The notes under the pieces are model-generated. The model saw only the letters and a program-made list of their open reading frames with translations, had not been told where the DNA came from and did no database searches. This document shows, piece by piece, positions 1 through 64,000 of a stretch of DNA of 64,000 bases (the first letter of the stretch is position 1; each line of letters starts with the position of its first letter). This DNA is from Nissabacter sp. SGAir0207. Its GTDB lineage: Bacteria > Pseudomonadota > Gammaproteobacteria > Enterobacterales > Enterobacteriaceae. Location: positions 1 to 64,000 of the forward strand of contig NZ_CP028040.1 in the NCBI RefSeq assembly GCF_005491205.1, given 5' to 3'. The position numbers and the translations under genes are program-made.

Positions 1-1875
1 ATGGCGACGGGATTTTTCTTGTATCACCTGGATAAAACTACCTGCGGTGGGCGCATTCTTGCCGGTGCGTCTGACGACACCTACGAAATAGGCGGCATTG
101 TGAGGCAGCAGGTCAGGGAGGGTGACCCGGTGACCTGTGGGAAGCATGAAGGGCGGTTCCGCGTCTGCGGCGGTATGGGGGATACCTACCAGGTCGGCGG
201 AGAACTGAAAGAGTGGGCGGGTTCGCTGGACAGCTACAGCTCCTGCCCCTGTCGCGCCCGGTTTATTCCGTCTGTTCTCTCGCATACCTATGACAGTGAC
301 TGCAACGCCGGTCGCGTAGCGGAGCGGGCAGCGGCTGCGAAGAAAAAAGCACAGCAGTCAGAACCTGAGCAGCGTGCACAAGCCGCGAAGAAGAAACGGC
401 AAATCACACTGACCATCGGCGTGTTCTTTGATGGCACCGGCAACAACGCGAATAACAGCAGTGACCGTCAGGCCGCCTGTTCCGGTGAACATTACGGGAT
501 GAAAGATACTGATGCTGTATCTGCATTAGAGCAGTGTATCCGCATAAATCACGGAGTCAGTGGCATCGCCGCCGGCAGCTATATCGGCTATTACAGTAAC
601 GTGCACTGGCTCCATACGCTTTATAACCCAGAAATAAAACCCGATACTGGAGCAGGCCAATACGCTATTTATATCGAAGGTATCGGTACGGAAATCGGGG
701 CTGGCGACAGTACTTACGGGATGGGTACCGGCCGGGGCGATACCGGCGTGGTGAGAAAAACGGATAAGGCTGTGGCGGCACTAGCTGCGGGTATTCAGGG
801 ATATCTCAGCAGACACGCCGATGCCCGCGCCTGCATCATCAAAGAACTGCAGTTTGATATTTTCGGCTTCAGCCGCGGAGCTGCTGCAGCACGGCACTTT
901 GCCAACCGGGTGTTCAGTCAGGATCGCGCTATTGTATCGGCGATCAAGGCCGGGCTGGCTGGCACTGAGTTTTCCGGGACGCCCGGGGGTAAAACCCGCT
1001 TTCTGGGGATATTCGATACCGTAGCCGCCATCGGGACACCGGTTAACGGCCTCAACCCCCACAGCGCCGATACCGGGGACGTGAATATCGTGCTGCGTCC
1101 GGGCGTAGCGGAGAAGGTATTCCACATCACCGCGCAGCACGAGTGTCGGTTTAACTTCGCACTGAACAGCGTGAAACCAGCGTGGCCGGAACTGGCGCTG
1201 CCCGGTGCGCACTCCGACATTGGCGGCGGCTACAACCCTGACGAGCACGAAGCCTACTTCCTTACCCGACCGGAGTTTGAAACCGTCCCCCTTTCCACCC
1301 CGGACACGGAAACGCGGATTTACCGGCAGACCTGTGCGCAGCTTACCGCGATGGACGGTTATCCGGTGATAGCACCGTTGCTGAATGCGGTGGAGGTGAA
1401 TGTCGATACCTGGCATGACGACAGAATGCCAGCAGACCGTTATGGAATGCTTCAGAAACGCAGCGGTGCCGCTCTAGTTATCGACCGCCCGACGCGCAAT
1501 GACTGGTCGAAGGTGGTGTTGCGGGTAATGCTCGATGCGGCACAGGATGCCGGAGTGGTGTTTGCTCCTATTTTACCTAAAGATGACAACCTCTCACTTA
1601 GGCCAGAACTGAACAGCCTGTGTGAAAAAGCGATCGTAATGGGTCGCGCCATAAGAAGTGGTAAGTCTGCCCCTGGCTTTACCCTGTCAGAGATCCTGAT
1701 GCTGGCCGAAAAATATATCCACTGCTCAGCCAACTGGAACGGCGTGGTGCGGGACGGTCAAGGTATGGTTCGCGGTGCAGTCAAACCAGCGAAGCTGGTG
1801 ACGTTCACCAACCGGCCGGACGAGCGCTGGCAGCGCACAGTTTACGATATGGAGGGGAATAAATTATGGAAATAA
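1..1875 (+). CDS. PAAR domain - Tle1-type (DUF2235) T6SS phospholipase effector
   Basis: Probable type VI secretion effector. The N-terminal ~95 residues resemble a PAAR spike domain (glycine-rich, with cysteines, e.g. GDPVTCGKHEG), followed by a Lys/Ala-rich linker and, from about residue 133, a DUF2235 alpha/beta-hydrolase domain (TIGVFFDGTGNN). The lipase elbow GFSRG puts the nucleophile at Ser291, and AHSDIGGG gives the acid Asp406. Tle1 family members are phospholipases A delivered on the spike to attack rival membranes. The first base of the window is the A of this ATG, so the true start could lie upstream. The 3' end overlaps the next gene by 10 bp, the usual tight effector-immunity arrangement. 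No other T6SS structural genes are in the window, so this is an orphan effector island or the tail of a vgrG cluster. Confidence 0.85.
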   Translation: MATGFFLYHLDKTTCGGRILAGASDDTYEIGGIVRQQVREGDPVTCGKHEGRFRVCGGMGDTYQVGGELKEWAGSLDSYSSCPCRARFIPSVLSHTYDSDCNAGRVAERAAAAKKKAQQSEPEQRAQAAKKKRQITLTIGVFFDGTGNNANNSSDRQAACSGEHYGMKDTDAVSALEQCIRINHGVSGIAAGSYIGYYSNVHWLHTLYNPEIKPDTGAGQYAIYIEGIGTEIGAGDSTYGMGTGRGDTGVVRKTDKAVAALAAGIQGYLSRHADARACIIKELQFDIFGFSRGAAAARHFANRVFSQDRAIVSAIKAGLAGTEFSGTPGGKTRFLGIFDTVAAIGTPVNGLNPHSADTGDVNIVLRPGVAEKVFHITAQHECRFNFALNSVKPAWPELALPGAHSDIGGGYNPDEHEAYFLTRPEFETVPLSTPDTETRIYRQTCAQLTAMDGYPVIAPLLNAVEVNVDTWHDDRMPADRYGMLQKRSGAALVIDRPTRNDWSKVVLRVMLDAAQDAGVVFAPILPKDDNLSLRPELNSLCEKAIVMGRAIRSGKSAPGFTLSEILMLAEKYIHCSANWNGVVRDGQGMVRGAVKPAKLVTFTNRPDERWQRTVYDMEGNKLWK

Positions 1876-2525
1876 TGCGTGTGGCCTGTCTGCTTCCGCT
1901 GCTGGCATTGGCGGCATGTCAGGGAAAATCATCGGCCAGCACCGCCACTCAAAGTGGTGTGCCGACAGAGTGGACCTTTGATTTTTTCACACCTGAAGCG
2001 TTGCCAGCAGTGGTGACGTTCGCTGTTGTTCAGGATGCAGATGGCAAAGTTTATGAGTTTAATACCCTGAACCGTACATCTGCTATACCTGACATTATCG
2101 GCGAGTGGAACGACAGAGACCGTGTGTCTGGCGGCTACTGGAATCACGTTGAACGGCCTCCCAGACATATTATTTTTTGCTGGGACTCGATTATCGATAA
2201 AAGAGTGTATGAGACCCTACTGACTATTCCTAAACCCGTACTGGAGAAAATGCTCAGGCCGAGTGAGTATAAGGATTATCGGGGAGGAACTGCGTATTAC
2301 GACAGAGTGCAAATTGGTCTGGCTCCGGAGGGGAAAGTAGCCGTCTGGTTACAAGGGAGTGGTTCTGAGCCTAATTATCGTGTCACACCGTCAGTCCTGA
2401 AAACCGTATCAGGGGATAAATTAGGTGTTTGCAAAGGAATAACACGGTTTTCTAACGGCTATGAGTACGGAAAAGATACTGAAGATTTTATCAAAGGGAA
2501 AAAATATCCTTACGGTAATTGGTAG
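1866..2525 (+). CDS. DUF2931 lipoprotein, probable Tle1 immunity protein (copy 1)
   Basis: A 219-residue lipoprotein. The signal peptide ends in a lipobox (LALAAC, Cys19), so the mature protein should be anchored in a membrane facing the periplasm. The body matches the DUF2931 pattern, with a central GYWNHVERPPRHIIFCWDS segment. DUF2931 proteins commonly sit beside DUF2235 effectors, and periplasmic lipoprotein inhibitors of T6SS lipases are known, so immunity against the upstream effector is the likely role (inference). The start codon lies inside the end of the effector gene, which implies translational coupling. A paralogue with most of the C-terminal half nearly identical follows at 2675. 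Confidence 0.8.
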   Translation: MEIMRVACLLPLLALAACQGKSSASTATQSGVPTEWTFDFFTPEALPAVVTFAVVQDADGKVYEFNTLNRTSAIPDIIGEWNDRDRVSGGYWNHVERPPRHIIFCWDSIIDKRVYETLLTIPKPVLEKMLRPSEYKDYRGGTAYYDRVQIGLAPEGKVAVWLQGSGSEPNYRVTPSVLKTVSGDKLGVCKGITRFSNGYEYGKDTEDFIKGKKYPYGNW

Positions 2526-2551
2526 GCAACTACCCTGTGAAAAATTTTGAC

Positions 2552-2674
2552 GCTGCCAAAAAATATATCCACTGCCCGGCTAACTGAAATGGCGTGGTGC
2601 GGTCAGGTGATATTTACCAACCGGCCGGACGAGCGCTGGCAGCGCACAGTTTACGATATGGAGGGGAATAAATT
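2552..2674 (+). pseudogene. Remnant of the effector 3' end between the two immunity genes
   Basis: This non-coding stretch repeats the last ~170 bp of the effector gene (compare 1700-1865) with an internal deletion and a stop. It ends with the same bases that carry the effector terminus and the immunity start codon. It shows that the duplication unit was effector 3' end plus immunity gene. Confidence 0.75.
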
Positions 2675-3334
2675 ATGGAAATAATCCGCATAGCCTGTCT
2701 GCTTCCGCTGCTGGCATTAACGGCATGTCAGGGAAAATCATCGGCCAGCACCACCGCTCAAAATGATGAGCCGACAGAGTGGACCTTTAACTTTTTCACA
2801 CCCAAAGCGTTGCCTGCAGTGGTGACGTTCGCCGCTATTCTTGACGCTGATGGAAAGGACTACCGTTTTAACACGCTGAACAGTACGCCCGACCTGCCTG
2901 AAGTTATCGGTGAGTGGAACGACAGAGACCGTGCGCCTGGCGGCTACTGGAATCACGTTGAACGGCCTCCCAGACATATTATTTTTTGCTGGGACTCGAT
3001 TATCGATAAAAAAGTGTATGAGACTATACTGACTATCCCTAAACCCGTACTGGAGAAAATGCTCAGGCCGAGTGAGTACAAGGACTATCGGGGAGAAACT
3101 GCGTATTACGACAGAGTGCAAATTGGTCTGGCTCCGGAGGGGAAAGTAGCCGTCTGGTTACAGGGAAGTGGTTCTGAGCCTAATTATCGTGTCACACCGT
3201 CGGTTCTGAAAACCGTATCAGGGGATAAATTAGGTATTTGCAAGGGAATAACGCGGTTTTCTAACGGCTATGAGTACGGAAAAGATACTGAAGATTTTAT
3301 CAAAGGTAAAAAATACCCTTACGGTAATTGGTGA
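2675..3334 (+). CDS. DUF2931 lipoprotein, probable Tle1 immunity protein (copy 2)
   Basis: Same length (219 aa) and architecture as the gene at 1866, with lipobox LTAC. The two proteins differ mainly between residues 26 and 85 and are almost identical after that. The central part of the first half (after the signal peptide) is where inhibitor specificity would most likely diverge, so the copies may protect against different effector variants; it may equally be a recent duplicate. It has no overlapping intact effector of its own, only the 3' remnant just upstream. A strong hairpin follows about 14 bp after the stop. Confidence 0.8.
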   Translation: MEIIRIACLLPLLALTACQGKSSASTTAQNDEPTEWTFNFFTPKALPAVVTFAAILDADGKDYRFNTLNSTPDLPEVIGEWNDRDRAPGGYWNHVERPPRHIIFCWDSIIDKKVYETILTIPKPVLEKMLRPSEYKDYRGETAYYDRVQIGLAPEGKVAVWLQGSGSEPNYRVTPSVLKTVSGDKLGICKGITRFSNGYEYGKDTEDFIKGKKYPYGNW

Positions 3335-3347
3335 GCAACCTGTTCAA

Positions 3348-3378
3348 CCTCAAAGGATCTTCCCAAAATCCTTTGAGG
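3348..3378 (+). terminator. Stem-loop after the effector/immunity genes
   Basis: Perfect 11-bp stem (CCTCAAAGGAT / ATCCTTTGAGG) with a 9-nt loop. A second short inverted repeat (GGGTTAA/TTAACCC) lies at 3384-3399. There is no clear T-run, so it may be a processing or convergent terminator. Confidence 0.5.
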
Positions 3379-3412
3379 TTTAGGGGTTAATTTTAACCCT
3401 AACCTACGGTAT

Positions 3413-3478
3413 TTACTTTTTCCCAAACGAATCCTTCATGTCCTTTGTCGCCATGATGGCGAGCGCCCTTTCCCTCAT
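3413..3478 (-). pseudogene. Truncated second copy of the DUF6404 gene N-terminus
   Basis: A 21-codon ORF whose peptide (RERALAIMATKDM) resembles residues 10-23 of the DUF6404 protein encoded directly upstream (NRAIAIMAAKGM). It has an ATG just after the stop of that gene and then runs out. It looks like the stub of a tandem paralogue rather than a functional gene. Confidence 0.4.
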
Positions 3479-3488
3479 CGCATTCTCC

Positions 3489-3848
3489 TTACAACTGCTC
3501 CCAGTCGGGAAGGTTGTTGGCTTTTCGGCGCCACAGGTGGAACGCGGCCATAAACAGGCCAAAAACCAGCCCGGCGGCCAGCGACAGCGTGCAGGCAAAC
3601 AGTGGGCTGGTTCCCTGCTTGTTCCAAACCATCAGCCACATGATCACACCAAAAAGTGGGGCATAGAAGGCGGCAAATGTCAGCAGGTTGATCCAGAAGC
3701 GGGCGAAAGGCGGGGGCGGGATCTGGCATCCGGCTCGCCATAAAAACATCAGGCCGGGCGGGGCATAGTGGCTTTTGCTCATGCCCTTTGCCGCCATGAT
3801 GGCGATGGCGCGGTTTTTCCGGCGTTCAAATTCACTCTCCTTTTTCAT
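3489..3848 (-). CDS. DUF6404 family small membrane protein
   Basis: 119 residues. A charged N-terminus (residues 1-20) is followed by a PPxFARFW motif around residues 44-51 and two hydrophobic segments (about 52-74 and 82-102) joined by a short loop, so it should be an inner-membrane protein with two helices. The overall pattern matches the DUF6404 family of enterobacteria, whose function is unknown. It is transcribed toward the immunity genes. Confidence 0.65.
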   Translation of the reverse strand: MKKESEFERRKNRAIAIMAAKGMSKSHYAPPGLMFLWRAGCQIPPPPFARFWINLLTFAAFYAPLFGVIMWLMVWNKQGTSPLFACTLSLAAGLVFGLFMAAFHLWRRKANNLPDWEQL

Positions 3849-3961
3849 GCCATAACCTCCTGTCAGTGGAATTAACCTTGCCTATCGTGATCTCAGAAAA
3901 TGACGTCTGGAATAATCAACTATACCTAAACAGCGCAGGTGTCTTTATAAGACCAACCCAC

Positions 3962-4198
3962 TTACACTTCCCTAATTGAACCGGGCGAAATAAGGCTGGG
4001 ATTGCCTTGCTGGTGGCTCATCCTTATTTTAAAACCACGCTTATAGCACTCATAGACCTCATTCAGCGTCCTGACTTTCACATAATCTTTGGCGAACCGG
4101 GTTTCGCTGACCACGTAAAACCCATCTTCATACAGGTGCGGGACGTACTCTTCACCGGCCAGAATGCCGCGCTTTGGCGTATAAATTAATTTCTTCAT
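3962..4198 (-). CDS. Hypothetical 78-residue protein
   Basis: Not recognised. A basic start (MKKLIYTPKRG) is followed by a mixed, well-balanced soluble sequence with several aromatic residues and no membrane segment. It starts 110 bp upstream of, and in the same direction as, the DUF6404 gene. The AT-rich 220-bp region behind its start (4199-4422) would hold its promoter and that of the divergent AraC gene. Confidence 0.45.
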   Translation of the reverse strand: MKKLIYTPKRGILAGEEYVPHLYEDGFYVVSETRFAKDYVKVRTLNEVYECYKRGFKIRMSHQQGNPSLISPGSIREV

Positions 4199-4422
4199 GA
4201 AACCATTGATCTTTATGGAACTGTTTTCATTATGATGATTGGCATAAGGTAGCGAGTCAATAAAAAAACCGCCAGATAAGAGGGTTCGAAAGCGGTTTTA
4301 ATGGCGGTTAACGAATTGCGTGAGTGGCAGAAATCCCTTCAGCCACTCTGCGGAGTAGGCTGAAACCATAGAGAGGGAGTGCCATGCTTCAATTTTATTT
4401 ATCCAGCATCAGGATATAGCCT

Positions 4423-5439
4423 ATGCCCGCCATTCCCCTGCCGTTTGTCACGGCCATTATGCTGCTGCTGATGTTATTGACCTTAATAAAGCGTGGCCCG
4501 GCGCTGCGGCCCGCGGTCTGTTTTATCCTTGCGTGCCTGCTGATGGTGCTGCTGGTAGGGCTGCGCTGGAGTCACGCTTTTCCGGCGGTGCGTTACCTGC
4601 AACCGCTGGCCGCCTCCCTGCTGCCGGTGGTGGCCTGGCGCTGTTTTAGCATCATCACGGACAGCGCCCCGCGGCGCGGCGCGCTCATGTTGGCGCTGGC
4701 ACCCGCCGTTGCCGCACTGCTGATGGCGCTGCCGGTGCGGTTTTTCCCCGTGGACAGCTATATCGCCCTGCTCTCGCTGGGCGGTGGCGCGGCCCTGATC
4801 CGTCGCGCCACCGCCGGGCCGGATGCCTTTACGCTCAGCCGATTGGGTGAGACCGGCGGCATCCACCGGGCGGTTTTGGTGGCAGGCGCTGCCCTCTGCT
4901 TTTCGGGAATGGTCGATCTGCTGATCGCGCTCGATTTCATGCTGTTTACTGGCCGCCATGCACCTGTGGTGGTGGCGCTGGGCCAACTGCTGCTGATGGC
5001 GGTGCTGGCAGCCGCTATCGTGACGGCCAGCCGCACGCGGCCAGAAGCGTCGCCCTCCGCTGGGGAGAGCGCCGTTTGCCCGGCGTCGGTGGAGGAAGAT
5101 CAGGAGATATGCCGCCGCATAGCGCAGCTTTTGGTCGGGCAGCAGCTCTACTGCGACCCGGATCTCACGCTGGATCGACTGGCGCGCAAGGCGGTCATTC
5201 CGGCCAGAAAAATCTCCCGTGCGGTGAACCGGGTGCAGGGGTGCAACGTATCACAGTGGGTCAATCGCTATCGCGTGGAAAAGGCGCAAGCGCTGCTGCT
5301 CACCACGCCACTCAGTGTGACGGAAGTAATGCTGGAGTCAGGTTTTCGTACCAAGTCCAACTTTAACCGGGAGTTTCTGCGCATCAGCGGGGTCAGCCCC
5401 GGTGACTACCGCAAAACGGGCGTGCCACCCAGAGCCTGA
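4423..5439 (+). CDS. AraC-family regulator with N-terminal membrane domain
   Basis: 338 residues. The first ~205 residues form about seven hydrophobic segments, typical of membrane-bound AraC-type sensors. The last ~105 residues (from EDQEICRRI) are the double helix-turn-helix DNA-binding domain (TLDRLARKAVIPARKISRAV... FRTKSNFNREFLRISGVSPGDYR). It should sense a signal at the membrane and bind DNA. The gene overlaps the convergent hydrolase gene by 34 bp, and its target is unknown. An earlier ATG at 4384 runs into a stop after 11 codons, so 4423 is the start. Confidence 0.8.
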   Translation: MPAIPLPFVTAIMLLLMLLTLIKRGPALRPAVCFILACLLMVLLVGLRWSHAFPAVRYLQPLAASLLPVVAWRCFSIITDSAPRRGALMLALAPAVAALLMALPVRFFPVDSYIALLSLGGGAALIRRATAGPDAFTLSRLGETGGIHRAVLVAGAALCFSGMVDLLIALDFMLFTGRHAPVVVALGQLLLMAVLAAAIVTASRTRPEASPSAGESAVCPASVEEDQEICRRIAQLLVGQQLYCDPDLTLDRLARKAVIPARKISRAVNRVQGCNVSQWVNRYRVEKAQALLLTTPLSVTEVMLESGFRTKSNFNREFLRISGVSPGDYRKTGVPPRA

Positions 5440-6446
5440 GCCAAAAACGCCGCCACTGACTGCTCCACCGCCTGATGGATCGCTTCCCGGCTGCGCTGGC
5501 CGCCATCCTGGCAGATGATGCCCTCGCCGGGTTCGGCGTGCTCAAGCCTTGCTTCAGCCCCGGCTTTGCAGCGTTGCATAAAACTAAAATGCGATGCGTC
5601 TGGCAGAAGTTGGTAACGGGTTGACGCGGCAGGCAACAGCGCCGCTAGCCGACCCGACTCCTCGCGAGCAGGCAGATCAGCGATGTTATGGCCGGCAGCC
5701 ACAATCAGCACCGGCACCGACACCTGTTTGAGCGCGGCCGCGGTGAAGCCGCGCGTCAGCCCGCCATCCAACGACACAATGGCCCTGATGCGCGGATCGC
5801 CCAGTGGCGTGGCGAACTGTTTCTCGGCTTCTGGCGTATTTAGACCCAGTTCAGGGATCAGGCCGCAGACCGTACGCGAGACGGGCCGTTGGCAGTCAGC
5901 CCGTAATGCGGCGGGAGAGAAGCGGGCACCCGCCAGCGCCATCACCGTCCAGCCGCCGAGCGAGTGGCCGATGGCGGCAATACGTGCCTGATCCACCCTC
6001 CCGGCCAGCGTGGGCTTGGCCAGCAGCGTATCCAGTACGCGCGTCAGGTCATGCGGCCGTAGCCAGAGCCGGGCGGCCTCCACCGGCGAGCGGTCGGCCG
6101 TCGTGGTGCCGGGGTGGTCTGGCGCGGCCACCATATAGCCCCTCTCCGCCAGCGCCGCCGCCAGCCAGCTCAGGTTGCGCCAACTCCCGCCATAACCATG
6201 TGAGAGCAACACCAACGGGTACACCCCGGCGTCAGCCGGTGCCTGCTCGATAACCTCCGTGCCATAAAAAACCCCGTTCTCCCCCACCGTATGAAGTGGG
6301 GCCGTTGAGCGGGTGGGATACCACAGGGCGAGGCGCAAAGGGCGCTCCCCGGCGTCGTGTAACGTCATCTGGCGAAAGCCGGTGGCGGCCTGCGAGAGGG
6401 GAAGCGAAGCGAGTAAAACGATGGCGATCAGCAACATTTTTAACAT
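5406..6446 (-). CDS. Secreted alpha/beta hydrolase (dienelactone/PAF-acetylhydrolase-like)
   Basis: 346 residues with a clear Sec signal peptide (about 20 residues, ending SQAAT), so periplasmic or exported. The oxyanion region VLLSHGYGGSW and the nucleophile elbow GHSLGG are visible, and a late Asp (SLDGG) and His (DASHFSF) complete a plausible triad. Related enzymes hydrolyse short esters or acylated lipids; the substrate here is unknown. The gene is convergent with the AraC regulator. Confidence 0.75.
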   Translation of the reverse strand: MLKMLLIAIVLLASLPLSQAATGFRQMTLHDAGERPLRLALWYPTRSTAPLHTVGENGVFYGTEVIEQAPADAGVYPLVLLSHGYGGSWRNLSWLAAALAERGYMVAAPDHPGTTTADRSPVEAARLWLRPHDLTRVLDTLLAKPTLAGRVDQARIAAIGHSLGGWTVMALAGARFSPAALRADCQRPVSRTVCGLIPELGLNTPEAEKQFATPLGDPRIRAIVSLDGGLTRGFTAAALKQVSVPVLIVAAGHNIADLPAREESGRLAALLPAASTRYQLLPDASHFSFMQRCKAGAEARLEHAEPGEGIICQDGGQRSREAIHQAVEQSVAAFLAQALGGTPVLR

Positions 6447-6562
6447 GACAGTACCTTCAACGAAGAAAAGCCGTTTGTACCGCCACGCCTTGGCTGGCGC
6501 GACCTGAAACAGGATCGAGGCCGCGCCTTATGCAGCGTAAGTGAAATGCCCGGCATGAGATT

Positions 6563-7441
6563 TCACAATTTTAGATCGCTGAAGGTCTCCGCGAGGGTCT
6601 CCATCACCGCCTTGACCCTGGCGGTGTGGGCCAGATCCTGATGCATCACCAACCAGACCTCATAGGGTTTGGCGCGCGCCCGCTCAGGCCAGAGGCGGAT
6701 CAGCTCCGGGTACTTCTGTGGCAGGTAGGCGGGCAGTTCACCCAGTGCCAGCCCGGCGCGGATAAAGGTCGTCAGCATCAGGCTGGAGTCCAGCTCCGCC
6801 ACCACTTGCCCGTGATGCCGCAGCTCACCGGCCAGCCGGTCACTCTGATGCTGGGTGATGCCCTCCCGGTAGAGCGCGATGCGCTGCCCGGCAAACCCGC
6901 TGTGGCGATCCGGCTCGCCATAGGCGTCGAGGTATGTTTGCGTGGCGAATAGCCCCACCTCCCACGTCGCCAGTTTTCTGACGATCAGGTCTGGCTGCTC
7001 CGGCCGCAGGGTGCGGATGGCAATATCCGCTTCGCGCCGCCCGAGATCGAGCAGGCGCGTCGTGGTGGTCAGGTTGACGCGAATACCGGGATAGCGCTGC
7101 TGGGCACGTTCGATGGCCGGTACCACGAAATCCATCGCCAGCGCATCAGTGGTGGTGACATGCACCTCCCCCTCAATCCGCCCATCCTCGCCAGCGCTGC
7201 GGCGCTCAAAACGGACGGCCAACCGCTCAATCTCCTCGGCGGTGGCCACGATGCCCTGCCCACCCGCGGTCAGCACCCAGCCGCTGCGCGTCCGCAAAAA
7301 CAGCGTGCTGCCGAGTTGCTGCTCCAACGCGGTGAGCCGGCGGCCTACGGTGGTCTGGTCGATCTTGAGGTGATCAGCCGCCCCACGTAGTGTCCCGGCG
7401 CGGTACACCGCCAAAAAAATCCGTACATCATCCCAGTTCAT
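6563..7441 (-). CDS. LysR-family transcriptional regulator
   Basis: 292 residues when started at the internal ATG (MNWDDVRIFLAVYRAGTLRGAAD), which gives the canonical LysR N-terminus; the 28 residues upstream read as noncoding. The winged helix-turn-helix (SLxxAA-type motif followed by DQTTVGRRLTALEQQLG) covers residues 1-65, followed by a LysR substrate-binding domain. It is divergent from the drug-efflux MFS gene at 7556, about 115 bp away, so it probably controls that gene. Confidence 0.85.
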   Translation of the reverse strand: MNWDDVRIFLAVYRAGTLRGAADHLKIDQTTVGRRLTALEQQLGSTLFLRTRSGWVLTAGGQGIVATAEEIERLAVRFERRSAGEDGRIEGEVHVTTTDALAMDFVVPAIERAQQRYPGIRVNLTTTTRLLDLGRREADIAIRTLRPEQPDLIVRKLATWEVGLFATQTYLDAYGEPDRHSGFAGQRIALYREGITQHQSDRLAGELRHHGQVVAELDSSLMLTTFIRAGLALGELPAYLPQKYPELIRLWPERARAKPYEVWLVMHQDLAHTARVKAVMETLAETFSDLKL

Positions 7442-7555
7442 GGCTTCCCTTGCTGCATTTTTGCAGCTCACTCGTGCATTGCTGTGCATTTTAGCATGAA
7501 GCGGTGGCGGGTAAGATGCCCGCACTTTTCAAGGCCCACTTAAGCAGGATCACCT

Positions 7556-8728
7556 ATGCCAACGCTCTCTTTTATTCTTACCGTTGCGATGCTCAGCGCC
7601 TTTGGGCTGATCGCATCAGACATCTACCTCCCCGCCATGCCAGACATGGCGCGCCAGTTTATGATTGCGCCCGCGCAGATGTCCCAGACCATTTCGGTCT
7701 ACCTGCTGGCGCTGGCGGTGTGCCAGCTCGGATGTGGCCCGTTGTCAGATCGCATTGGCCGCAAGCCCGTGCTGATCGTGGGCATCGCGCTCTATGTCGC
7801 TGGCTCATTGGGGTGTGCTGCCGTGGCGAGCTACCGGCTGTTTTTGCTGTGCCGCGTGGTGGAAGCGCTGGGAGCGGCGGCCGGGCTGGTCATTGGGCGC
7901 GCGTTGATTGCCGATACTTGTGATAAATCCACGTCGGCGAAGGTCTACTCGGTGGTTTACCCGTTGGTTTCGCTCTCGCCGGCCCTCGCGCCGCTCGTGG
8001 GTGGCCATCTGGCCGTGGCCTTTGGCTGGCACGCGGATTTCCTGTTTGTCGCCGCGTTTGGCGTAGTGACGCTGGTGATGGTGCTGGCGATGGCTGAGAC
8101 CAGACCGTCAGCGACGCGCGTGGCGGTCTCCCCTTTTGCCGGGTTCAGGCAGATATTCGCCGACCGCGCCTTCTGGCGTTATGCGCTGATCGTCTGCTGT
8201 ATCTACAGCGCATGGTTCATCTACCTGACACAGTCACCTTTCCTGTTTGCCTTGCAGGGCATCAGCGAAGAGATGCGCGGCTGGCTCTATCTGCCGCTGA
8301 CAGCGGGCATCATCAGCGCCAACTTGCTGACCAAACGGCTACTTACTCGCTGGCAGTATGACCATATTGTCGCGGCTGGCATCCTCTGTTTTGTGCTCGG
8401 CGGGCTGGCCTTTGCGGCCAACTTTCTCTCTGGCGCGAGTAGCGTACTGGGCACGCTCTTGCCGATGTGTCTGGTCAGTTTTGCCAACGGCTCCAGCCTT
8501 TCGCTGGCGGTGTCCGGCGCCATCAGCGGCGAGCACGGGCACGCCGCCACGGCATCCGGGCTGGTAGGCTTCTTGCAGATTGGCAGTGCGGCAACACTGG
8601 CGGCCGGGGTCAGCGCGGGTTTTGGCGTCAGCCAGAGCGTGCTGGGCCTGTCAGTGCTGTTGTTGGCGCTGGTGGCCCTGTCAGCATGTCGGTTCACCGC
8701 TCGCAACGCGGCCAATGGGGTCAGCTAG
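7556..8728 (+). CDS. MFS drug-efflux transporter, Bcr/CflA type
   Basis: 390 residues with about 12 membrane helices. The start (SDIYLPAMPDMARQF) and motif A (GPLSDRIGRKPVL) are diagnostic of the Bcr/CflA drug:proton antiporter family. It probably exports small hydrophobic drugs or metabolites across the inner membrane. The divergent LysR gene is the likely regulator. The gene ends at a convergent terminator shared with the phosphoesterase gene. Confidence 0.85.
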   Translation: MPTLSFILTVAMLSAFGLIASDIYLPAMPDMARQFMIAPAQMSQTISVYLLALAVCQLGCGPLSDRIGRKPVLIVGIALYVAGSLGCAAVASYRLFLLCRVVEALGAAAGLVIGRALIADTCDKSTSAKVYSVVYPLVSLSPALAPLVGGHLAVAFGWHADFLFVAAFGVVTLVMVLAMAETRPSATRVAVSPFAGFRQIFADRAFWRYALIVCCIYSAWFIYLTQSPFLFALQGISEEMRGWLYLPLTAGIISANLLTKRLLTRWQYDHIVAAGILCFVLGGLAFAANFLSGASSVLGTLLPMCLVSFANGSSLSLAVSGAISGEHGHAATASGLVGFLQIGSAATLAAGVSAGFGVSQSVLGLSVLLLALVALSACRFTARNAANGVS

Positions 8729-8797
8729 TAAGGGGACGATTGATCATCTCTACCCTTAATCACCGGTGGGATGGGCACCCCTAAGCCAAGGCATTCA

Positions 8798-8823
8798 GCT
8801 TTTAGTATGCTGTAACTAAAAGC
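8798..8823. terminator. Convergent hairpin between efflux and phosphoesterase genes
   Basis: Stem GCTTTTAG (8798-8805) / CTAAAAGC (8816-8823) with a 10-nt loop. T-runs in both arms suit bidirectional use between two convergent genes. Confidence 0.5.
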
Positions 8824-8825
8824 GC

Positions 8826-9563
8826 TTACCCCATCCTGCCTGTCCTGAGTGCGTTAACCCAGTCGGGGCGCTGGTTATTCCGTGCTGCGTTCGCCGCCTC
8901 TTCCCAGTCATAGCTGACCTTTCTGAACTCCACCGCCCACTTGCCGTGGCGTTTTTCGAGCAAGGCATAGCGGGCATGGGGGGAGCCGCTCTCCATTTTA
9001 TGGTAGAAGGGGCGATCGTCATCATAGGCTTGCAGACCGACGCTGCCGGGGTTGACGATTACACAGCCTGAGTTCAGTTCAAGGAGACGGGGAATGTGGG
9101 TATGGCCGCACAGGATAAGTGTGGCGTCCAGGTGTTTCACATAGTCACTGACGCGCGTAACAGAAGATGGTCTGACGGAGGATGCTGATACCTCCTCAAG
9201 CAGATAGGTGGTGTCATTGCCGGGGACACCATGCACCATCACGATTTCATCATGCAGGGTCAGTTCCGCTGGCAGGGCGCGCAGCCACTCCCAGTGTGCC
9301 GGCTGCAACTGTTGGAAGGCGTGTTGGTCAGACAACCCCATCTTATCGAAGGGCATCTCAAGCAGTTGCCGTTCATGGTTACCTTTGATGGTGGGAAAAT
9401 TGAGGGGCAATAGTCGCTCCGCCGTCTCCGCCGGAAAGAGGCCACCGGAGACAATGTCCCCAAGATTGACGGTAAAGTCCACGCCCTGCCCTGCGATATC
9501 CTGCAACACTGCATTAAGCGCGGAGACGTTCCCGTGTATGTCAGAGAGGGCCGCAAATTTCAT
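8826..9563 (-). CDS. Metallophosphoesterase (calcineurin-like)
   Basis: 245 residues from MKFAALSDIHGN, which is preceded by AAGGAG at a good distance; the upstream extension is rejected. Metal-binding motifs are clear: DIHGN near the N-terminus, NLGDIVSGG, KGNHER, and the late GHTHIPR. The family hydrolyses phosphoesters with two metal ions, and members of this size are usually phosphodiesterases of unknown natural substrate. It stands alone, facing the flavoprotein gene. Confidence 0.8.
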   Translation of the reverse strand: MKFAALSDIHGNVSALNAVLQDIAGQGVDFTVNLGDIVSGGLFPAETAERLLPLNFPTIKGNHERQLLEMPFDKMGLSDQHAFQQLQPAHWEWLRALPAELTLHDEIVMVHGVPGNDTTYLLEEVSASSVRPSSVTRVSDYVKHLDATLILCGHTHIPRLLELNSGCVIVNPGSVGLQAYDDDRPFYHKMESGSPHARYALLEKRHGKWAVEFRKVSYDWEEAANAARNNQRPDWVNALRTGRMG

Positions 9564-9668
9564 CAGGTTAAACTCCTTTTTGGTTAGGCACTTAACCATA
9601 AACTCTTTTCATCCCTTGCGCTGCAGAAGATCTTTCATCTTATTTTTGCTTGAAACCTACTAAAAGTA

Positions 9669-9685
9669 ACCTACTATAAGTAGGT
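9669..9685. promoter_or_regulatory. Palindrome upstream of the flavoprotein/TetR operon
   Basis: ACCTACT-ATA-AGTAGGT is a perfect 7-bp inverted repeat. A second half-site AACCTACTA lies 15 bp upstream at 9653. Its position just before an operon that ends in a tetR-family gene makes it a probable autoregulatory operator. Confidence 0.6.
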
Positions 9686-9708
9686 ATTCTTTGACGGAGG
9701 TTAGCCCC

Positions 9709-10305
9709 ATGCATGCACTGATTGTTTCAGCCCACCCTGATGGCAATTCGCATACCCAGGCGGTGGCGGCACACGTCGCCAGCGGCATTCAGGCGGGTGG
9801 TATCCATAGCGTTGAACAGATCAATCTGGCCGACGAGCAATTTGACCCGCGCTTCAATCAGGCTGACTATGCGCAGTTCAGCCAGCGCGCTGCCCTGCCC
9901 GCGGATGTGGTGGCGGAGCAGGCGCGGCTGGATCGTGCCAATGCGCTGGTGCTGGTCTACCCAATCTACTGGTGGTCATTCCCGGCCCAGCTCAAGGGCT
10001 GGATCGATCGGGTATTCACGCAGGATTGGGCCTACTACGAGGATGGCGACAGGGTAACCGGCAAACTCGGCCACCTGCAGGTGCACCTGCTGGCGCTGGG
10101 GGCGGCTAGCCCGCGCACCTATGTGCGGCATGGCTATTTCAGCAGTATGCGTACCCAAATTGACCACGGTATTTTTGATTACTGCGGTGCCCCGGTCATG
10201 ACCAGTGAGTTGCTGCTCCCTTCTGATGAGCACTTCCCGGACGCACATTACCGGCTGGCGCATAACCTTGGCCGCCAGCTATTTAACACAAAGGAACCCG
10301 CATGA
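9709..10305 (+). CDS. NAD(P)H-dependent quinone reductase-like flavoprotein
   Basis: 198 residues from MHALIVSAHPDG, which follows GGAGG by 9 nt. The flavodoxin-like fold is shown by the N-terminal P-loop-like SAHPDGNSHT and by YPIYWWSFPAQLKGWIDRVF, a hallmark of the NQO1/KefF/MdaB group. It should reduce quinones or other electrophiles by two electrons with FMN or FAD. The tetR gene overlaps its stop by 4 bp, so the pair is an electrophile-inducible detoxification unit (inference). Confidence 0.85.
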   Translation: MHALIVSAHPDGNSHTQAVAAHVASGIQAGGIHSVEQINLADEQFDPRFNQADYAQFSQRAALPADVVAEQARLDRANALVLVYPIYWWSFPAQLKGWIDRVFTQDWAYYEDGDRVTGKLGHLQVHLLALGAASPRTYVRHGYFSSMRTQIDHGIFDYCGAPVMTSELLLPSDEHFPDAHYRLAHNLGRQLFNTKEPA

Positions 10306-10889
10306 CCCATACCCCACGCCAACGTATGCCCCGTCAGGCGCGGCGGCAACAACTGCTTAACGTCGCTTGGGAGTTGGTGCGTCAGGGCGGCACCGATGCG
10401 CTGGCATTGGGGCGGCTGGCTGAGGAGGCGGGCGTCAGCAAGCCGGTGGTTTACGATCACTTCACCACCCGCCACGGCTTGCTGGCCGCGCTGTATGAGG
10501 ATTTTGATATACGGCAGAACGCGATTATCGATGCGGCGATGGCGGCCGCCGGTGACAGCGTGGCGGAGAAGGCAGCGGTGGTCGCGTCCAGCTATGTGAA
10601 CTGCGTGCTGAGCCAAGGGCGCGAAATCCCGGATGTGCTCTCGGCGCTGGACAGCACGCCAGAACTGGCGGAGGTGAAGCGCCAATACCAACTGGATTTT
10701 ATCGCGAAGTTCCGTGGCTGGTTTGCCACAGATGTCGCGCCGCCGGGCCTGCCGCTGGCGGCGATGTGGGGGCTGCTCGGTGCCGCGGACAGCATCTCCA
10801 ACGCCGTGGTCTGCGGCGACATCAGCCAGCAGGCGGGGTTGGAGGAGATCACCGCGCTTATCATTGCGACGATCGCGCGTTATCGCTGA
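10302..10889 (+). CDS. TetR-family repressor
   Basis: 195 residues. The N-terminal helix-turn-helix (ALALGRLAEEAGVSKPVVYDHF) is typical of TetR regulators, followed by an all-helical ligand domain. It is translationally coupled to the flavoprotein gene by an ATGA overlap and probably represses its own operon through the palindrome at 9669. Confidence 0.85.
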   Translation: MTHTPRQRMPRQARRQQLLNVAWELVRQGGTDALALGRLAEEAGVSKPVVYDHFTTRHGLLAALYEDFDIRQNAIIDAAMAAAGDSVAEKAAVVASSYVNCVLSQGREIPDVLSALDSTPELAEVKRQYQLDFIAKFRGWFATDVAPPGLPLAAMWGLLGAADSISNAVVCGDISQQAGLEEITALIIATIARYR

Positions 10890-11016
10890 GCAGGAGGGCC
10901 GGATGCCCTTCTCTGACAATAGCCCACTCAGGCCCGCCGTTTTGCGCTGCTGTTTTTTTCTGCTAGTATGGCGCGCTATTTAATAGTTTGAATTATTTGG
11001 ATTATATTGGGATAGG

Positions 11017-11148
11017 ATGTCTACTAAATATACGATTGCAAGCGCGCTGTTTTTGTTTCTGCTGGTAGCAGGGGGATATGAGGTGTTCACCCATGCGGGG
11101 GAAGATCTGTTCTCTTCACTGCCGGAATTTGTGCCTTACAACCCCTAG
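11017..11148 (+). CDS. Small single-pass membrane protein (43 aa)
   Basis: ATG preceded by GGGATAGG. The peptide starts MSTKYTIAS, has one hydrophobic helix at about residues 6-20 and an acidic C-terminal tail rich in Phe and Pro. It is too short for most gene callers and I recognise no family. It lies alone, 128 bp after tetR, with an AT-rich promoter-like region (TAATAGTTTGAATTATTTGG) in front. Confidence 0.4.
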   Translation: MSTKYTIASALFLFLLVAGGYEVFTHAGEDLFSSLPEFVPYNP

Positions 11149-11307
11149 CTGTATTAAATTTCCCCGACTCGCCATCAGCGCAAATTTCGGCTCTGGGGCG
11201 ATAGTTGCCAGCCAGTCCGCTGTGCGTTGTAAAGACTCAGGGAGTTCCAGAGCCAGCAACTCCCAAATAGAACGCAAAGAGAGTATGGGCGCTAATATCT
11301 TACCCAC
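11116..11307 (-). other. Possible remnant of an immunity or toxin-tip ORF
   Basis: A 63-codon minus-strand ORF that follows the Rhs remnant. The peptide has a protein-like stretch (ELLALELPESLQRTADWLA), but it overlaps the small membrane gene and has no convincing start. It could be what is left of the Rhs tip's immunity gene; low confidence. Confidence 0.2.
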
Positions 11308-11346
11308 GAGATATTAGCCGCCCAACGTTACCGCTATAAAAATACT

Positions 11347-12253
11347 CTATATCAGCACCCCGTAATCTGTTAATTGCAGAGGATTCCATATTTCAGGTTC
11401 AAAACCTTCCGGCATAGTGAAATGTGAGAAATCCCAGGTTCGCAGTATATCGGCACGTCCCCTCTCTTTTGAATTAACAGGCATCCGCCCATCAATATCT
11501 TGTAGCGTGGTTGGATTATTCCTGACCATCCTGAACAGGTTCTGTCCGTCCACTGTACCCGCCGGGTCTGCGGAGAGCCAGCGCCCCACCCAAGGTTGGT
11601 AGTAACGGTAACCGTATTAGTAAAGCCCCGTCGCGTCGCGCTCTTTGCCGGAGTAACGTCTATTTTTGTCGTTCGCCTCCACCGCGCTACGCGCCGCCCA
11701 TACCGCCGTGCCACCGTACGGGTAGTACGCTTCCGTACTGATGACCTTCCCGTCGCCATCCAGCTCCAGTCCGCAGCTACCGGTGAGATCGCCATAGCTG
11801 TAAAATACTTCTCGCGCAGCTTCTGTCCGGCGGCCGACCAGCTCAGCGACTTCATGATAACCTGCTCCGTAATGCTCAAGGGACGTCCCGGCAGGGTTGC
11901 GTCCGGTACGGGTTACCGCCCGGCTTCTCTCTTCTGTACCATCGTCCGCGGTGCGAATATTGCTGACCGCGATACATGGCCGTCCTGCCGCGTCGTTCAG
12001 TACCACGATGGTGCCGGAATCTGCGCTGACGGTGCGCAAGACGGGCCAGCCAGATCGGTGAGGTAGCTGAAGTTCGCCAAATCAGCATCAATGCAGACGC
12101 GGATCGGCGCTACGCGCCAAAAAGCCACCGGCATCGTACCGATGGAGGGTGATGTACTCACGGGTGACGGTGGTATGCGATGTTGCGCACGGTCAGGCCT
12201 CGGTTGTCGAGGAGTGTGATCGTGGGGGTTTTGCTGAACAGCGATGTGCTCAT
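11347..12253 (-). pseudogene. Decayed TccC-like Rhs/YD-repeat gene
   Basis: Starts at 12253 with the typical TccC/Rhs beginning (MSTSLFSKTPTITLLDNRGLTVR). It then shifts frame repeatedly and jumps to the conserved C-terminal core. The core reads NRRYSGKERDATGLY, then a TAA stop (11620s) where the family has Tyr, then YGYRYYQPWVGRWLSADPAG in the same frame, and a short variable tip. Full-length proteins of this kind have roughly 900 residues, while only about 300 codons remain, so there were large internal deletions. TccC proteins form the toxin-encapsulating cage of ABC toxin complexes. No tcA or tcB genes are present. Confidence 0.8.
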
Positions 12254-12426
12254 GGTATTCTCCTGTTTATCGTATGCAGCCGGTTTGGCAGCACAAAAAA
12301 TCATACGATAATCAGGAAAACTTAATAGTTACTGGGACTTAAGGGCGGGTTAAGAAAGACAACAAGCCTTCCCCACTGATTTTATGGCCAGCTTACACTG
12401 GCCTGAATATCGCGGCCGTCACGCCC

Positions 12427-13335
12427 TCAATAGTGATCCGGCACAATCATATTCTCCGGCACCGGATGGCGGGCGTAATCGTCATGATGGATGCGGGAGG
12501 GCAGCGTGATGCGATCACCCTCCTCCGCCTCATAGGGCACCTGCTGCAACAGGTGTGAGATGCAGTTGAGGCGCGCTTTCCTTTTATCCACGCCCTTCAC
12601 CACCCACCACCGCGCCTCCTCAATATTGGTGCGCTCGAGCATCACCTCTTTGGCGACGGTGTAATCCTCCCAGCGGCGGCGGCTCTCCAGATCCATTGGG
12701 CTGAGTTTCCACTGCTTGAGCGGGTCGTGGATACGGCTCAAAAAGCGCGTCTCCTGCTCCTCATCGGTGATCGAGATCCAGTATTTGACGATCTGGATGC
12801 CGCTGCGCACCAACATGCGCTCAAACTCCGGCGTGCTGTGGAAAAACTCCTCGTACTCTTTGTCCGTGCAGAAGCCCATTACCTTTTCCACGCCCGCGCG
12901 GTTATACCAGCTACGGTCGAACAGCACGATCTCGCCTGCGGAAGGCAGGTGCGACACATAGCGCTGGAAATACCACTGCGAGCGCTCACGCTCATTGGGT
13001 GCTGGCAGCGCGGCCACCCGGCAGTAACGCGGGTTCAGCCGCTGCATGATGCGCTTGATCACGCCGCCCTTGCCAGCCGCGTCGCGCCCCTCAAAAATGA
13101 CCACCAGACGGTGGCCGGTACGCACCACCCAGTTCTGTAATTTAACCAGCTCTCCCTGCAAGTGCAGGAGTTCACAGAAGTAACGGCGACGCCAGGCTTT
13201 CTCCTCGGGTGAGCCACTCGCATCCAGGCGGCTCTCCTCGAGTTCCAGCTCCAGCGACTCGTCATAGCTGTCATAGAACTCCTGCAAAAGACGTGTATCA
13301 AACATGTCGTTGTAATTAATTTCATGGGTAGACAT
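12427..13335 (-). CDS. ppk2: Polyphosphate kinase 2
   Basis: 302 residues, PPK2 family. Walker A EGRDAAGKGG lies at about residues 82-91, the lid-side motif LFDRSWYNRAGVE and the conserved PNERERSQWYFQRY follow. PPK2 enzymes transfer phosphate between polyphosphate and nucleoside di- or monophosphates. It is cotranscribed behind the PiT transporter (28 bp gap), so phosphate uptake and polyphosphate turnover are linked, and the operon starts with a PHO box. Confidence 0.9.
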   Translation of the reverse strand: MSTHEINYNDMFDTRLLQEFYDSYDESLELELEESRLDASGSPEEKAWRRRYFCELLHLQGELVKLQNWVVRTGHRLVVIFEGRDAAGKGGVIKRIMQRLNPRYCRVAALPAPNERERSQWYFQRYVSHLPSAGEIVLFDRSWYNRAGVEKVMGFCTDKEYEEFFHSTPEFERMLVRSGIQIVKYWISITDEEQETRFLSRIHDPLKQWKLSPMDLESRRRWEDYTVAKEVMLERTNIEEARWWVVKGVDKRKARLNCISHLLQQVPYEAEEGDRITLPSRIHHDDYARHPVPENMIVPDHY

Positions 13336-13363
13336 CGTTCAGTATCCCTGTCAAAAACCAAAA

Positions 13364-14983
13364 TTACAGTGAAATCAAAAGCCAATAGAGTCCAGCAGAG
13401 AGCAGTGCGGCAGCGGGCAAGGTCAGCACCCAGGCCAGCACCATGTTACGCAGGGTCGCCATCTGTAAGCCGCTGCGGTTGGCCGCCATCGTGCCGGCAA
13501 TGCCTGATGAGAGAACATGGGTGGTGGAAACCGGCATTCCGAAGGCATCCGCCGCGCCGATGGTGCCCATGGCAACCAGCTGGGCGCTGACGCCTTGCGC
13601 ATAGTTGAGCGGGTTTTTGCCGATCTTCTCACCCAGCGTGGAGACGATCCGGCGCCAGCCGACCATGGTGCCGAGGCCCAGCGCAATCGCGACGGCTACC
13701 TTGACCCAGGAGGGGATGAATTGGGTGGAGGCGTCCAGCGCCTTTTTCAGCGACTGCAAGGTCTGCTGCGTGGCCGCCGGCAGGGTCAGCGAGGGGTCAG
13801 CCTGCAGGCGTTTGATGGTGCCTGCCGCCAGATACATCTCATTGCGCACGGTGGTGATCTGTTCCTCCGGGATAGCCTGCAGGGTGCCATAGTGGGACAG
13901 CGTAGTGCCGAGGTTGCCAGCGATCTGCGCCAGCGCAGGCAGCACCTGGGCATTGCGCTCGCTGGTACGCAGATAGGTTGCCAGTACGTCATGTGGCTGG
14001 CCAACCGGTGCCGCCGCGCCCTGCCGTGACAGCAGGTGTTGGCTCTGTTGCGCCAGCGTGATGATGGTCGGCACTTCAGTCTGCGGCAGTGCGCGATTAA
14101 GGGAGTAGGTCACCGGCAGGGCCGCAACCAAAATCAGCATAATCAGCCCCATGCCTTTCTGCCCATCGTTCGAGCCGTGGGCGAAGGAGACGCCGGTACA
14201 GGTCAGCACCATCATGCTGCGGATCCAAAGGGGCGGCGCGCCGTTCTGTTTCGCGGCCTGATACAGCTCTGGCTTGTTCACCAGCCGCTTCATGATGAGC
14301 AGCAGCAGCGCCGCACAGCCGAAGCCCACGATGGGCGAGAGGAGCAGCGCATTGCCGATGTTGAGTGCCTGCCCCCAGTTCACGCCGCTCATGGCGCTGC
14401 GGCCATGCATCACCGCATTGGCGACGCCGACACCGATGATGGAGCCGATCAGCGTATGGGAAGAGGAGGCGGGCAGGCCCAGCCACCAGGTTGCCAGGTT
14501 CCAGATGATGGCGGCGAAGAGCAGCGCGTAGATCATGACAAAACTTTCGCTACTGCCAGCCTGCAAAATCAACTCAACGGGCAGCAGGGAGATAATCCCG
14601 AACGCGACCGCACCCGTGGAGAACAGCACCCCAAGGAAGTTAAAGATCCCTGACAAGACCACAGCCACCGTCGGTGGCAGCGAGCGCGTATAGATCACGG
14701 TTGCCACCGCATTTGCGGTGTCATGGAAACCGTTCACGAATTCAAAACCCAGTGCGGCCAGCAACGCGACACCCAAAAGGATGAAGGGCAGCGAACTGCT
14801 ATATTCCAGCCCGGTCTGTTTAATGTCGCCAATAAGGTGTGTACCGGTAAATACCGCGCCCATAATAAGCAGCAGGATGAAAAGAAGCATTGGCTTCTTA
14901 CTTTCACCTTTTTTGGTCAGGTCGGCCGGGGATAAGGGGGTTGCAGCCACCGTTAATGGCTGGGTCGTTACATAATCACTCAT
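13364..14983 (-). CDS. PiT-family inorganic phosphate transporter
   Basis: 539 residues, about 10-12 membrane helices. The two PiT signature repeats are present (GFHDTANAVATVIYTRSL near residue 85, and VSTTHVLSSGIAGTMAANR near the C-terminus), with SFAHGSNDGQKGMGL in the middle. The central insert (about residues 310-420) is longer than in the shortest PiT proteins but normal for the enterobacterial type. It imports metal-phosphate with protons. It is the first gene of an operon with ppk2, behind a PhoB-type site. Confidence 0.9.
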   Translation of the reverse strand: MSDYVTTQPLTVAATPLSPADLTKKGESKKPMLLFILLLIMGAVFTGTHLIGDIKQTGLEYSSSLPFILLGVALLAALGFEFVNGFHDTANAVATVIYTRSLPPTVAVVLSGIFNFLGVLFSTGAVAFGIISLLPVELILQAGSSESFVMIYALLFAAIIWNLATWWLGLPASSSHTLIGSIIGVGVANAVMHGRSAMSGVNWGQALNIGNALLLSPIVGFGCAALLLLIMKRLVNKPELYQAAKQNGAPPLWIRSMMVLTCTGVSFAHGSNDGQKGMGLIMLILVAALPVTYSLNRALPQTEVPTIITLAQQSQHLLSRQGAAAPVGQPHDVLATYLRTSERNAQVLPALAQIAGNLGTTLSHYGTLQAIPEEQITTVRNEMYLAAGTIKRLQADPSLTLPAATQQTLQSLKKALDASTQFIPSWVKVAVAIALGLGTMVGWRRIVSTLGEKIGKNPLNYAQGVSAQLVAMGTIGAADAFGMPVSTTHVLSSGIAGTMAANRSGLQMATLRNMVLAWVLTLPAAALLSAGLYWLLISL

Positions 14984-15056
14984 CAGAAAGAATTTCCTGT
15001 ATATCGCTCAAGCAGCAGAAGCACAACGATTTGTGTGACTAACTTATAGAAATTCT

Positions 15057-15074
15057 ATGAAGGTTTTATGACAG
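15057..15074 (-). promoter_or_regulatory. PHO box (PhoB-binding site) upstream of pit-ppk2
   Basis: On the minus strand CTGTCATAAAACCTTCAT matches the PHO-box consensus CTGTCATAAAACTGTCAT at 16 of 18 positions. A -10-like TATAAG follows 8 bp downstream. A further TGACAG-type half-site lies just upstream. This predicts induction of the operon by phosphate starvation. Confidence 0.65.
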
Positions 15075-15388
15075 AGCTGTCAAAAAAGCGTCATATAACG
15101 CTATTTTTGCGGTGGACGAAAAAGAGAGGGGATAATTATAATTAAATTTAAAAACAATAAGTTAAATTATAGCTCGCTTATTTAATGAGGTTTATCCTAA
15201 AATAAAACACGCGCGTCCGCAGCGTTATTATCATTACGGTGACATTTTCATACTGCACATAATTCATGAAAATGACGAGGAAGGGATGTGACCAAAAAAG
15301 CATCTTCCCGTTCTGGGCAATGCTTTGAACCTGTCAATTTCACACCCGCTGAAAAAAGCGTAGCGGCTTTTTGATACTTTGCGAAAAT
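15075..15388. other. Intergenic region upstream of the PHO box
   Basis: About 310 bp between the pit promoter and the stop of the AraC gene. AT-rich, with several T/A runs and no ORF or recognisable RNA. A terminator for the AraC gene is expected here, but I see no convincing stem. Confidence 0.4.
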
Positions 15389-16258
15389 TTATATTTTCCC
15401 CTGCCCGTTCAGCCAGAATTTCTTATAGCGCGCCGGCGGAATGCCCACCAGGTTATGGAATATACGATGGAAGTTATTCACGTTGTCATACCCCACGGCG
15501 TTGGCCACTTCCGTGACGCCCAGATCGGTGCTCAATAATAAATTCTGTGCTTCGCCAATGCGGCGGCGCGTCTGATACTGCTTGGGGGAGTAGCCCGAGT
15601 AGGCTTTGAAAACATGCGCCAGATAAAACTGGCTCATATTGAGGGCGGCAGTGATGGAACTGAGCGCAATGTCATCTTTGTAATGGTTATCGATATACTC
15701 CTTCACCCGCTGCCCCAGCAGGGTTTGGGGGCTTTCATGCTCAGGCTTATGGGCCATCCAGAGGTTACGGCACAGCAGCAGCAGTACGCTGAGCAGGTTG
15801 TCACTCATCTCTGCGCTGTAGACTCGCTTGCTGTTGACGTGCGTCCAGAGTTGATCAAACAGCTGGCAGATCTCGTCATAGAACTCACCGCTGGGCATGA
15901 CGGCGGGCTGCGCGCGGGTAGTGAGGATATTGGTCGGCAACCCGTCCACTTTCAGTTGCTCAACCCCACAGCTAAAAATCAACAGGTCATCGGATGCGGT
16001 CGGGTTTTCATCATGCAGCACGTGCGCGTTGAACAGCAGCAGGTCACCTTGCTGCACCCGGTAGTTTCGGCCATCAATGTTATAGCTCCCGCTCCCGGCC
16101 CGGATAAACATCAGCTCGAGCCGATCGTCGTGCTTGTGCATCACTCGCGGGATCGCGGCCCCCGCCCCTTCGGCCTTACAGATAAAGGTCAGCCGTGGCC
16201 GCAGATTGTTCTCAAAACCACGTAATGAAGGCGGCTCGTTCAGGCGGAAAGTCAGCAT
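15389..16258 (-). CDS. AraC-family regulator with cupin sensor domain
   Basis: 289 residues. The N-terminal ~140 residues look like an AraC-type cupin ligand-binding domain (MHKHDDRLELMFI... QGDLLLFNAHVLHDE), followed by the C-terminal double helix-turn-helix (ALSSITAALNMSQFYLAHVFKAYSGYSPKQYQTRRRI). It is divergent from the sugar-catabolic operon at 16969 across a 710-bp intergenic region and is the obvious candidate activator of that operon, with a sugar or polyol as ligand. Confidence 0.85.
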   Translation of the reverse strand: MLTFRLNEPPSLRGFENNLRPRLTFICKAEGAGAAIPRVMHKHDDRLELMFIRAGSGSYNIDGRNYRVQQGDLLLFNAHVLHDENPTASDDLLIFSCGVEQLKVDGLPTNILTTRAQPAVMPSGEFYDEICQLFDQLWTHVNSKRVYSAEMSDNLLSVLLLLCRNLWMAHKPEHESPQTLLGQRVKEYIDNHYKDDIALSSITAALNMSQFYLAHVFKAYSGYSPKQYQTRRRIGEAQNLLLSTDLGVTEVANAVGYDNVNNFHRIFHNLVGIPPARYKKFWLNGQGKI

Positions 16259-16968
16259 GATGTCTCCTGTTGGTCTGCCACCATTCTTACATGCCGACGG
16301 AGAGCCGTAATCATCAATCTTGCTCTCCCTTTTTTAACCAAGCCATTGATAGATAGGGGCTTGCCAATATTCATCCGCTTTTATCTCGCTATTATTGCTA
16401 TCCCACGTTGTGGCGACGGTGTAGAACAGGCATCTTCATCCCTTAACGGATGGGTATCCAGCACCGGCGGGAGAAATACCCGTTGAAAAAACGCGTCAAT
16501 ACCCATTTTTCAACCGCCCAATAATCAATATCATCATTATTGCTATTATTGACTGGCGAAAAGATACTCCTGTTTTAATTTGTCAGCCTCCCCTCCCCGC
16601 CAAATAATAGCCATGTTTGGAATAACCCACCTATCGAAATGCAAGGTGGAAATTAGCCAATTTCAATCCTCTCCATTCTTGCTATGTCAACGGATAAAGC
16701 TGGTGCCGTGACAGCCATCACTTGATTTTGTGCTTTTCGCACGAATTTTTTGATCGCCAACACGCTGCAAAATCATGCATCAGGAATCGTATGGCGTTAA
16801 ACATTCACTTTGTTATAACTTCATTGCAACGTTAATAGGCGTGACGTTATAGCACAGAGCCAGCAAGGGTATTCGCAGCTTATAAAATCACTCAGAGTAA
16901 AAGAGCATAAATAAAGTGCCGTATTACCGGCATGCAACGCTGTTCACTTATAACCAGATGGATACGCT
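16259..16968. promoter_or_regulatory. Divergent control region of the AraC gene and the sugar operon
   Basis: A 710-bp gene-free stretch, unusually long, between two divergent starts. It contains several AT-rich segments and clustered CTATTATTG-type repeats (around 16389 and 16541), but I could not define a symmetric operator. The ATG at 16969 has a weak ribosome site. Confidence 0.4.
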
Positions 16969-18378
16969 ATGCATAATAAAACCAACCTGCACTCTCCGCG
17001 GCGCATGCGGTTAATTACCCTTATTTCAACCATTGGTGGATTGTGTTTTGGCTATGACACGGGGGTGATTTCTGGCGCGCTTATTTTCATGAAGTACGAT
17101 CTCAATCTTACGCCAGCTCAGGAGGGGTTGATCACCTCCTTCCTGTTATTTGGCGCGGCATTGGGCTCACTGTTTGGGGGATATTTATCAGACAAGCAGG
17201 GGCGGCGCAAAAACCTGTTGTGGGTGGCGGCCATCTTTATGGTGGGGGCTATCGCGACCTCACTGGCGTGGAGCGTGCCATCGATGATTGTGGCGCGTTT
17301 CGTGCTGGGGTTGGCGGTCGGTTGTGCGTCGGTTACGGTGCCCATCTATATTTGCGAGCTGGCGCGCGCCAACCAGCGGGAGCGGCTGGTGACGGTCAAT
17401 GAGCTGATGATCGTGACTGGGCAGTTCCTGGCGTACTCGGTCAACGCCGCCATCGTCAACCTCTATCCTGACATGTCCCACAACTGGCGCATCATGCTGG
17501 CTATCCCGGCGCTGCCCGGTGCGTTACTGTGGCTCGGGATGCTGGTAATGCCTGAATCACCACGCTTTTATATCCGCCGTGGAGAGACGGAAAAAGCAAT
17601 GAGCGTGCTGAAAACGCTGCGCCTGCCGGAAGAGGTGGATCGCGAGGTAAAGGAGATCCAGCAACTCATTAAGGTGGATGAGGTGAAATTCAACCTGTTT
17701 GCCGAGCTGAAAAACCGCTGGGTGGTGCAGCTGGTGTTAATCGGCCTGATGATTGTGTTGGCGACGCGCGTCACGGGCGTCAACACCATCATGTACTATG
17801 CGCCCACTGTGCTGAAGGCCACCGGGCTGGGGGATGCCGCCGCCGTTACCGGTGCCGTCGCCAATGGCCTGATCTCGATTATTGCGACGCTGCTGGGTAT
17901 TGCGTTAATTGGCCGGCACTCACGCCGTAAAATGTTTTTCACCGGCCAGGCGGGCGTCACCCTCAGCCTGATTCTGATTGGTTTGTCCTTTAAATACTTT
18001 TTCCATACTGAAGTCATTGATGGCGTGGAAACCTTACGGGCAAACTTTGCCAGCGCGCCCTACGTTATTCTCGGCTTGATGCTGGTATTCCTGTTATTTA
18101 TGCAGGGGTGGATCGCCCCCGTATTCTGGCTGATGCTTGCGGAAATCTACCCATTAAGAATGCGCGGCGTCGGCATGGGGTTCGCCGTATTTGGCCTGTG
18201 GACTTTCGACTTTATTATTCAGTCACTCTTCCCACTGCTGCTTAACCATTATGGCGGAGGCATGACCTTTGGGTTCTTTGCGGCCGCGAACATTATCATG
18301 CTGCTGCTATTGGTGAAATATCTCCCTGAGACGCGCGGCATGACACTGGAACAGATTGAAAAGAAATTCAGTTTTTAA
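16969..18378 (+). CDS. MFS sugar porter (inositol/polyol-type importer)
   Basis: 469 residues with 12 helices and sugar-porter signatures: GYDTGVISGAL near the N-terminus, GGYLSDKQGRRK, PESPRFYIRRGE after helix 6, and a C-terminal LPETRGMTLEQIEKKF. This is the major-facilitator sugar porter family, close in pattern to bacterial myo-inositol and hexose proton symporters. With the Gfo/Idh dehydrogenase next to it, an inositol or related cyclic polyol is the most likely substrate (inference). Confidence 0.85.
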   Translation: MHNKTNLHSPRRMRLITLISTIGGLCFGYDTGVISGALIFMKYDLNLTPAQEGLITSFLLFGAALGSLFGGYLSDKQGRRKNLLWVAAIFMVGAIATSLAWSVPSMIVARFVLGLAVGCASVTVPIYICELARANQRERLVTVNELMIVTGQFLAYSVNAAIVNLYPDMSHNWRIMLAIPALPGALLWLGMLVMPESPRFYIRRGETEKAMSVLKTLRLPEEVDREVKEIQQLIKVDEVKFNLFAELKNRWVVQLVLIGLMIVLATRVTGVNTIMYYAPTVLKATGLGDAAAVTGAVANGLISIIATLLGIALIGRHSRRKMFFTGQAGVTLSLILIGLSFKYFFHTEVIDGVETLRANFASAPYVILGLMLVFLLFMQGWIAPVFWLMLAEIYPLRMRGVGMGFAVFGLWTFDFIIQSLFPLLLNHYGGGMTFGFFAAANIIMLLLLVKYLPETRGMTLEQIEKKFSF

Positions 18379-18403
18379 CTTCACGGCAATTGAGGATAGA
18401 TCA

Positions 18404-19414
18404 ATGACGGTCAAAATAGGATTGATTGGGTTAGGCATGATTGGCCGCGACCACTTGAAGCGTCTGCACACGGTTATTTCGGGTGCGCAGGTGACGGCGG
18501 TATGCGATATCAACCGCGCCGCTGCCGATGCGGTCGCCGCTGAATATGGTGCCAGCGCGTTTTATGATGCAGAGGAGATGATTCATTCAGAACGGGTGGA
18601 TGCCGTGTTTATCTGCTCCATTGGCCCGGTGCATCAGGCACAGATTCTGGCGGCGTTCAGGGCTGGCAAACCGGTGTTCTGCGAAAAGCCGCTGACGCCG
18701 ACCGCCAATGAGTCCAGGGCGATCATTGAGGCGGAGGTGAAAGCGGGCAGGCGCCTGCTGCAACTCGGCTTTATGCGCCGCTTCGACCCCGGCTATCAGG
18801 CGCTGAAACAGGCGATCGACGGCGGCGAACTGGGCGAGATCATGCTGATCCACTGCGCGCACCGTAATCCCTCTGTGCCGGAGAGTTATACGCTGGAGAT
18901 GGCGGTGAACGACTCCGCGACCCATGAAATCGACATTGTCCGTTACCTGCTCAACGAGAATATCACCTCGGTGCGGGTTGACCGGCCCCGCAAGAAGACC
19001 CGCCGGGCGCTGCCCCATTTGCAGGATCCGCTGATCATCATCTTTGAGACTGAATCTGGCGTGCGCATTGATGACGAGCTGTTCGTCAATTGCCACTACG
19101 GCTATGACATCCGCTGCGAAGTGGTCGGCGAGAACGCCACGGCGGCGCTGACCGAGCAGCAGGTGATCAGCACCCGCTCCCTGCATGGCAACGCGCAGCA
19201 TATCGCGCGCTCCTGCATGGAACGTTTCGCCACCGCCTACGATCGTGAGGTGCAGTGCTTTGTCGATAGCATTCGCGCCGGCCGGGCGCTGGGCGGCCCC
19301 TCCTCCTGGGATGGCTACGTGGTGGCGCTGGTGTGCGACGCGGGGCTGGCCTCGTTGCAAGACGGTGAGAAGCATGACGTGACCATTCCAGAACGGCCCG
19401 CCATCTATCGCTGA
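18404..19414 (+). CDS. Gfo/Idh/MocA oxidoreductase (inositol 2-dehydrogenase-like)
   Basis: 336 residues from MTVKIGLIGLGMIG (preceded by GAGGA). It has the Rossmann GLGMIGRDH motif, the family EKPLT motif around residue 95 (CEKP, Lys catalytic) and the downstream HEIDIVRYL (His and Asp of the active site). Such enzymes oxidise ring hydroxyls of inositols or sugars with NAD+. It follows the transporter by 25 bp in the same operon. Confidence 0.85.
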   Translation: MTVKIGLIGLGMIGRDHLKRLHTVISGAQVTAVCDINRAAADAVAAEYGASAFYDAEEMIHSERVDAVFICSIGPVHQAQILAAFRAGKPVFCEKPLTPTANESRAIIEAEVKAGRRLLQLGFMRRFDPGYQALKQAIDGGELGEIMLIHCAHRNPSVPESYTLEMAVNDSATHEIDIVRYLLNENITSVRVDRPRKKTRRALPHLQDPLIIIFETESGVRIDDELFVNCHYGYDIRCEVVGENATAALTEQQVISTRSLHGNAQHIARSCMERFATAYDREVQCFVDSIRAGRALGGPSSWDGYVVALVCDAGLASLQDGEKHDVTIPERPAIYR

Positions 19415-19449
19415 TTCACTCCACTCCGCGCTGAGCCTGAGGAGATACC

Positions 19450-19878
19450 ATGCTGAAACTGACTGACGATGTACTGCACCTGCATTGCCACGCGGCGAAC
19501 AAAATCGAGGCCCTCCATCTTGCCGCCGCCGCGCTGGAAAAAGCCGGGTGTGTCCAACCGGGCTTCCTTAACGGCATGTTGGCGCGTGAAAAAAGCGTCT
19601 CCACCTATATCGGTGCCGGGATTGCGTTTCCACATTGCGCCAAAGAGAACCTCGATCAGGTGATTAAAACCGGCTTTCAGGTGTTCCAATTTCCTGATGG
19701 CGTGAGCTGGGGCATGGGCAAGGTGGCCTTTATCGTGGTGGCCGTCGCGGCAACGCAGAATGCGCATATCCAGGTACTGGCGGATATCGCCACGTTACTG
19801 GGTGATGACGTCAAAACCGCGTTATTAGCCAGGGCCAGCACCAAACAAGAATTTATTGAGCATTTCGAGAGAGCTTAA
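19450..19878 (+). CDS. PTS EIIA, mannitol/fructose type, orphan
   Basis: 142 residues. PTS-EIIA type 2 fold with the phosphorylated histidine in GIAFPHC (His62). EIIA normally passes phosphate from HPr to a dedicated EIIB/EIIC permease, yet no EIIB or EIIC gene is in the window and transport here is by an MFS protein. It may serve an unlinked PTS, or signal PTS status to the operon's regulator or enzymes. RBS GAGGAG is clear. Confidence 0.85.
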   Translation: MLKLTDDVLHLHCHAANKIEALHLAAAALEKAGCVQPGFLNGMLAREKSVSTYIGAGIAFPHCAKENLDQVIKTGFQVFQFPDGVSWGMGKVAFIVVAVAATQNAHIQVLADIATLLGDDVKTALLARASTKQEFIEHFERA

Positions 19879-19906
19879 TTATCTCCGGCATTTAAAGGAT
19901 CAAAAA

Positions 19907-20847
19907 ATGAAACTTGCACTCTGTACCGATGTTCTGGCCGATTTACCCTTTCCGGCCATGTTGGATAAAGTAAAAAGCTATGGCATCACCGGGGTGGAGA
20001 TGACCGCTGGGGGGTGGTCGCCCTGCCCGCACGTCGATACCGAAGCCCTGCTGTCATCGCCCGAGAAGCTGGCGCAGTTCCAACAGGCATTGTCACAGCG
20101 TGAGATGCGCATTGTCGCGCTCAACTGCTCCGGCAACCCGTTGGCTCCCGGCGAGCTGGGCGAGCGGCATACCAAGAGCAGTTACCGCGCGGTCGAATTG
20201 GCGGGCAAACTGGGCGTCAAAAAGATCGTGATGATGAGCGGCCTGCCGGGCGGCGGCCCGGAGGATCGCGTCCCCAACTGGATCACCTCGACCATCTCCT
20301 GGCCGGACTATATGCCGGGGGTGATTGCGTACCAGTGGGACGATGTGGCAATCCCTTGGTGGAAAAAATTTGTCCAGCACGCCAAACAGCATGGCGTTGA
20401 GCAGATTGCGCTGGAGGCGTTCCCCTGCCAGCTGGTTTATAACGCCTCAACCCTGTTGCGTTTGCGCAATGCGGTGGATGAGATGATAGGCATCAACCTT
20501 GATCCCTCGCACCTGATTGCCATGGGCGCTGACCCGATTGCCGCCGTGCGCAAGCTGGAGGGGCGGTGTTCCATGTGCATGGTAAAGATGCGCGCATTGA
20601 GCGCGGTCTGGCGGACATTGATGGCCTGCTGGAGTACCAGCCGGTGACGAACACCAAAACCCGCACCTGGAACTATGTAGCGGTAGGGTGCGGCCAGGAT
20701 CTCAAGTGGTGGAAAGAGTTTTTCTCGGTACTGCGCATGACCGGATATAACGGCGATGTCTCACTGGAGATGGAGGATTTGACCATGAGCGTGGAAGCCG
20801 GTCTGCACACCTCCATTGAGGCCCTGAACGCCAGCATCAGCCGATAA
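19907..20847 (+). CDS. Sugar phosphate isomerase/epimerase (TIM barrel), frameshifted as read
   Basis: An AP-endonuclease-2/xylose-isomerase-like TIM barrel, begun at MKLALCTDVLADLPF. The frame breaks at the GGGG run 20560-20563 (family sequence AVFHVHGKDARIE resumes one frame earlier). One extra G restores a 313-residue protein. Metal-ligand motifs remain: LEAFPCQLVYN, NLDPSHL, FHVHGKD and SLEMED. It probably interconverts keto and aldo forms or epimers of the product of the adjacent dehydrogenase. The single-base loss is probably an assembly error. Confidence 0.8.
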
Positions 20848-21315
20848 GCTATCTGCCCTCCCGACAGCGGGCCAACTGTTGGGCGGGCGGATCTTCAATG
20901 CCCACGCGCCTTCCAAGCCATCAGCCACAATGTATATCGTCAAAACTGAATTACAGATTTACGACGAATCGTAAAAACACTTTTGCGCTATTACGGCAAA
21001 AGCGAAAAGGTTACGACTTGCATGTAAACGCCCAAATCAGGGGTATTACGGCACCTAAAATAGGCTCAATAAGCGTGAAATTGGTTAGCCTGTGACCACA
21101 TTGCATGAAAGTGTTAACCTTTCAAAACCCCTCTCATTGGCTCTGCTTTTTAGGCAAGGTGTCTGATAGCCGATGCCACGCCACGAATAAGTTGTCTCCT
21201 GCCCCATCATTAACCAACTGATTTTTCAAATCATTCTTACAAAAACGATTTTACGATTAATCGTAATGCCGTATTTACTGAAATACTCTTTTCTCCCCGG
21301 ACTGCGCATCGCCGG
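20848..21315. repeat. Intergenic region with plasmid-type repeats (ACGATT palindromes and one iteron)
   Basis: 468 bp without a gene. It contains TTACGACGAATCGTAA-like elements near 20956, one copy of the replication iteron (CATGAAAGTGTTAACCTTT, 21104-21122) and a 24-bp segment at 21241-21264, ending ACGATTAATCGT, that is identical to 47357-47380 in the replication region. See findings. Confidence 0.7.
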
Positions 21316-21785
21316 TCAGGTGTTGCCTGACTGCTTGTAGATATCCGGCCGGGCAATCTGCCAGACAGTGTTCTCAAGGTTGACAGGCTGGTAGCCAAAC
21401 TTCTGGTATAACCAGGGGGCGGTGGTGGTGACCAGCATGATTTTGCGCAGACGGGCCATCAACGGATGGGCCTGGCAGCAACTGACCAACCAACGCCCCA
21501 TCCCCTGCTGCTGGTACTCTTCCAGCACGTAGACGTCACACAGATAACCAAAGGTGGCAAAATCCGTCGCCAGACGGGCAAAACCAATCTGCTTACCCGC
21601 CTCAAACAAACCAAAGCTCAGGCTGTTCGACACCGCCATGCGCACTGTTTCAATGTCGATGCCCTCCGCCCAGCTTGAGCGGGTGAGGTAAGCATGGATG
21701 GCCGGAATATCAAGCTGTGCGATATCCGTCGTGACGCTAAAAGCGCCTTGTTGCCATGAAATAGGGGGTGTGCGGTGGTCATCAT
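21316..21785 (-). CDS. GNAT N-acetyltransferase, frameshifted as read
   Basis: The C-terminal 130 codons encode a GNAT domain: acetyl-CoA-binding VYVLEEYQQQGMGRWLV and the final YQKFGYQPV. The matching N-terminus (ISWQQGAFSVTTDIAQLDIPAIHAYLTRSSWAEGI) is read only if one C is added to the 5-base run at 21764-21768 just after ATGATG at 21785. The corrected protein has 156 residues. The substrate is unknown. It is divergent from the peptide island. Confidence 0.75.
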
Positions 21786-21882
21786 AAACCTTCAGTTAAA
21801 TTAAAACTCGCCAGTCATTCTTAATAAAAGACACACTTTGCCAGCGAAGTAAATCCATCTTGAAAAAACCTCACCATATTAA

Positions 21883-21897
21883 TGATAACTATTTTCA
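21883..21897. promoter_or_regulatory. Candidate Fur box
   Basis: TGATAACTATTTTCA fits the Fur 7-1-7 pattern (TGATAAT-N-ATTATCA) with two mismatches. It lies between the GNAT gene and the peptide island, whose enzymes are predicted to need iron. Confidence 0.4.
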
Positions 21898-22302
21898 TAT
21901 AGAGAGAAGTAATGCGTCCTGTTGCAAGAACATGAGCCTCCAAAATTATGGCGCTCAGCGTAAGATAAACCTTGATAACAATGTCACGGCGTAACATTAT
22001 TTAGCACGGTGACTAATTCTGCTCTAATATTACCCGAACCGTATTTATCCTCAAATAAATATAAGAAAATAATATCCCTTTGCGAAAACGCCAAAAGTAA
22101 AACTTATCGCAGGAGAAGCCGCTATATTTCAACCAATAAACAGATCAAACAAACCGCACACCAACGATATATCCCGCTTATTCTCTGGCATTAAAACAAA
22201 TCAAAGGGCAGCGCTCTCTTTATTAAAAAAAGCATTGTGAAAATGAGCAGGTTATTTTAGCTTAACCCCATAAAGACTAGACCTTAAATCTCGTCTTTAT
22301 CG

Positions 22303-22324
22303 TTCACGCAATATATTGCGTGAA
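22303..22324. promoter_or_regulatory. Perfect 22-bp palindrome before the peptide gene
   Basis: The sequence around CACGCAATATATTGCGTG is perfectly self-complementary over 22 bp (arms TTCACGCAATA / TATTGCGTGAA). It lies 40 bp upstream of the peptide start, where a dimeric regulator would act. A TTTT run follows shortly, so an mRNA stem is also possible. Confidence 0.55.
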
Positions 22325-22363
22325 TGCCTTTTATTCCCATCTAACGCGTAAAGAGGATCCACC

Positions 22364-22438
22364 ATGAAACAGCAAAAGAAAAAAGTTGTTATCGTTGCAA
22401 CTCATGCTCGTCCAGTATTGATGCCTGCGCATCTGTAA
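22364..22438 (+). CDS. 24-residue peptide, candidate RiPP precursor
   Basis: ATG preceded by AAGAGGA at 8 nt. The 24-residue product begins MKQQKKK, continues VVIVATHARP and ends VLMPAHL before TAA. A strongly basic head, a short hydrophobic stretch and a tail with His14, Arg16, Met20 and His23 fit a minimal leader plus core. It is followed at once by a hairpin and then by two genes whose products each carry a PqqD-like domain, the usual recogniser of ribosomal precursor peptides. No similar peptide is known to me. It could alternatively be a leader peptide for attenuation, but it shows no run of one amino acid codon. Confidence 0.6.
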   Translation: MKQQKKKVVIVATHARPVLMPAHL

Positions 22439-22445
22439 TGGGATG

Positions 22446-22470
22446 AAGGCACCCACTGGGTGCCTTTATT
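22446..22470 (+). terminator. Hairpin between the peptide gene and the enzyme genes
   Basis: Stem AAGGCACCC / GGGTGCCTT with loop ACT, followed by TATT. A partial terminator or RNA-stabilising stem here would give more peptide than enzyme mRNA, as is common in RiPP operons. The ribosome site of the next gene (AAGGAG) begins right after it. Confidence 0.65.
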
Positions 22471-22484
22471 ACAAGGAGAATCTT

Positions 22485-23459
22485 ATGGATTATGATAACG
22501 CCAGACCACGGCTTAATTGCGAATTGACGCTGCACAATGACATGCTCCACGCCAATAATGAGTTTGGCGAATTTAAGTTCCAGGAGTTACCGGTAGATAG
22601 CCAATCCGCCTATGATATTTTAGGTCAGATCAACGGGGAAACGACCACCCGTGAGTTGATCAATCAATGGAAAGCCAAAATAGAGCCAGAAGATTTGGTG
22701 CAACTTCTGGATGCCATGCAGGAGTTTGGCCTCGTTCTAAAAAATAATAGCGCATATATGAGCGGCAAAGCCGCCATGTTAGAGATAGAGGATGAGCAAC
22801 ACGCGTGGCTCCATGCCCTACTTTATAAAAATCCCCTTTGGGAAGCGCTTTCCCAACCGGCCGCCGTGCCCAAAAATGTCTATCTGGGCATGGCGATTGA
22901 AACTTACCATCTCCTGGCGCATGGCGCGGTATTTGACAGCCCAGCACTCTCATTCCAGGGTGCCAGACAAACGCGCAAAGAGATGAGTGAAGTATTCTGT
23001 GAAGAGAATGGTCACTATGAGATCTTTCTTTCCGCACTGATGGCCGAGGGTTTCACCAAAGAGGAGATCAGAAATAGCGTGCCTCTGGCTGAGACCAAAG
23101 GGTTGATTAATGCCTTGGCCTTTTGGTCAGCCAATGATCCCCTGTTCTTCTTTAGTTGCATGGAGATCATTGAAGGCAAAGACAATGAAGTCGATACCGT
23201 GGTCAATGCCATGGAAAGGTCTGGAAAGCTCTCACCCGAATTTGTCAAAAAAATAAAGTCTCACTCATTGGTCAATATTGAAGAGGGCCATGCCAGCTTT
23301 GGCCGCCGTCTCTTGTCTGGCATTGATGTAGTGAACCCATTTGACGTTGAGCGCGCCATTCGCCAGACCAAACTGTTTGTAGAACTCTACCACCACTTTT
23401 ATCTTGCGGTGTGGGAGTACTATTCAAATGAGCACAACCCCGTTCTGCGTACCATTTAA
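22485..23459 (+). CDS. RRE (PqqD-like) - heme-oxygenase-like diiron oxidase fusion
   Basis: 324 residues from MDYDNARPRL (RBS AAGGAG). Residues ~25-87 have the PqqD/RRE pattern: a beta-rich start (EFKFQELP), then DILGQINGETTTRELINQW and EDLVQLLDAMQEFGLVL. Residues ~105-320 are all-helical like PqqC/TenA/CADD proteins, with candidate metal ligands in AIETYHLLAH (Glu139, His142, His146), EENGHYE (Glu173/174, His177), SCMEIIEG (Glu227) and NIEEGHASFG (Glu266/267, His269). Diiron members of this superfamily hydroxylate, N-oxygenate, desaturate or cleave C-C bonds. Together this suggests an enzyme that binds the upstream peptide and oxidises it. The function is inference; the fold assignment is by pattern. 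Confidence 0.7.
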   Translation: MDYDNARPRLNCELTLHNDMLHANNEFGEFKFQELPVDSQSAYDILGQINGETTTRELINQWKAKIEPEDLVQLLDAMQEFGLVLKNNSAYMSGKAAMLEIEDEQHAWLHALLYKNPLWEALSQPAAVPKNVYLGMAIETYHLLAHGAVFDSPALSFQGARQTRKEMSEVFCEENGHYEIFLSALMAEGFTKEEIRNSVPLAETKGLINALAFWSANDPLFFFSCMEIIEGKDNEVDTVVNAMERSGKLSPEFVKKIKSHSLVNIEEGHASFGRRLLSGIDVVNPFDVERAIRQTKLFVELYHHFYLAVWEYYSNEHNPVLRTI

Positions 23460-23470
23460 GGGAGGCGGCA

Positions 23471-24471
23471 ATGTTTTTTACTAACCCAAAATTAAGAAAA
23501 GAGATCAAGGTTGAGTGCGACAATACCACCTTTCACCTGTTTTACCGCGAACAGGGCTGCCGTTTGAGCGTCGAGAAGGACGATCTTCATGAAGTTACGC
23601 GCTTAATAAATTGCCTATCTGACCGCGATGCCGCGTTGGCAGATATCTCCCCGGCAATCGTGAACATTGACGTTGAGGAGATTATCTCAACGCTCGATAA
23701 GTTGGGCCTGTTGGAAGAGGGAAGCGAAAGCCTGCCTGCGCCTTCGGGTGTATTGAGCGGGGAAGATTTTTACTATAGCCGTTTATTGCCGACGGCCACC
23801 AAATGGCAATCAACCTTTGGCACTTCCCCCTCTATGAACGTCTGGTCACGGGTGCCATTACCAAGGGTGAAATTATTGGCTTTGCCATCGAGTACTATCA
23901 CCTGGTCAAAATGTCTGCCGCCATCGTCTCCTCATCCTTGAGCCACAACGTTTCGCCGGCCGTCAGAAAAGAGCTGACCAAACTCTTTATCGAAGAGTAT
24001 AACCACGACGAGATGATGGCCGAGTGCCTGTCTGCGGTAGGGATACCCGAAAGCGAACTGCTCAAAAGAAATCCGCTGCCCGCCACGTTCTCCGCCAATG
24101 CCAGCCTGGCGGTCTATGCCCGGCAACATCCGTTAAGTTTTTATAGCTCCCTTTTCCTGTTTGAAACGCCCTCCCATGAGTTCAACGCGGCACTATTGCA
24201 AGCCTGTAAGGATAAGGGCCTGCCGGAGAAATTTTACAAACCGATCCTGAAGCACTCGGATATCAATGAAGATGGCGATCACGATTTAATTACCCTCAAC
24301 CTGCTCAAAGAGACGCCCGCCATCTCCGCGGAGGAGCAGCACACCATTTTGGTCAATGTCTGTAATATCATTGAATTACTGCATAAAGAGGACAGGCAAA
24401 TTGTGGCGCACTATGCCGACAGCGATGTGCCAGCGTCGAGCTTGTCATACTCTGGCCTGGAAGCCTATTAA
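23471..24471 (+). CDS. Second RRE - heme-oxygenase-like oxidase fusion, frameshifted as read
   Basis: Starts at ATG 23471 behind GGAGG, 11 bp after the first enzyme. The N-terminal ~90 residues again look PqqD-like (LSVEKDDLHEVTRLINCLSDRDAALADISP... EEIISTLDKLGLLEEG). The helical domain continues one frame earlier, from about FIADGHQMAINLWHFPLYERL, with AIEYYHLVK, FIEEYNHDEMM, FLFETPSHE and NEDGDHD at the metal-ligand positions. The break lies in 23767-23800, possibly the TTTTT run at 23767-23771. One added base gives 333 residues, matching its paralogue. The downstream ATG at 23803 has no ribosome site, so this is one gene. Error is more likely than a programmed shift. Confidence 0.65.
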
Positions 24472-24473
24472 GC

Positions 24474-25670
24474 ATGATTGCGTCTATTAAACCGACGAAC
24501 TTACCCGCTGGTTCGGCGTTGCTGCCCCTGTTCGTTACCCACTGGCTGGAGCGACTGCTCTTTCTGTCGGTGAGCATTGTCTGGCCATTGAAGTTGGTGG
24601 TACAGGGCCATCTCACTACGCCGCAGGCGGGCCTCTTTTACTTTATCCTCTTTAGCCTGTTTAGAGCCTCCCCGATTCTCTACGCTTATCTGGCAAAAAC
24701 CGTCGCCCGTGAAAAGATTTTTCTCTGTGGCGCGGTAATTGAGTCTTGCGCTTTTTTGGGGATGATATTCATCCAATCCCCGCTGTTGCTTATGGCATTG
24801 GCAATATTCGCTGGCATCGGGGGAGGCGCCACCTCCTCCATGTTGCTCTCTTTTTTGGAGGAGGTGGATAAAAGGGCCGTTTCCTCAGGCACCACAAAAA
24901 GCAGCCATCAGGTGTTCAATACCCATCTGTTATTGATCAATCTTGCGGCGGTAATTGCGCCCTTGTTAGCCATCCTGGCTCCTGCCCACTATATCGCCTC
25001 CATCATGGTGCTCTTTGCGGCGTTTCTCTTTAGCGCGCGCCATATCTTCCGGCTCACCGCTGGCTTTGATAGGGGAAGTGAGGTTGAGGAGAGAAAGGAG
25101 CGCGCCATTGACGGTAAATTCTTATCGGAGTGGCTTGCCTGCCTGTCCGTTTGGGCCGGGTGCTCGGTGGTATACGCGATTCTGCCGTCACTCGACGCCC
25201 ATTTTCTGGCTACGGAGGGCGTCAATTTCTGGCTCTCCTTCGATGCGATTATCGTGACGTTGCTCTTTTTTGCCATGAAGAGATATGACCTGTTCAGCGA
25301 AAATACGCCGACCAATGCGTTGAAAGGGCTGGCTGCCATCTTCATCGCCCTGCTTATCTTCTACAGTGGCACCCGCTATTTTCCACTGCTGGTGGTCGCC
25401 ATCTCGCTGCTCTCTTTTGGCGGTTATGTGGCATTTGGGCAACTGTATGGTTTGGCGATGGCTACGCATTTCCCTGCGCGAAAAACGTTCTACCTCTCGC
25501 TGCTCTCTATGTCCGGTGCCATTGGGGAAGGAGGAGTACAGGGCCTGTTTTGGCTGACAGGCAGTACACAGCTCACCCTTTTCATCGTGTTGCTGCTGGT
25601 GGTGGCTGGCATGTGCCCGCTACTCCTGCTGCTCCTGAAAGGCTATAAGACCCGCCCCGTGAAGCCCTGA
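24474..25670 (+). CDS. MFS transporter of the peptide island
   Basis: 398 residues, about 11-12 membrane helices, general major-facilitator pattern without a sugar or drug-family signature. It starts 2 bp after the second oxidase stops, so it is part of the same operon, and it is the last gene before a terminator. Export of the modified peptide or its product is the natural role; uptake cannot be excluded. Confidence 0.7.
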   Translation: MIASIKPTNLPAGSALLPLFVTHWLERLLFLSVSIVWPLKLVVQGHLTTPQAGLFYFILFSLFRASPILYAYLAKTVAREKIFLCGAVIESCAFLGMIFIQSPLLLMALAIFAGIGGGATSSMLLSFLEEVDKRAVSSGTTKSSHQVFNTHLLLINLAAVIAPLLAILAPAHYIASIMVLFAAFLFSARHIFRLTAGFDRGSEVEERKERAIDGKFLSEWLACLSVWAGCSVVYAILPSLDAHFLATEGVNFWLSFDAIIVTLLFFAMKRYDLFSENTPTNALKGLAAIFIALLIFYSGTRYFPLLVVAISLLSFGGYVAFGQLYGLAMATHFPARKTFYLSLLSMSGAIGEGGVQGLFWLTGSTQLTLFIVLLLVVAGMCPLLLLLLKGYKTRPVKP

Positions 25671-25690
25671 GCGATCTGTCTATCCATGAG

Positions 25691-25729
25691 AGAGGCGAGT
25701 GCCAGCGGCTGGTGCGCTGCACCGCCTCT
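25691..25729 (+). terminator. Stem-loop ending the peptide operon
   Basis: AGAGGCG (25691-25697) pairs with CGCCTCT (25723-25729), followed by TTT, about 20 bp after the MFS stop. It has a GC-rich inner loop that can also pair. Confidence 0.5.
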
Positions 25730-25808
25730 TTGCACTAAAAGTGAGCAGCGCAATTATCGAGGCATGATACGGCAAGGCTTAACCAGCTGGCATTCACCTT
25801 GCATAGCA

Positions 25809-25822
25809 CTTGTATATACATG
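25809..25822. promoter_or_regulatory. HutC-type operator 1 (ABC/hisD-like operon)
   Basis: CTTGTATATACATG, matching the HutC-type palindrome CTTGTATATACAAG at 13 of 14 bases, 50 bp before the first gene of the ABC operon. The same core occurs before the hut genes at 38599, 38756, 41492 and 45113. Confidence 0.75.
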
Positions 25823-25871
25823 CCCAGATCACTACGGGCCTTGCCGATAACCTAGACAGAAGGACACCATC

Positions 25872-26855
25872 ATGCTCTCTCCCCGCGTAATGAATACCTC
25901 CTTTGCCGTGCTGTGCTGCGTAGGGCTGCTGCCGGCAACCTTTGCCGTGTCGGCGGCGGACACGGCGGGCATTAAAATGGGCGTCGAGCCTTGGCTGGGG
26001 TATGGCCAGTGGCATATCGCCGCCAGCCAAAAGTTGTTTGCACAGCAGGGGCTAAAGCAGGTGGAGGTGATCAACTTTGCCGAAGACAAAGACATCAACG
26101 CTGCGCTGGCGAGCGGGCAGATTGACGCGGCCAATATCGCCACCCACACCGCCATCGGCATGATCTCGGCGGGTCTGCCGGTCAAAATCGTCCTGATGCT
26201 CGATCAGAGCAATACCGCTGACGCCATGCTCGGCAGCAAGGAGATCGCCAGCCTGAAGGATTTGAAGGGCAAGCAGGTCGCCTATGAGGAGGGCACCACC
26301 AGCGACATCCTGTTGCGCAGCGCGCTGGCCTCGGCGGGCCTGACCTATGCCGACATCCAACCGGTGCCAATGCCCGCCGCCTCGGCAGGCAGCGCAATCA
26401 TTGCCGGGCGGGTGCCGGTAGCGGTCACCTATGAGCCTTACCTCACTGCCGCCAAACAGGGCGACGCTGGCCTGAAGATGCTCTACAGCGGTGCCTCCGA
26501 TCCCGGCCTGATCAGTGACGTGCTGGTGGTGCGGGAGGAGTTCATCGCGCAGCACCCGGAGGGCATCAAGGCGCTGATCAAAACCTGGAACAGCGCGCTG
26601 GATTACTACCGGGCGAATACCCAAGAAGGGCGCGCCATCATCGCCAAGGCGGTCGGCGCGTCGCCAGCGGAACTGGATAGCGCCTTCGACGGCGTGCACT
26701 ACTACTCCCTGGCAGATAACAAAACGCTGCTCTCCCATGACTTCACCGAGAAAACCTTCCCCCACCTGCTGAAGGCGGCCACCGAGGCGGGCATCGTCAG
26801 CCAGCCGGTGACGCCGCAACAGACCATCGACGCCAGCTTTGTTAACGGCCTGTAG
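25872..26855 (+). CDS. NitT/TauT-type ABC transporter, periplasmic substrate-binding protein
   Basis: 327 residues with a Sec signal peptide (cleavage near VSA-ADT, about residue 28). The mature protein is a type II binding protein of the NitT/TauT/SsuA group (GVEPWLGYGQWHIAASQKLFAQQG... DINAALASGQIDAANIATHTAIG). RBS AAGGA precedes the ATG. The family carries nitrate, sulfonates, pyrimidine precursors and aromatic acids, so the family alone does not give the substrate. Its HutC operator and neighbours point to an imidazole compound. Confidence 0.85.
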   Translation: MLSPRVMNTSFAVLCCVGLLPATFAVSAADTAGIKMGVEPWLGYGQWHIAASQKLFAQQGLKQVEVINFAEDKDINAALASGQIDAANIATHTAIGMISAGLPVKIVLMLDQSNTADAMLGSKEIASLKDLKGKQVAYEEGTTSDILLRSALASAGLTYADIQPVPMPAASAGSAIIAGRVPVAVTYEPYLTAAKQGDAGLKMLYSGASDPGLISDVLVVREEFIAQHPEGIKALIKTWNSALDYYRANTQEGRAIIAKAVGASPAELDSAFDGVHYYSLADNKTLLSHDFTEKTFPHLLKAATEAGIVSQPVTPQQTIDASFVNGL

Positions 26856-26885
26856 TGGCGGGGCGCCAGCCTATTCGGAGGATAT

Positions 26886-27731
26886 ATGAGTTCGCTTGAA
26901 CTGCAGAGTGTGAACCCGCGGGCCAAAAAGCGCCGTCGGCGCCATGACCTGCTGACCATCGGGAAGACGCCCAGCCGGGCGCAGTTCCTGACCCTCTCCA
27001 TCGCGGTGTTCGCCCTGCTGCTGCTGGCCTGGTGGCTGGCGACGGCCAGCGGCGCCATCAAACCCCTCTTCCTGCCGGGCATTGAGCGGGTCTGGCACCA
27101 GATGGTGACGCTGGCGGCCAACGGCACGCTGCTCAATGACCTTGAGAGCAGCCTGTATCGCATGGCGATTGCGTTTGCCATTTCGTCGGTGATGTCGATT
27201 GTCATCGGCGTGCTGGCCGGCTGCTACGGGCTGGTCAAGGCCATCGTGGAGCCGCTGGTTGATTTTATCCGCTACATGCCGGTGGTGGCCTTCGTGCCGC
27301 TGACCATCCTGTGGACCGGCACGGATGACATCCAAAAATTCCTGGTGATCTGGATTGGCACCTTCTTCCAACAGGTGCTGATGATGATCGATGCGGTGAA
27401 GCGCGTGCCGCCGGATTTCATCGGGCTGGGCCGCACCCTCGGCTTGCCAGACCGCAAGATTTTGCTGCGCATCGTCATCCCCTCCGCCCTGCCGGCGATC
27501 TGGGACGCGCTGCGCATCAGCCTTGGCTGGGCGTGGACCTGGCTGGTGCTGGCGGAACTGGTCGCCTCCACCTCCGGGCTGGGCTACCGCATCGTGGTCT
27601 CCCAGCGCTACTTCCAGACCGACACCATTATCGGCTACATCCTGCTGCTGGGCCTGCTCGGGCTTATCACTGACCAGATCATGCGCGCCGCCGAGCGCGT
27701 GCTGTTCCGCTACAACCGGAGGCGCAGCTGA
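26886..27731 (+). CDS. ABC transporter permease (NitT/TauT type)
   Basis: 281 residues, about six membrane helices after a basic cytoplasmic start. The EAA-type coupling loop (VPPDFIGLGRTLGLPDRKILLRIVIPSALPAIWDALR) is clear. It makes the membrane channel of the importer with the preceding binding protein and the following ATPase; its stop overlaps the ATPase start by one base. Confidence 0.9.
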   Translation: MSSLELQSVNPRAKKRRRRHDLLTIGKTPSRAQFLTLSIAVFALLLLAWWLATASGAIKPLFLPGIERVWHQMVTLAANGTLLNDLESSLYRMAIAFAISSVMSIVIGVLAGCYGLVKAIVEPLVDFIRYMPVVAFVPLTILWTGTDDIQKFLVIWIGTFFQQVLMMIDAVKRVPPDFIGLGRTLGLPDRKILLRIVIPSALPAIWDALRISLGWAWTWLVLAELVASTSGLGYRIVVSQRYFQTDTIIGYILLLGLLGLITDQIMRAAERVLFRYNRRRS

Positions 27732-28492
27732 TGGCGACCCTGACAATCAACAAGCTGGAGAAGAGTTTCCCCTCAGGCGCGACCCGTCACCGGGTACTGC
27801 GCGGCATCGACCTGACGCTGAATGACAATGAGTTCGTCTCAATCGTCGGCACCTCCGGCTGCGGCAAAAGTACCCTGCTGTCGATTGCCGCGGGGCTGGA
27901 GGAGTTCGACGAGGGCGAAGTGCTGGTCGATGGCGAGCCTATCCAGGGGGCCGGGCTGGATCGCGGCGTGGTGTTCCAGTCCTATACCCTGCTGCCGTGG
28001 CTGACGGCGCGCGGCAACATCGAATTTGCCCTGAAAGCGGCGGGCACCCCCGCCAACCAGTGCCGCGAGATCGCCCAGCAGCATCTGGAACTGGTGAAGC
28101 TTGGCCACGCCGCCGATCGCTGGCCCAGCGAGCTATCTGGCGGCATGAAGCAGCGGGTGGCCATTGCCCGCGCGCTCTCCTACCGGCCAAAAATCCTGCT
28201 GATGGATGAGCCGTTCGGCGCCCTCGACGCCATGACGCGCCACCAGATGCAGCAGTTGCTGATTGAGATCTGGGAGACGCACCGGCTGACGGTGATGTTC
28301 GTCACCCATGACATTGAAGAGGCGGTCTGGCTCTCCGATCGCATTGTGGTGATGGGGCCGGGTCATATCGACTCGACGTTCGACGTCGGCCTGCCGCGCC
28401 CGCGCCATCAGAACATCCAGCGCGTCCCGGCGTTCATGGAACTCCAGCAGGACGTGCTCAACCGCATCCACCAACACACCCTGGCCCACTGA
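27731..28492 (+). CDS. ABC transporter ATP-binding protein (NitT/TauT type)
   Basis: 253 residues with Walker A GTSGCGKST, Q-loop VVFQSYTLLPW, signature LSGGMKQRVAIARAL, Walker B ILLMDEPFGALDAMTR and the H-loop FVTHDIEEA. It energises the importer. It is followed after 15 bp by the hisD-like gene, so import and catabolism are coexpressed. Confidence 0.92.
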   Translation: MATLTINKLEKSFPSGATRHRVLRGIDLTLNDNEFVSIVGTSGCGKSTLLSIAAGLEEFDEGEVLVDGEPIQGAGLDRGVVFQSYTLLPWLTARGNIEFALKAAGTPANQCREIAQQHLELVKLGHAADRWPSELSGGMKQRVAIARALSYRPKILLMDEPFGALDAMTRHQMQQLLIEIWETHRLTVMFVTHDIEEAVWLSDRIVVMGPGHIDSTFDVGLPRPRHQNIQRVPAFMELQQDVLNRIHQHTLAH

Positions 28493-28507
28493 AAATAAGG
28501 AACCCGT

Positions 28508-29836
28508 ATGTCTGTCTCATTCCACGATCTGTCGGCCTCGGCGCAGTTGCCGGCGGCGCTGTTCACCCGCACCGAGTCCGATCTCTCTTTCTTCGCTGGC
28601 AAGGTGCAACCGATCATTGAGGCGGTGCGCGAAGAGGGCGACCGGGCGCTGATCCGCTTTGGCCGCGAGTTTGACGGCGTCCAGCCGGACACTTTCCCGC
28701 TGCGCGCGCAGGAGCACGAGTTTGACCAGGCGTTCCAGCGGCTGGCGCCGGAGGTGATTGAGGCGATCCGCTATGCGGTGGAGAACGTGCGGGCCTTCCA
28801 TGAGGCGCAGAAGCCCGAGGAGATGTGGTGGAAGGAGATGCGGCCGGGCGCGTTTGCCGGCGATCGGCATGTGCCGATTGATGCGGTGGCCTGCTATGTG
28901 CCGCGCGGCAAAGGCTCCTTCCCCAGCGTCTTGATCATGACCACCGTGCCCGCCGTGGTTGCCGGGGTGCCGCGCGCGGTGGTGATCACGCCGCCCGGCC
29001 CGGATGGCACGGTGGATGACGCAACGCTGGTGGCCGCGCGGCTGGTCGGCATCACGGAGGTCTACAAGTGCGGCGGCGCGCAGGGCGTGGCAGCGGTGGC
29101 CTACGGCACCGAGAGCGTGCCGAAGTGCCTGAAAATCGTCGGCCCCGGCAGCCCGTGGGTGGTGGCGGCGAAGCGCCAGCTCTCCCACCTGATCGATCCG
29201 GGCGTGCCAGCTGGCCCCAGCGAAAGTCTGATCCTGGCGGATGACTCCGTGAGCGGCGCGCTGGCGGCGCTGGATCTGCTGATTGAGTCCGAGCATGGGC
29301 CAGACTCCTCCGCCTATCTGGTCACCTCGAGCCGCCGGGTGGCGGAGGAGGCGATGGCAGCACTGCCCGGCTACTGGGCGCAGATTGGCGAGAAGCGCGC
29401 CCGCTTCTCCCAGCAGGTGCTGGGTGGCCAGCACGGCGGCGTGGTGCTGACCAAGGATTTCGCCACCGCCGTGGCATTCGTCAACCAATATGCGCCGGAG
29501 CACCTCGAGATCCTCGCCGAGGAGCCGATGGCAGTGATGCCCCAGATCCGCAACGCCGGTGAAATCCTGCTCGGCCCACATACGCCGATTGCGCTCGGCA
29601 ACTTTGTGCTGGGGCCAAACGCGGTGCTGCCGACCAACGGTGCCGCCAAAACGGCCGGGCCGCTCTCGGTGTTCGACTATATGAAACGCATCTCCGTCGG
29701 CTACGTTACCCGCGCTGGCTATCAGGAACTGGCGACGCAGGCGAAGCGGCTGGCGGAGTATGAGGGCTTCCCCGGCCATGCCCTGGCGGTCTCCGGGTTG
29801 CGGCACGCGCTGCTGAAGGAGGGCCACCATGAGTGA
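28508..29836 (+). CDS. Histidinol dehydrogenase (HisD) family enzyme
   Basis: 442 residues, close to the length of biosynthetic HisD. Key motifs: CYVPRGKGSFPS, KCGGAQGVAAVAYGTESVP, PAGPSESLILADD, ESEHGPDSSAYLV and the active-site QYAPEHLEI (Glu-His pair). HisD oxidises histidinol to histidine in two NAD+ steps using zinc; relatives oxidise other amino or sulfo alcohols to acids. The gene is not in a his operon and lies in a HutC-controlled catabolic operon, so it probably oxidises an imported alcohol, histidinol being the first candidate. Confidence 0.8.
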   Translation: MSVSFHDLSASAQLPAALFTRTESDLSFFAGKVQPIIEAVREEGDRALIRFGREFDGVQPDTFPLRAQEHEFDQAFQRLAPEVIEAIRYAVENVRAFHEAQKPEEMWWKEMRPGAFAGDRHVPIDAVACYVPRGKGSFPSVLIMTTVPAVVAGVPRAVVITPPGPDGTVDDATLVAARLVGITEVYKCGGAQGVAAVAYGTESVPKCLKIVGPGSPWVVAAKRQLSHLIDPGVPAGPSESLILADDSVSGALAALDLLIESEHGPDSSAYLVTSSRRVAEEAMAALPGYWAQIGEKRARFSQQVLGGQHGGVVLTKDFATAVAFVNQYAPEHLEILAEEPMAVMPQIRNAGEILLGPHTPIALGNFVLGPNAVLPTNGAAKTAGPLSVFDYMKRISVGYVTRAGYQELATQAKRLAEYEGFPGHALAVSGLRHALLKEGHHE

Positions 29837-31124
29837 GCAACCGCGCGCGCCGCTGGCCGCGGAGGCGCGGCGGCTGACGCAGCAGGGGGAGTGGGCGCAA
29901 GCCAGCGAGAAGCTGGGCCAGCTGATCGCCGAGGTGACCGGCGTGGCGGTGAGCGGCCTGCACATCAACCGCGACCAGTACAGCCTCAACTCCCTGAATG
30001 GCCGCGTGTCGCTCGCCGACCAACGCACGCTCTTTTTCAAATATCACCACGAGGAGGGCGAGGAGCAGACCATCGGCGAGTACTACCGCGCCGGGCTGCT
30101 GCGCCGCCACGGTTTCCGGGTGGATGTGCCGCTCTACGCCTGCGGTGAGCCGGGCCGCCAGATCCTGCTCTACGCCCTACGGGATGAGCGGCGGCTGGCC
30201 GATGTCTGTTATGACCTGGAGTCCCGTGAGGCGTGGCCCGCGATGGCGGAGGTGGTGGAGGCGCAGTGCCGCGCGGACGCGGAGATCCTGGCGCACACCC
30301 TGCCGACGCTGCGGCAGGCCAGCGCCAGCGAGGTGGCGGCGGAGTCGATCCACCAGCTGTTCTGGCACCGGTTGGTTTCGCCGGGGCAGCCAGCCGGGCT
30401 GGGCGGCCGGGTGGCGCGTTTTTACGTGGGCCAGCCCTTCCCGTTGGGCGACCTCACCCTGCCGTGGCAGACGCTGAGCACGCTGCGCTGGCGCATCAAC
30501 GGCGTGATGTACCCCGACACCCTGCAACAGCTCTTCCTCGCCGCGGGCCAGCATCTGGCCCCTTCTGCGCTGGCCGGGCATGGCGTGGTGGTGGCGCACG
30601 GCGACGCCCACAACGCCAATGTCTGGTATGCCACGCAGGCGGGGCAGCCGCAGCTGGTCAGCTTCGACCCGGCCTTCGCTGGCAGCCATATCCCCGCGCT
30701 GCTGGCGGAGATCAAGGCCACGTTCCATAACATCTTCACGCACCCCTGCTGGCTCTATGAGCCGCATCAGGCGGTAGAGCGTTACCGGGTCACGGTGACG
30801 CGTGAGGGCGACGTGCTGGACGTCCGGCATGACTGGCACCTGACCCCGCTGCGCGCGGCGTTCCTGCACAGCAAGGGGGAGCGCTACTGGCGGCCGCTGC
30901 TGGCGGAACTGCGTGGCCGGGGCTGGTTGCCCGACAACTGGCAACAGATTATGCGTCTGGCGCTGTTTTGCTGCCCGACGCTGGTGATGAATCTGCGCGC
31001 AGGCGCGTCCAGCGCCCACAACCCCACCAGCTCCGCGTTGGGGCTGGCGATGGCCGTGATGCTGGGCAGCCGAGGCGAGGATGATTTTTCCCGCTGGCTG
31101 GACAGCCTGCTGACTGAGGAGTGA
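29829..31124 (+). CDS. APH-fold kinase (aminoglycoside phosphotransferase-like), unknown substrate
   Basis: 431 residues. The catalytic loop VAHGDAHNANVW followed by SFDPAFAG matches the APH/choline-kinase fold (HGDxHxxN and the metal-binding Asp of the DFG equivalent). The N-lobe has a lysine in FFKYHHEEGEEQTIGEYY. These enzymes phosphorylate small hydroxyl compounds or aminoglycosides. The 8-bp overlap with the hisD-like gene and 3-bp gap to the dehydrogenase tie it to the pathway, so a metabolic kinase acting on a pathway alcohol is more likely than drug resistance (inference). Confidence 0.65.
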   Translation: MSEQPRAPLAAEARRLTQQGEWAQASEKLGQLIAEVTGVAVSGLHINRDQYSLNSLNGRVSLADQRTLFFKYHHEEGEEQTIGEYYRAGLLRRHGFRVDVPLYACGEPGRQILLYALRDERRLADVCYDLESREAWPAMAEVVEAQCRADAEILAHTLPTLRQASASEVAAESIHQLFWHRLVSPGQPAGLGGRVARFYVGQPFPLGDLTLPWQTLSTLRWRINGVMYPDTLQQLFLAAGQHLAPSALAGHGVVVAHGDAHNANVWYATQAGQPQLVSFDPAFAGSHIPALLAEIKATFHNIFTHPCWLYEPHQAVERYRVTVTREGDVLDVRHDWHLTPLRAAFLHSKGERYWRPLLAELRGRGWLPDNWQQIMRLALFCCPTLVMNLRAGASSAHNPTSSALGLAMAVMLGSRGEDDFSRWLDSLLTEE

Positions 31125-31127
31125 GCC

Positions 31128-32093
31128 ATGAGGGCGGTACAACTGTATGGGATTGGGCAACTGGCCGTGGGGACGAAAGCCGCCCCGCGGCTCGCGCCCG
31201 GCCAGGTGCGCGTTCGGGTGCGGGCAGCGGGCATCTGCGGTTCGGACATCCACAACTACCGCACCGGGAAGTGGCTGGCTACCCTGCCGGTGACGCCAGG
31301 CCATGAGCTGTTTGGCGAGGTGCTGGAGGCGGCGGCGGACGTGACCGGGTTCGCGCCGGGCAGCCGGGTGGTGGCTGACTCTCGCGTCTGGTGCGGCCAG
31401 TGCGAAGCGTGCCAGCAGAATGCGCACAACCTGTGCGCCTCACTGGGCTTTGTCGGCGAGGTGTGTGACGGAGGGTTCGCTGAGCAGGTGGTACTGCCCG
31501 CGCGCAGCCTGTTGCCGGTGCCAGAGGCAGTGCCCGACGATGTGGCGGTGCTAAGCGAGCCGCTCGGCGTGGCGCTCAGGGTGCTCAACCAGCTGCGCGC
31601 GCCGCCGGGCAGCCGGGTACGCGTTGCCGGTGGCGGCACCATCGGCGGGCTGGTGGCGCTGCTGCTGCGCCGCACCGGCCAGTGCCGGGTTCAGCTGAGT
31701 GAGCCAAATGCCGAGCGGCGCGCGCGTCTGGCGGCGTTGGTGCCGCTGGAGGAGGCCAGCCCGTACGATTTTGCCGTCGAGGCGACCGGCCAGATGGCGG
31801 TGCTACGGGAGCTGGTGGCGGGCATCCGCCCCGGCGGGCGCATCGCGCTGGTGGGGATCTTCCACCATGTCGCCGAGCTGGATTGCAATCTGCTGGTGGA
31901 GCGCGAAATCACCCTGACAGGCTGTAGCGTCTTTCGCGATGAGCAGCGGCAGGCGCTGGGGCTGATGGCGGGTATGGCGGAGGATCTGCGCACGCTGATG
32001 GCACCCCCCGTCCCGCTGGAGGCGGTGCCAGCGGCCTACGAGGCGCTGATCGCTGGCCGCTCCTCCTACCTGAAAACAGTGGTGGCCCCATGA
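31128..32093 (+). CDS. Zinc-dependent alcohol dehydrogenase (MDR family)
   Basis: 321 residues. Catalytic zinc region AAGICGSDIHNYRTG and PGHELFGEV, structural-zinc cluster CGQCEACQQNAHNLC, and a shortened nucleotide-binding region (VAGGGTIGGL). Resembles sorbitol/threonine dehydrogenases. It overlaps the next gene by 4 bp. A role in oxidising the imported alcohol or an intermediate is inferred from context. Confidence 0.8.
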   Translation: MRAVQLYGIGQLAVGTKAAPRLAPGQVRVRVRAAGICGSDIHNYRTGKWLATLPVTPGHELFGEVLEAAADVTGFAPGSRVVADSRVWCGQCEACQQNAHNLCASLGFVGEVCDGGFAEQVVLPARSLLPVPEAVPDDVAVLSEPLGVALRVLNQLRAPPGSRVRVAGGGTIGGLVALLLRRTGQCRVQLSEPNAERRARLAALVPLEEASPYDFAVEATGQMAVLRELVAGIRPGGRIALVGIFHHVAELDCNLLVEREITLTGCSVFRDEQRQALGLMAGMAEDLRTLMAPPVPLEAVPAAYEALIAGRSSYLKTVVAP

Positions 32094-32848
32094 CGGTGAT
32101 GGCGCGTTTCTCCCTGCAAGGCAAACGGGCGGTGGTCACCGGCGGCACCCGTGGCATTGGTTTTGCCCTCGCCTGCGCGCTGGCCGAGGCAGGCGCGGCG
32201 GTGACCATTACTGGGCGGCAGCCCGCCACGCTGGCGACGGCGGTGGCCGCGCTGCGGGCGCAGGGGCATCAGGCCGAGGGCCGCGTGCTGGATGTCACCC
32301 AGACCGCCGCGATCCGCCACTGTCTCAGCGACTTGGGCGAGGTGGACATTCTCATCAACAATGCTGGCATGGAGCAGATCTGCCCCTCGCTGGACGCGGA
32401 TGAGGCGCTCTGGCAGAGCATCATCGACACCAACCTGCGGGGTGCCTTCTTCTGCGCCCAGACGGTGGCGCGCGGCATGGCCCAACGGCAGGGCGGTACC
32501 ATCATCAACCTCTGCTCGCTGACCAGCGCGGTGGGCGTGCCCGGCGCGGCCGCCTATGGCAGCTCCAAATCCGGGCTGGCCGGGCTGACCCGCGCCCTGA
32601 GCACCGAATGGGCGGCGCAGGGCATCCGGGTCAACGGCATCGCGCCGGGCTATTTTGAGACGGAGATGACGGCGGTGTTCTATCAGGATGAGGCGTGGGT
32701 GCGCGGGATGCAGGCCCGCATCCCGCTCGGGCGCTTTGGGGAGCTGGAGGATCTGGCCGGGGCGGTGGTCTTCCTTAGCTCGCCTGCCGCACGCTACATC
32801 ACCGGCCAGATCCTCTATGTGGATGGCGGTTATCTGGCCGCCATCTGA
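32090..32848 (+). CDS. SDR-family oxidoreductase
   Basis: 252 residues, classical short-chain dehydrogenase: cofactor motif TGGTRGIG, NNAG, catalytic Ser and YGSSK, and the C-terminal ITGQILYVDGGY. Last gene of the seven-gene operon; it overlaps the convergent oxidase gene by 19 bp. The substrate is unknown. Confidence 0.85.
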   Translation: MTVMARFSLQGKRAVVTGGTRGIGFALACALAEAGAAVTITGRQPATLATAVAALRAQGHQAEGRVLDVTQTAAIRHCLSDLGEVDILINNAGMEQICPSLDADEALWQSIIDTNLRGAFFCAQTVARGMAQRQGGTIINLCSLTSAVGVPGAAAYGSSKSGLAGLTRALSTEWAAQGIRVNGIAPGYFETEMTAVFYQDEAWVRGMQARIPLGRFGELEDLAGAVVFLSSPAARYITGQILYVDGGYLAAI

Positions 32849-33983
32849 CCGGCGGCCTCCACCAGCAGCCCGGCGTGCAGATCACGGAGCGAGGTGCAGC
32901 CGAGCTGCGCCAGCGTGCGGTCAATCTCCTGCACCAGCGCGCTGAGGGTGCGGGCGGCCAGCGCCTCGCCGCCCGCCGCCACCGCATAGAGCAGCGGCCG
33001 CCCAATCAGCACCGCGTTGGCCCCCAGCGCCAGCGCTTTCACCACATCGGTGCCGCGCCGGAAGCCGCTGTCGATCAGCAGGGTAAAGTCCGGGCCAACC
33101 GCCGCCCGCACGTCGGCCAGCACCAGCATCGGGCTGAGCGTGCCATCCAGCTGCCGGCCGCCGTGGTTTGACAGCACCACCCCCTGCGCGCCCAGCCGCT
33201 GGGTGATCAGGGCATCCTCTGGCGTCATGATGCCCTTGACATAGAGTGGCCCGCGCCACAGCCCGCGGATCCAGGCTAGTGTCTCCCAATTCAGTGCCGC
33301 ATCCATCTGGCTGGCAAAGTAGGCCGCCCCGCCGACGCCCTTCTGCTGTTCCGGCGGCAGGTAGGGCGTCAGGTTGCCAAAGCCGGGCATCCCCTGCGGC
33401 ACCAGCGTGCGCCATACCCAGCCGGGGTGGGCGGCAATATTCGCCAGCGCCGGTAGGGAGAGGGCCATTGGCCGCCGGTAGTGGCGCTTGTCGCGCTCGC
33501 GGTTGCCAAAGTGGACGGCATCCACCGACACCACCAGCGCGCTGCAACCGGCCTGCTGCGCCCGGCGCAGCAGATCCTGCGTCACCTGCCGATCCTTGAG
33601 GACATAGAGCTGGAACCAGCGCTCGCCCCGGCTTCGCTGATCTCCTCCAGTGAGGCGGTCGACACAGTGCTCTGGATATGCCCAATCCGCTGCTGGGCGG
33701 CGGCGCGGGCGAGCATCAGATCGGCCCGGTGACGCAACATGCCGTTGTAGCCGGTCGGGGCCACCAGCAGCGGCGCAGCCAGCCGGGCGTTGCCCAGCGT
33801 GGTCGCCAGATCGCGGGCGCTGGCGTCCTTCAGCATGGAGGGCTTGAACAGCCAGCGGTCAAACACCGCCGTATTGTGCCGCAGCGTCTTTTCATCCTCC
33901 GCCCCGCCATCCACATAGTTGAAGGCAAAGGCGGGCAGTACCCGCCGGGCCTGACGGCGCAGATCCGCCGCATTGAGAATCAT
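32830..33983 (-). CDS. FMN-dependent alpha-hydroxy-acid oxidase/dehydrogenase, frameshifted as read
   Basis: Family of lactate/glycolate/mandelate oxidases. The N-terminal part begins at 33983 (RRVLPAFAFNYVDGGAEDE, PLLVAPTGYNGM, STASLEEISEAG). The frame breaks near 33624 and resumes with ERWFQLYVLKD, SNHGGRQLDG (active-site His and Arg region), LIDSGFRRGTDVVKALALGA. One added base gives 384 residues. It overlaps the hisC-like gene by 4 bp and is the last gene of hutH-hutU-hisC-like. Oxidation of imidazole-lactate to imidazole-pyruvate is the natural proposal. Confidence 0.8.
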
Positions 33984-35092
33984 GGCAATGCCCTTACGGC
34001 GGCGAGGAAGCGCGCGTTGTCCTCGACGCTGCCTACCGATACCCGCACCCAGTCGGTGTAGTGGGGTTCCAGCCAGGGTTTGACGATGATGCCGCGCGCC
34101 AGCAACGCGTTGGCGAAAGCTTTGCTGTCGCCGTGGATGCGGAAGAACAGGAAATTGGCCTCGGAGGGGGCGACCTGGTAGCCCAGCGCCGTCAGGGCAT
34201 CGTGCATCGCCTGCCGCTGTGCCGCGACCAGCGCCACGCTGGCGCTGACATGGGCGTCATCGGCCAGTGCCGCCAGCGCGGCCGCCTGTGCCGACCGGTT
34301 GATGTTGAAGGGGGTGCGGACGCGGTTGATCACCTCCACCAGCGCCGGATCGCTGGCGATGCCATACCCCACCCGCAATCCTGCCAGCCCGTAGGCCTTG
34401 GAGAAGGTACGCAGCACAATCCACGGCCGGGACTGCGCGGCCAGCAGCGCCAGACTGTCAGGGTAGTCCGGCAGGTGGCGGCAATACTCAAAGTAGGCCT
34501 CATCAATCACCAGCAGGCACTCCTCGGGCGCGCTGGCGATAAGGCTCTGGAACGCGGCGGCGCTGAGCGTGCAGCCGACCGGGTTTGAGGGGTTGCTCAG
34601 GATCACCATTTTGGCCGGCTGGCTGAGCGCCGCCTGCCACGCGGGCAGGTCAAACGTCATCTCGGGGGTGACGGCCACCAGATCGACCTGTCCGCCCATC
34701 ATCTGCGGGTAGATCTGGTGCAGCCCGAAGGAGGGCAGCAGCGTCACCACCCGGTCGCCCGGATTGATGAAGGCGAGGCAGAGCAGCTTCAACAGCTCCT
34801 CCGAGCCGTTGCCGACCACCAGCGCGTCCACCCCGGCACCGGTTTTCACCGCCAGCGCCTGACGCAGCGCCAGGCTGGCGGAGTCGGGGTAGATGGCCGT
34901 GCTGGTCTGCGCCGCCGCGAGGGCATCGGCCACCGCCGGGCTGGCGCCAAGGGGGTTCTCATTGCTGGCGAGCCGGGCGATGTGGTCAACCCGGTAAGTC
35001 GCACGCACGGCCTCATCTGACAATCCGGCGTTGTACACCGCAAGCTGTCTGGCCTCCGTCCGGGCCAGCTTTTCAATCTGATTCTGGGACAT
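33980..35092 (-). CDS. HisC-like aminotransferase (PLP, class I/II)
   Basis: 370 residues. The histidinol-phosphate aminotransferase pattern is clear: ASNENPLGASP, SNPSNPVGC, VIDEAYFEYC, and the PLP lysine in TFSKAYGLAGLRVGYG. In this place, between hutU and a hydroxy-acid oxidase, it is unlikely to be biosynthetic. Transamination of imidazole-pyruvate to histidine would feed HutH. It starts 57 bp after hutU ends, in the same operon. Confidence 0.8.
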   Translation of the reverse strand: MSQNQIEKLARTEARQLAVYNAGLSDEAVRATYRVDHIARLASNENPLGASPAVADALAAAQTSTAIYPDSASLALRQALAVKTGAGVDALVVGNGSEELLKLLCLAFINPGDRVVTLLPSFGLHQIYPQMMGGQVDLVAVTPEMTFDLPAWQAALSQPAKMVILSNPSNPVGCTLSAAAFQSLIASAPEECLLVIDEAYFEYCRHLPDYPDSLALLAAQSRPWIVLRTFSKAYGLAGLRVGYGIASDPALVEVINRVRTPFNINRSAQAAALAALADDAHVSASVALVAAQRQAMHDALTALGYQVAPSEANFLFFRIHGDSKAFANALLARGIIVKPWLEPHYTDWVRVSVGSVEDNARFLAAVRALP

Positions 35093-35148
35093 GGGGTCTC
35101 CCGTACAACGTGAGCAGGAAACGGCCGGCAGAACCGGCCGCGACAGGG

Positions 35149-36831
<1,683 letters not shown>

Positions 36832-36843
36832 CTCTCTCTCCTG

Positions 36844-38497
36844 TCAATGTTGCGAATGGCTGGGCAGTAAGCGGGCAATCACCTGCGGCCACGCCGGTTG
36901 GCTCGCCCAGAGGCGCATGGTTTCAATGTCTGGCGCCATCAGCCGGTCTTGCTCCAAAAACGCCACCTTCTCGCGCAGCGCCGACAGGATCGCTTCCAGC
37001 GGCGCGGAGCTTTTGAGCGGGCGGTGAAAATCGATCCCTTGCGCGGCGGCCATCGCCTCTATCCCGACCACCGCGGCGGTGTTGAAGCACATCGCCCCCA
37101 GCCGGCGGGCGGCGTAGGTCGCCATCGAGACGTGATCCTCCTGATTGGCGGAGGTGGGCAGGCTATCGACGCTGCCGGGGTGCGCCAGCGACTTGTTTTC
37201 GGAGGCCAGCGCGGCGGCCGTGACCTGGGCGATCATAAAGCCGGAGTTGACGCCGCCATCGTTGACCAAAAAGGGCGGCAGGCCAGAGAGGCCAGTGTCC
37301 AGCATCAGCGCCATGCGCCGTTCGGAGATGGCACCAATTTCGGCCACCGCCAGCGCGATAATGTCGGCGGCAAAGGCCACCGGTTCGGCATGGAAGTTGC
37401 CGCCGGAGATCACCTCCCCGCTGTCGGTAAACACCAGCGGGTTATCCGACGCGGCGTTAGCCTCGGTCTGCAATACCCCGGCGGCGTAGCGCAGGTTGTC
37501 GAGGCAGGCACCCATCACCTGCGGCACGCAACGGATCGAGTAGGGGTCTTGCACGCGCCCGCACTGGGCGTGGGAGACCACAATCTCACTGCCAGCCAGC
37601 AGCGCGGCGACGGCACCCGCCACCTCCATCTGCCCGCGCTGGCCGCGCGCCTGATGGATGCGGGCATCAAAGGGCTTCACTGACCCCTTGATCGCCTGCC
37701 AGCCAGCAGCGCGGCGACGGCACCCGCCACCTCCATCTGCCCGCGCTGGCCGCGCGCCTGATGGATGCGGGCATCAAAGGGCTTCACTGACCCCTTGATC
37801 GCCTCCAGCGAGAGCGCGCCAGCCACCAGCCCGGCGGCAAACACCTTCTCCGCCTCAAACAGCCCGCGCAGCGCCAGCGCCGTCGATACCTGGGTACCGT
37901 TCAGCAGCGCCAGCCCCTCTTTCGGCCCCAGCACAAAGGGCGACAGGCCAACGCTCGCCAGCGCCTGTGTGGCGTCCATCAGCTCGCCCTTGACGCGTAC
38001 CTGTCCCTCCCCGAGCAGCATCAGGGAGAGGTGCGCGAGGGGGCGAGATCGCCTGACGCGCCCACCGATCCCTTCTCTGGGATACAGGGCATGATGCCGG
38101 CGTTGTAGAGGGTGATTAGCGCGTCAATCAGCGCCGGGCGCACGCCAGAGTAGCCACGGCCAAGGCTGATGATTTTAGTGGCCATCACCAGCCGCACCAC
38201 GTTGTCTGGCAGCAGGTCACCCAGCCCGACGCTGTGGGAGAGCACCAGATTGCGTTGCAGCTCCGCCAGCCGCCCGCTGGGGATGGTGGTTTGCGCCAGT
38301 TTGCCAAAGCCGGTGTTGATGCCATACACCACCTTGCCGGAGGCGACAATCTCCTCCACCGTGCGCTGGGCGGCGATCACCTGCTGGCGCGCGCCCTCCG
38401 CCAGGCTCAGCGTGACCCCGCCGTGATAGATAGCGTTGAGCGTCGCCAGATCCACCTCACCTGGCTGCAAGCAGCATGTTTGCGCTGAGAAAGACAT
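36844..38497 (-). CDS. hutH: Histidine ammonia-lyase, broken by a 107-bp duplication and a one-base loss
   Basis: Begins at [17 protein letters not shown] behind AGGAGT. It has [13 protein letters not shown], the MIO-forming Ala-Ser-Gly ([11 protein letters not shown]), and a normal C-terminus. Two breaks are visible: loss of one C in the run at 38039-38043 (family sequence [15 protein letters not shown]), and an exact 107-bp tandem repeat at 37590-37803. Removing one repeat and adding one base gives 515 residues, the usual size. As written the gene would not make enzyme. It catalyses histidine to urocanate and ammonia, the first hut step. Confidence 0.9.
37590..37803. repeat. 107-bp perfect tandem duplication inside hutH
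   Basis: Two adjacent copies (37590-37696 and 37697-37803), each running from TGCCAGCCAGCAGC to CCCCTTGATCGCC. The period of 107 is not a multiple of 3, so it shifts the hutH frame. It may be a real slippage or recombination event or an assembly artefact. Confidence 0.85.
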
Positions 38498-38598
38498 AAT
38501 GACTCCTGTAGAGACGACCTGACCGGGTAGGGGTCGCGAGCGCCGAGAAGGTCTCAGGTTCAGGGCGCCGCACCCGCCGGGGTTCGTATGTGTATAAT

Positions 38599-38612
38599 CT
38601 TGTATATACAAC
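38599..38612. promoter_or_regulatory. HutC-type operator 2 (hutH side)
   Basis: CTTGTATATACAAC, 13 of 14 bases of the HutC palindrome, 100 bp upstream of hutH on the minus strand. Confidence 0.75.
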
Positions 38613-38755
38613 TAGCAAGCCACGTGCCAGGTAGGGTGATCCGGTGTGAGACCGGGTACGGCCAGCATGTTGGGGTGCATGGACGGGCAAAAGGAGAGCG
38701 TGGTTGCACCCTATTCAGGCATCATGATCAAGGGTAGTGCACGCGGTTGAATAGG

Positions 38756-38769
38756 GGTGTATATACATC
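38756..38769. promoter_or_regulatory. HutC-type operator 3 (hutC side)
   Basis: GGTGTATATACATC, sharing the TGTATATACA core, about 60 bp upstream of hutC; suggests autoregulation. Confidence 0.65.
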
Positions 38770-38826
38770 TGATTTTTTAGCGGCTACACTTCATTTTTCG
38801 ACTTCACTCACGTAATGGAAACCCCA

Positions 38827-39582
38827 ATGACTGAGCAGACTGCGATTTCCCAACTCGCCGCCGCCATGGGCGAGCAGCCTGCGCCGATCTACGTCCGCGT
38901 AAAGCAGGCCATTATCAGCCAGATTAAGCAGGGCACCTGGAAGCCCAACCAGCGCATCCCCTCCGAGAGCGAGCTGGTGGCCAACCTTGGCGTCAGCCGC
39001 ATGACCATCAACCGCGCGCTGCGGGAGCTGACCAAAGAGGGCTTTTTGATGCGTATGCAGGGCGTCGGCACCTTTGTGGCAGAGAGCAAGGGGTTCACCG
39101 CCATGCTGGAAGTGCACAACATCGCGGAGGAGATCCGCGCGCGCGGCCATGTGCACAGCAGCCAGATTATCCGCCTGGAGGCGGTCAAGGCTGACCCGGA
39201 ACAGGCCGCCGTGCTGGGGCTGACCACCGGCCAGCAGATTTTCCACTCCCTGATTGTGCATTTCGAGAATGGGCTGGCGGTGCAGCTTGAGGATCGGCTG
39301 GTCAATCCGCAGGTCGCGCCGGACTATCTCCAGCAGGACTATGCCCAGGAGACGCCCTACACCTACCTGATGAACGTCGCGCCGCTGTCGGCGGGCGAGC
39401 ACGTGGTGGAGGCGGTGATGCCGGATGCGGCGCAACGCACGTTGCTGATGATGGATGAGCGCGAGCCGTGCCTCCTGATCCGCCGCCAGACCTGGAGCGA
39501 CACCACCGTGGTGACCTACGCCCGCCTGCTCTACCCCGGCACCCGCTACAAATTACTGGGCAAGTTCCGCGGTCACGGCTGA
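38827..39582 (+). CDS. hutC: Histidine utilisation repressor (GntR family)
   Basis: 251 residues from MTEQTAISQL (an ATG 12 bp earlier is also possible). The N-terminal winged helix is of GntR type (PIYVRVKQAIISQIKQGTW, SESELVANLGVSRMTINRALREL), and the C-terminus is a UTRA ligand domain. HutC binds its palindromic operators and is released by urocanate. It is divergent from hutH and overlaps the end of hutD by 10 bp. Its sites also precede the ABC operon and the permease gene, defining the regulon. Confidence 0.92.
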   Translation: MTEQTAISQLAAAMGEQPAPIYVRVKQAIISQIKQGTWKPNQRIPSESELVANLGVSRMTINRALRELTKEGFLMRMQGVGTFVAESKGFTAMLEVHNIAEEIRARGHVHSSQIIRLEAVKADPEQAAVLGLTTGQQIFHSLIVHFENGLAVQLEDRLVNPQVAPDYLQQDYAQETPYTYLMNVAPLSAGEHVVEAVMPDAAQRTLLMMDEREPCLLIRRQTWSDTTVVTYARLLYPGTRYKLLGKFRGHG

Positions 39583-40117
39583 CCGCACTCCACCACCGAC
39601 GCAAACAGCAGGCGCGCATCCGGGGAGAGCGGCGTGACGTCGCTCTCCTCGCCGCTCCACCACATGCCCTCATCCTGCCCCAGCGTCTCGCCCGCCACAC
39701 GCCACTGGCCGGCCATCACCAGACAGACACCCGCCCGGCTGCTCGCCGCTTCCGCAATCAGGGAGACCGTGGCGCGGCAGTGCCCACGGCGGGTCATCAG
39801 GTTGAAATCCAGCCCCTCGCCCCCGCCCATTTGGCAATGGGTCATCTCGTCGCCGCTAAACGCATAGGGCACCCGAGCGCCAGCCGCTGCACGCGGCCAC
39901 CGTGATGCAGCGTGGCCTCCGCGCCGCGGATCAGGGTGATGATGCGGTCGATGCCGGGAAACGTCGAGAAGGCGCTGCTCTGGCGCAGGGTAGCGATGCT
40001 GGCGCGCCAGTGGAATGGCGCGCTGCCCGCCGGGAGGGAAACGATCTCCCGGGTCTGGCCGCCGCCGTTCTTCCACGGCGTCACGGGCAGGGTGGCGATG
40101 CTATAGCGCTGCCTCAT
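39573..40117 (-). CDS. hutD: HutD family protein, frameshifted as read
   Basis: Starts at MRQRYSIATLPVTPWKNGGGQTREI, typical of HutD, a cupin-like protein thought to limit hut expression or metabolite level. The frame breaks near 39875-39885 (after RVQRLALG) and resumes with RVPYAFSGDEMTHCQ. One added base gives 181 residues, the usual size. Its start overlaps the hutF end by 4 bp, giving a hutF-hutD operon. Confidence 0.85.
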
Positions 40118-41470
40118 GCTGCCAGCTCCCTCATCACCTGCCGGAATGCCGCGTCCGCCTGCTCCTCCAGCGGGTGCCGCCCCTCCACTACCACCGGCTG
40201 GCCCGCGACGTAGACAGCGCGGATATCCTGTTTCTCGCCAGCAAAGATCCAGCGGTTGAGCAGGTGTTCGCTCTGACACTCCCCGAGCCAGGCGTTGTCC
40301 GCCAGCAGCAGCCAGTCAGCCCGCTGGCCGGGGCGACACTGCCCGCCGCGATGCCGCACGCCTGTGCGCCGCCCGCCGCCGCCTGGGTATAGAGCACCGT
40401 GCCGACAAAGGGATTATCCGCCGTATGCAGGCGGTTGCGCCGCTGGTCTCGCAGGCGTTGGGCATACTCCAGCCAGCGCAGCTCCTCCAGCACGCTGAGC
40501 GAGACGTGGCTGTCCGACCCGATGCCCCATCGCCCCTGCTGGTGCAGGTAGGCGGTGGCGGGGAAGATGCCATCGCCCAAATTTGCCTCGGTGGTTGGGC
40601 ACAGCCCGGCGACGGCCTGACTGCGCGCCAGCCGCGTGATCTCCGATTCAGAGAGGTGCGTGGCGTGGATCAGACACCAGCGCCCATCCACCGCAAAGCG
40701 ATCCATCAGCCACTCCACCGGCCGCTGCCCAGACCATGCCAGACACTCCTCCACCTCCCGCTGCTGCTCGGCGATATGGAGATGCACCGGCAGGCTGGCG
40801 TCGGTGGCGGCCAGCACCTCCCGCATCTGCGGCTCACTGACGGCACGTAGCGAGTGGAAGCAGACGCCATGATTGATCAGCGGCGCGCCCCGGACGATCT
40901 GCTCCAGCCGCGCCAGCTGCCGCAAATAGCCCTCGGTATCCTGGATAAAGCGCCGTTGACCCGCGGCCGGGGCTGGCCGCCAAACCCGGCATGGGCGTAG
41001 AGCACCGGTAGCAGGGTCTGCCCGATGCCGCTTTCAGTGGCCGCTGCCAGCAGGTGATGCAGCATCTCATCTGCCGCGTAGGGCTGCCCGCCGGGGGCGT
41101 GGTGGAGGTAGTGGAACTCGGCGACCTGGGTATAGCCGCCCTTCAGCATGGTGATGTAGAGCTGCCGGGCGATGACACCCACTTGCTCCGGCGTCAGGCG
41201 CGCCACCAGCCGGTACATCTGCTCGCGCCAGGTCCAGAAGCTGTCCTGAGGATCACCCGCCATGTCAGTCAGCCCGGCCATCGCCCGCTGGAACGCGTGG
41301 GAGTGCAGGTTGGCCATCGCGGGGATAAGCGCCCCCTGCAACCGGGTGGCGTCACCCGCTGCCGCGTTGGGGGTGACAGAGACGATCATGCCCTGCGCAT
41401 CAACCTCAATGCGCACCTGCTCCGCCCATCCATCTCCCAGCAACGCCCGGGAAACAAAAAAACTTAACAT
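40114..41470 (-). CDS. hutF: Formimidoylglutamate deiminase, two frameshifts as read
   Basis: Amidohydrolase-fold enzyme: PAMANLHSHAFQRAMAGL (metal His pair), AEFHYLHH, LPVHLHIAEQQREVEE, IHATHLSESE and GIGSDSHVSLS. Frame breaks near 40968 (GFGGQ to APAAGQRRFIQDTEGY) and near 40335 (ACGIAAG to QCRPGQRADWLLL), each corrected by one added base, giving 452 residues. HutF plus HutG defines the five-step pathway, releasing a second ammonia and formate, instead of formamide from one-step HutG. RBS AAGGA is present. Confidence 0.88.
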
Positions 41471-41491
41471 GGTTGATCCTTAATCAGTGTG

Positions 41492-41505
41492 CTTGTATAT
41501 ACATA
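41492..41505. promoter_or_regulatory. HutC-type operator 4 (hutF/hutI divergent promoter)
   Basis: CTTGTATATACATA, followed by a further ATACAT half-site, in the 73-bp gap between the divergent hutF and hutI starts. One site can control both operons. Confidence 0.75.
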
Positions 41506-41543
41506 TACATACTTCAATCAACCCTGTAAATGGAAGAGGTGCT

Positions 41544-42772
41544 ATGTCAGCCAAGCAGCACGCCCTACACCACTGCGACAGCCTGTGGTACGGCGCCGAT
41601 CTGGTCACGATGAGAGAGGGCCAATACAGCCTGATCCACGACGGGTTTATTGCCGTGACGCAGGGCGTCATCGTCGGCGTAGGCCCGCGTGATGAGGCGG
41701 CGCACTTCTCCGCCGCCCAGGAGCATCGCTTTCACGGCGGCATCATCACACCGGGCCTGATTGACTGCCACACCCACCTGATCTACGGCGGCAATCGCAG
41801 CGAGGAGTTTGAGCAGCGGCTCAACGGCGTCAGCTATGCGGAGATTGCGGCGCAGGGCGGCGGCATTCTCTCCACCGTCCGGCATACCCGTGAGGCGAGT
41901 CTGGCGCAGCTAGTGCAGTCGGCCCAGCAGCGGCTGGCGATTATGCTGGCGGAGGGGGTCACCACGGTGGAGATCAAGTCGGGTTACGGGCTGGATAAGG
42001 CCTCAGAGATCCGCATGTTACAGGCCGCACGCCAGCTGGGTGACATGCTGCCCGTGGACGTGGTGACCACCTGTCTGGCCGCCCATGCCGTTCCGCCGGA
42101 GTATGAGGGCCGGGCAGATGCCTGGATCGCGCTGATCTGCGATGAGTTACTGCCCGAGATCCAGGCGGCGGGACTGGCGGATGCGGTGGATGCCTTCTGT
42201 GAACATCTGGCCTTCTCCCCCCAGCAAGTGGAGACCCTGTTCCGCCGCGCGCGGGCGCTTGGCCTGCCGATCAAGCTCCATGCCGAGCAGCTCTCGCCGC
42301 TCGGCGGTAGCGCACTGGCGGCACGTTATGGCGCGCTCTCGGCGGATCATCTGGAGTACGCCACCGAGCAGGATGCCAAGGCGATGGCGGAGCATGGCAC
42401 GGTGGCGGTACTGCTGCCCGGCGCCTTCTATCTCTTGCGTGAGACCCAGCGCCCACCGGTTGAACATTTCCGCCGCTGGGGGTGCCGATGGCGCTGGCAA
42501 GCGATGCCAACCCCGGCACCTCGCCGGCGCTCTCCCTGCGCCTGATGCTGAACATGGGCTGTACGCTGTTTGGCATGACCCCCGAGGAGGCGCTGGCGGG
42601 GGTCACCACCCATGCCGCCAAAGCCCTCGGCCTGTTCGCCACCCACGGCACGCTGGAGGTGGGCAAGGTCGCCAATTTCGTTCACTGGGAGGTCACCCAT
42701 CCCGCTGAGCTGGTCTACTGGCTGGGCGGGCAACTCCCCTGCCATGTTATCTACCAAGGAGAACCAAGATGA
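41544..42772 (+). CDS. hutI: Imidazolonepropionase, frameshifted as read
   Basis: Begins [20 protein letters not shown] (GGAAGAGG upstream). Amidohydrolase motifs: [56 protein letters not shown] and SDANPGTSP. The frame breaks at the GGGGG run 42478-42482 (RRWG to [12 protein letters not shown]), and one extra G gives 409 residues, the normal size. It opens the imidazolone ring to formimidoylglutamate. Overlaps hutG by 4 bp. Confidence 0.9.
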
Positions 42773-43548
42773 CCCCCTATACCTTCACGCCGGGCAACCT
42801 GCCCCTGCTGGTCAGCATCCCCCATGCCGGCACCCAGCTACCGCCAGAGCTGCAAGGCACCCTCACTGCCGAGGCGGCCAGCCTGCCCGACACTGACTGG
42901 CACCTCCCCGTGCTGTATGACTTTGTGAAGGAGATGGGTGCCAGCCTGCTGGTGGGGCACTACTCGCGCTTTGCCATCGATCTCAACCGCCCGCTGGATG
43001 ACCAGCCCCTCTACACCACCGCCACCACCGGGCTGTTTCCTGAGACGCTGTTTAACGGTGAGCCGGTATTCCAGCCCGGCAAGACGCCAACGGATAATCT
43101 CCGTCAGCGTTATAAGCAGGAGATATGGCAACCCTACCACCAGCAACTGGAGCTGGAGCTGGAGCGCCTGACGGCGAAATTTGGCTATGTGGTGCTGTAT
43201 GACGCGCACTCCATCGCTTCAGTTATCCCACGGCTGTTTGAGGGACGCCTGCCTGACATCAACATTGGTACCCACGATGGCAAAAGCTGCGCGCCCGCTT
43301 ATGCCGACGCCATCACCCAGATGTGCGCTGCCCAGGAGAAATTTACCTGGGTGGTGAATGGGCGGTTCAAGGGGGGCTATATCACGCGGCACTATGGCGA
43401 TCCGGCTCGTCAGCGCCATGCCATCCAGATTGAGCTGGCGCAGGTGAACTACATGGCGGAGCAGCCGCCGTTCGACCTGGATACGCAGAAGGCCCCGGCG
43501 TTGCAGAGCCTGTTGCGCCAGTTCCTGACTGGCATCAGCGCCCGTTGA
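42769..43548 (+). CDS. hutG: N-formylglutamate deformylase
   Basis: 259 residues, FGase family: [38 protein letters not shown] and [13 protein letters not shown] are characteristic (zinc-binding His and Asp). It hydrolyses N-formylglutamate from HutF to glutamate and formate, ending the pathway. ATGA overlap with hutI. Confidence 0.92.
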
Positions 43549-43556
43549 TGCAGATT

Positions 43557-43582
43557 GGGCGCACGCGCCACCGCGTGCGCCC
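43557..43582. terminator. Convergent terminator between hutG and the permease
   Basis: Perfect 11-bp GC-rich stem (GGGCGCACGCG / CGCGTGCGCCC) with tetraloop CCAC, in the 39-bp gap between convergent genes. Confidence 0.7.
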
Positions 43583-43587
43583 GGTGC

Positions 43588-45009
43588 TTACTCCGGGAAC
43601 GCGGAGGACAGCAGAACGTGCTGGCGGCGATAGGTTCCCACCCATGCATAGAGTGCCGCTGTCACGACCCAGCCAATCAGCCATGAGATGTCATTGCCAG
43701 CAAATACCCAGGTCAATGAGCCATGAAACATCGGATTCTCGATAAATGGCAATTGCACCACCACACCTGCGGCATACACCGCGATCCCCGTCAGGTTCCA
43801 TTTCCCGTAACGGCCAGCGGGATCATACAACGCCGGCACATCCATCTTCCCTTTCGATACCAGATAGAAGTCTGCCAGATTGATGGCGCTCCACGGCACA
43901 AAAAAGGCCAGCAAAAACAGCAGGAAGTGGGTGAACGCCTTGATGAAGTTTGGTTCGCTGAACAGGCCGATCACGCATGAGAGCGCAACCATCAGTACCA
44001 CAAAGCCGATGCGTACACGCGGTGAGAGGGTGGCGCGGCGCTGGAAACCGGTGACGATGGTGGCGAGCGACATAAAACTGCCATAGGCATTCAGCGTGGT
44101 GAAGGTGATCTTCCCAAAGCAGATCGCGGCATAGATCACTAAGGCCATCAGTGCATTGTCACCCAGCCCGACGATGTACCCCACCTCATTGCCGGAAAAC
44201 GCAGGGCCAGCCAAGGCAGCGGCAATCACACCCAAGGTCATTGATGCCTGAGTACCGAGTACCGTGCCAAAAAAGACCGCCGCAAAGGTTTTGCCTGCCG
44301 GGACATCTTTCGGCAAATAGCGTGAATAGTCTGAGACATAGGGGCAGTAGGCGATCTGCCAGGAGGAGGAGAGCGAGATGGCCAGCAGGAACATTGGCAG
44401 CGAGAAGTGCCTGTTGCCGTTGATCAAGGCGAGGTTCTCTGGCGTCAAAATGGAGACAAAGAGATAGGCAAAGGTCAGCAGGCCAATGAGCGTAGCCACC
44501 TTGCCCAGACGGTGGATCACCCGGTATCCCAATACCGCGATCACCACGATGATTGCGCTAAAGATAATCATGCCTGCCGGGTGGCTTACGCCCAGGATCT
44601 TAGCCATCGCCTGCCCGGCCAACACTGTCCCGCCTGCGGAGAAACCGACATACATGATGCACGCCAGTACCAAGGGGATCACCGCGCCATAGACGCCAAA
44701 CTGTGCCCGGCTCATGATCATCTGCGGCAAGCCAAAGCGTGGCCCCTGAATGGCGTGCAGCGCCATCACTGCCGCCCCCAGGATCTGACCGATAAACAGC
44801 CCTACCAGTGACCAGAACACGTCACCACCCAGCACCACTGCCAAGGCGCCGGTAACGATGGCCGTGATCTGTAAATTACCCCCGAACCAGAGCGTAAACA
44901 GGCTGAATGGGTGCCCATGTCGCTCGCGCAGTGGGATGTAGTCGATAGAACGTGATTCAGTGATGCGTTTGGTTTTTCCCTGCTGTTCCGCTGATGTGAA
45001 TGTGGACAT
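43588..45009 (-). CDS. NCS1-family permease (purine/cytosine permease type), HutC-controlled
   Basis: 473 residues, 12 membrane helices, NCS1 pattern (RESRSIDYIPLRERHG, then TLWFGGNLQ, GPRFGLPQMIMSRAQFG). The family imports cytosine, allantoin, hydantoins and similar ring compounds with protons or sodium. The HutC operator about 100 bp upstream suggests a histidine-, urocanate- or imidazole-compound permease rather than a nucleobase one (inference). Confidence 0.85.
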   Translation of the reverse strand: MSTFTSAEQQGKTKRITESRSIDYIPLRERHGHPFSLFTLWFGGNLQITAIVTGALAVVLGGDVFWSLVGLFIGQILGAAVMALHAIQGPRFGLPQMIMSRAQFGVYGAVIPLVLACIMYVGFSAGGTVLAGQAMAKILGVSHPAGMIIFSAIIVVIAVLGYRVIHRLGKVATLIGLLTFAYLFVSILTPENLALINGNRHFSLPMFLLAISLSSSWQIAYCPYVSDYSRYLPKDVPAGKTFAAVFFGTVLGTQASMTLGVIAAALAGPAFSGNEVGYIVGLGDNALMALVIYAAICFGKITFTTLNAYGSFMSLATIVTGFQRRATLSPRVRIGFVVLMVALSCVIGLFSEPNFIKAFTHFLLFLLAFFVPWSAINLADFYLVSKGKMDVPALYDPAGRYGKWNLTGIAVYAAGVVVQLPFIENPMFHGSLTWVFAGNDISWLIGWVVTAALYAWVGTYRRQHVLLSSAFPE

Positions 45010-45112
45010 ATCTCACCCCTTCCAGAGTCACCCTTGATAAATTCCTTGCCCGAATTTACCCCGTACATGTTCTGGTGATGGCCATACCGCAATCGGCCTC
45101 AACATGATTAAA

Positions 45113-45126
45113 CATGTATATACATA
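45113..45126. promoter_or_regulatory. HutC-type operator 5 (permease gene)
   Basis: CATGTATATACATA with the full TGTATATACA core and ATG/CAT flanks, about 100 bp before the permease start. Confidence 0.7.
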
Positions 45127-45180
45127 GGTGATATGGAATATCCCTTAGGGCGTCAAGATGGGGAGCCATAGCGTTTTTCT

Positions 45181-45312
45181 ATGACAAGCTGGCTAAATTC
45201 TCATCAAAAAAGTGATGAAGTGATTCTGGATGAGGAGACGATCAAGAAAACGATCCAGCAATGCCCTGAAAACGAACGCAATGAGGCTGCCATGCGCCGA
45301 TCACTGAGGTAG
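45181..45312 (+). CDS. Possible 43-residue small protein
   Basis: ATG to TAG with protein-like acidic and basic balance (SDEVILDEETIKKTIQQC, ENERNEAAMRRSL). No clear ribosome site and no recognised family. Could be a remnant at the boundary between the hut region and the replicon. Confidence 0.25.
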   Translation: MTSWLNSHQKSDEVILDEETIKKTIQQCPENERNEAAMRRSLR

Positions 45313-45512
45313 CCGCCCTACCCCACAGTAAAACCTAAAAATGGCTCAAAATTGCATACAGGCGCGTTGGTGCGATGGCAACTAAGTTGATGTGTTTTCG
45401 GCTGTGTTCTGTTGGATCGCGGTTGAATGCTTGGATCATCTCATTATGATCAAGGCTAGAGATATGGGCAAACGAAAGTGATCCTCTGAAGAAAATCAAT
45501 CTTCACAATGAC

Positions 45513-45580
45513 TTATCCACATATCCACTGACCAGATCAATTGTTTTAGTTCAATAAAGATCAATAAAGATCAATAAAGA
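45513..45580. other. Origin elements: DnaA box and 10-bp repeats
   Basis: A perfect DnaA box TTATCCACA at 45513-45521 is followed by three tandem copies of TCAATAAAGA (45551-45580), an AT-rich, Dam-site-containing stretch suited to strand opening. A second DnaA box (TGTGGATAA, reverse) is at 45756-45764, touching the rep start codon. Confidence 0.65.
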
Positions 45581-45628
45581 ATACCAGCGCTGTATCCTCA
45601 TGATTCTAATAAGGAAAAAGGCACTTCG

Positions 45629-45735
45629 GGTTAACACTTTCATGAATAAGGTTAACACTTTCATGAAAAAGGTGTTTACTTTCATGATAAAGGTTAATAC
45701 TTTCATGCATCAAAGGTTAACACTTCCATGATAGC
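45629..45735 (+). repeat. Iteron array of replicon 1
   Basis: Five copies of GGTTAACACTTTCATGA and variants start at 45629, 45650, 45671, 45692 and 45715 (spacing 21, 21, 21, 23). They lie directly before the rep gene, as binding sites for its product. Confidence 0.85.
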
Positions 45736-45764
45736 AGGACGGATTAGGCTCAGGGTGTGGATAA

Positions 45765-46649
45765 ATGAGAAAAACCAAAGAAAACAGCGAGATAAACAAC
45801 CCTTTTGCTGTTGTGAAAAAAGATTCCGACACAGTTTATGAACTGATACCCAACAGCAATAAGACCGTCCAGCCTGTCGCCCTGCTACGTTTGAGTGTTT
45901 TCACCCCGGTAGCCCCTCAGGAGAAGGGTAAACGTGATTTTTTGATCGATGCCAGTGAGGAGCTGGGCAGCCTTGAGGTGGCCCGCCAGGAGGGGTATAC
46001 CAATATCCAGATCCAGGGTGCCAAATTGAGCATGTCCACCGATTTCAAAACCTGGATCGGCATCATCTCCGCGTTCTCGGTCTATGGCTATTCCAACGCC
46101 ACCATCAAGCTGCCCTTCACTGAATTCGCCAAAATGTGCGGCATCAAATCCTCGGATTTCAACCTGCGCTCCCGCAAGCGCCTGAACGAGTCTCTGTTCA
46201 ACATCTCTGGCGTAACCCTCGGATTTAGCAGCAAAGATGGCAGGAAGTTCATGACCACCCACCTGGTGCAATATGCCATCCTGAACATGGATACTGACAC
46301 CGTGGAGATCACTGGTGACCCCAGGCTGTGGGAGCTTTATCGCTACGACAACAAGGTGCTGCTGAGCCTTAAGGCGCTCTCTGAGCTCTCCAGGAAGGAG
46401 GCGGCGCAATCTCTGTATATCTATTTTGAGAGCATGCCGCCCGGCAAGCTTTTCATCTCCATGAAGCGGCTGCGCGAGCGTCTGGCGCTGGAGTCCCCGG
46501 TGAAAACGCAGAACTTGATCATCCGCCGCGCCCTAGCTGACCTCAACCGCATTGGCTATCTGGACTATATCGAACTGAAGAAAGGGCGCGAGATCCAGAT
46601 CATCGTCAACAGCCGCTCCCCCAAGCTTCAGGGGTTGGCCTCTTATTAA
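45765..46649 (+). CDS. Replication initiator, RepFIB-like (Rep_3 family)
   Basis: 294 residues. The two winged-helix Rep_3 architecture is visible: a first domain with IQGAKLSMSTDFKTWIGIISAF... YSNATIKLPFTEFAKMCG, a dimerisation/DNA part with DPRLWELYRYDNKVLLSLKALSELSRKEAAQSLYIYFESMP, and a second helix-turn-helix (KRLRERLALESPVKTQN). It binds the flanking iterons and recruits DnaA. It is read toward a second bank of repeats downstream, the arrangement of RepFIB-type plasmids. Confidence 0.85.
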   Translation: MRKTKENSEINNPFAVVKKDSDTVYELIPNSNKTVQPVALLRLSVFTPVAPQEKGKRDFLIDASEELGSLEVARQEGYTNIQIQGAKLSMSTDFKTWIGIISAFSVYGYSNATIKLPFTEFAKMCGIKSSDFNLRSRKRLNESLFNISGVTLGFSSKDGRKFMTTHLVQYAILNMDTDTVEITGDPRLWELYRYDNKVLLSLKALSELSRKEAAQSLYIYFESMPPGKLFISMKRLRERLALESPVKTQNLIIRRALADLNRIGYLDYIELKKGREIQIIVNSRSPKLQGLASY

Positions 46650-46673
46650 TTTGTTAATTTTCAAGCGTTAGAG

Positions 46674-46890
46674 AAAAGGTTAGTAGTTCCATGTGCCCGA
46701 ATACTGGAGACATCCCTTTTGGATAAGTGCTGCCGCAAAAGGTTAGTAGTTCCATGTACTCGGATACCTTGAGATACCCCTTTTGGATAAGTGCTGTCCC
46801 AAAAGGTTAGTAGTTCCATGTGCCCGGATACCTGGAGATACCCCTTTTGGATAAGTGCTGCCTCAAAAGGTTAGTAGTTCCATGTACCGC
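46674..46890 (+). repeat. Four 63-64 bp direct repeats downstream of rep
   Basis: Units start at 46674, 46737, 46801 and 46865 with AAAAGGTTAGTAGTTCCATG and carry CCCTTTTGGATAAGTGCTG. The first block is a variant of the iteron (GGTTAACACTTCCATG). Likely copy-number or incompatibility repeats. Confidence 0.8.
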
Positions 46891-46902
46891 AAGTGCGGTT
46901 AC

Positions 46903-47325
46903 ATGAAAGTGTTAACCTTTATGCTAGTATTTTGCCTGCCCTGACGAATTGATCAGCAATCTGCGGATTCTATAGCCAAAAGATCGTGCCCATCATGAAA
47001 GTGTTAACCTTTTCGATGCACTCAACATGGAAGTGTTAACCTTTTGCAGAATTTGGCAGGGGTTACTTGCGCTAATTGCCTATGCGACAACGGTATTACC
47101 CTCTGTCCCACTGTCCTATCCCCGTTCGAGGACATGGCCCAATCAGCCTGCGAAAAGGTTTCTACTTCCATGTTGGCGAAGACCAAAGGTTGTTAGTTCC
47201 ATGCAAGGAGACGTTTTGAGGTGATTTAAGAAGCAAAATGCTTTGAATTGCTCATTGCGTATCCACTCCTCATGAAAGTGTTAACCTTTGAGAGGCGTCT
47301 ACATGGAAGTGTTAACCTATGAGTA
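46903..47325. repeat. Inverted and variant iterons downstream of rep
   Basis: Further copies of CATGAAAGTGTTAACC (opposite strand to the first array) at about 46902, 46995, 47272 and 47303, a variant CATGGAAGTGTTAACC at about 47027, and forward variants near 47154 and 47186. No credible gene lies among them; the 65-codon ORF at 47027 is made of repeats. Confidence 0.7.
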
Positions 47326-47356
47326 TTGTCACGCCGTAAAATGATGCGTTAATCGT

Positions 47357-47380
47357 AAAAACGATTTTACGATTAATCGT
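47357..47380. repeat. ACGATT palindrome cluster near replicon 1
   Basis: Contains ACGATTTTACGATTAATCGT and adjoining TTAATCGTAA. These 24 bp are identical to 21241-21264, and the motif family recurs around the par genes. Confidence 0.7.
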
Positions 47381-47474
47381 TTTTACTTAAATTAATGGGA
47401 TTTTTTTAGTTAAGTGCATGAACAAGATGAACATTCTCTGAGATTATGTAGTTTTTGCCCTCAGGCGAAGTGTC

Positions 47475-48248
47475 TTACCTCTCGTTTTGACGGTAATAAA
47501 ACGCGAGGTGAGTGATTCTCCCTCCTGCCCTTTTCTCTTTGTAACTGATTGACATGTTTGTACTATTTTGGATTTCGATGATGGCTTTATGGAGAAAGCT
47601 GCGTTTAAATTCACCTATTGCCCGGTAAGATTTAGGAAGACCGTACCGCTCGATCATCCAATCCACTGCCAGCACTGCACACCCGTCACCCTCCGCATTT
47701 TTATACTGGCAGAGCGATTCGTAGAGACGTATGGCATACGGACTGGTAATGCTGGCTATGTCCTTGATTTTAAGATTGGTAAATCGACGTTCTAGAGAAG
47801 TGAAAAAAGGCATGAGATAGGGGTTCAGGTGCACCACATAGCTTCCCCGCCGAGGTGAATGGGCCTTTTTAATCATCCAAGGAAATGTTTCATATCCCTT
47901 CTCCGCAGCGTCATCCCAATCAGGTCGAAAGATGCAGACCTCCTTGATAACAAAATTGGCCAACGCGTTTCTGATGTCTTTGCTGGCTTGGGCAGAGGGC
48001 AAATTATACATAGTCGCGTACTCAGAAACCGTGAATTCACAAAGACCTACCGTTTTATCACCCTCTTTTTCAGCGCTTCTGATGCGCCCCACTACCAGGA
48101 AAAGTATCCGCTTTTGGTCACGCGTAAGGTGGTAAGCAGCCTCGGTCATCTCATTTGACTGAGCAAACGTCTGACTGACTGGCGTGATGGCTTCAATCAG
48201 GCTTAATGCCTGTTTGTTCTTGTCGAGGGTGTCCATGTGCATATCCAT
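47475..48248 (-). CDS. Second replication initiator (Rep_3/RepE-like)
   Basis: About 257 residues from the ATG at 48248; ATGs at 48242 and 48236 are alternatives, and an upstream TTG start would lie inside the iterons. Pattern of RepE/Pi/RepA initiators: HLTRDQKRILFLVVGRI, EFTVSEYATMYNLPSAQASKDIRNAL, IKDIASITSPYAIRLYESLCQYKN and the second winged helix WMIERYGLPKSYRAIGEFKRSFL. It is unrelated in sequence to the first initiator, and its own iterons lie directly upstream. Confidence 0.85.
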   Translation of the reverse strand: MDMHMDTLDKNKQALSLIEAITPVSQTFAQSNEMTEAAYHLTRDQKRILFLVVGRIRSAEKEGDKTVGLCEFTVSEYATMYNLPSAQASKDIRNALANFVIKEVCIFRPDWDDAAEKGYETFPWMIKKAHSPRRGSYVVHLNPYLMPFFTSLERRFTNLKIKDIASITSPYAIRLYESLCQYKNAEGDGCAVLAVDWMIERYGLPKSYRAIGEFKRSFLHKAIIEIQNSTNMSISYKEKRAGGRITHLAFYYRQNER

Positions 48249-48266
48249 GTGTTTAAGGCGATTTCG

Positions 48267-48398
48267 TGAGGGCAATTTCTACATGAGTTGAGGGCAATTT
48301 CTACATAATCTGAGGGCAATTTCTACATAATCTGAGGGCAAAAATTACATAACCTGAGGGCAATTTCTACATACCCTGAGGGCAATTTTTACATGTCG
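48267..48398. repeat. Iteron array of replicon 2 (six units, 22-bp period)
   Basis: TGAGGGCAATTTCTACATAA-type units begin at 48267, 48289, 48311, 48333, 48355 and 48377, an exact 22-bp spacing (two helical turns). Units four and six vary in the middle. Confidence 0.9.
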
Positions 48399-49037
48399 CT
48401 CCTCTGCAGCCCTTGTCCTGCAAGGGCTGCGGGCCTCTTAAAAAGGTTTTAAAAATATATAAAAATATATAAAAATAGTAAAAATAGGCCTGTGGATAAG
48501 TTGATAACTTTTCAAATAATACAGTCTTATTATGAATTGCCTAGGCTAAATTTGTGTGGATTATGTATTTGTCTACCACACGCATTTTTAGAAGCAGGAT
48601 TATAAGATAAAGATATTATTAAGTATTAATAAATTTGAATGCGACATAGTAGGGTGCATCTATTTAAAAAAATTTCATTAGTGATTATTTCTCTTATTTC
48701 ATCTTGATTATTTTTTAATAAATTACTGATTTTTTGTTAGGCATTTTTATTGGGTTCATTTTCTTTCTTTAACGGATTTATAATAATTTTTTAGTGCAGA
48801 AACTAGAAAATAATTCATTTTTCTCCATTGTATGGAGTGGATTGAAATATCTTACTTAGAGTCATTTTTTTACTTATTTTGGGGTTTTTCTTAGCGTAGG
48901 AAGCATGTAGGTTAAATTTTCTTCATATGTATGAATGGTTATTCAAGCCATGTATCATGTAAAGAATAGGGTATAATGCTAACCAAAAGACTGGGCAGAA
49001 TAATTAACGTTAATCAGCATGGTTAAAAGGCGGAAAA
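48399..49037. other. AT-rich origin region of replicon 2
   Basis: 639 bp without a gene. A DnaA box TGTGGATAA at 48491-48499 follows runs of TATAAAAATA; the rest is very AT-rich. Suited to origin melting. The promoter of the PrpF-like gene should be in the last 100 bp. Confidence 0.6.
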
Positions 49038-50201
49038 ATGGCGCAGAAGAGGCTCAGAGCGGTTTATATGCGGGGTGGAACCAGTAAAGGACTCTTTTTC
49101 CTTAGGGAATGGCTTCCTGCTGATGAGGTTGAAAGGGAGACGCTGCTTTTGCGAATTATGGGCAGTCCCGACCCTTATGAAAAGCAGATTGATGGTATGG
49201 GAGGCGCCACCTCCAGTACGAGTAAAGTCGTAATAGTGTCGCCCTCTGAACGTGAAGATTCTGATGTTGATTACCTCTTTGGGCAGGTCTCCTTGGATAA
49301 GGCATCAATCGACTGGTCAGGAAACTGCGGCAATTTGACATCAGGTGTTGGGCCTTTTGCGCTAAACCAAGGGCTGCTTGATTGTCCTGAGAACGGCACC
49401 GCGACCGTCAGAATATGGCAATTAAACATCAGCGCCAGAATAATTGCCCATGTTCCCGTAAAGCATGGAGAGGTTCAGGAGGAGGGTAACTATCTCATGG
49501 ATGGCGTTGCCTTTCCGGGGGCAGAGATTTTACTCGAATACCTCAGTCCCTGCGGTGAGGAGGATAGCCTGACCCCGATGTTCCCGACCGGTAACATGAT
49601 GGACAATTTCGATATTCCTGGCATCGGAAAGATAGAGATGACCCTCATTAATGCCGCTAACCCTACCCTGTTTATACATGCCCATGCTCTCGGCCTGACC
49701 GGCAATGAGCTTCAAGGCGATGTCAACAGTGACAACGCTCTGCTGGAGAAGGCTGAATGTATACGCGCATTTGGTGCGGTGAAAATGGGGCTGGCTGATA
49801 CACCTGAGCAAGCCACTGAAAAACGACCACACACGCCGAAACTGGCCTTTCTTGCAAAGCCCTCTGCGTATCTGTCATCCGGCGGTAAACCCATTGAGCC
49901 CGACCAGATAGACATTAACGCGAGGATATTCTCGATGGGCAAGCTGCATCACGCCATAACAGGAACCGGTGCTATAGCGCTATCGGTTGCCGCCGCCTTG
50001 CCTGGCACCCTGGCAGAACAGCTCGTAGCAGCTCACCACAATGCGTTGCTTCGCATTGGCCATCCTTCAGGGCGGGTCGAAGTCGGTGCAGTGGTGGAGC
50101 GCAGAGAGCAAAATTGGTTTGTATCAAAGGCGATCATGAGCCGTTCTTCCAGAAGGCTTATGGAGGGATTTGTCTTTATCCCTAGCGAACGTGAACTATA
50201 A
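49038..50201 (+). CDS. PrpF-family isomerase
   Basis: 387 residues, PrpF/DUF453 family: the start RLRAVYMRGGTSKGLFF, then MGSPDPYEKQIDGMGGATSSTSKVVIVS, DWSGNCGNLTSGVGPFAL and a late symmetrical domain. Members isomerise aconitate-like unsaturated tricarboxylates (2-methylaconitate with AcnD, or oxalomesaconate). No acnD or prp genes are adjacent, so the substrate is open. Lone gene between replication and partition blocks, of lower GC than the hut region. Confidence 0.85.
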   Translation: MAQKRLRAVYMRGGTSKGLFFLREWLPADEVERETLLLRIMGSPDPYEKQIDGMGGATSSTSKVVIVSPSEREDSDVDYLFGQVSLDKASIDWSGNCGNLTSGVGPFALNQGLLDCPENGTATVRIWQLNISARIIAHVPVKHGEVQEEGNYLMDGVAFPGAEILLEYLSPCGEEDSLTPMFPTGNMMDNFDIPGIGKIEMTLINAANPTLFIHAHALGLTGNELQGDVNSDNALLEKAECIRAFGAVKMGLADTPEQATEKRPHTPKLAFLAKPSAYLSSGGKPIEPDQIDINARIFSMGKLHHAITGTGAIALSVAAALPGTLAEQLVAAHHNALLRIGHPSGRVEVGAVVERREQNWFVSKAIMSRSSRRLMEGFVFIPSEREL

Positions 50202-50599
50202 ACAGACGTCAAGGTAGTCTGTTTCTTACACCCTCTTTGTGAACAAAAGCCGCTCAACGCGGTTTTTGTCCCTCCTACGGCGGCATCGACCACACATTCA
50301 CAGAATTCAGTTTTATCGTAATCACGATTTTACGACGAAGTGTAATCACGCTTTTCCGTGCTTCTTTAAAAGTAATTTTCTACTTTTGCTGATGCTGAGC
50401 CATCGCCCTGACAGCATTCCACCTGCCCACTGTCTGTCTGAGACTAGCTATAAACACGCTTTGCCGTTTAATCGTAATTACGATTTTGCAGAATTAAGTT
50501 AAGTTACAAAAGTAAAAAAGCCCGCAGGGCGCGGGCATGGTTGCCGTTGGCATAGGGTCAACCGGCATGGGATAGCCTTACAGAAACGTATAAGCGGAA
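50202..50599. repeat. Repeat-rich region downstream of parG, possible centromere
   Basis: 398 bp with repeated ATCGTAATCACGATTTTACGACGAAG-like elements (about 50317-50350), ATCGTAATTACGATT (about 50470) and AATTACGACTTTCCG (about 50597); each run is quoted only in part. Related ACGATT motifs occur before parF. Could be ParG-binding centromere or operator DNA. No gene seen. Confidence 0.5.
50514..50536 (-). terminator. Rho-independent terminator of the par operon
   Basis: On the minus strand, stem GCCCGC/GCGGGC with loop GCCCT is followed by TTTTTT, 64 bp beyond the parG-like stop. Confidence 0.75.
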
Positions 50600-50833
50600 T
50601 TACGACTTTCCGTATTTCTGTAAAAGCAGCTCTCGTAATTCATCCGCAATTTTGGTGCCACGCATGGCGCACTCGGCTTTGATGAGACGATGCAGGCTCT
50701 CCGGCACGTCAATGGTCAGGCGCTTCATTTTCTCTTTTTCTGGCGCTTCACGTGTCTCTACCCAGTCGTCAGCTTTCTCTGGCAGGGTGTTAGTTGTGGG
50801 CCTTTTGCCAAAGGCGATTTTCTTAGCTGTCAT
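50600..50833 (-). CDS. ParG-like ribbon-helix-helix partition protein
   Basis: 77 residues. A basic, flexible N-terminus is followed by a ribbon-helix-helix (KRLTIDVPESLHRLIKAECAMRGTKIADELRELLLQKYG). This matches ParG-type centromere-binding proteins that stimulate ParF ATPase. Overlaps the parA/parF gene by 4 bp, and a terminator follows. Confidence 0.8.
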   Translation of the reverse strand: MTAKKIAFGKRPTTNTLPEKADDWVETREAPEKEKMKRLTIDVPESLHRLIKAECAMRGTKIADELRELLLQKYGKS

Positions 50834-51459
50834 TTTGCGAACTCCTTAATCTCATCCACCAGCGCGTTAATCTCCTGTGTGGAGCGCCCGGCCGGATCCA
50901 CTTCAAACACACCTTTGCCCTGTGCAGCGGCCTCGGCAAAGATCACGCGCTGGGAGATGGTGTTACCCAGCACTGGCACGTTATAGCCGGAGAGAGCCTC
51001 GCCCACATCCCGCCCAATAGCAGTATTAACGATTTTACGATTAACCACAAAAGCACATTTCAACTTTTCTTTATAGATTTGTGCCTCACCAATCAGGTTC
51101 ACCACCTCTTCAGCCGCCCACACATCGTAAGGGCTAGGCTGCACCGGAATCAGCACCAGATCCGCGGCCATAATGGCCGAACGTGCCAGGTCAGTGACGC
51201 GCGGCGGGCCATCAATGATGACGTGATCAAAACCCTTGCCCACTTCAGCCACTTCTTTATGAATCGTTTTGCGCGGCAGGCCGACGACCGTAAACAGTGG
51301 GTCGCCATCACGGGCGGCGGCCCAGTCGAGCGCGCTCCCTTGGGGGTCAGCGTCAATCAGCAGCACCCGCTGCCCAGCCTGTGCCAGGCTTGCCGCAATG
51401 TTCACGCTGAGGGTGGTTTTGCCAACGCCGCCTTTTTGGTTAAGTACAGAAATAATCAT
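50830..51459 (-). CDS. ParA/ParF-type partition ATPase
   Basis: 209 residues, short ParA of the ParF class without an N-terminal DNA-binding domain. Deviant Walker A KGGVGKTTLS at residues 9-18, Walker A' DADPQGSALDW, Walker B VIIDGPPRV. It moves plasmids over the nucleoid together with the ParG-like partner. Confirms a low-copy plasmid-type replicon. Confidence 0.92.
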   Translation of the reverse strand: MIISVLNQKGGVGKTTLSVNIAASLAQAGQRVLLIDADPQGSALDWAAARDGDPLFTVVGLPRKTIHKEVAEVGKGFDHVIIDGPPRVTDLARSAIMAADLVLIPVQPSPYDVWAAEEVVNLIGEAQIYKEKLKCAFVVNRKIVNTAIGRDVGEALSGYNVPVLGNTISQRVIFAEAAAQGKGVFEVDPAGRSTQEINALVDEIKEFAK

Positions 51460-51780
51460 GGAAAGTGCCTTATATCTGGTCAGGGTTATGACCTCTAGGA
51501 TATACGGAATTGCGATGATGTTGAAATGTAATTACACGATAATTTTCAATTGTGTTTTTACGATTTTACGATTTTGTGTTTTTGAGGTGAGTTTGACGCA
51601 ACCAGATTTAGGCCTATCTTAGGTTGTTATATTTAGTACCAACATACTTATCTTGTTATACATTAGTCACCGCTATATGTCATTGCAGAGATAAGGCACA
51701 TAGCGGCTACTACTATTAGGGATACTTTTGATGAACTGCGGCGGCTGAGGGGCTCAGCGCGTCGATGATATGTTCACCGC
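51460..51780. promoter_or_regulatory. par promoter region
   Basis: 321 bp between parF and the recombinase stop. Contains TTTTTACGATTTTACGATTT at about 51554-51573, the same motif family as the other ACGATT repeats, where the ParG-like protein could repress its operon. No gene seen. Confidence 0.5.
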
Positions 51781-52812
51781 TTAGGAGGAGGTTTTCTCCA
51801 TCAAATCAATCATCGCGCCCTTGTGCGCATCGACGTTGCGGATGTAACGCATCAGGGTTTCTGGCTTTTTCCAAGTACCCTCCTGCATGATCTGCGCCAC
51901 GCTGTACCCCTGCTGTGCCATGTCCTGCGCCGCGCCAACGCGGGCGCTGTGGCCACTCCAGCCCAAGTAACGATCTTTGTTCGCTTTCACCTGTTTGCCC
52001 TGCCCGGCCACCTGCCACGCCTGCGCGAAGATCGCTTCCAGCGCTGGCGTGCTGAGCGGGCCACGGGTGGTGATAGTCGCTTTGTTGGTGCGGTGCACCC
52101 GGCAGAACAGGTAGGCGTCTGGCTCATAAGCCAGCCCGGCCAGCTCAATCCACTCAGTCAGGCGCTGGGAGGAGAGCGTGCTAAGCGCCTTCACTAGCCC
52201 ACCAGTCTGCACGATGGTTTTGGTGTAGCCAACATCCAAAATGATGCGGCCATCCTCCGCGCGCGTCACATCGCCCATCCGCAGGCGCGCCAGTTCACTG
52301 ACCCGCAACAGGGTGCTGTAGGCCACATGCAGAAATGCCAGATTGCGCCGATCCTGCAAGCGATCTGATTCTGACCAGATTTTGTCCAGCGCCATCAAAT
52401 CCGCCAGCCGGAACGGCACGGCCTGCCCGGTGCGCTCGCCAGTGACGACCGCCACGCGATTGATCTTCTTCATCGCCCGCGACACGGCTGGCGAGCTATT
52501 TGGCGGCAGCAAACCGGCGTGACGGTGTAACATTGAGATAAGAGATGCATGGGTGGAAATGGTCGACGAGGCGCGGCCAGCCTGTTGCAGATGGGTCAGG
52601 TAGTCCCGCAGGTCGCCCGGCATCATGGGCAAAAAGCTGCGCTGGTGCTCTTGCGCCCAGCGATAGCAGCTGCGCATCACGCTGAGCAGCTGCCGCCAGG
52701 TATTGGGCGAGAAGGCATCTTTATCCTGCACAAACTCCCGCAGCCGCGCCGCAATGTCCTCATCTACCGACAACGCCGGCAAGGTCTCTTGGGTCTGTAT
52801 CATCTCTGGCAT
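51781..52812 (-). CDS. Cre-like tyrosine recombinase
   Basis: 343 residues, the length of phage P1 Cre, with similar spacing throughout: an N-terminal core-binding domain (AFSPNTWRQLLSVMRSCYRW, LRDYLTHLQQAGRASSTISTHASLISMLHRHAGL) and a catalytic domain. Catalytic residues are all present: Arg170 (TLLRVSELAR), Lys198, His288 and Arg291 (GHSARVGAAQDMA), Trp314 and Tyr323 (MRYIRN). Cre-type enzymes resolve plasmid dimers at a 34-bp lox site. A fitting site lies 154 bp upstream of the start. Confidence 0.92.
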   Translation of the reverse strand: MPEMIQTQETLPALSVDEDIAARLREFVQDKDAFSPNTWRQLLSVMRSCYRWAQEHQRSFLPMMPGDLRDYLTHLQQAGRASSTISTHASLISMLHRHAGLLPPNSSPAVSRAMKKINRVAVVTGERTGQAVPFRLADLMALDKIWSESDRLQDRRNLAFLHVAYSTLLRVSELARLRMGDVTRAEDGRIILDVGYTKTIVQTGGLVKALSTLSSQRLTEWIELAGLAYEPDAYLFCRVHRTNKATITTRGPLSTPALEAIFAQAWQVAGQGKQVKANKDRYLGWSGHSARVGAAQDMAQQGYSVAQIMQEGTWKKPETLMRYIRNVDAHKGAMIDLMEKTSS

Positions 52813-52965
52813 AGCACGCCTTTGTTCTCATGAGTTCAGCAGGTGACGCTACATAAAATCTGAGCAACTCATAAGGGAAAACCCTTGCAGATTTCGCGTA
52901 GCGCTATAAAAGGTTATTGGCGCTATTTCAGTCAGTTAGCCTAAGGAAAGTATAGCAGGAGTGGC

Positions 52966-52999
52966 ATAAATTTATATAACACTAATTATATAAAGTTTT
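52966..52999. other. Candidate lox-like recombination site
   Basis: 13-bp arm ATAAATTTATATA, 8-bp spacer ACACTAAT, 13-bp arm TATATAAAGTTTT; the arms are inverted repeats at 11 of 13 positions. The total of 34 bp with an 8-bp asymmetric spacer is exactly the loxP layout, and the arms share ATAA..TT..TATA with loxP. It lies just upstream of the Cre-like gene. Confidence 0.6.
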
Positions 53000-53236
53000 A
53001 ATTATGGGTGGGGGCAGGGCGATCTTTTTCTCCTTAGATAGGGGTGTGTCTTACTGCGCCACTGCGAAAAATTGCGGTTAATTACGATTTGAATGCTGAA
53101 AAATAAAAAATGACTGGTTAACATTCGCCATTATAAAATCAATAAATAATAAATAGAGAATGATCGTTCTTTTATAAAAAGATAAATGACAGGCCGCCAA
53201 GATTTAATTTATCGACCTGCCAGCACAAATTAATGC
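53000..53236. other. AT-rich spacer after the lox-like site
   Basis: 237 bp with no ORF or recognised element apart from AT-rich tracts. Confidence 0.3.
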
Positions 53237-53992
53237 TTACAACGCCTGTCCATTAATTGCCGCGAAAGCGCTGGCGAAACGGTTTTCTCGCTCTGCATTA
53301 CGCAAGAAATTCACCCGTTGCACCAGAATTTCTTCCGGGACATGTTCCTGTGACATTATCTCCACCACCTCTTGCACGAAAGCGTCCAGTGGCAGCGCCT
53401 GCTCCCAGGTTGACTGGCCGGGTGTCAGCTCGGTGGCAACCAGCGGTGGGGCGATCTCATAGACCGCAACCGACGTGTCACGCAGCTGATGACGTAGCGA
53501 CTGCGACCATGAGTGAATGGCGGCTTTAGTCGCTGAATATGCGGGGTTTTCTGCCTTTGGCACGAAAGCCAGCCCCGAGGACACGGTAACCAACGCGGCT
53601 TCTGGCCGACTGCGTAGGTGTGGGAGCAGGGCTGCGGCAAGGTGGATGGGCGCAATCAGATTGGTTGCAATGGTGCGGTCAGCGACCTCAGTACTCACTA
53701 CGTCAGCGGTATAGTCTTCCGCTTCCATGATTCCCGCATTGAGAATAACGGCATCCAGATCGGGATGATCGGCACGCATGTTATCCAAAAACTCGGCCAT
53801 AGATTGGCTGTCTGTCACATCCAGCACATAGCCTGCCATATCAGGGTTGTCCTTCAGCACCTGGGTAAGGGTCGCTTGCTTACGGCCGGTAATGATTATG
53901 CGGTTGCCTCTGGCCTGCAAAGCCTCGGCCAGCGCCTTGCCAATGCCTGAGTTGCCGCCAGTGATAAGGATTTTACGGTGGGTAAAACGCAT
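53237..53992 (-). CDS. SDR-family oxidoreductase
   Basis: 251 residues from MRFTHRKILITGGNSGIG, which follows CAGGAG; 44 codons upstream are rejected because they overlap the operator. Cofactor motif TGGNSGIG, NAG, catalytic YSATK. It resembles the DltE-type SDRs often paired with HxlR regulators. Divergent from the hxlR-family gene with a strong palindrome between. Confidence 0.85.
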   Translation of the reverse strand: MRFTHRKILITGGNSGIGKALAEALQARGNRIIITGRKQATLTQVLKDNPDMAGYVLDVTDSQSMAEFLDNMRADHPDLDAVILNAGIMEAEDYTADVVSTEVADRTIATNLIAPIHLAAALLPHLRSRPEAALVTVSSGLAFVPKAENPAYSATKAAIHSWSQSLRHQLRDTSVAVYEIAPPLVATELTPGQSTWEQALPLDAFVQEVVEIMSQEHVPEEILVQRVNFLRNAERENRFASAFAAINGQAL

Positions 53993-54034
53993 GGGAAACT
54001 CCTGGGTGTTTGCGTGAATTTCCAGCATACTGAC

Positions 54035-54057
54035 CCTACTTTCATCCTGAAAGTAGG
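54035..54057. promoter_or_regulatory. Perfect palindrome between SDR and HxlR genes
   Basis: CCTACTTTCA-TCC-TGAAAGTAGG, 10-bp perfect arms, 43 bp from one start and 45 bp from the other. Very likely the operator of the HxlR regulator controlling both genes. Confidence 0.7.
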
Positions 54058-54102
54058 CACCCAAAATATCTATACTTACCAAAAAGAGAGTGACCGTCGA
54101 AT

Positions 54103-54498
54103 ATGGAAAAACCTGCGCGCGCACTACGTCACTACCCTGAAACCTCTCCTGAGATTGATCGCCTTGTCATGCAACTGATTGGCCGCATTGCGGATAAATG
54201 GACCATGATGGTGATTGAGATCCTCACGGAAAAAGAGGCGTTGCGTTTCGGCGAGTTATCCCGTGCCTGTGAGGGGATCAGCCAAAAGATGCTGACCCAA
54301 ACGTTACGGGCGCTGGAGCGGGATGGCCTCGTCACCCGTACCGTTTTCCCTGTCATCCCGCCCAAGGTGGTCTATTCATTGACGGATCTGGGACTGGGCC
54401 TGAGCGAGGCATTTTGTGGCGTGTGGATATGGGCGCTCAAGAACCATGAAAATATTCATCATGCCCGTGAAGCCTATGATGCGGCATTATTAAAATAG
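54103..54498 (+). CDS. HxlR-family transcriptional regulator
   Basis: 131 residues, HxlR winged helix: LIGRIADKWTMMVIEILTEKEALRFGELSRACEGISQKMLTQTLRALERDGLVTRTVFPVIPPKVVYSLTDLG pattern (given in parts: GRIADKWTM, FGELSRACEGISQKML, YSLTDLG). Such regulators often sense electrophiles or redox state. Divergent from the SDR gene. Confidence 0.88.
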   Translation: MEKPARALRHYPETSPEIDRLVMQLIGRIADKWTMMVIEILTEKEALRFGELSRACEGISQKMLTQTLRALERDGLVTRTVFPVIPPKVVYSLTDLGLGLSEAFCGVWIWALKNHENIHHAREAYDAALLK

Positions 54499-54583
54499 CT
54501 TCTGGAGTATCCGAAGGTTTTATTTACGGGCAAAATGATACCTGTTGGAATATTCTATCTGACTTAATTACAGGGAGGGCATC

Positions 54584-55479
54584 ATGATATTTACCGGTCT
54601 TAGCGCATTTCCACTTACCCGATAACGTCCTCGGGAATTGATGAAAAAGGCTTCAGCACTATCCTATCGCGGATTACCTCAGCAGGGGCAGATTCCATAG
54701 GCGTGCTTGGCTCGACCGGAAGCTATGCCTATCTGACCCGGCAGCAGCGCAAGCAGGTCGCGACGTTCGCCAAGGCGCAAGCGGGCGACATTCCAATCAT
54801 GGTCTGTATCGGTGCCATCAGTACCGAGGAGGTGGTTCGTCTGGCTGATGATGCCCAGCAAAGCGGCGCAGATGCCTTACTGCTTCCGCCGGTCTCTTAT
54901 CAGAAATTGAATGAGGATGAGGTGTTCGGCCTGTTCGAAACGGTGGTGCACCATGCTTCAGTGCCTGTGTGCATCTATGACAATCCGGGCACGACCCATT
55001 TCACCTTTTCAGATGAACTCTATGGCCGCATTGCCGCACTGAAGGGTATCGGCTCCATTAAGATTCCGGGCGTGCCTGCTGATCCACATCAGGCGCAGGC
55101 ACGTGTGCAGAGCCTGCGCGACAGGCTGCCGGCGCATGTCACGGTCGGTGTCAGCGGCGATGCCTTTGCCGGGACAGGGTTGAACGCCGGATGTGACATT
55201 TGGTACTCCGTCTGCGGCGGACTGTTCCCGCATACTGCCAAAGAGATCACCCTGGCGGCCGGGCGCGGGGAGCATGAGAAAGTGACTGAACTGACGGCGC
55301 GCCTTGAGCCGCTGTGGGCCTTATTTCGCAAGCATGGCGGCAGCATTCGCGTTATGGCAGGCGCTGCTGGTGTATTGGGCCTGACCGATAGCGACTGCCT
55401 GCCGCGTCCGCTCATGCCTCTTTCAGCAGAGCATCTTGCTGAGATAAAAACGGTTATCGACACCCTCGACCTGCACTGA
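54584..55479 (+). CDS. DapA/NanA-family aldolase, frameshifted as read
   Basis: Starts at ATG 54584 (CAGGGAGGG upstream), MIFTGLSAFPLT, then a stop after one lost C in the CCC run 54618-54620. The corrected frame reads PITSSGIDEKGFSTILSRI, GSTGSYAYLTRQQRKQVA, PVCIYDNPGTTHFTF (catalytic Tyr) and SIKIPGVP (Schiff-base Lys). The corrected length is 298 residues, typical for the dihydrodipicolinate synthase/N-acetylneuraminate lyase family. Substrate unknown. Confidence 0.82.
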
Positions 55480-55918
55480 TCATCCTCTTACCCTGATATG
55501 CCGACGTAATGAAAATCAGGGTAAGTTGCTGTTTTTAGCTGAACTTCATACAGAATTTCTGTGCTTTCCCACTCCCAACGCCCTTCACTCTCAAGCTTTC
55601 CCATTCGCATAGTGCAGTGCTTCGCTCTAGCCAGACAGTTCGTTTACAAACTAAATTCAAAACTCAGTTGACATCGATTTAACAAATCTAAATAATTTGT
55701 ATACACCAAGTATACATAGAGAATACAAAACAGCCTGTGTCCTGTTCGCCTTACGTACTTGGCGGCACTGTTTGGCTGATAACAGGCTGGATCAAGAAGA
55801 GTCCATAAGAGAAGGTTTGCATCATTTTTTGGCAATGACGTACGCGCAAGACGGAACCCAGTGTTAAGGCGTACAGAGCAACATTAAAAGCAAGGTACTA
55901 TCATCAAGGAGTTTTTTA
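55480..55918. promoter_or_regulatory. Intergenic region upstream of the FAD oxidase
   Basis: 439 bp. Contains an inverted repeat TGTATAC-ACCAA-GTATACA (55698-55716) in AT-rich DNA. The only minus-strand ORF (63 codons) has no coding character. An AAGGAG ribosome site lies before 55919. Confidence 0.45.
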
Positions 55919-57355
55919 ATGGCTATTTCTCGAAGGAAACTGATTATTGGCACAGGTGTCGGTGCTGGCGTATTGGCTGCGGGGGCTGGGGCAACACTGC
56001 TTACCGACAATCTGCCTGCCGCCCCTGATTCATTGCTGAAAATCGATGCCCTTCCTTCAGACGATCCTACGCCGGGCTGGTTCCATACCAGCAAGAAGCG
56101 CCAGCCCAAGCCAGCGCTGGTCGGCGACGCACAGGCTCCTTGGGTGGTTATCGGTGCGGGGTTTGCCGGTCTGGCCGCCGCCCGCCAATTGGCGCTCAAC
56201 TTTCCCCAGGATCAGGTGATTTTGATTGAGGCCCAGCAGGTTGGTTTTGGCACCGCCGGGCGTAACGCCGGGTTCCTTATCGATGTGCCGCACGACATCA
56301 GTGCGCCGGACTATATCGGTGATAAAACCATTGCCCGTAATATTCTGAACTTAAATCAGACCGGCCAGCGGATCCTAAAAGATTTGGTGGAAGAGCATAA
56401 TATTACTGAAGCCCATATGCGGCATTCAGGTAAATATCAGGCTGCGGTAGAAGACAGCGGTATTGCGGTTCTGGAAGCCTATCGCGGTGGTCTGGAATCA
56501 CTGGGCCAAAAATGCAAAATTATTGAAGGCAAAGATCTGCCTGATATTTTCGGCACCAAGTTCTATCGCAAGGCGCTATATACGCCGGGCACTATTTTGG
56601 TTCAGCCCTCTGGTCTGGTGAAAGGATTGGCCGACAGCCTGCCGGAAAACGTCACGCTCTATGAAGATACGCCGATCACCGCCATTGAATATGAGCCACA
56701 GATCGTGCTGCACCACCCGACCGGGCGTATTCTGGCCAATAAGCTGATCCTGGCGAATAATGCCTTTGGTACCCATTTCGGCTTTGGCGAACGCACTATT
56801 TTCCCAATCTTCACCTATGGCAGCCTGACGCGTCCGCTGACCAAAGCGGAGCAGGACAGCATTGGCGGGCACGATTTCTGGGGCATTATTCCGGCCGATC
56901 CGTTTGGTACAACCTGCCGTCGTACCCACGATAACCGCATCCTGATCCGTAACAGCTTTAGCTTTAATGAGGATGGGCGTCACAAGCCGGGTTATACCCA
57001 AAAATATCGCCAGTCACACCGTCTCTCATTCGAACGTCGCTTCCCAACCCTGACAGATGTTAATTTCGAACATACTTGGGGCGGCGGTCTGGGGATGACG
57101 CGCAACGGTTCCAGCCTGTTTGGTGAACTGAGAAAGAATGTGTATGGCGCGCTGGGTTGTAACGGGCTTGGCACCGTGCGCTGTACCGCGATGGGCACCA
57201 TGCTGGCCGACTGGCTCGCTGGCAAGCGCAACGATACCATTGACTACCTGTTATCACTGCCAAAACCAGAGTGGAACCCGCCGGATCCGTTGCTGACGAT
57301 GGGCGTGAACTTCACCCTGCGTCGTGGCATGAGTAACGCTGGTCTTGAAGCCTGA
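55919..57355 (+). CDS. Tat-exported FAD-dependent oxidoreductase (DAO family)
   Basis: 478 residues. The N-terminus has a twin-arginine signal (ISRRKLIIGTGVGAGVLAAGAG), so it should be folded with FAD and exported to the periplasm. Dinucleotide-binding VVIGAGFAGLAAARQL follows at about residue 76, then FGTAGRNAGFLIDVPH, and the C-terminal GCNGLGTVRCTAMG. The family oxidises amines or amino acids. A Tat-exported member is less common than cytoplasmic ones. Substrate unknown, no partner gene adjacent. Confidence 0.8.
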   Translation: MAISRRKLIIGTGVGAGVLAAGAGATLLTDNLPAAPDSLLKIDALPSDDPTPGWFHTSKKRQPKPALVGDAQAPWVVIGAGFAGLAAARQLALNFPQDQVILIEAQQVGFGTAGRNAGFLIDVPHDISAPDYIGDKTIARNILNLNQTGQRILKDLVEEHNITEAHMRHSGKYQAAVEDSGIAVLEAYRGGLESLGQKCKIIEGKDLPDIFGTKFYRKALYTPGTILVQPSGLVKGLADSLPENVTLYEDTPITAIEYEPQIVLHHPTGRILANKLILANNAFGTHFGFGERTIFPIFTYGSLTRPLTKAEQDSIGGHDFWGIIPADPFGTTCRRTHDNRILIRNSFSFNEDGRHKPGYTQKYRQSHRLSFERRFPTLTDVNFEHTWGGGLGMTRNGSSLFGELRKNVYGALGCNGLGTVRCTAMGTMLADWLAGKRNDTIDYLLSLPKPEWNPPDPLLTMGVNFTLRRGMSNAGLEA

Positions 57356-57456
57356 TGTAAATGAGTGCGTAGCTGCATCCCTTTCTGGGATGCAGCTTAT
57401 CTGGCTTTTCTATGAGCGAAGCGTGATAAAACCTGAGTTTGCCGAGATATGCGTAT

Positions 57457-57744
57457 TCAGTGATGAATATGCTTCAGCTCTTCTTCAGTCAGCCCAGTAA
57501 TTTTTATGATGGAGACATGGTCGAGGCCGTTTTCAAGCATCTTGCGGGCGATTTCCAGACTGGCTTCATATTTGCCAAGCTGTATGCCTTCTCGACATCC
57601 TATTTCTTTACCTTCCTGGCGCCCTATTTCTTTGCCTTCCTGACGCCCTTTCTCGCGGCCTTTTTGCTCGAGTTGTTGTGCAATCGTCATCAGTTCATCC
57701 TCACCGCTTTGCCAGTTCGACAGCGCACAGAGGCGTGCAGCCAT
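57457..57744 (-). CDS. Free-standing copy of the Rpn C-terminal tail
   Basis: 95 residues. After ~14 unrelated residues it repeats the last ~80 residues of the neighbouring Rpn protein (EDELMTIAQQLEQKGREKG... EASLEIARKMLENGLDHVSIIKITGLTEEELKHIHH) with a few substitutions. Its ATG lies directly after the Rpn stop (TGAATG), so translation is coupled. An internal ATG at 57690 gives MTIAQQLEQKG, a second possible start. Short C-terminal Rpn forms made from internal starts are reported to inhibit full-length Rpn in E. coli, so this may be a dedicated antitoxin copy. Confidence 0.65.
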   Translation of the reverse strand: MAARLCALSNWQSGEDELMTIAQQLEQKGREKGRQEGKEIGRQEGKEIGCREGIQLGKYEASLEIARKMLENGLDHVSIIKITGLTEEELKHIHH

Positions 57745-58695
57745 TCAGTGATGAATATGCTTCAGCTCTTCTTCAGTCAATCCGGTAATTTTCATGATGG
57801 AAACATTGTCGAGGCCGTTTTCAAGCATCTTGCGGGCAATTTCCAGGCTGGCTTCATATTTGCCTTCTCGACGCCCTATTTCTTTACCTTCCTGGCGCCC
57901 TATTTCTTTGCCTTCTCGACGCCCTTTCTCGCGGCCTTTCTGCTCGAGTTGTTGTGCAATCGTCATCAGTTCATCCTCATGTTGCGGCATCCGCTGTGCC
58001 AGTTCACGGATAATCGCTTCCGCATCCGGCGTTTCGCCCGCCTGAAGCATATAGTTTACCAGCGCCAGCACCTGCTGTCCGGTCATAAATTCGGTCAGCA
58101 TCAGCGCCACCAGCCGGTCGAGAAACTCATTCAAATCGCGTTGGCGGATATGTTTTTGCAGCAGGGTCAATGCCGCCATGCTGCGGTGCTGCATGATCTC
58201 CTCGTCTGGGATGATCGTTACGTCCACCAGTGGAAAACCCGTGCTGTAGAGCGCGGCGGCGGTGTCCGGGTCATTGAACAGTTGCAGCCAGTTCATGCTG
58301 TAAGGATAGGGGCTACGCTTGCCTTGGTAAAACAGCACCGGAATGACCAGCGGCAGCGTTTTATGCCCTGCATCCAGATGACGCTGCATGGCGGCCACCG
58401 CATAGCGCATCAACCGAAACGCCATATGCTTGTCCGGTGAGCTTTGATGCTCAATCAGCACATGCACGTACCCTTGGCCTTTCGCCGTGTTCAGCGAGTA
58501 GAGCACATCGCTGTAGTAGGGGCGTAAATCATCCTCGACAAAACTGCCGGACTCCAGCTTCAGCGTCGCGAGGTCACACATCGCCAGCAGGGCCGGTGGG
58601 AGGTGAAGCCTCATAAAATCACGCGCCGTGTCAGGGTGCGAAAGAAAGGTTTTGAATACCGCGTCATGCGGCGTAGGCGTACTTTTTTTCTTCAT
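57745..58695 (-). CDS. Rpn-family recombination-promoting nuclease / PD-(D/E)XK putative transposase
   Basis: 316 residues from MKKKSTPTPHDAVFKTFL. The PD-(D/E)XK core is visible: LESGSFVEDDLRPYYSDVLYS and VHVLIEHQSSPDKHM. The C-terminus has a charged, repetitive KGREKGRREGKEIGRQEGKEIGRREG segment and the EASLEIARKMLENG... tail. Rpn proteins (PF04754) are DNA endonucleases linked to recombination and phage defence. The charged repeats vary in number between this gene and its tail copy. Confidence 0.85.
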   Translation of the reverse strand: MKKKSTPTPHDAVFKTFLSHPDTARDFMRLHLPPALLAMCDLATLKLESGSFVEDDLRPYYSDVLYSLNTAKGQGYVHVLIEHQSSPDKHMAFRLMRYAVAAMQRHLDAGHKTLPLVIPVLFYQGKRSPYPYSMNWLQLFNDPDTAAALYSTGFPLVDVTIIPDEEIMQHRSMAALTLLQKHIRQRDLNEFLDRLVALMLTEFMTGQQVLALVNYMLQAGETPDAEAIIRELAQRMPQHEDELMTIAQQLEQKGREKGRREGKEIGRQEGKEIGRREGKYEASLEIARKMLENGLDNVSIMKITGLTEEELKHIHH

Positions 58696-58771
58696 TGTGA
58701 ACCTGTTGCCCCTTGTATAAACGAGCCATGTTACCACCCTCTTCTGATCGCCAGCCGTGAGGGGATCACGG

Positions 58772-59521
58772 TTACATCAGGCTGATGTGCTTATTTGCCA
58801 GCCACTGGCGCATCTCGTCATCGGGTTCCTCATCAACCACCAGTGTGCTGGCCAGTGTCAGATCGCCAATCACAAAGGCGGACGCGGAATTCATCTTCTC
58901 CGGCGAAACCATCACCACGGTTTCAGCGGCGCGGGCTGCCAAGGCGCGTTTCACACTCGCTTCCTCGTAGTTGCCGGTGGTCAATCCTGCGGTTTTATGC
59001 ACGCCGGTCACCCCCATAAAGAAGATATCCGCGTTGATATGCGCGATGGCTTCCAGCACGGCACTGCCCACGGCAACCACCGAGTGGCGATAGAGCTGCC
59101 CGCCAATCATGATGACATCGATAAGGGGATAATCCACCAGCGCCACCGCGATGCTGGGGCTATGGGTAACCACGGTAAACGCCAGGTTGGTGGGCAACAC
59201 CTTTACCATTTCTGCGGTGGTGGTGCCGCCATCGATGATCACCACCTGCCCCGCCTGAATCAACTGGACGGCTTTTTTCGCAATCACCTGTTTTGAGCCA
59301 GTCTGCACGTTTTTGCGCGTTTCAAACGGCGCGATAGCGGCTGAAACCGGCAGGGCACCGCCGTGCACGCGTTGCAGCAGCGATTCCGAAGCCAGTTCGC
59401 GTAAGTCCCGGCGGATAGAGTCCTCCGAGACGCCAAACCGTTGGCTCAAATCGCTGGATGTCACCTGCTTCTCCTCTGCCAGGATTTGCAGGATACGCTG
59501 TTTACGTTGGCTCGATAGCAT
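58772..59521 (-). CDS. DeoR-family transcriptional regulator
   Basis: 249 residues from MLSSQRKQRILQILAEEKQV; the upstream 37 codons are rejected. DeoR helix-turn-helix (VTSSDLSQRFGVSEDSIRRDLREL), then the sugar-phosphate isomerase-like sensor domain (IIDGGTTTAEMV, VVTHSP, MIGGQLY). Expected to respond to a sugar phosphate. No sugar genes are adjacent. Divergent from nudK, 81 bp apart. Confidence 0.88.
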   Translation of the reverse strand: MLSSQRKQRILQILAEEKQVTSSDLSQRFGVSEDSIRRDLRELASESLLQRVHGGALPVSAAIAPFETRKNVQTGSKQVIAKKAVQLIQAGQVVIIDGGTTTAEMVKVLPTNLAFTVVTHSPSIAVALVDYPLIDVIMIGGQLYRHSVVAVGSAVLEAIAHINADIFFMGVTGVHKTAGLTTGNYEEASVKRALAARAAETVVMVSPEKMNSASAFVIGDLTLASTLVVDEEPDDEMRQWLANKHISLM

Positions 59522-59602
59522 GAGTGGCACTCGTCTTTTTTCTTGATGTTGCACGATTATGCATGATAGCGTGGATTTTGTCATCAACAGGAGGGCGCAA
59601 AC

Positions 59603-60177
59603 GTGCAGGCTAAAGTACGCAATATCCAACAACAGTTACTCTCTGATAACTGGTATATCCTGAAAAAATACACCTTCGAGTTACAACGTGCGGATGGCAC
59701 CTGGCAGCAGCAGAGCCGGGAAGCCTACGATCGGGCAACGGCGCGGTGATTCTGCTCTACAACCGCCAGAAGCAGACCGTGGTGCTGACCCGGCAGTTTC
59801 GCCTTCCTGCCTTCATCAATGGCCATGACGGGATGCTGATTGAGGCCGCAGCGGGCCTGCTGGATGACGCCACGCCAGAGGCGCGCATCCTCGCTGAGGC
59901 GGAGGAGGAGACAGGTTTCAGCGTAAGCAAGGTTGAAAAGGTGTTTGAAGCCTTTATGAGCCCCGGCTCGGTCACTGAGAAGCTCTACTTTTTTATCGCC
60001 GAATATGAGGATAAAGACAGGCTAAACGCCGGCGGCGGGCTGGCAGAGGAAGGAGAGGATATCGAGGTACTGGAGTGGCCATTGGCGCGCGCACTGGAGG
60101 CTATTCGCAGCGGGGAGATCATGGATGCGAAAACCATCATGCTATTACAACACCTGGCGTTGAACGTCACCTTTTAA
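59603..60177 (+). CDS. nudK: GDP-mannose pyrophosphatase NudK, frameshifted as read
   Basis: GTG start ([20 protein letters not shown]). The frame breaks in the GGG run 59733-59735 (REAYDR to [10 protein letters not shown]), and one extra G gives 191 residues, the same as E. coli NudK. Nudix box: [22 protein letters not shown]. Downstream [17 protein letters not shown] is typical of NudK, which hydrolyses GDP-mannose. Confidence 0.88.
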
Positions 60178-60181
60178 GCGT

Positions 60182-61146
60182 CTATCCGCAGGGATGCCGG
60201 TGATATTCATCCTGCGATTTATTGATTGCGCGCGCAGAGAGGTGGCCAGGCACGGCGGCAGGGAAATGATCCATCAACCAGTGGATAAATACGCGGAGCC
60301 GGGGTGGAATATGCCTGTTTTGTGAATAGACGACATGAAAGGGATAGGGATCTGGCCGCCATTTATGCAGGATTTCAACCAGTGCCCCGGTTTTGAGTGC
60401 ATGATCCAGCGAATAGGTGAATGTCTGGATAATACCCAGCCCAGATTCCACAGCAGCTATATGGGCATTGCTCTCATTGATGCCCAAATGGTATTCCGTT
60501 TTTACCTCCAGTTTTACCCCATTATGTTTGAACCGGAATGGAAACGCCTTGCCGCTTGCTGGTGAAAGATAGCTGATAAGGCGATGGCCATTCTTCAACT
60601 CTTCTGGATAGGCCGGCACCCCATAGCGTTTCAGGTAGCCCGGCGTGGCGCAGGTGATCATGGTCGCCTCACCAATTTTGCGGGCAATCAAGGTGGAATC
60701 CTCCATTGGCCCGCCTCTTATCGCGCAATCAACGCTATTGCTAATGAGATCCGAAGGCTTATCGGCCACCTCAAGATTAATACGGATGTCCGGGTAGGTC
60801 GCCATAAAACTCGCCAACAGGGGAATGACCACATTGCACGCGGTAGACCCGCCGATGGCAATTCGCAGATGCCCACGGGGTTTATTTCTCGATCCCTTAA
60901 AAGAGGCATCAATCTCTTCCAGTTCTATCAACAGCCTTACTGCCTTATCGTAATACTCTCGCCCCTCCGGGTAATGGTGATTTTCCGGGTGGTGCGCTGC
61001 AAAAGACACACCCCAAGATGGGACTCAAGCTGCTGGATGGTTTTACTGAGGGTGGCGTTCGGCATATTGAGTGACTCTGCCGCGCGGGTAAAATTCCCTG
61101 CCTCAACGACCCGAGTAAATGCCCTGATAGCTAAGAATCTGTCCAT
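60182..61146 (-). CDS. LysR-family regulator, frameshifted as read
   Basis: N-terminus MDRFLAIRAFTRVVEAGNFTRAAESLNMPNATLSKTIQQLE is the LysR helix-turn-helix. The frame breaks at the GGG run 60969-60971 (minus strand CCC); with one base added, ITITPEGREYYDKAVRLL continues into the substrate-binding domain (GHLRIAIGGSTACNVVIPLL), giving 321 residues. Divergent from the SDR gene at 61332, which it probably regulates. Confidence 0.85.
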
Positions 61147-61331
61147 TTGTTCATTATTCCCGGTTGTTATTTCTAATTATTCACCCAGAGAAATAGTGTT
61201 TTTCTTTTTTGTAGATTTTTCCAGCCTTGATTTCAGCGTTACAGTGCCTGTGCGCTGTTAACACGCAATCAGTGATAAGTAACCCGCTGACTCTTCTCAC
61301 CAATTTTTACCATACATTGAGGTTCCACTTC

Positions 61332-62081
61332 ATGAGTAAAAATCTATCAGAAAAGATCGCATTAGTGACCGGGGGAAGTTCTGGTATTGGCCTGGCTTCA
61401 GCAAAAGAACTGGCAACACAGGGCGCCAGGGTCTATATCACGGGCCGCCGGCAGGAGGAGCTGGATGCTGCGGTGGCTGACATTGGGCCAGCAGCGACCG
61501 GCATCCGGGCCGATGCCGCGGTTTTATCCGATCTCGACAGGGTTTTTGCGACCATCGCCAGCGAGTCAGGACGTCTGGATATCCTTTTTGCCAATGCGGG
61601 CGGCGGCGACATGATGCCTTTGGGTGCCATCACGGAAGAGCACGTTGATCGCATATTCGGCACCAACGTCCGTGGGCTGCTCTTCACAGTCCAAAAGGCG
61701 CTGCCCCTGCTGGTGAATGGTGCCTCCATCATACTGACAGGCTCAACCGCCGCGGCCAAGGGAACGGCAAACTTCAGCGTCTACAGCGCGAGCAAAGCAG
61801 CCGTCAGGAACTTTGCCCGCTCATGGGCGCTGGACTTAAAGGATCGCGGCATCCGGGTGAATGTGGTTAGCCCCGGCCCCATCCGCACGGCTGGCTTGGG
61901 CGGGCTGGTGCCTGAGGCGCAGCGTCAGGGGCTGTTTGACAGCCTTGCCGCGGGCGTCCCCCTTGGGCGGCTGGGCGAGCCTGAGGAAATTGGCAAAGCC
62001 GTCGCCTTTCTTGCGTCTGATGATGCAGCCTTTATTAACGCCGCTGAATTTTATGTCGATGGCGGTTTGGCACAGGTCTAG
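61332..62081 (+). CDS. SDR-family oxidoreductase
   Basis: 249 residues from [20 protein letters not shown]. Cofactor motif [15 protein letters not shown], catalytic YSASK, C-terminal [11 protein letters not shown]. Classical SDR of broad type, substrate unknown. Divergent from the LysR gene, 186 bp between starts. Confidence 0.88.
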
Positions 62082-62193
62082 CTAAGAGCCAGATAAAAAT
62101 AGAGAAGCAATGCTTTTGGGCGGGTTTCATTATCCCGGCTCGCATTCAGCGATTGTTTCTCTATTCCATAAACTCATTTCCATGAAGGTGTTT

Positions 62194-62610
62194 ATGCGAT
62201 CGATACGTTCTACATTCATTTGCGCCTGCCTGCTGCCGTTCTTCACGGTCGGCGCCCAGGCCCACGATCATGCGGCCCTGCCGGTCACCCACGGCACCCC
62301 GGAAGCCGCCTTTATGCAGGATAATCAGGTTGCGATGGACAAGATGATGGCCGGGATGGCCATCAAGCCAGCGGGAAATATCGACGAAGATTTTTTGGCG
62401 ATGATGGCATCTCACCATCAGGGAGCCATCGATATGGCGATGGCTGAATTACGATACGGCACCCACCCGCAGCTCAGGCGTATTGCACAGGAGATTATCG
62501 TCACCCAGCAGCAGGAGATAACCGCCATGTATCAGGCGTTGGGCAAACCGCTGCCACCTTCCCAACCCGCCCCCGACCAGATCACGCCGGTTTCTCAGCC
62601 CGTACCGTGA
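62194..62610 (+). CDS. Secreted DUF305 protein
   Basis: 138 residues. Start chosen at MRSIRSTFICAC because AAGG sits 5 nt ahead; an ATG 12 bp upstream is possible. A signal peptide (to about AQA-HDH) is followed by the DUF305 motif DFLAMMASHHQGAIDMA (His pair and Met residues) and a second helix pair, then a Pro-rich tail. DUF305 proteins are ferritin-like periplasmic proteins, some linked to copper or silver handling. It precedes the beta-propeller gene by 66 bp, as in a two-gene operon. Confidence 0.8.
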   Translation: MRSIRSTFICACLLPFFTVGAQAHDHAALPVTHGTPEAAFMQDNQVAMDKMMAGMAIKPAGNIDEDFLAMMASHHQGAIDMAMAELRYGTHPQLRRIAQEIIVTQQQEITAMYQALGKPLPPSQPAPDQITPVSQPVP

Positions 62611-62676
62611 GGGCACGGCCTCCCTTCGCAGGCATTGACGTTTCAAACAGGGCTCTACTAACAACAGGACATCGCC

Positions 62677-64000
62677 ATGAAAAATCTGTTACGTACAGGC
62701 GTGGCTGCGGCACTCGCACTCTCATCGCTTCCCAGCCTTGCCGGCCAGGCTCCGTTCGCCTCTGCTGCCCCAAACATCCCGGTCAGCCACCGCGACCGCG
62801 TCTATGCGGCTGAACAGTTTTCAAATACTGTCTCGGTCACCGATCCCGCCAGCAACACGCTGCTCGGCGTCATCAAGTTGGGCGATCCGCAGCCTGCCAA
62901 CCTCAGCCCGCTGTATAAAGGGCAGGTGCTGGTACATGGCATGGGGTTTTCACCCGACGGCAAAACGCTGGTTGTTGTCTCGATAGGCTCCAACTCGGTG
63001 AGTTTTATTGACACCGCCACCAATCATGTCCGGCATATCACCTACGTTGGCCGCTCGCCGCATGAAGCCTTTTTTACCCCGGACGGAAAAGAGGTATGGG
63101 TCACGGTACGTGGGGAAGATTATGTCTCCGTACTGGATGGCAGTAGCGGCGAGGAGAAGCAACGCATCAAGGTGCCGGGCGGCCCCGGTATGCAGATTTT
63201 CTCGCCTGACGGGCAATATGGTTACGTCTGCTCCTCCTTCAATCCTGAAACCGTCGTCATTGAGGTAAAAACCCATAAAATCGTCGGTTCAGTGAAGCAG
63301 GCAAGCCCCTTCTGCCCGAACATCGCGGCCTCCCCAGATGGAAAACAGGTGTGGTTTACCCTTAAAGATACGGGCAAAGTTCAGGTCTTTAACGCTAAGC
63401 CACCTTTTGATTTGCTCAAGACGCTGGATACCGGGCCGATCACCAATCACGTCAACATTGTGCGCAATGCGCAGGGCAGCTTTGCCTGGATAACCGTCGG
63501 CGGCCTGAACAAGGTGGATGTGTATCGCACAGATGACTTCTCACTTGTCGCCTCTATCCCGGTCGGCAACCTGCCACATGGGCTGTGGCCCTCGGGCGAT
63601 GGAAAGCGGATCTACGTCGGGCTTGAGAACGCCGATGCACTCACGGCCATTGATACGGCAACCTACAAAGTGACCGCCACCATCCCGATCGGGCAGGCGC
63701 CACAGGCGGTCGCCTATGTGCCTGGAGCCGTGCCGACTGGCGACGGAACCCAAGGCTTGCAGCCGTTGGGGTGGCTGGCCACGCTGTCCACCTTAAATTG
63801 AAATCTGTCCATGCTGCACAGGGCGCGCAACCCGCCACGACCGCCTCTTTGTTCGAGCAAGGGATCACGCAGATCCTCCAGGCGTCTGCCACCGGCCTCG
63901 AACCCAAGCAGAGCTATCTGCTGGCGCTGGCGGATCAAGCTGATGGCAAGGGGAAGCTGGAGTCGCTGACGCAGTTTATGACCAATCCCGCGGGCGCAGC
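62677..64000 (+). CDS. YVTN-type beta-propeller periplasmic protein, frameshifted and cut by the window end
   Basis: Signal peptide (MKNLLRTGVAAALALSSLPSLAGQ), then seven-bladed YVTN/surface-layer-like repeats such as VLVHGMGFSPDGKTLVVVS, GKEVWVTVRGEDYVSVLD and GDGKRIYVGLENADALTAIDT. A stop at 63801 results from one lost G in the run 63768-63771; the corrected frame continues VAGHAVHLKLKSVHAAQGAQP... ILQASATGLEPKQSYLLAL to the window end. The C-terminal part looks like an added helical domain. Often found near metal or redox periplasmic proteins. Incomplete. Confidence 0.75.

Follow-up and report, generated by a model that had tools for sequence, protein, structure and literature searches.

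Can a gene of only 24 codons supply the substrate for the two oxidases encoded immediately downstream of it? This question is raised by a short gene cluster in Nissabacter sp. SGAir0207, found within positions 1-64,000 of the forward strand of contig NZ_CP028040.1 (64,000 nucleotides, hereafter the window). A preliminary description, made from the sequence, proposed that two paralogous enzymes (HDO1 and HDO2) recognize the tiny peptide through N-terminal recognition elements (RRE) of the PqqD type, that their heme-oxygenase-like C-terminal parts oxidize it, and that a transporter of the MFS type exports the product. Here we follow the evidence from the peptide to the enzymes and their neighbors, and then weigh this pathway against other explanations.

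Occurrence of the cluster

Relatives of the cluster were drawn from scans of genome contigs (one of which gave no loci and another 14), tblastn searches of plasmids, and whole-genome searches; sampling beyond the phylum covered genome contigs and plasmids. The resulting 17 distinct loci are a lower bound, and the two patterns used in the scan that gave 14 loci bias the sample toward close relatives. These loci belong to Enterobacterales, Pseudomonas, Vibrio, Lysobacteraceae, Robbsia, Tistrella, and Rhodococcus. By whole-genome search, the cluster is present in 5 of 392 genomes of the family, and in the class sample (369) and the phylum sample (398) it is present in this genome only. A scan of viral contigs with HDO1 gave no match, and megablast against E. 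coli genomes gave none for either the window cluster or the region of an Enterobacter plasmid. The GC content of the cluster is 0.505, versus 0.649 at 26-30 kb of the window; together, the patchy distribution and the lower GC are consistent with a biosynthetic cluster that has spread horizontally. The tiny peptide of the Enterobacter plasmid cluster ends in ARL.

The peptide gene

The candidate precursor gene (22364-22438, + strand) encodes MKQQKKKVVIVATHARPVLMPAHL, ends with TAA, and is preceded by AGAGGA, so that the 24-codon ORF with a good ribosome site is present as first described. Counterparts exist in the 16 other distinct loci. When the DNA upstream of the enzyme homologues was checked for such an ORF, one with a ribosome site and a C-terminal His-Leu was found within 480 bases 5' of the first oxidase gene in 16 of the 17 distinct loci, and a separate scan of the remaining locus, that of Tistrella, placed it about 1.9 kb upstream. 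By eye, another gene sits between peptide and oxidase in Tistrella. The peptides were initially spotted by eye in unfiltered lists of short ORFs. The fixed rule behind the count of 16 (ATG, ribosome site, 15-70 amino acids, His-Leu before the stop) gave hits beside none of 8 ordinary heme-oxygenase-like genes and in 14 of 1832 background windows, a background that contains cluster DNA and hence some true cases.

The peptide is 20-37 codons long in 16 of the 17 loci, and every peptide found (17/17 distinct loci) ends with His-Leu directly before the stop codon. The last 17 residues align without gaps, the N-terminus is variable, and conservation is strongest directly at the stop. The conserved part comprises a beta-prone stretch (KVVIVA or KVVIKP) and a C-terminal tail with the pattern ...RP(I/V)L(M/L)xxHL. 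Within the last 9 codons, differences at codon positions 1, 2, and 3 number 386, 170, and 717, counted over all pairs, which are not independent; since third positions vary the most, the ORF is very likely translated. Thus, a conserved precursor gene beside candidate modifying enzymes, as expected for a ribosomally synthesized and post-translationally modified peptide (RiPP), is found in the loci examined (n=17).

Between the peptide gene and the enzyme genes lies the 12-bp hairpin of the preliminary description (22443-22469, + strand), whose folding energy is -22.5 versus -11.6 in shuffled sequences (z -4.1). In 15 of the 17 loci, the hairpin 3' of the peptide gene is more stable than its shuffled versions, with z below -2. 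A terminator scan did not list the hairpin at 22443-22469; it is probably a partial terminator that sets the ratio of peptide to enzyme. The same scan did list, as terminator-like, a hairpin with a T-rich tail 5' of the peptide ORF (22301-22326, + strand); this listing is weak, the scan having found 6 sites against 4.3 (sd 2.0) in shuffles. Matches to σ70 promoters number 7, versus 5.5 (sd 2.4) in shuffles. A match to Rfam SraB (E 0.0034, 26 of 130 bits) was judged to be due to chance.

The paired oxidases

HDO1 (22485-23459, + strand; 324 amino acids) consists of an RRE-like N-terminal domain (about residues 1-90) and a heme-oxygenase-like domain (about 92-320) that matches PF14518 (E 1.2e-8). 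Its AF2 model (pLDDT 83.8) matches 3dde, CADD, PqqC, and UndA in the PDB; the fold search also returned a natural fusion, PqqCD. Of the two paralogous genes first described, only this one is intact, since HDO2 is split over two frames in the window. The N-terminal part of HDO2 (23471-23941, + strand) comprises the RRE-like domain and runs into the oxidase domain, with homology only as far as about 23826. The C-terminal part, in another frame (23803-24471, + strand), aligns with intact copies and carries the motifs E-x2-H and H-x3-N-x4-H; it matches PF14518 (E 2.4e-11), TENA_THI-4 (E 5.5e-7), and the CADD family (E 1.9e-6, far under the family cut-off). At E of 1 or less, PF14518 is matched by 16 of 16 HDO1 and 14 of 15 HDO2 proteins, and these matches, together with those of the fold, assign both enzymes to the heme-oxygenase-like fold. 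Matches to streptococcal exotoxin chains (E about 0.3) were judged to be due to chance.

The homology of HDO2 shifts frame near 23826-23830, within a run of C, and the gene is intact in 14 relatives, with one further copy fused to HDO1. By eye, two further frames shift at short G/C runs, that of an isomerase near 20.56 kb and, near 21.77 kb, that of the GNAT gene at its start. Frame shifts at several such runs hint that the break in HDO2 is an assembly error. G/C runs of at least 6 occur at 0.078 per kb in the window versus 0 to 0.6 per kb in several relatives; their frequency is therefore not lower than in several relatives, and the idea that long runs are scarce in the window, which arose from comparison with locus L014, was dropped after this wider count.

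In each of the 16 loci whose contig extends far enough, HDO1 and HDO2 are direct neighbors; the broken copy of the window is included here, as is the Tistrella copy, where the two are fused as one gene (L049:7782-9857). An alignment of this fusion with all other rows, which set the HDO2 rows against its first half, was left out of the modelling. This natural fusion supports the earlier suggestion of a heterodimer.

When mapped to MboA, the ligand positions of HDO1 are E174, H177, E230, H260, N264, and H269. The position that is normally Asp is Asn in 41 of 41 domains examined; the rest of the metal-ligand pattern is kept. Of these domains, 17 are HDO1 and 16 are HDO2, in each case with one taken from the Tistrella fusion, and the others are 8 of 9 third oxidases. 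In the HDO1 of Photorhabdus luminescens, Tyr replaces the His of E-x2-H. The heme-oxygenase-like assignment with Glu/His motifs is thus upheld by the models and the conserved positions, with Asn in place of Asp at one of them. Rather than the canonical set of three His and three carboxylates, the Asn in all 41 domains and the Tyr in P. luminescens indicate proteins that have the HDO fold and are not canonical 3H/3C members. Judged from sequence and models, the enzymes are probably HDO-like in their action, and both are probably iron-dependent.

An RRE of the PqqD type is a winged helix of about 80-90 residues. Both models place N-terminal strands followed by three helices ahead of the heme-oxygenase-like domain, an order like that of PqqD; the HDO2 model has an extra short first strand. 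The fold searches covered the whole enzymes, and the absence of the N-terminal domain from their lists carries no weight. The PqqD families of Pfam and NCBIfam (E of 1 or less) matched none of 16 HDO1 and 15 HDO2 proteins, one of the latter being the C-terminal piece from the window. In profile comparisons with hhalign, the N-terminus of HDO1 scored 26.0 against PqqD (P 46%); 40 shuffles scored at most 19.1, and windows of HDO1 outside the N-terminal part scored 8.8-12.3. The N-terminus of HDO2 gave P 0.8% against PqqD, and the two N-termini gave P 94% against each other. Consequently, a PqqD-like pattern is seen in the predicted order of strands and helices and, weakly, in the HDO1 profile, but not in the HDO2 profile or in any family match. 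Structure prediction, the check that had been proposed, returned the HDO fold and the RRE-like order, and the assignment of the N-terminal domains as RRE is partly supported by models and profiles.

Transporter and accessory genes

The MFS gene (24474-25670, + strand) begins 2 bp after the second enzyme gene, as originally noted, and encodes a candidate exporter (PF07690, E 6.8e-8, with 32.2 bits narrowly missing the cut-off of 33.4). Related MFS genes are present in clusters L033, L034, L036, and L037. A divergent GNAT acetyltransferase gene (21316-21645, - strand; PF13508, E 2.9e-12), whose product is a candidate for self-protection or tailoring, lies in a frame that has no usual start codon and continues upstream, without a stop, as far as about 21770; homologues occur in 8 other loci. 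An ATP-grasp ligase is encoded in 6 loci and an aminotransferase in 8. Homologues of the L014 ligase and aminotransferase are absent from the searched stretches of the window and of three compact clusters like it, L033, L036, and L037; thus, the minimal system either works without such an enzyme or needs a distant gene. The P. luminescens copy has no homologue of the third oxidase, aminotransferase, ligase, MFS, or GNAT. Neither YcaO nor TfuA was found among the 8 window proteins scanned (enzymes, MFS, and four neighbors), and no protease was found among the genes scanned by Pfam.

Relation to known systems

In PQQ biosynthesis, a tiny precursor, PqqA, is paired with a recognition domain, PqqD, and PqqC has the same fold as the HDO domains. 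In the PqqCD fusion, PqqC comes before PqqD; the pathway begins with the radical-SAM enzyme PqqE, PqqC works as an oxidase without a cofactor, and PqqA does not resemble the peptides of the HDO1/HDO2 clusters. The structure 3dde (Sden_3740 of Shewanella) is a single domain of unknown function, and in the alignment its motif is H-x3-D-x2-H versus H-x3-N-x4-H here.

After 3dde, the solved enzyme nearest to the HDO1 profile is the mangotoxin acetylenase MboA (E 3.5e-4), which shares the H-x3-(D/N)-x4-H spacing. Its target is the last residue of a peptide, which it oxidizes with the C-terminal carboxylate of that substrate bound to Fe1 [PMC13185094, available part]. However, according to the same part of that source, MboA has a separate redox partner, MboB, and acts on a non-ribosomal tripeptide made by ATP-grasp ligases. 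Every domain examined here has Asn at the position of its Asp176, and no homologue of the L014 ATP-grasp ligase is present among window ORFs of at least 80 amino acids. About a dozen enzymes of the heme-oxygenase-like superfamily are characterized; CADD (4-aminobenzoate synthase) is self-sacrificing and cleaves its own tyrosine [PMC13108848, available part]. With a chain of about 231 residues, CADD presumably lacks a comparable N-terminal domain.

Among the open-licence papers found by search, no title or abstract opening describes a tiny peptide with paired HDO enzymes, which does not prove novelty, and the terms PqqD, RRE, fusion, and leader are not found in PMC13108848 by word search. The claim that no system of this composition is known therefore stands within that scope, but an enzyme of the heme-oxygenase-like kind has already been tied to a RiPP. 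In the thiovarsolin pathway, the heme-oxygenase-like protein VarO is credited with desaturating Arg of the peptide, whether before or after proteolysis being unsettled in the part of the source available [PMC6511847]. Judging from what was available of the sources found, VarO is the only superfamily enzyme tied to a ribosomal peptide. Like the clusters described here, that pathway includes a ribosomal precursor (VarA), a heme-oxygenase-like protein, an MFS transporter, and an ATP-grasp ligase; however, VarO stands beside a YcaO-TfuA pair and the precursor is repeating [PMC6511847, available part], whereas here two to three paralogous oxidases have their own N-terminal domain, the precursor ends in His-Leu, and no YcaO was recognized in the scanned proteins.

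Proposed pathway and alternatives

It appears quite probable that the cluster is a RiPP pathway with a tiny precursor, a heterodimer of HDO1 and HDO2 that oxidizes its C-terminal end, and an MFS protein that exports the product. The most likely form of it is a new RiPP type in which the C-terminal His-Leu is the site of oxidation. In this pathway the beta-prone stretch (KVVIVA or KVVIKP) would dock on the winged-helix (RRE-like) N-terminal domains of both heme-oxygenase-fold iron oxidases. The C-terminal tail would then enter the active site, where its free carboxylate may help to bind iron, a role it has in MboA and several related enzymes. The terminal Leu and/or His would be altered there by oxygen chemistry, which could be a desaturation, a hydroxylation, or a C-C cleavage. 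The hairpin would lower synthesis of the enzymes relative to the peptide. Host proteases would trim the peptide, and the product exported by the MFS protein would be small and might be an amino-acid antimetabolite, against which the neighboring GNAT may protect. Larger versions of the cluster would carry out additional steps with a third oxidase, an aminotransferase of class III, and an ATP-grasp ligase.

Other explanations can be offered for a very short ORF whose conservation peaks at the stop codon and which is shortly followed by a hairpin. It could be a ribosome-arrest leader, in which a metabolite-responsive stall at the stop controls the hairpin as a terminator and the substrate of the oxidases is a small molecule, for instance an amino acid. 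This is unlikely: the distance from stop codon to main stem differs between loci (by eye, about 3 nt at the shortest and about 21 nt at the longest), the stop codon itself is not fixed (TAA in 14 loci; TGA in Acerihabitans, Tistrella, and Rhodococcus), the distant Tistrella peptide gene appears by eye to be separated by another gene, and both oxidases bear an extra domain with the RRE-like order. In pearlin-type pathways, a residue is added to the C-terminus of a peptide, tailored, and released. A similar scaffold role, with an ATP-grasp enzyme or an aminoacyl donor of the cell adding the residue that the oxidases tailor before release, would suit the invariant C-terminus as a fixed attachment point as well as the ligases and aminotransferases of some loci; however, it is very improbable, and the compact clusters, including that of the window, have neither L014 homologue in the stretches searched.

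A different doubt concerns the window copy itself, which might be a decaying remnant without present function. Its HDO2 is frame-broken, its GNAT frame has no usual start codon, and the frequency of G/C runs in the window, which is not unusually low, does not demonstrate a general homopolymer error; the P. luminescens copy, with its Tyr and its missing accessory genes, points the same way. However, the unrelated isomerase nearby also appears by eye to lose frame at a short G run, which makes sequencing error plausible, and HDO1, the peptide, and the MFS gene are open reading frames, so that decay, too, seems unlikely.

Implications

The oxidative RiPP pathway thus preferred may extend beyond these loci. 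There is perhaps an even chance that it represents a new class, defined by a C-terminal His-Leu core, an obligate heterodimer (fused in one case) of RRE-bearing oxidases, and an iron site with Asn for Asp. The peptide would be read from both ends, with its strand part on the recognition domain and its free C-terminus on iron, and the same plan would be used with other cores in further clusters, such as that of the Enterobacter plasmid (ARL). The set is compact and conserved, with a tiny peptide, two enzymes, and usually a transporter, from Enterobacterales to Rhodococcus, and can be tested quickly. It offers a natural test of the role of Asn at the iron site, and it would show how heme-oxygenase-fold oxidases are aimed at genetically encoded peptides, which would be of use in engineering.

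Organization of the locus in the window

The cluster occupies positions 22364-25670 of the window, a stretch with a GC content of 0.505 (0.571 for the whole window). As the preliminary description had it, a 24-codon peptide ORF (22364-22438) and a 12-bp hairpin (22443-22469) precede the first enzyme gene, HDO1 (22485-23459). HDO1 and its neighbor HDO2 are heme-oxygenase-fold genes for predicted oxidases, each with an N-terminal RRE-like domain followed by an oxidase-like domain. Of the two paralogous enzyme genes and MFS gene described earlier, HDO1 and the MFS gene (24474-25670) are intact, but HDO2 is broken: its N-terminal part lies in one ORF (23471-23941) and its C-terminal part in another frame (23803-24471), with the switch at a C run (23826-23830). 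Two further frames nearby switch at short G/C runs (~20.56 kb and ~21.77 kb, by eye). Three such switches inside 4 kb (20540-20660, 21640-21790, and 23800-23840, by eye) hint at an assembly error, a plausible cause; the count of long G/C runs (0.078 per kb, versus 0 to 0.6 per kb in relatives) gives it no general support and does not set the window apart.

The cluster is flanked on one side by a divergent GNAT gene and on the other by genes that include a sulfonate-transporter-like substrate-binding protein (TIGR01728 match, below the family cut-off). A weak Rfam match to SraB RNA (22323-22473, E 0.0034, 26.3 of 130 bits), which overlaps the peptide ORF and hairpin, is probably due to chance. 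The same genome carries a PqqD gene (G000:C1:348926-349117; PF05402, E 1.3e-14) within an apparent PQQ operon (by eye); thus, the organism probably relies on the related PqqC/PqqD pair to supply its own cofactor.

Distribution

The system was found in 5 of 392 genomes of the family sample (two-sequence profile, E<=1e-15), and the window's genome was the sole match in the class (369) and phylum (398) samples (16-sequence profile, E<=1e-20). A scan of the genome_contigs collection yielded 14 loci, four of them already known from genomes G002, G182, G386, and G147, and tblastn on plasmids added loci of Robbsia and Rhodococcus. There are 17 distinct loci: two Chimaeribacter (one being the window, probably of this genus), Acerihabitans arboris, Klebsiella sp., three enterobacterial MAGs, two Photorhabdus, three Pseudomonas, Vibrio sp. 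AND4, a Lysobacteraceae MAG, Robbsia, Tistrella, and Rhodococcus. The matches include Chimaeribacter californicus record NZ_PJZF01000003.1. A weaker match on an Enterobacter chuandaensis plasmid (22.6% identity), handled separately, and two on Pseudoalteromonas plasmids (27.5-29.5% identity over 54% of the query) lie outside the 17.

The candidate precursor peptide

The peptides first stood out on visual inspection of unfiltered short-ORF lists from the region upstream of HDO1; later collection scripts required a terminal His-Leu (HL), which partly builds this ending into those counts. A fixed rule (ATG, ribosome site, 15-70 aa, HL-stop, at most 480 bases upstream of HDO1) finds exactly one peptide in each of 16 of the 17 loci. 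It matches 14 of 1832 background windows, part of these being true sites, and none of eight loci of ordinary heme-oxygenase-like genes. The sole failure is Tistrella mobilis pTM3 (L049:5702-9857), where HDO1 and HDO2 are fused in one gene and a scan for ORFs ending in HL gave a longer precursor (end KPVLIAVHL) ~1.9 kb upstream of it. An apparent C-terminus of a thiamine-diphosphate enzyme lies between the two (by eye). The proposed search for short ORFs upstream of homologues has borne out this part of the preliminary description.

The last 17 residues align without gaps, in most peptides as [VI][VI]I[VK][AP]K..RP[VI]L[MLIV][PA].HL; Rhodococcus (MTITKKKRTIVAVAVHL) and Tistrella are outliers. 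Over the last nine codons, third positions carry most of the differences (386/170/717 for the three codon positions, summed over all pairs, which are not independent). In 15 of 17 loci, the hairpin that follows has a lower folding energy than all, or almost all, of its 100 dinucleotide shuffles (z below -2); it is weaker in Acerihabitans (z -1.9) and Tistrella (z -1.5). Together, these sequence features mark the peptide ORF as a conserved gene, very likely translated and linked to this family of enzymes.

The enzyme pair and its probable iron site

HDO2 directly follows HDO1 in all 16 loci with enough contig (the window's broken copy counted; the Vibrio contig ends), and in Tistrella one 691-aa ORF comprises both. 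This is good genomic evidence that the two form a physical pair, which favors the heterodimer suggested earlier.

The ligands of MboA, the mangotoxin acetylenase, are Glu86, His89, Glu143, His172, Asp176, and His181 (PMC13185094). In a HMMER alignment, with motifs matched by us to these ligands, HDO1 places E174, H177, E230, H260, N264, and H269 at the corresponding positions, with Asn where MboA has Asp. The resulting H-x3-N-x4-H is present in 16/16 HDO1, 15/15 HDO2 (the C-terminal piece from the window among them), the two Tistrella domains, and all eight examined of nine known third oxidases, further paralogues in larger clusters. In contrast, the eight ordinary superfamily members examined all keep Asp, within H-x3-D-x2-H. 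Asn is thus a sequence mark of the HDO1/HDO2/third-oxidase group. Of the Glu/His motifs described earlier, the E-x2-H pair is present in 15/16 HDO1 and 15/15 HDO2. HDO1 of Photorhabdus luminescens DSM 3368 (L047:7875-9853) has Tyr in place of His in E-x2-H, and the genes after HDO2 are unrelated to the cluster; this copy may therefore be decaying.

Cluster variants

A census (phmmer, ORFs of at least 80 aa, E<=1e-4) places a third oxidase in nine loci (~468-532 aa, one clipped by the locus end), a class III aminotransferase in eight, an ATP-grasp ligase in six, and a GNAT in nine, including the window. A candidate exporter gene lies within the cluster in 12 loci, two contigs ending too early for this count. 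It is an MFS gene of two subfamilies in ten of these and is annotated as MFS in Rhodococcus and as an EamA protein in Robbsia. Locus L041 has an MFS-like gene (by eye); none was found within the fetched flanks of P. luminescens and Tistrella. The compact form (peptide, HDO1, HDO2, MFS) occurs in the window, Acerihabitans, and loci L036 and L037. The C. californicus set includes Aminotran_3 (E 1.1e-49), MFS_1, Acetyltransf_7, and a ligase with ATP-grasp_4 and an L-amino-acid-ligase C-terminal domain slightly below its cut-off (Pfam).

The E. chuandaensis plasmid (NZ_CP097174.1, L052:7775-9230) has a sister-like arrangement: an SD-led 15-aa ORF (MKVTRRVIPVMNARL), a hairpin (by eye), and a 449-aa PF14518 protein carrying H-x3-N-x4-H. 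Its cluster also contains an aminotransferase, a second PF14518 protein, an M14 peptidase, an MFS gene, and a nucleotidyltransferase; a plasmid search found no second plasmid matching most of it.

Proposed mechanism and novelty

In MboA, the C-terminal carboxylate of the substrate coordinates Fe1, and oxidation takes place on the C-terminal residue (PMC13185094). Given this precedent, the strict HL end with nothing after it and the spacing from this end to the beta-prone VVI stretch, fixed in most peptides, point by analogy to a peptide bound by its middle, which would dock on the RRE-like domain, with its C-terminus offered to the iron site. The strongest rival holds that the ORF is a ribosome-arrest leader peptide; the RRE-like domain on the oxidases, a varying distance to the hairpin, an unfixed stop codon (TAA in 14, TGA in 3), and the displaced Tistrella peptide argue against this role. 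Under the middle-bound, C-terminus-at-iron reading, host proteases would trim the product, a small oxidized peptide or amino acid, which would be exported. In larger clusters, we infer that the aminotransferase and ligase might use a carbonyl generated by the oxidases and attach an amino acid.

The preliminary description knew of no such system. No RRE-like-oxidase fusion with an HL precursor was found described in searches of the open-licence PMC literature. Among the papers found, the thiovarsolin protein VarO is the one heme-oxygenase-like protein known in a RiPP pathway (PMC6511847); MboA, also a peptide oxidase, acts outside ribosomal synthesis. Thus, the system probably belongs among the RiPP systems, and what would be new is its enzyme architecture and type of precursor.
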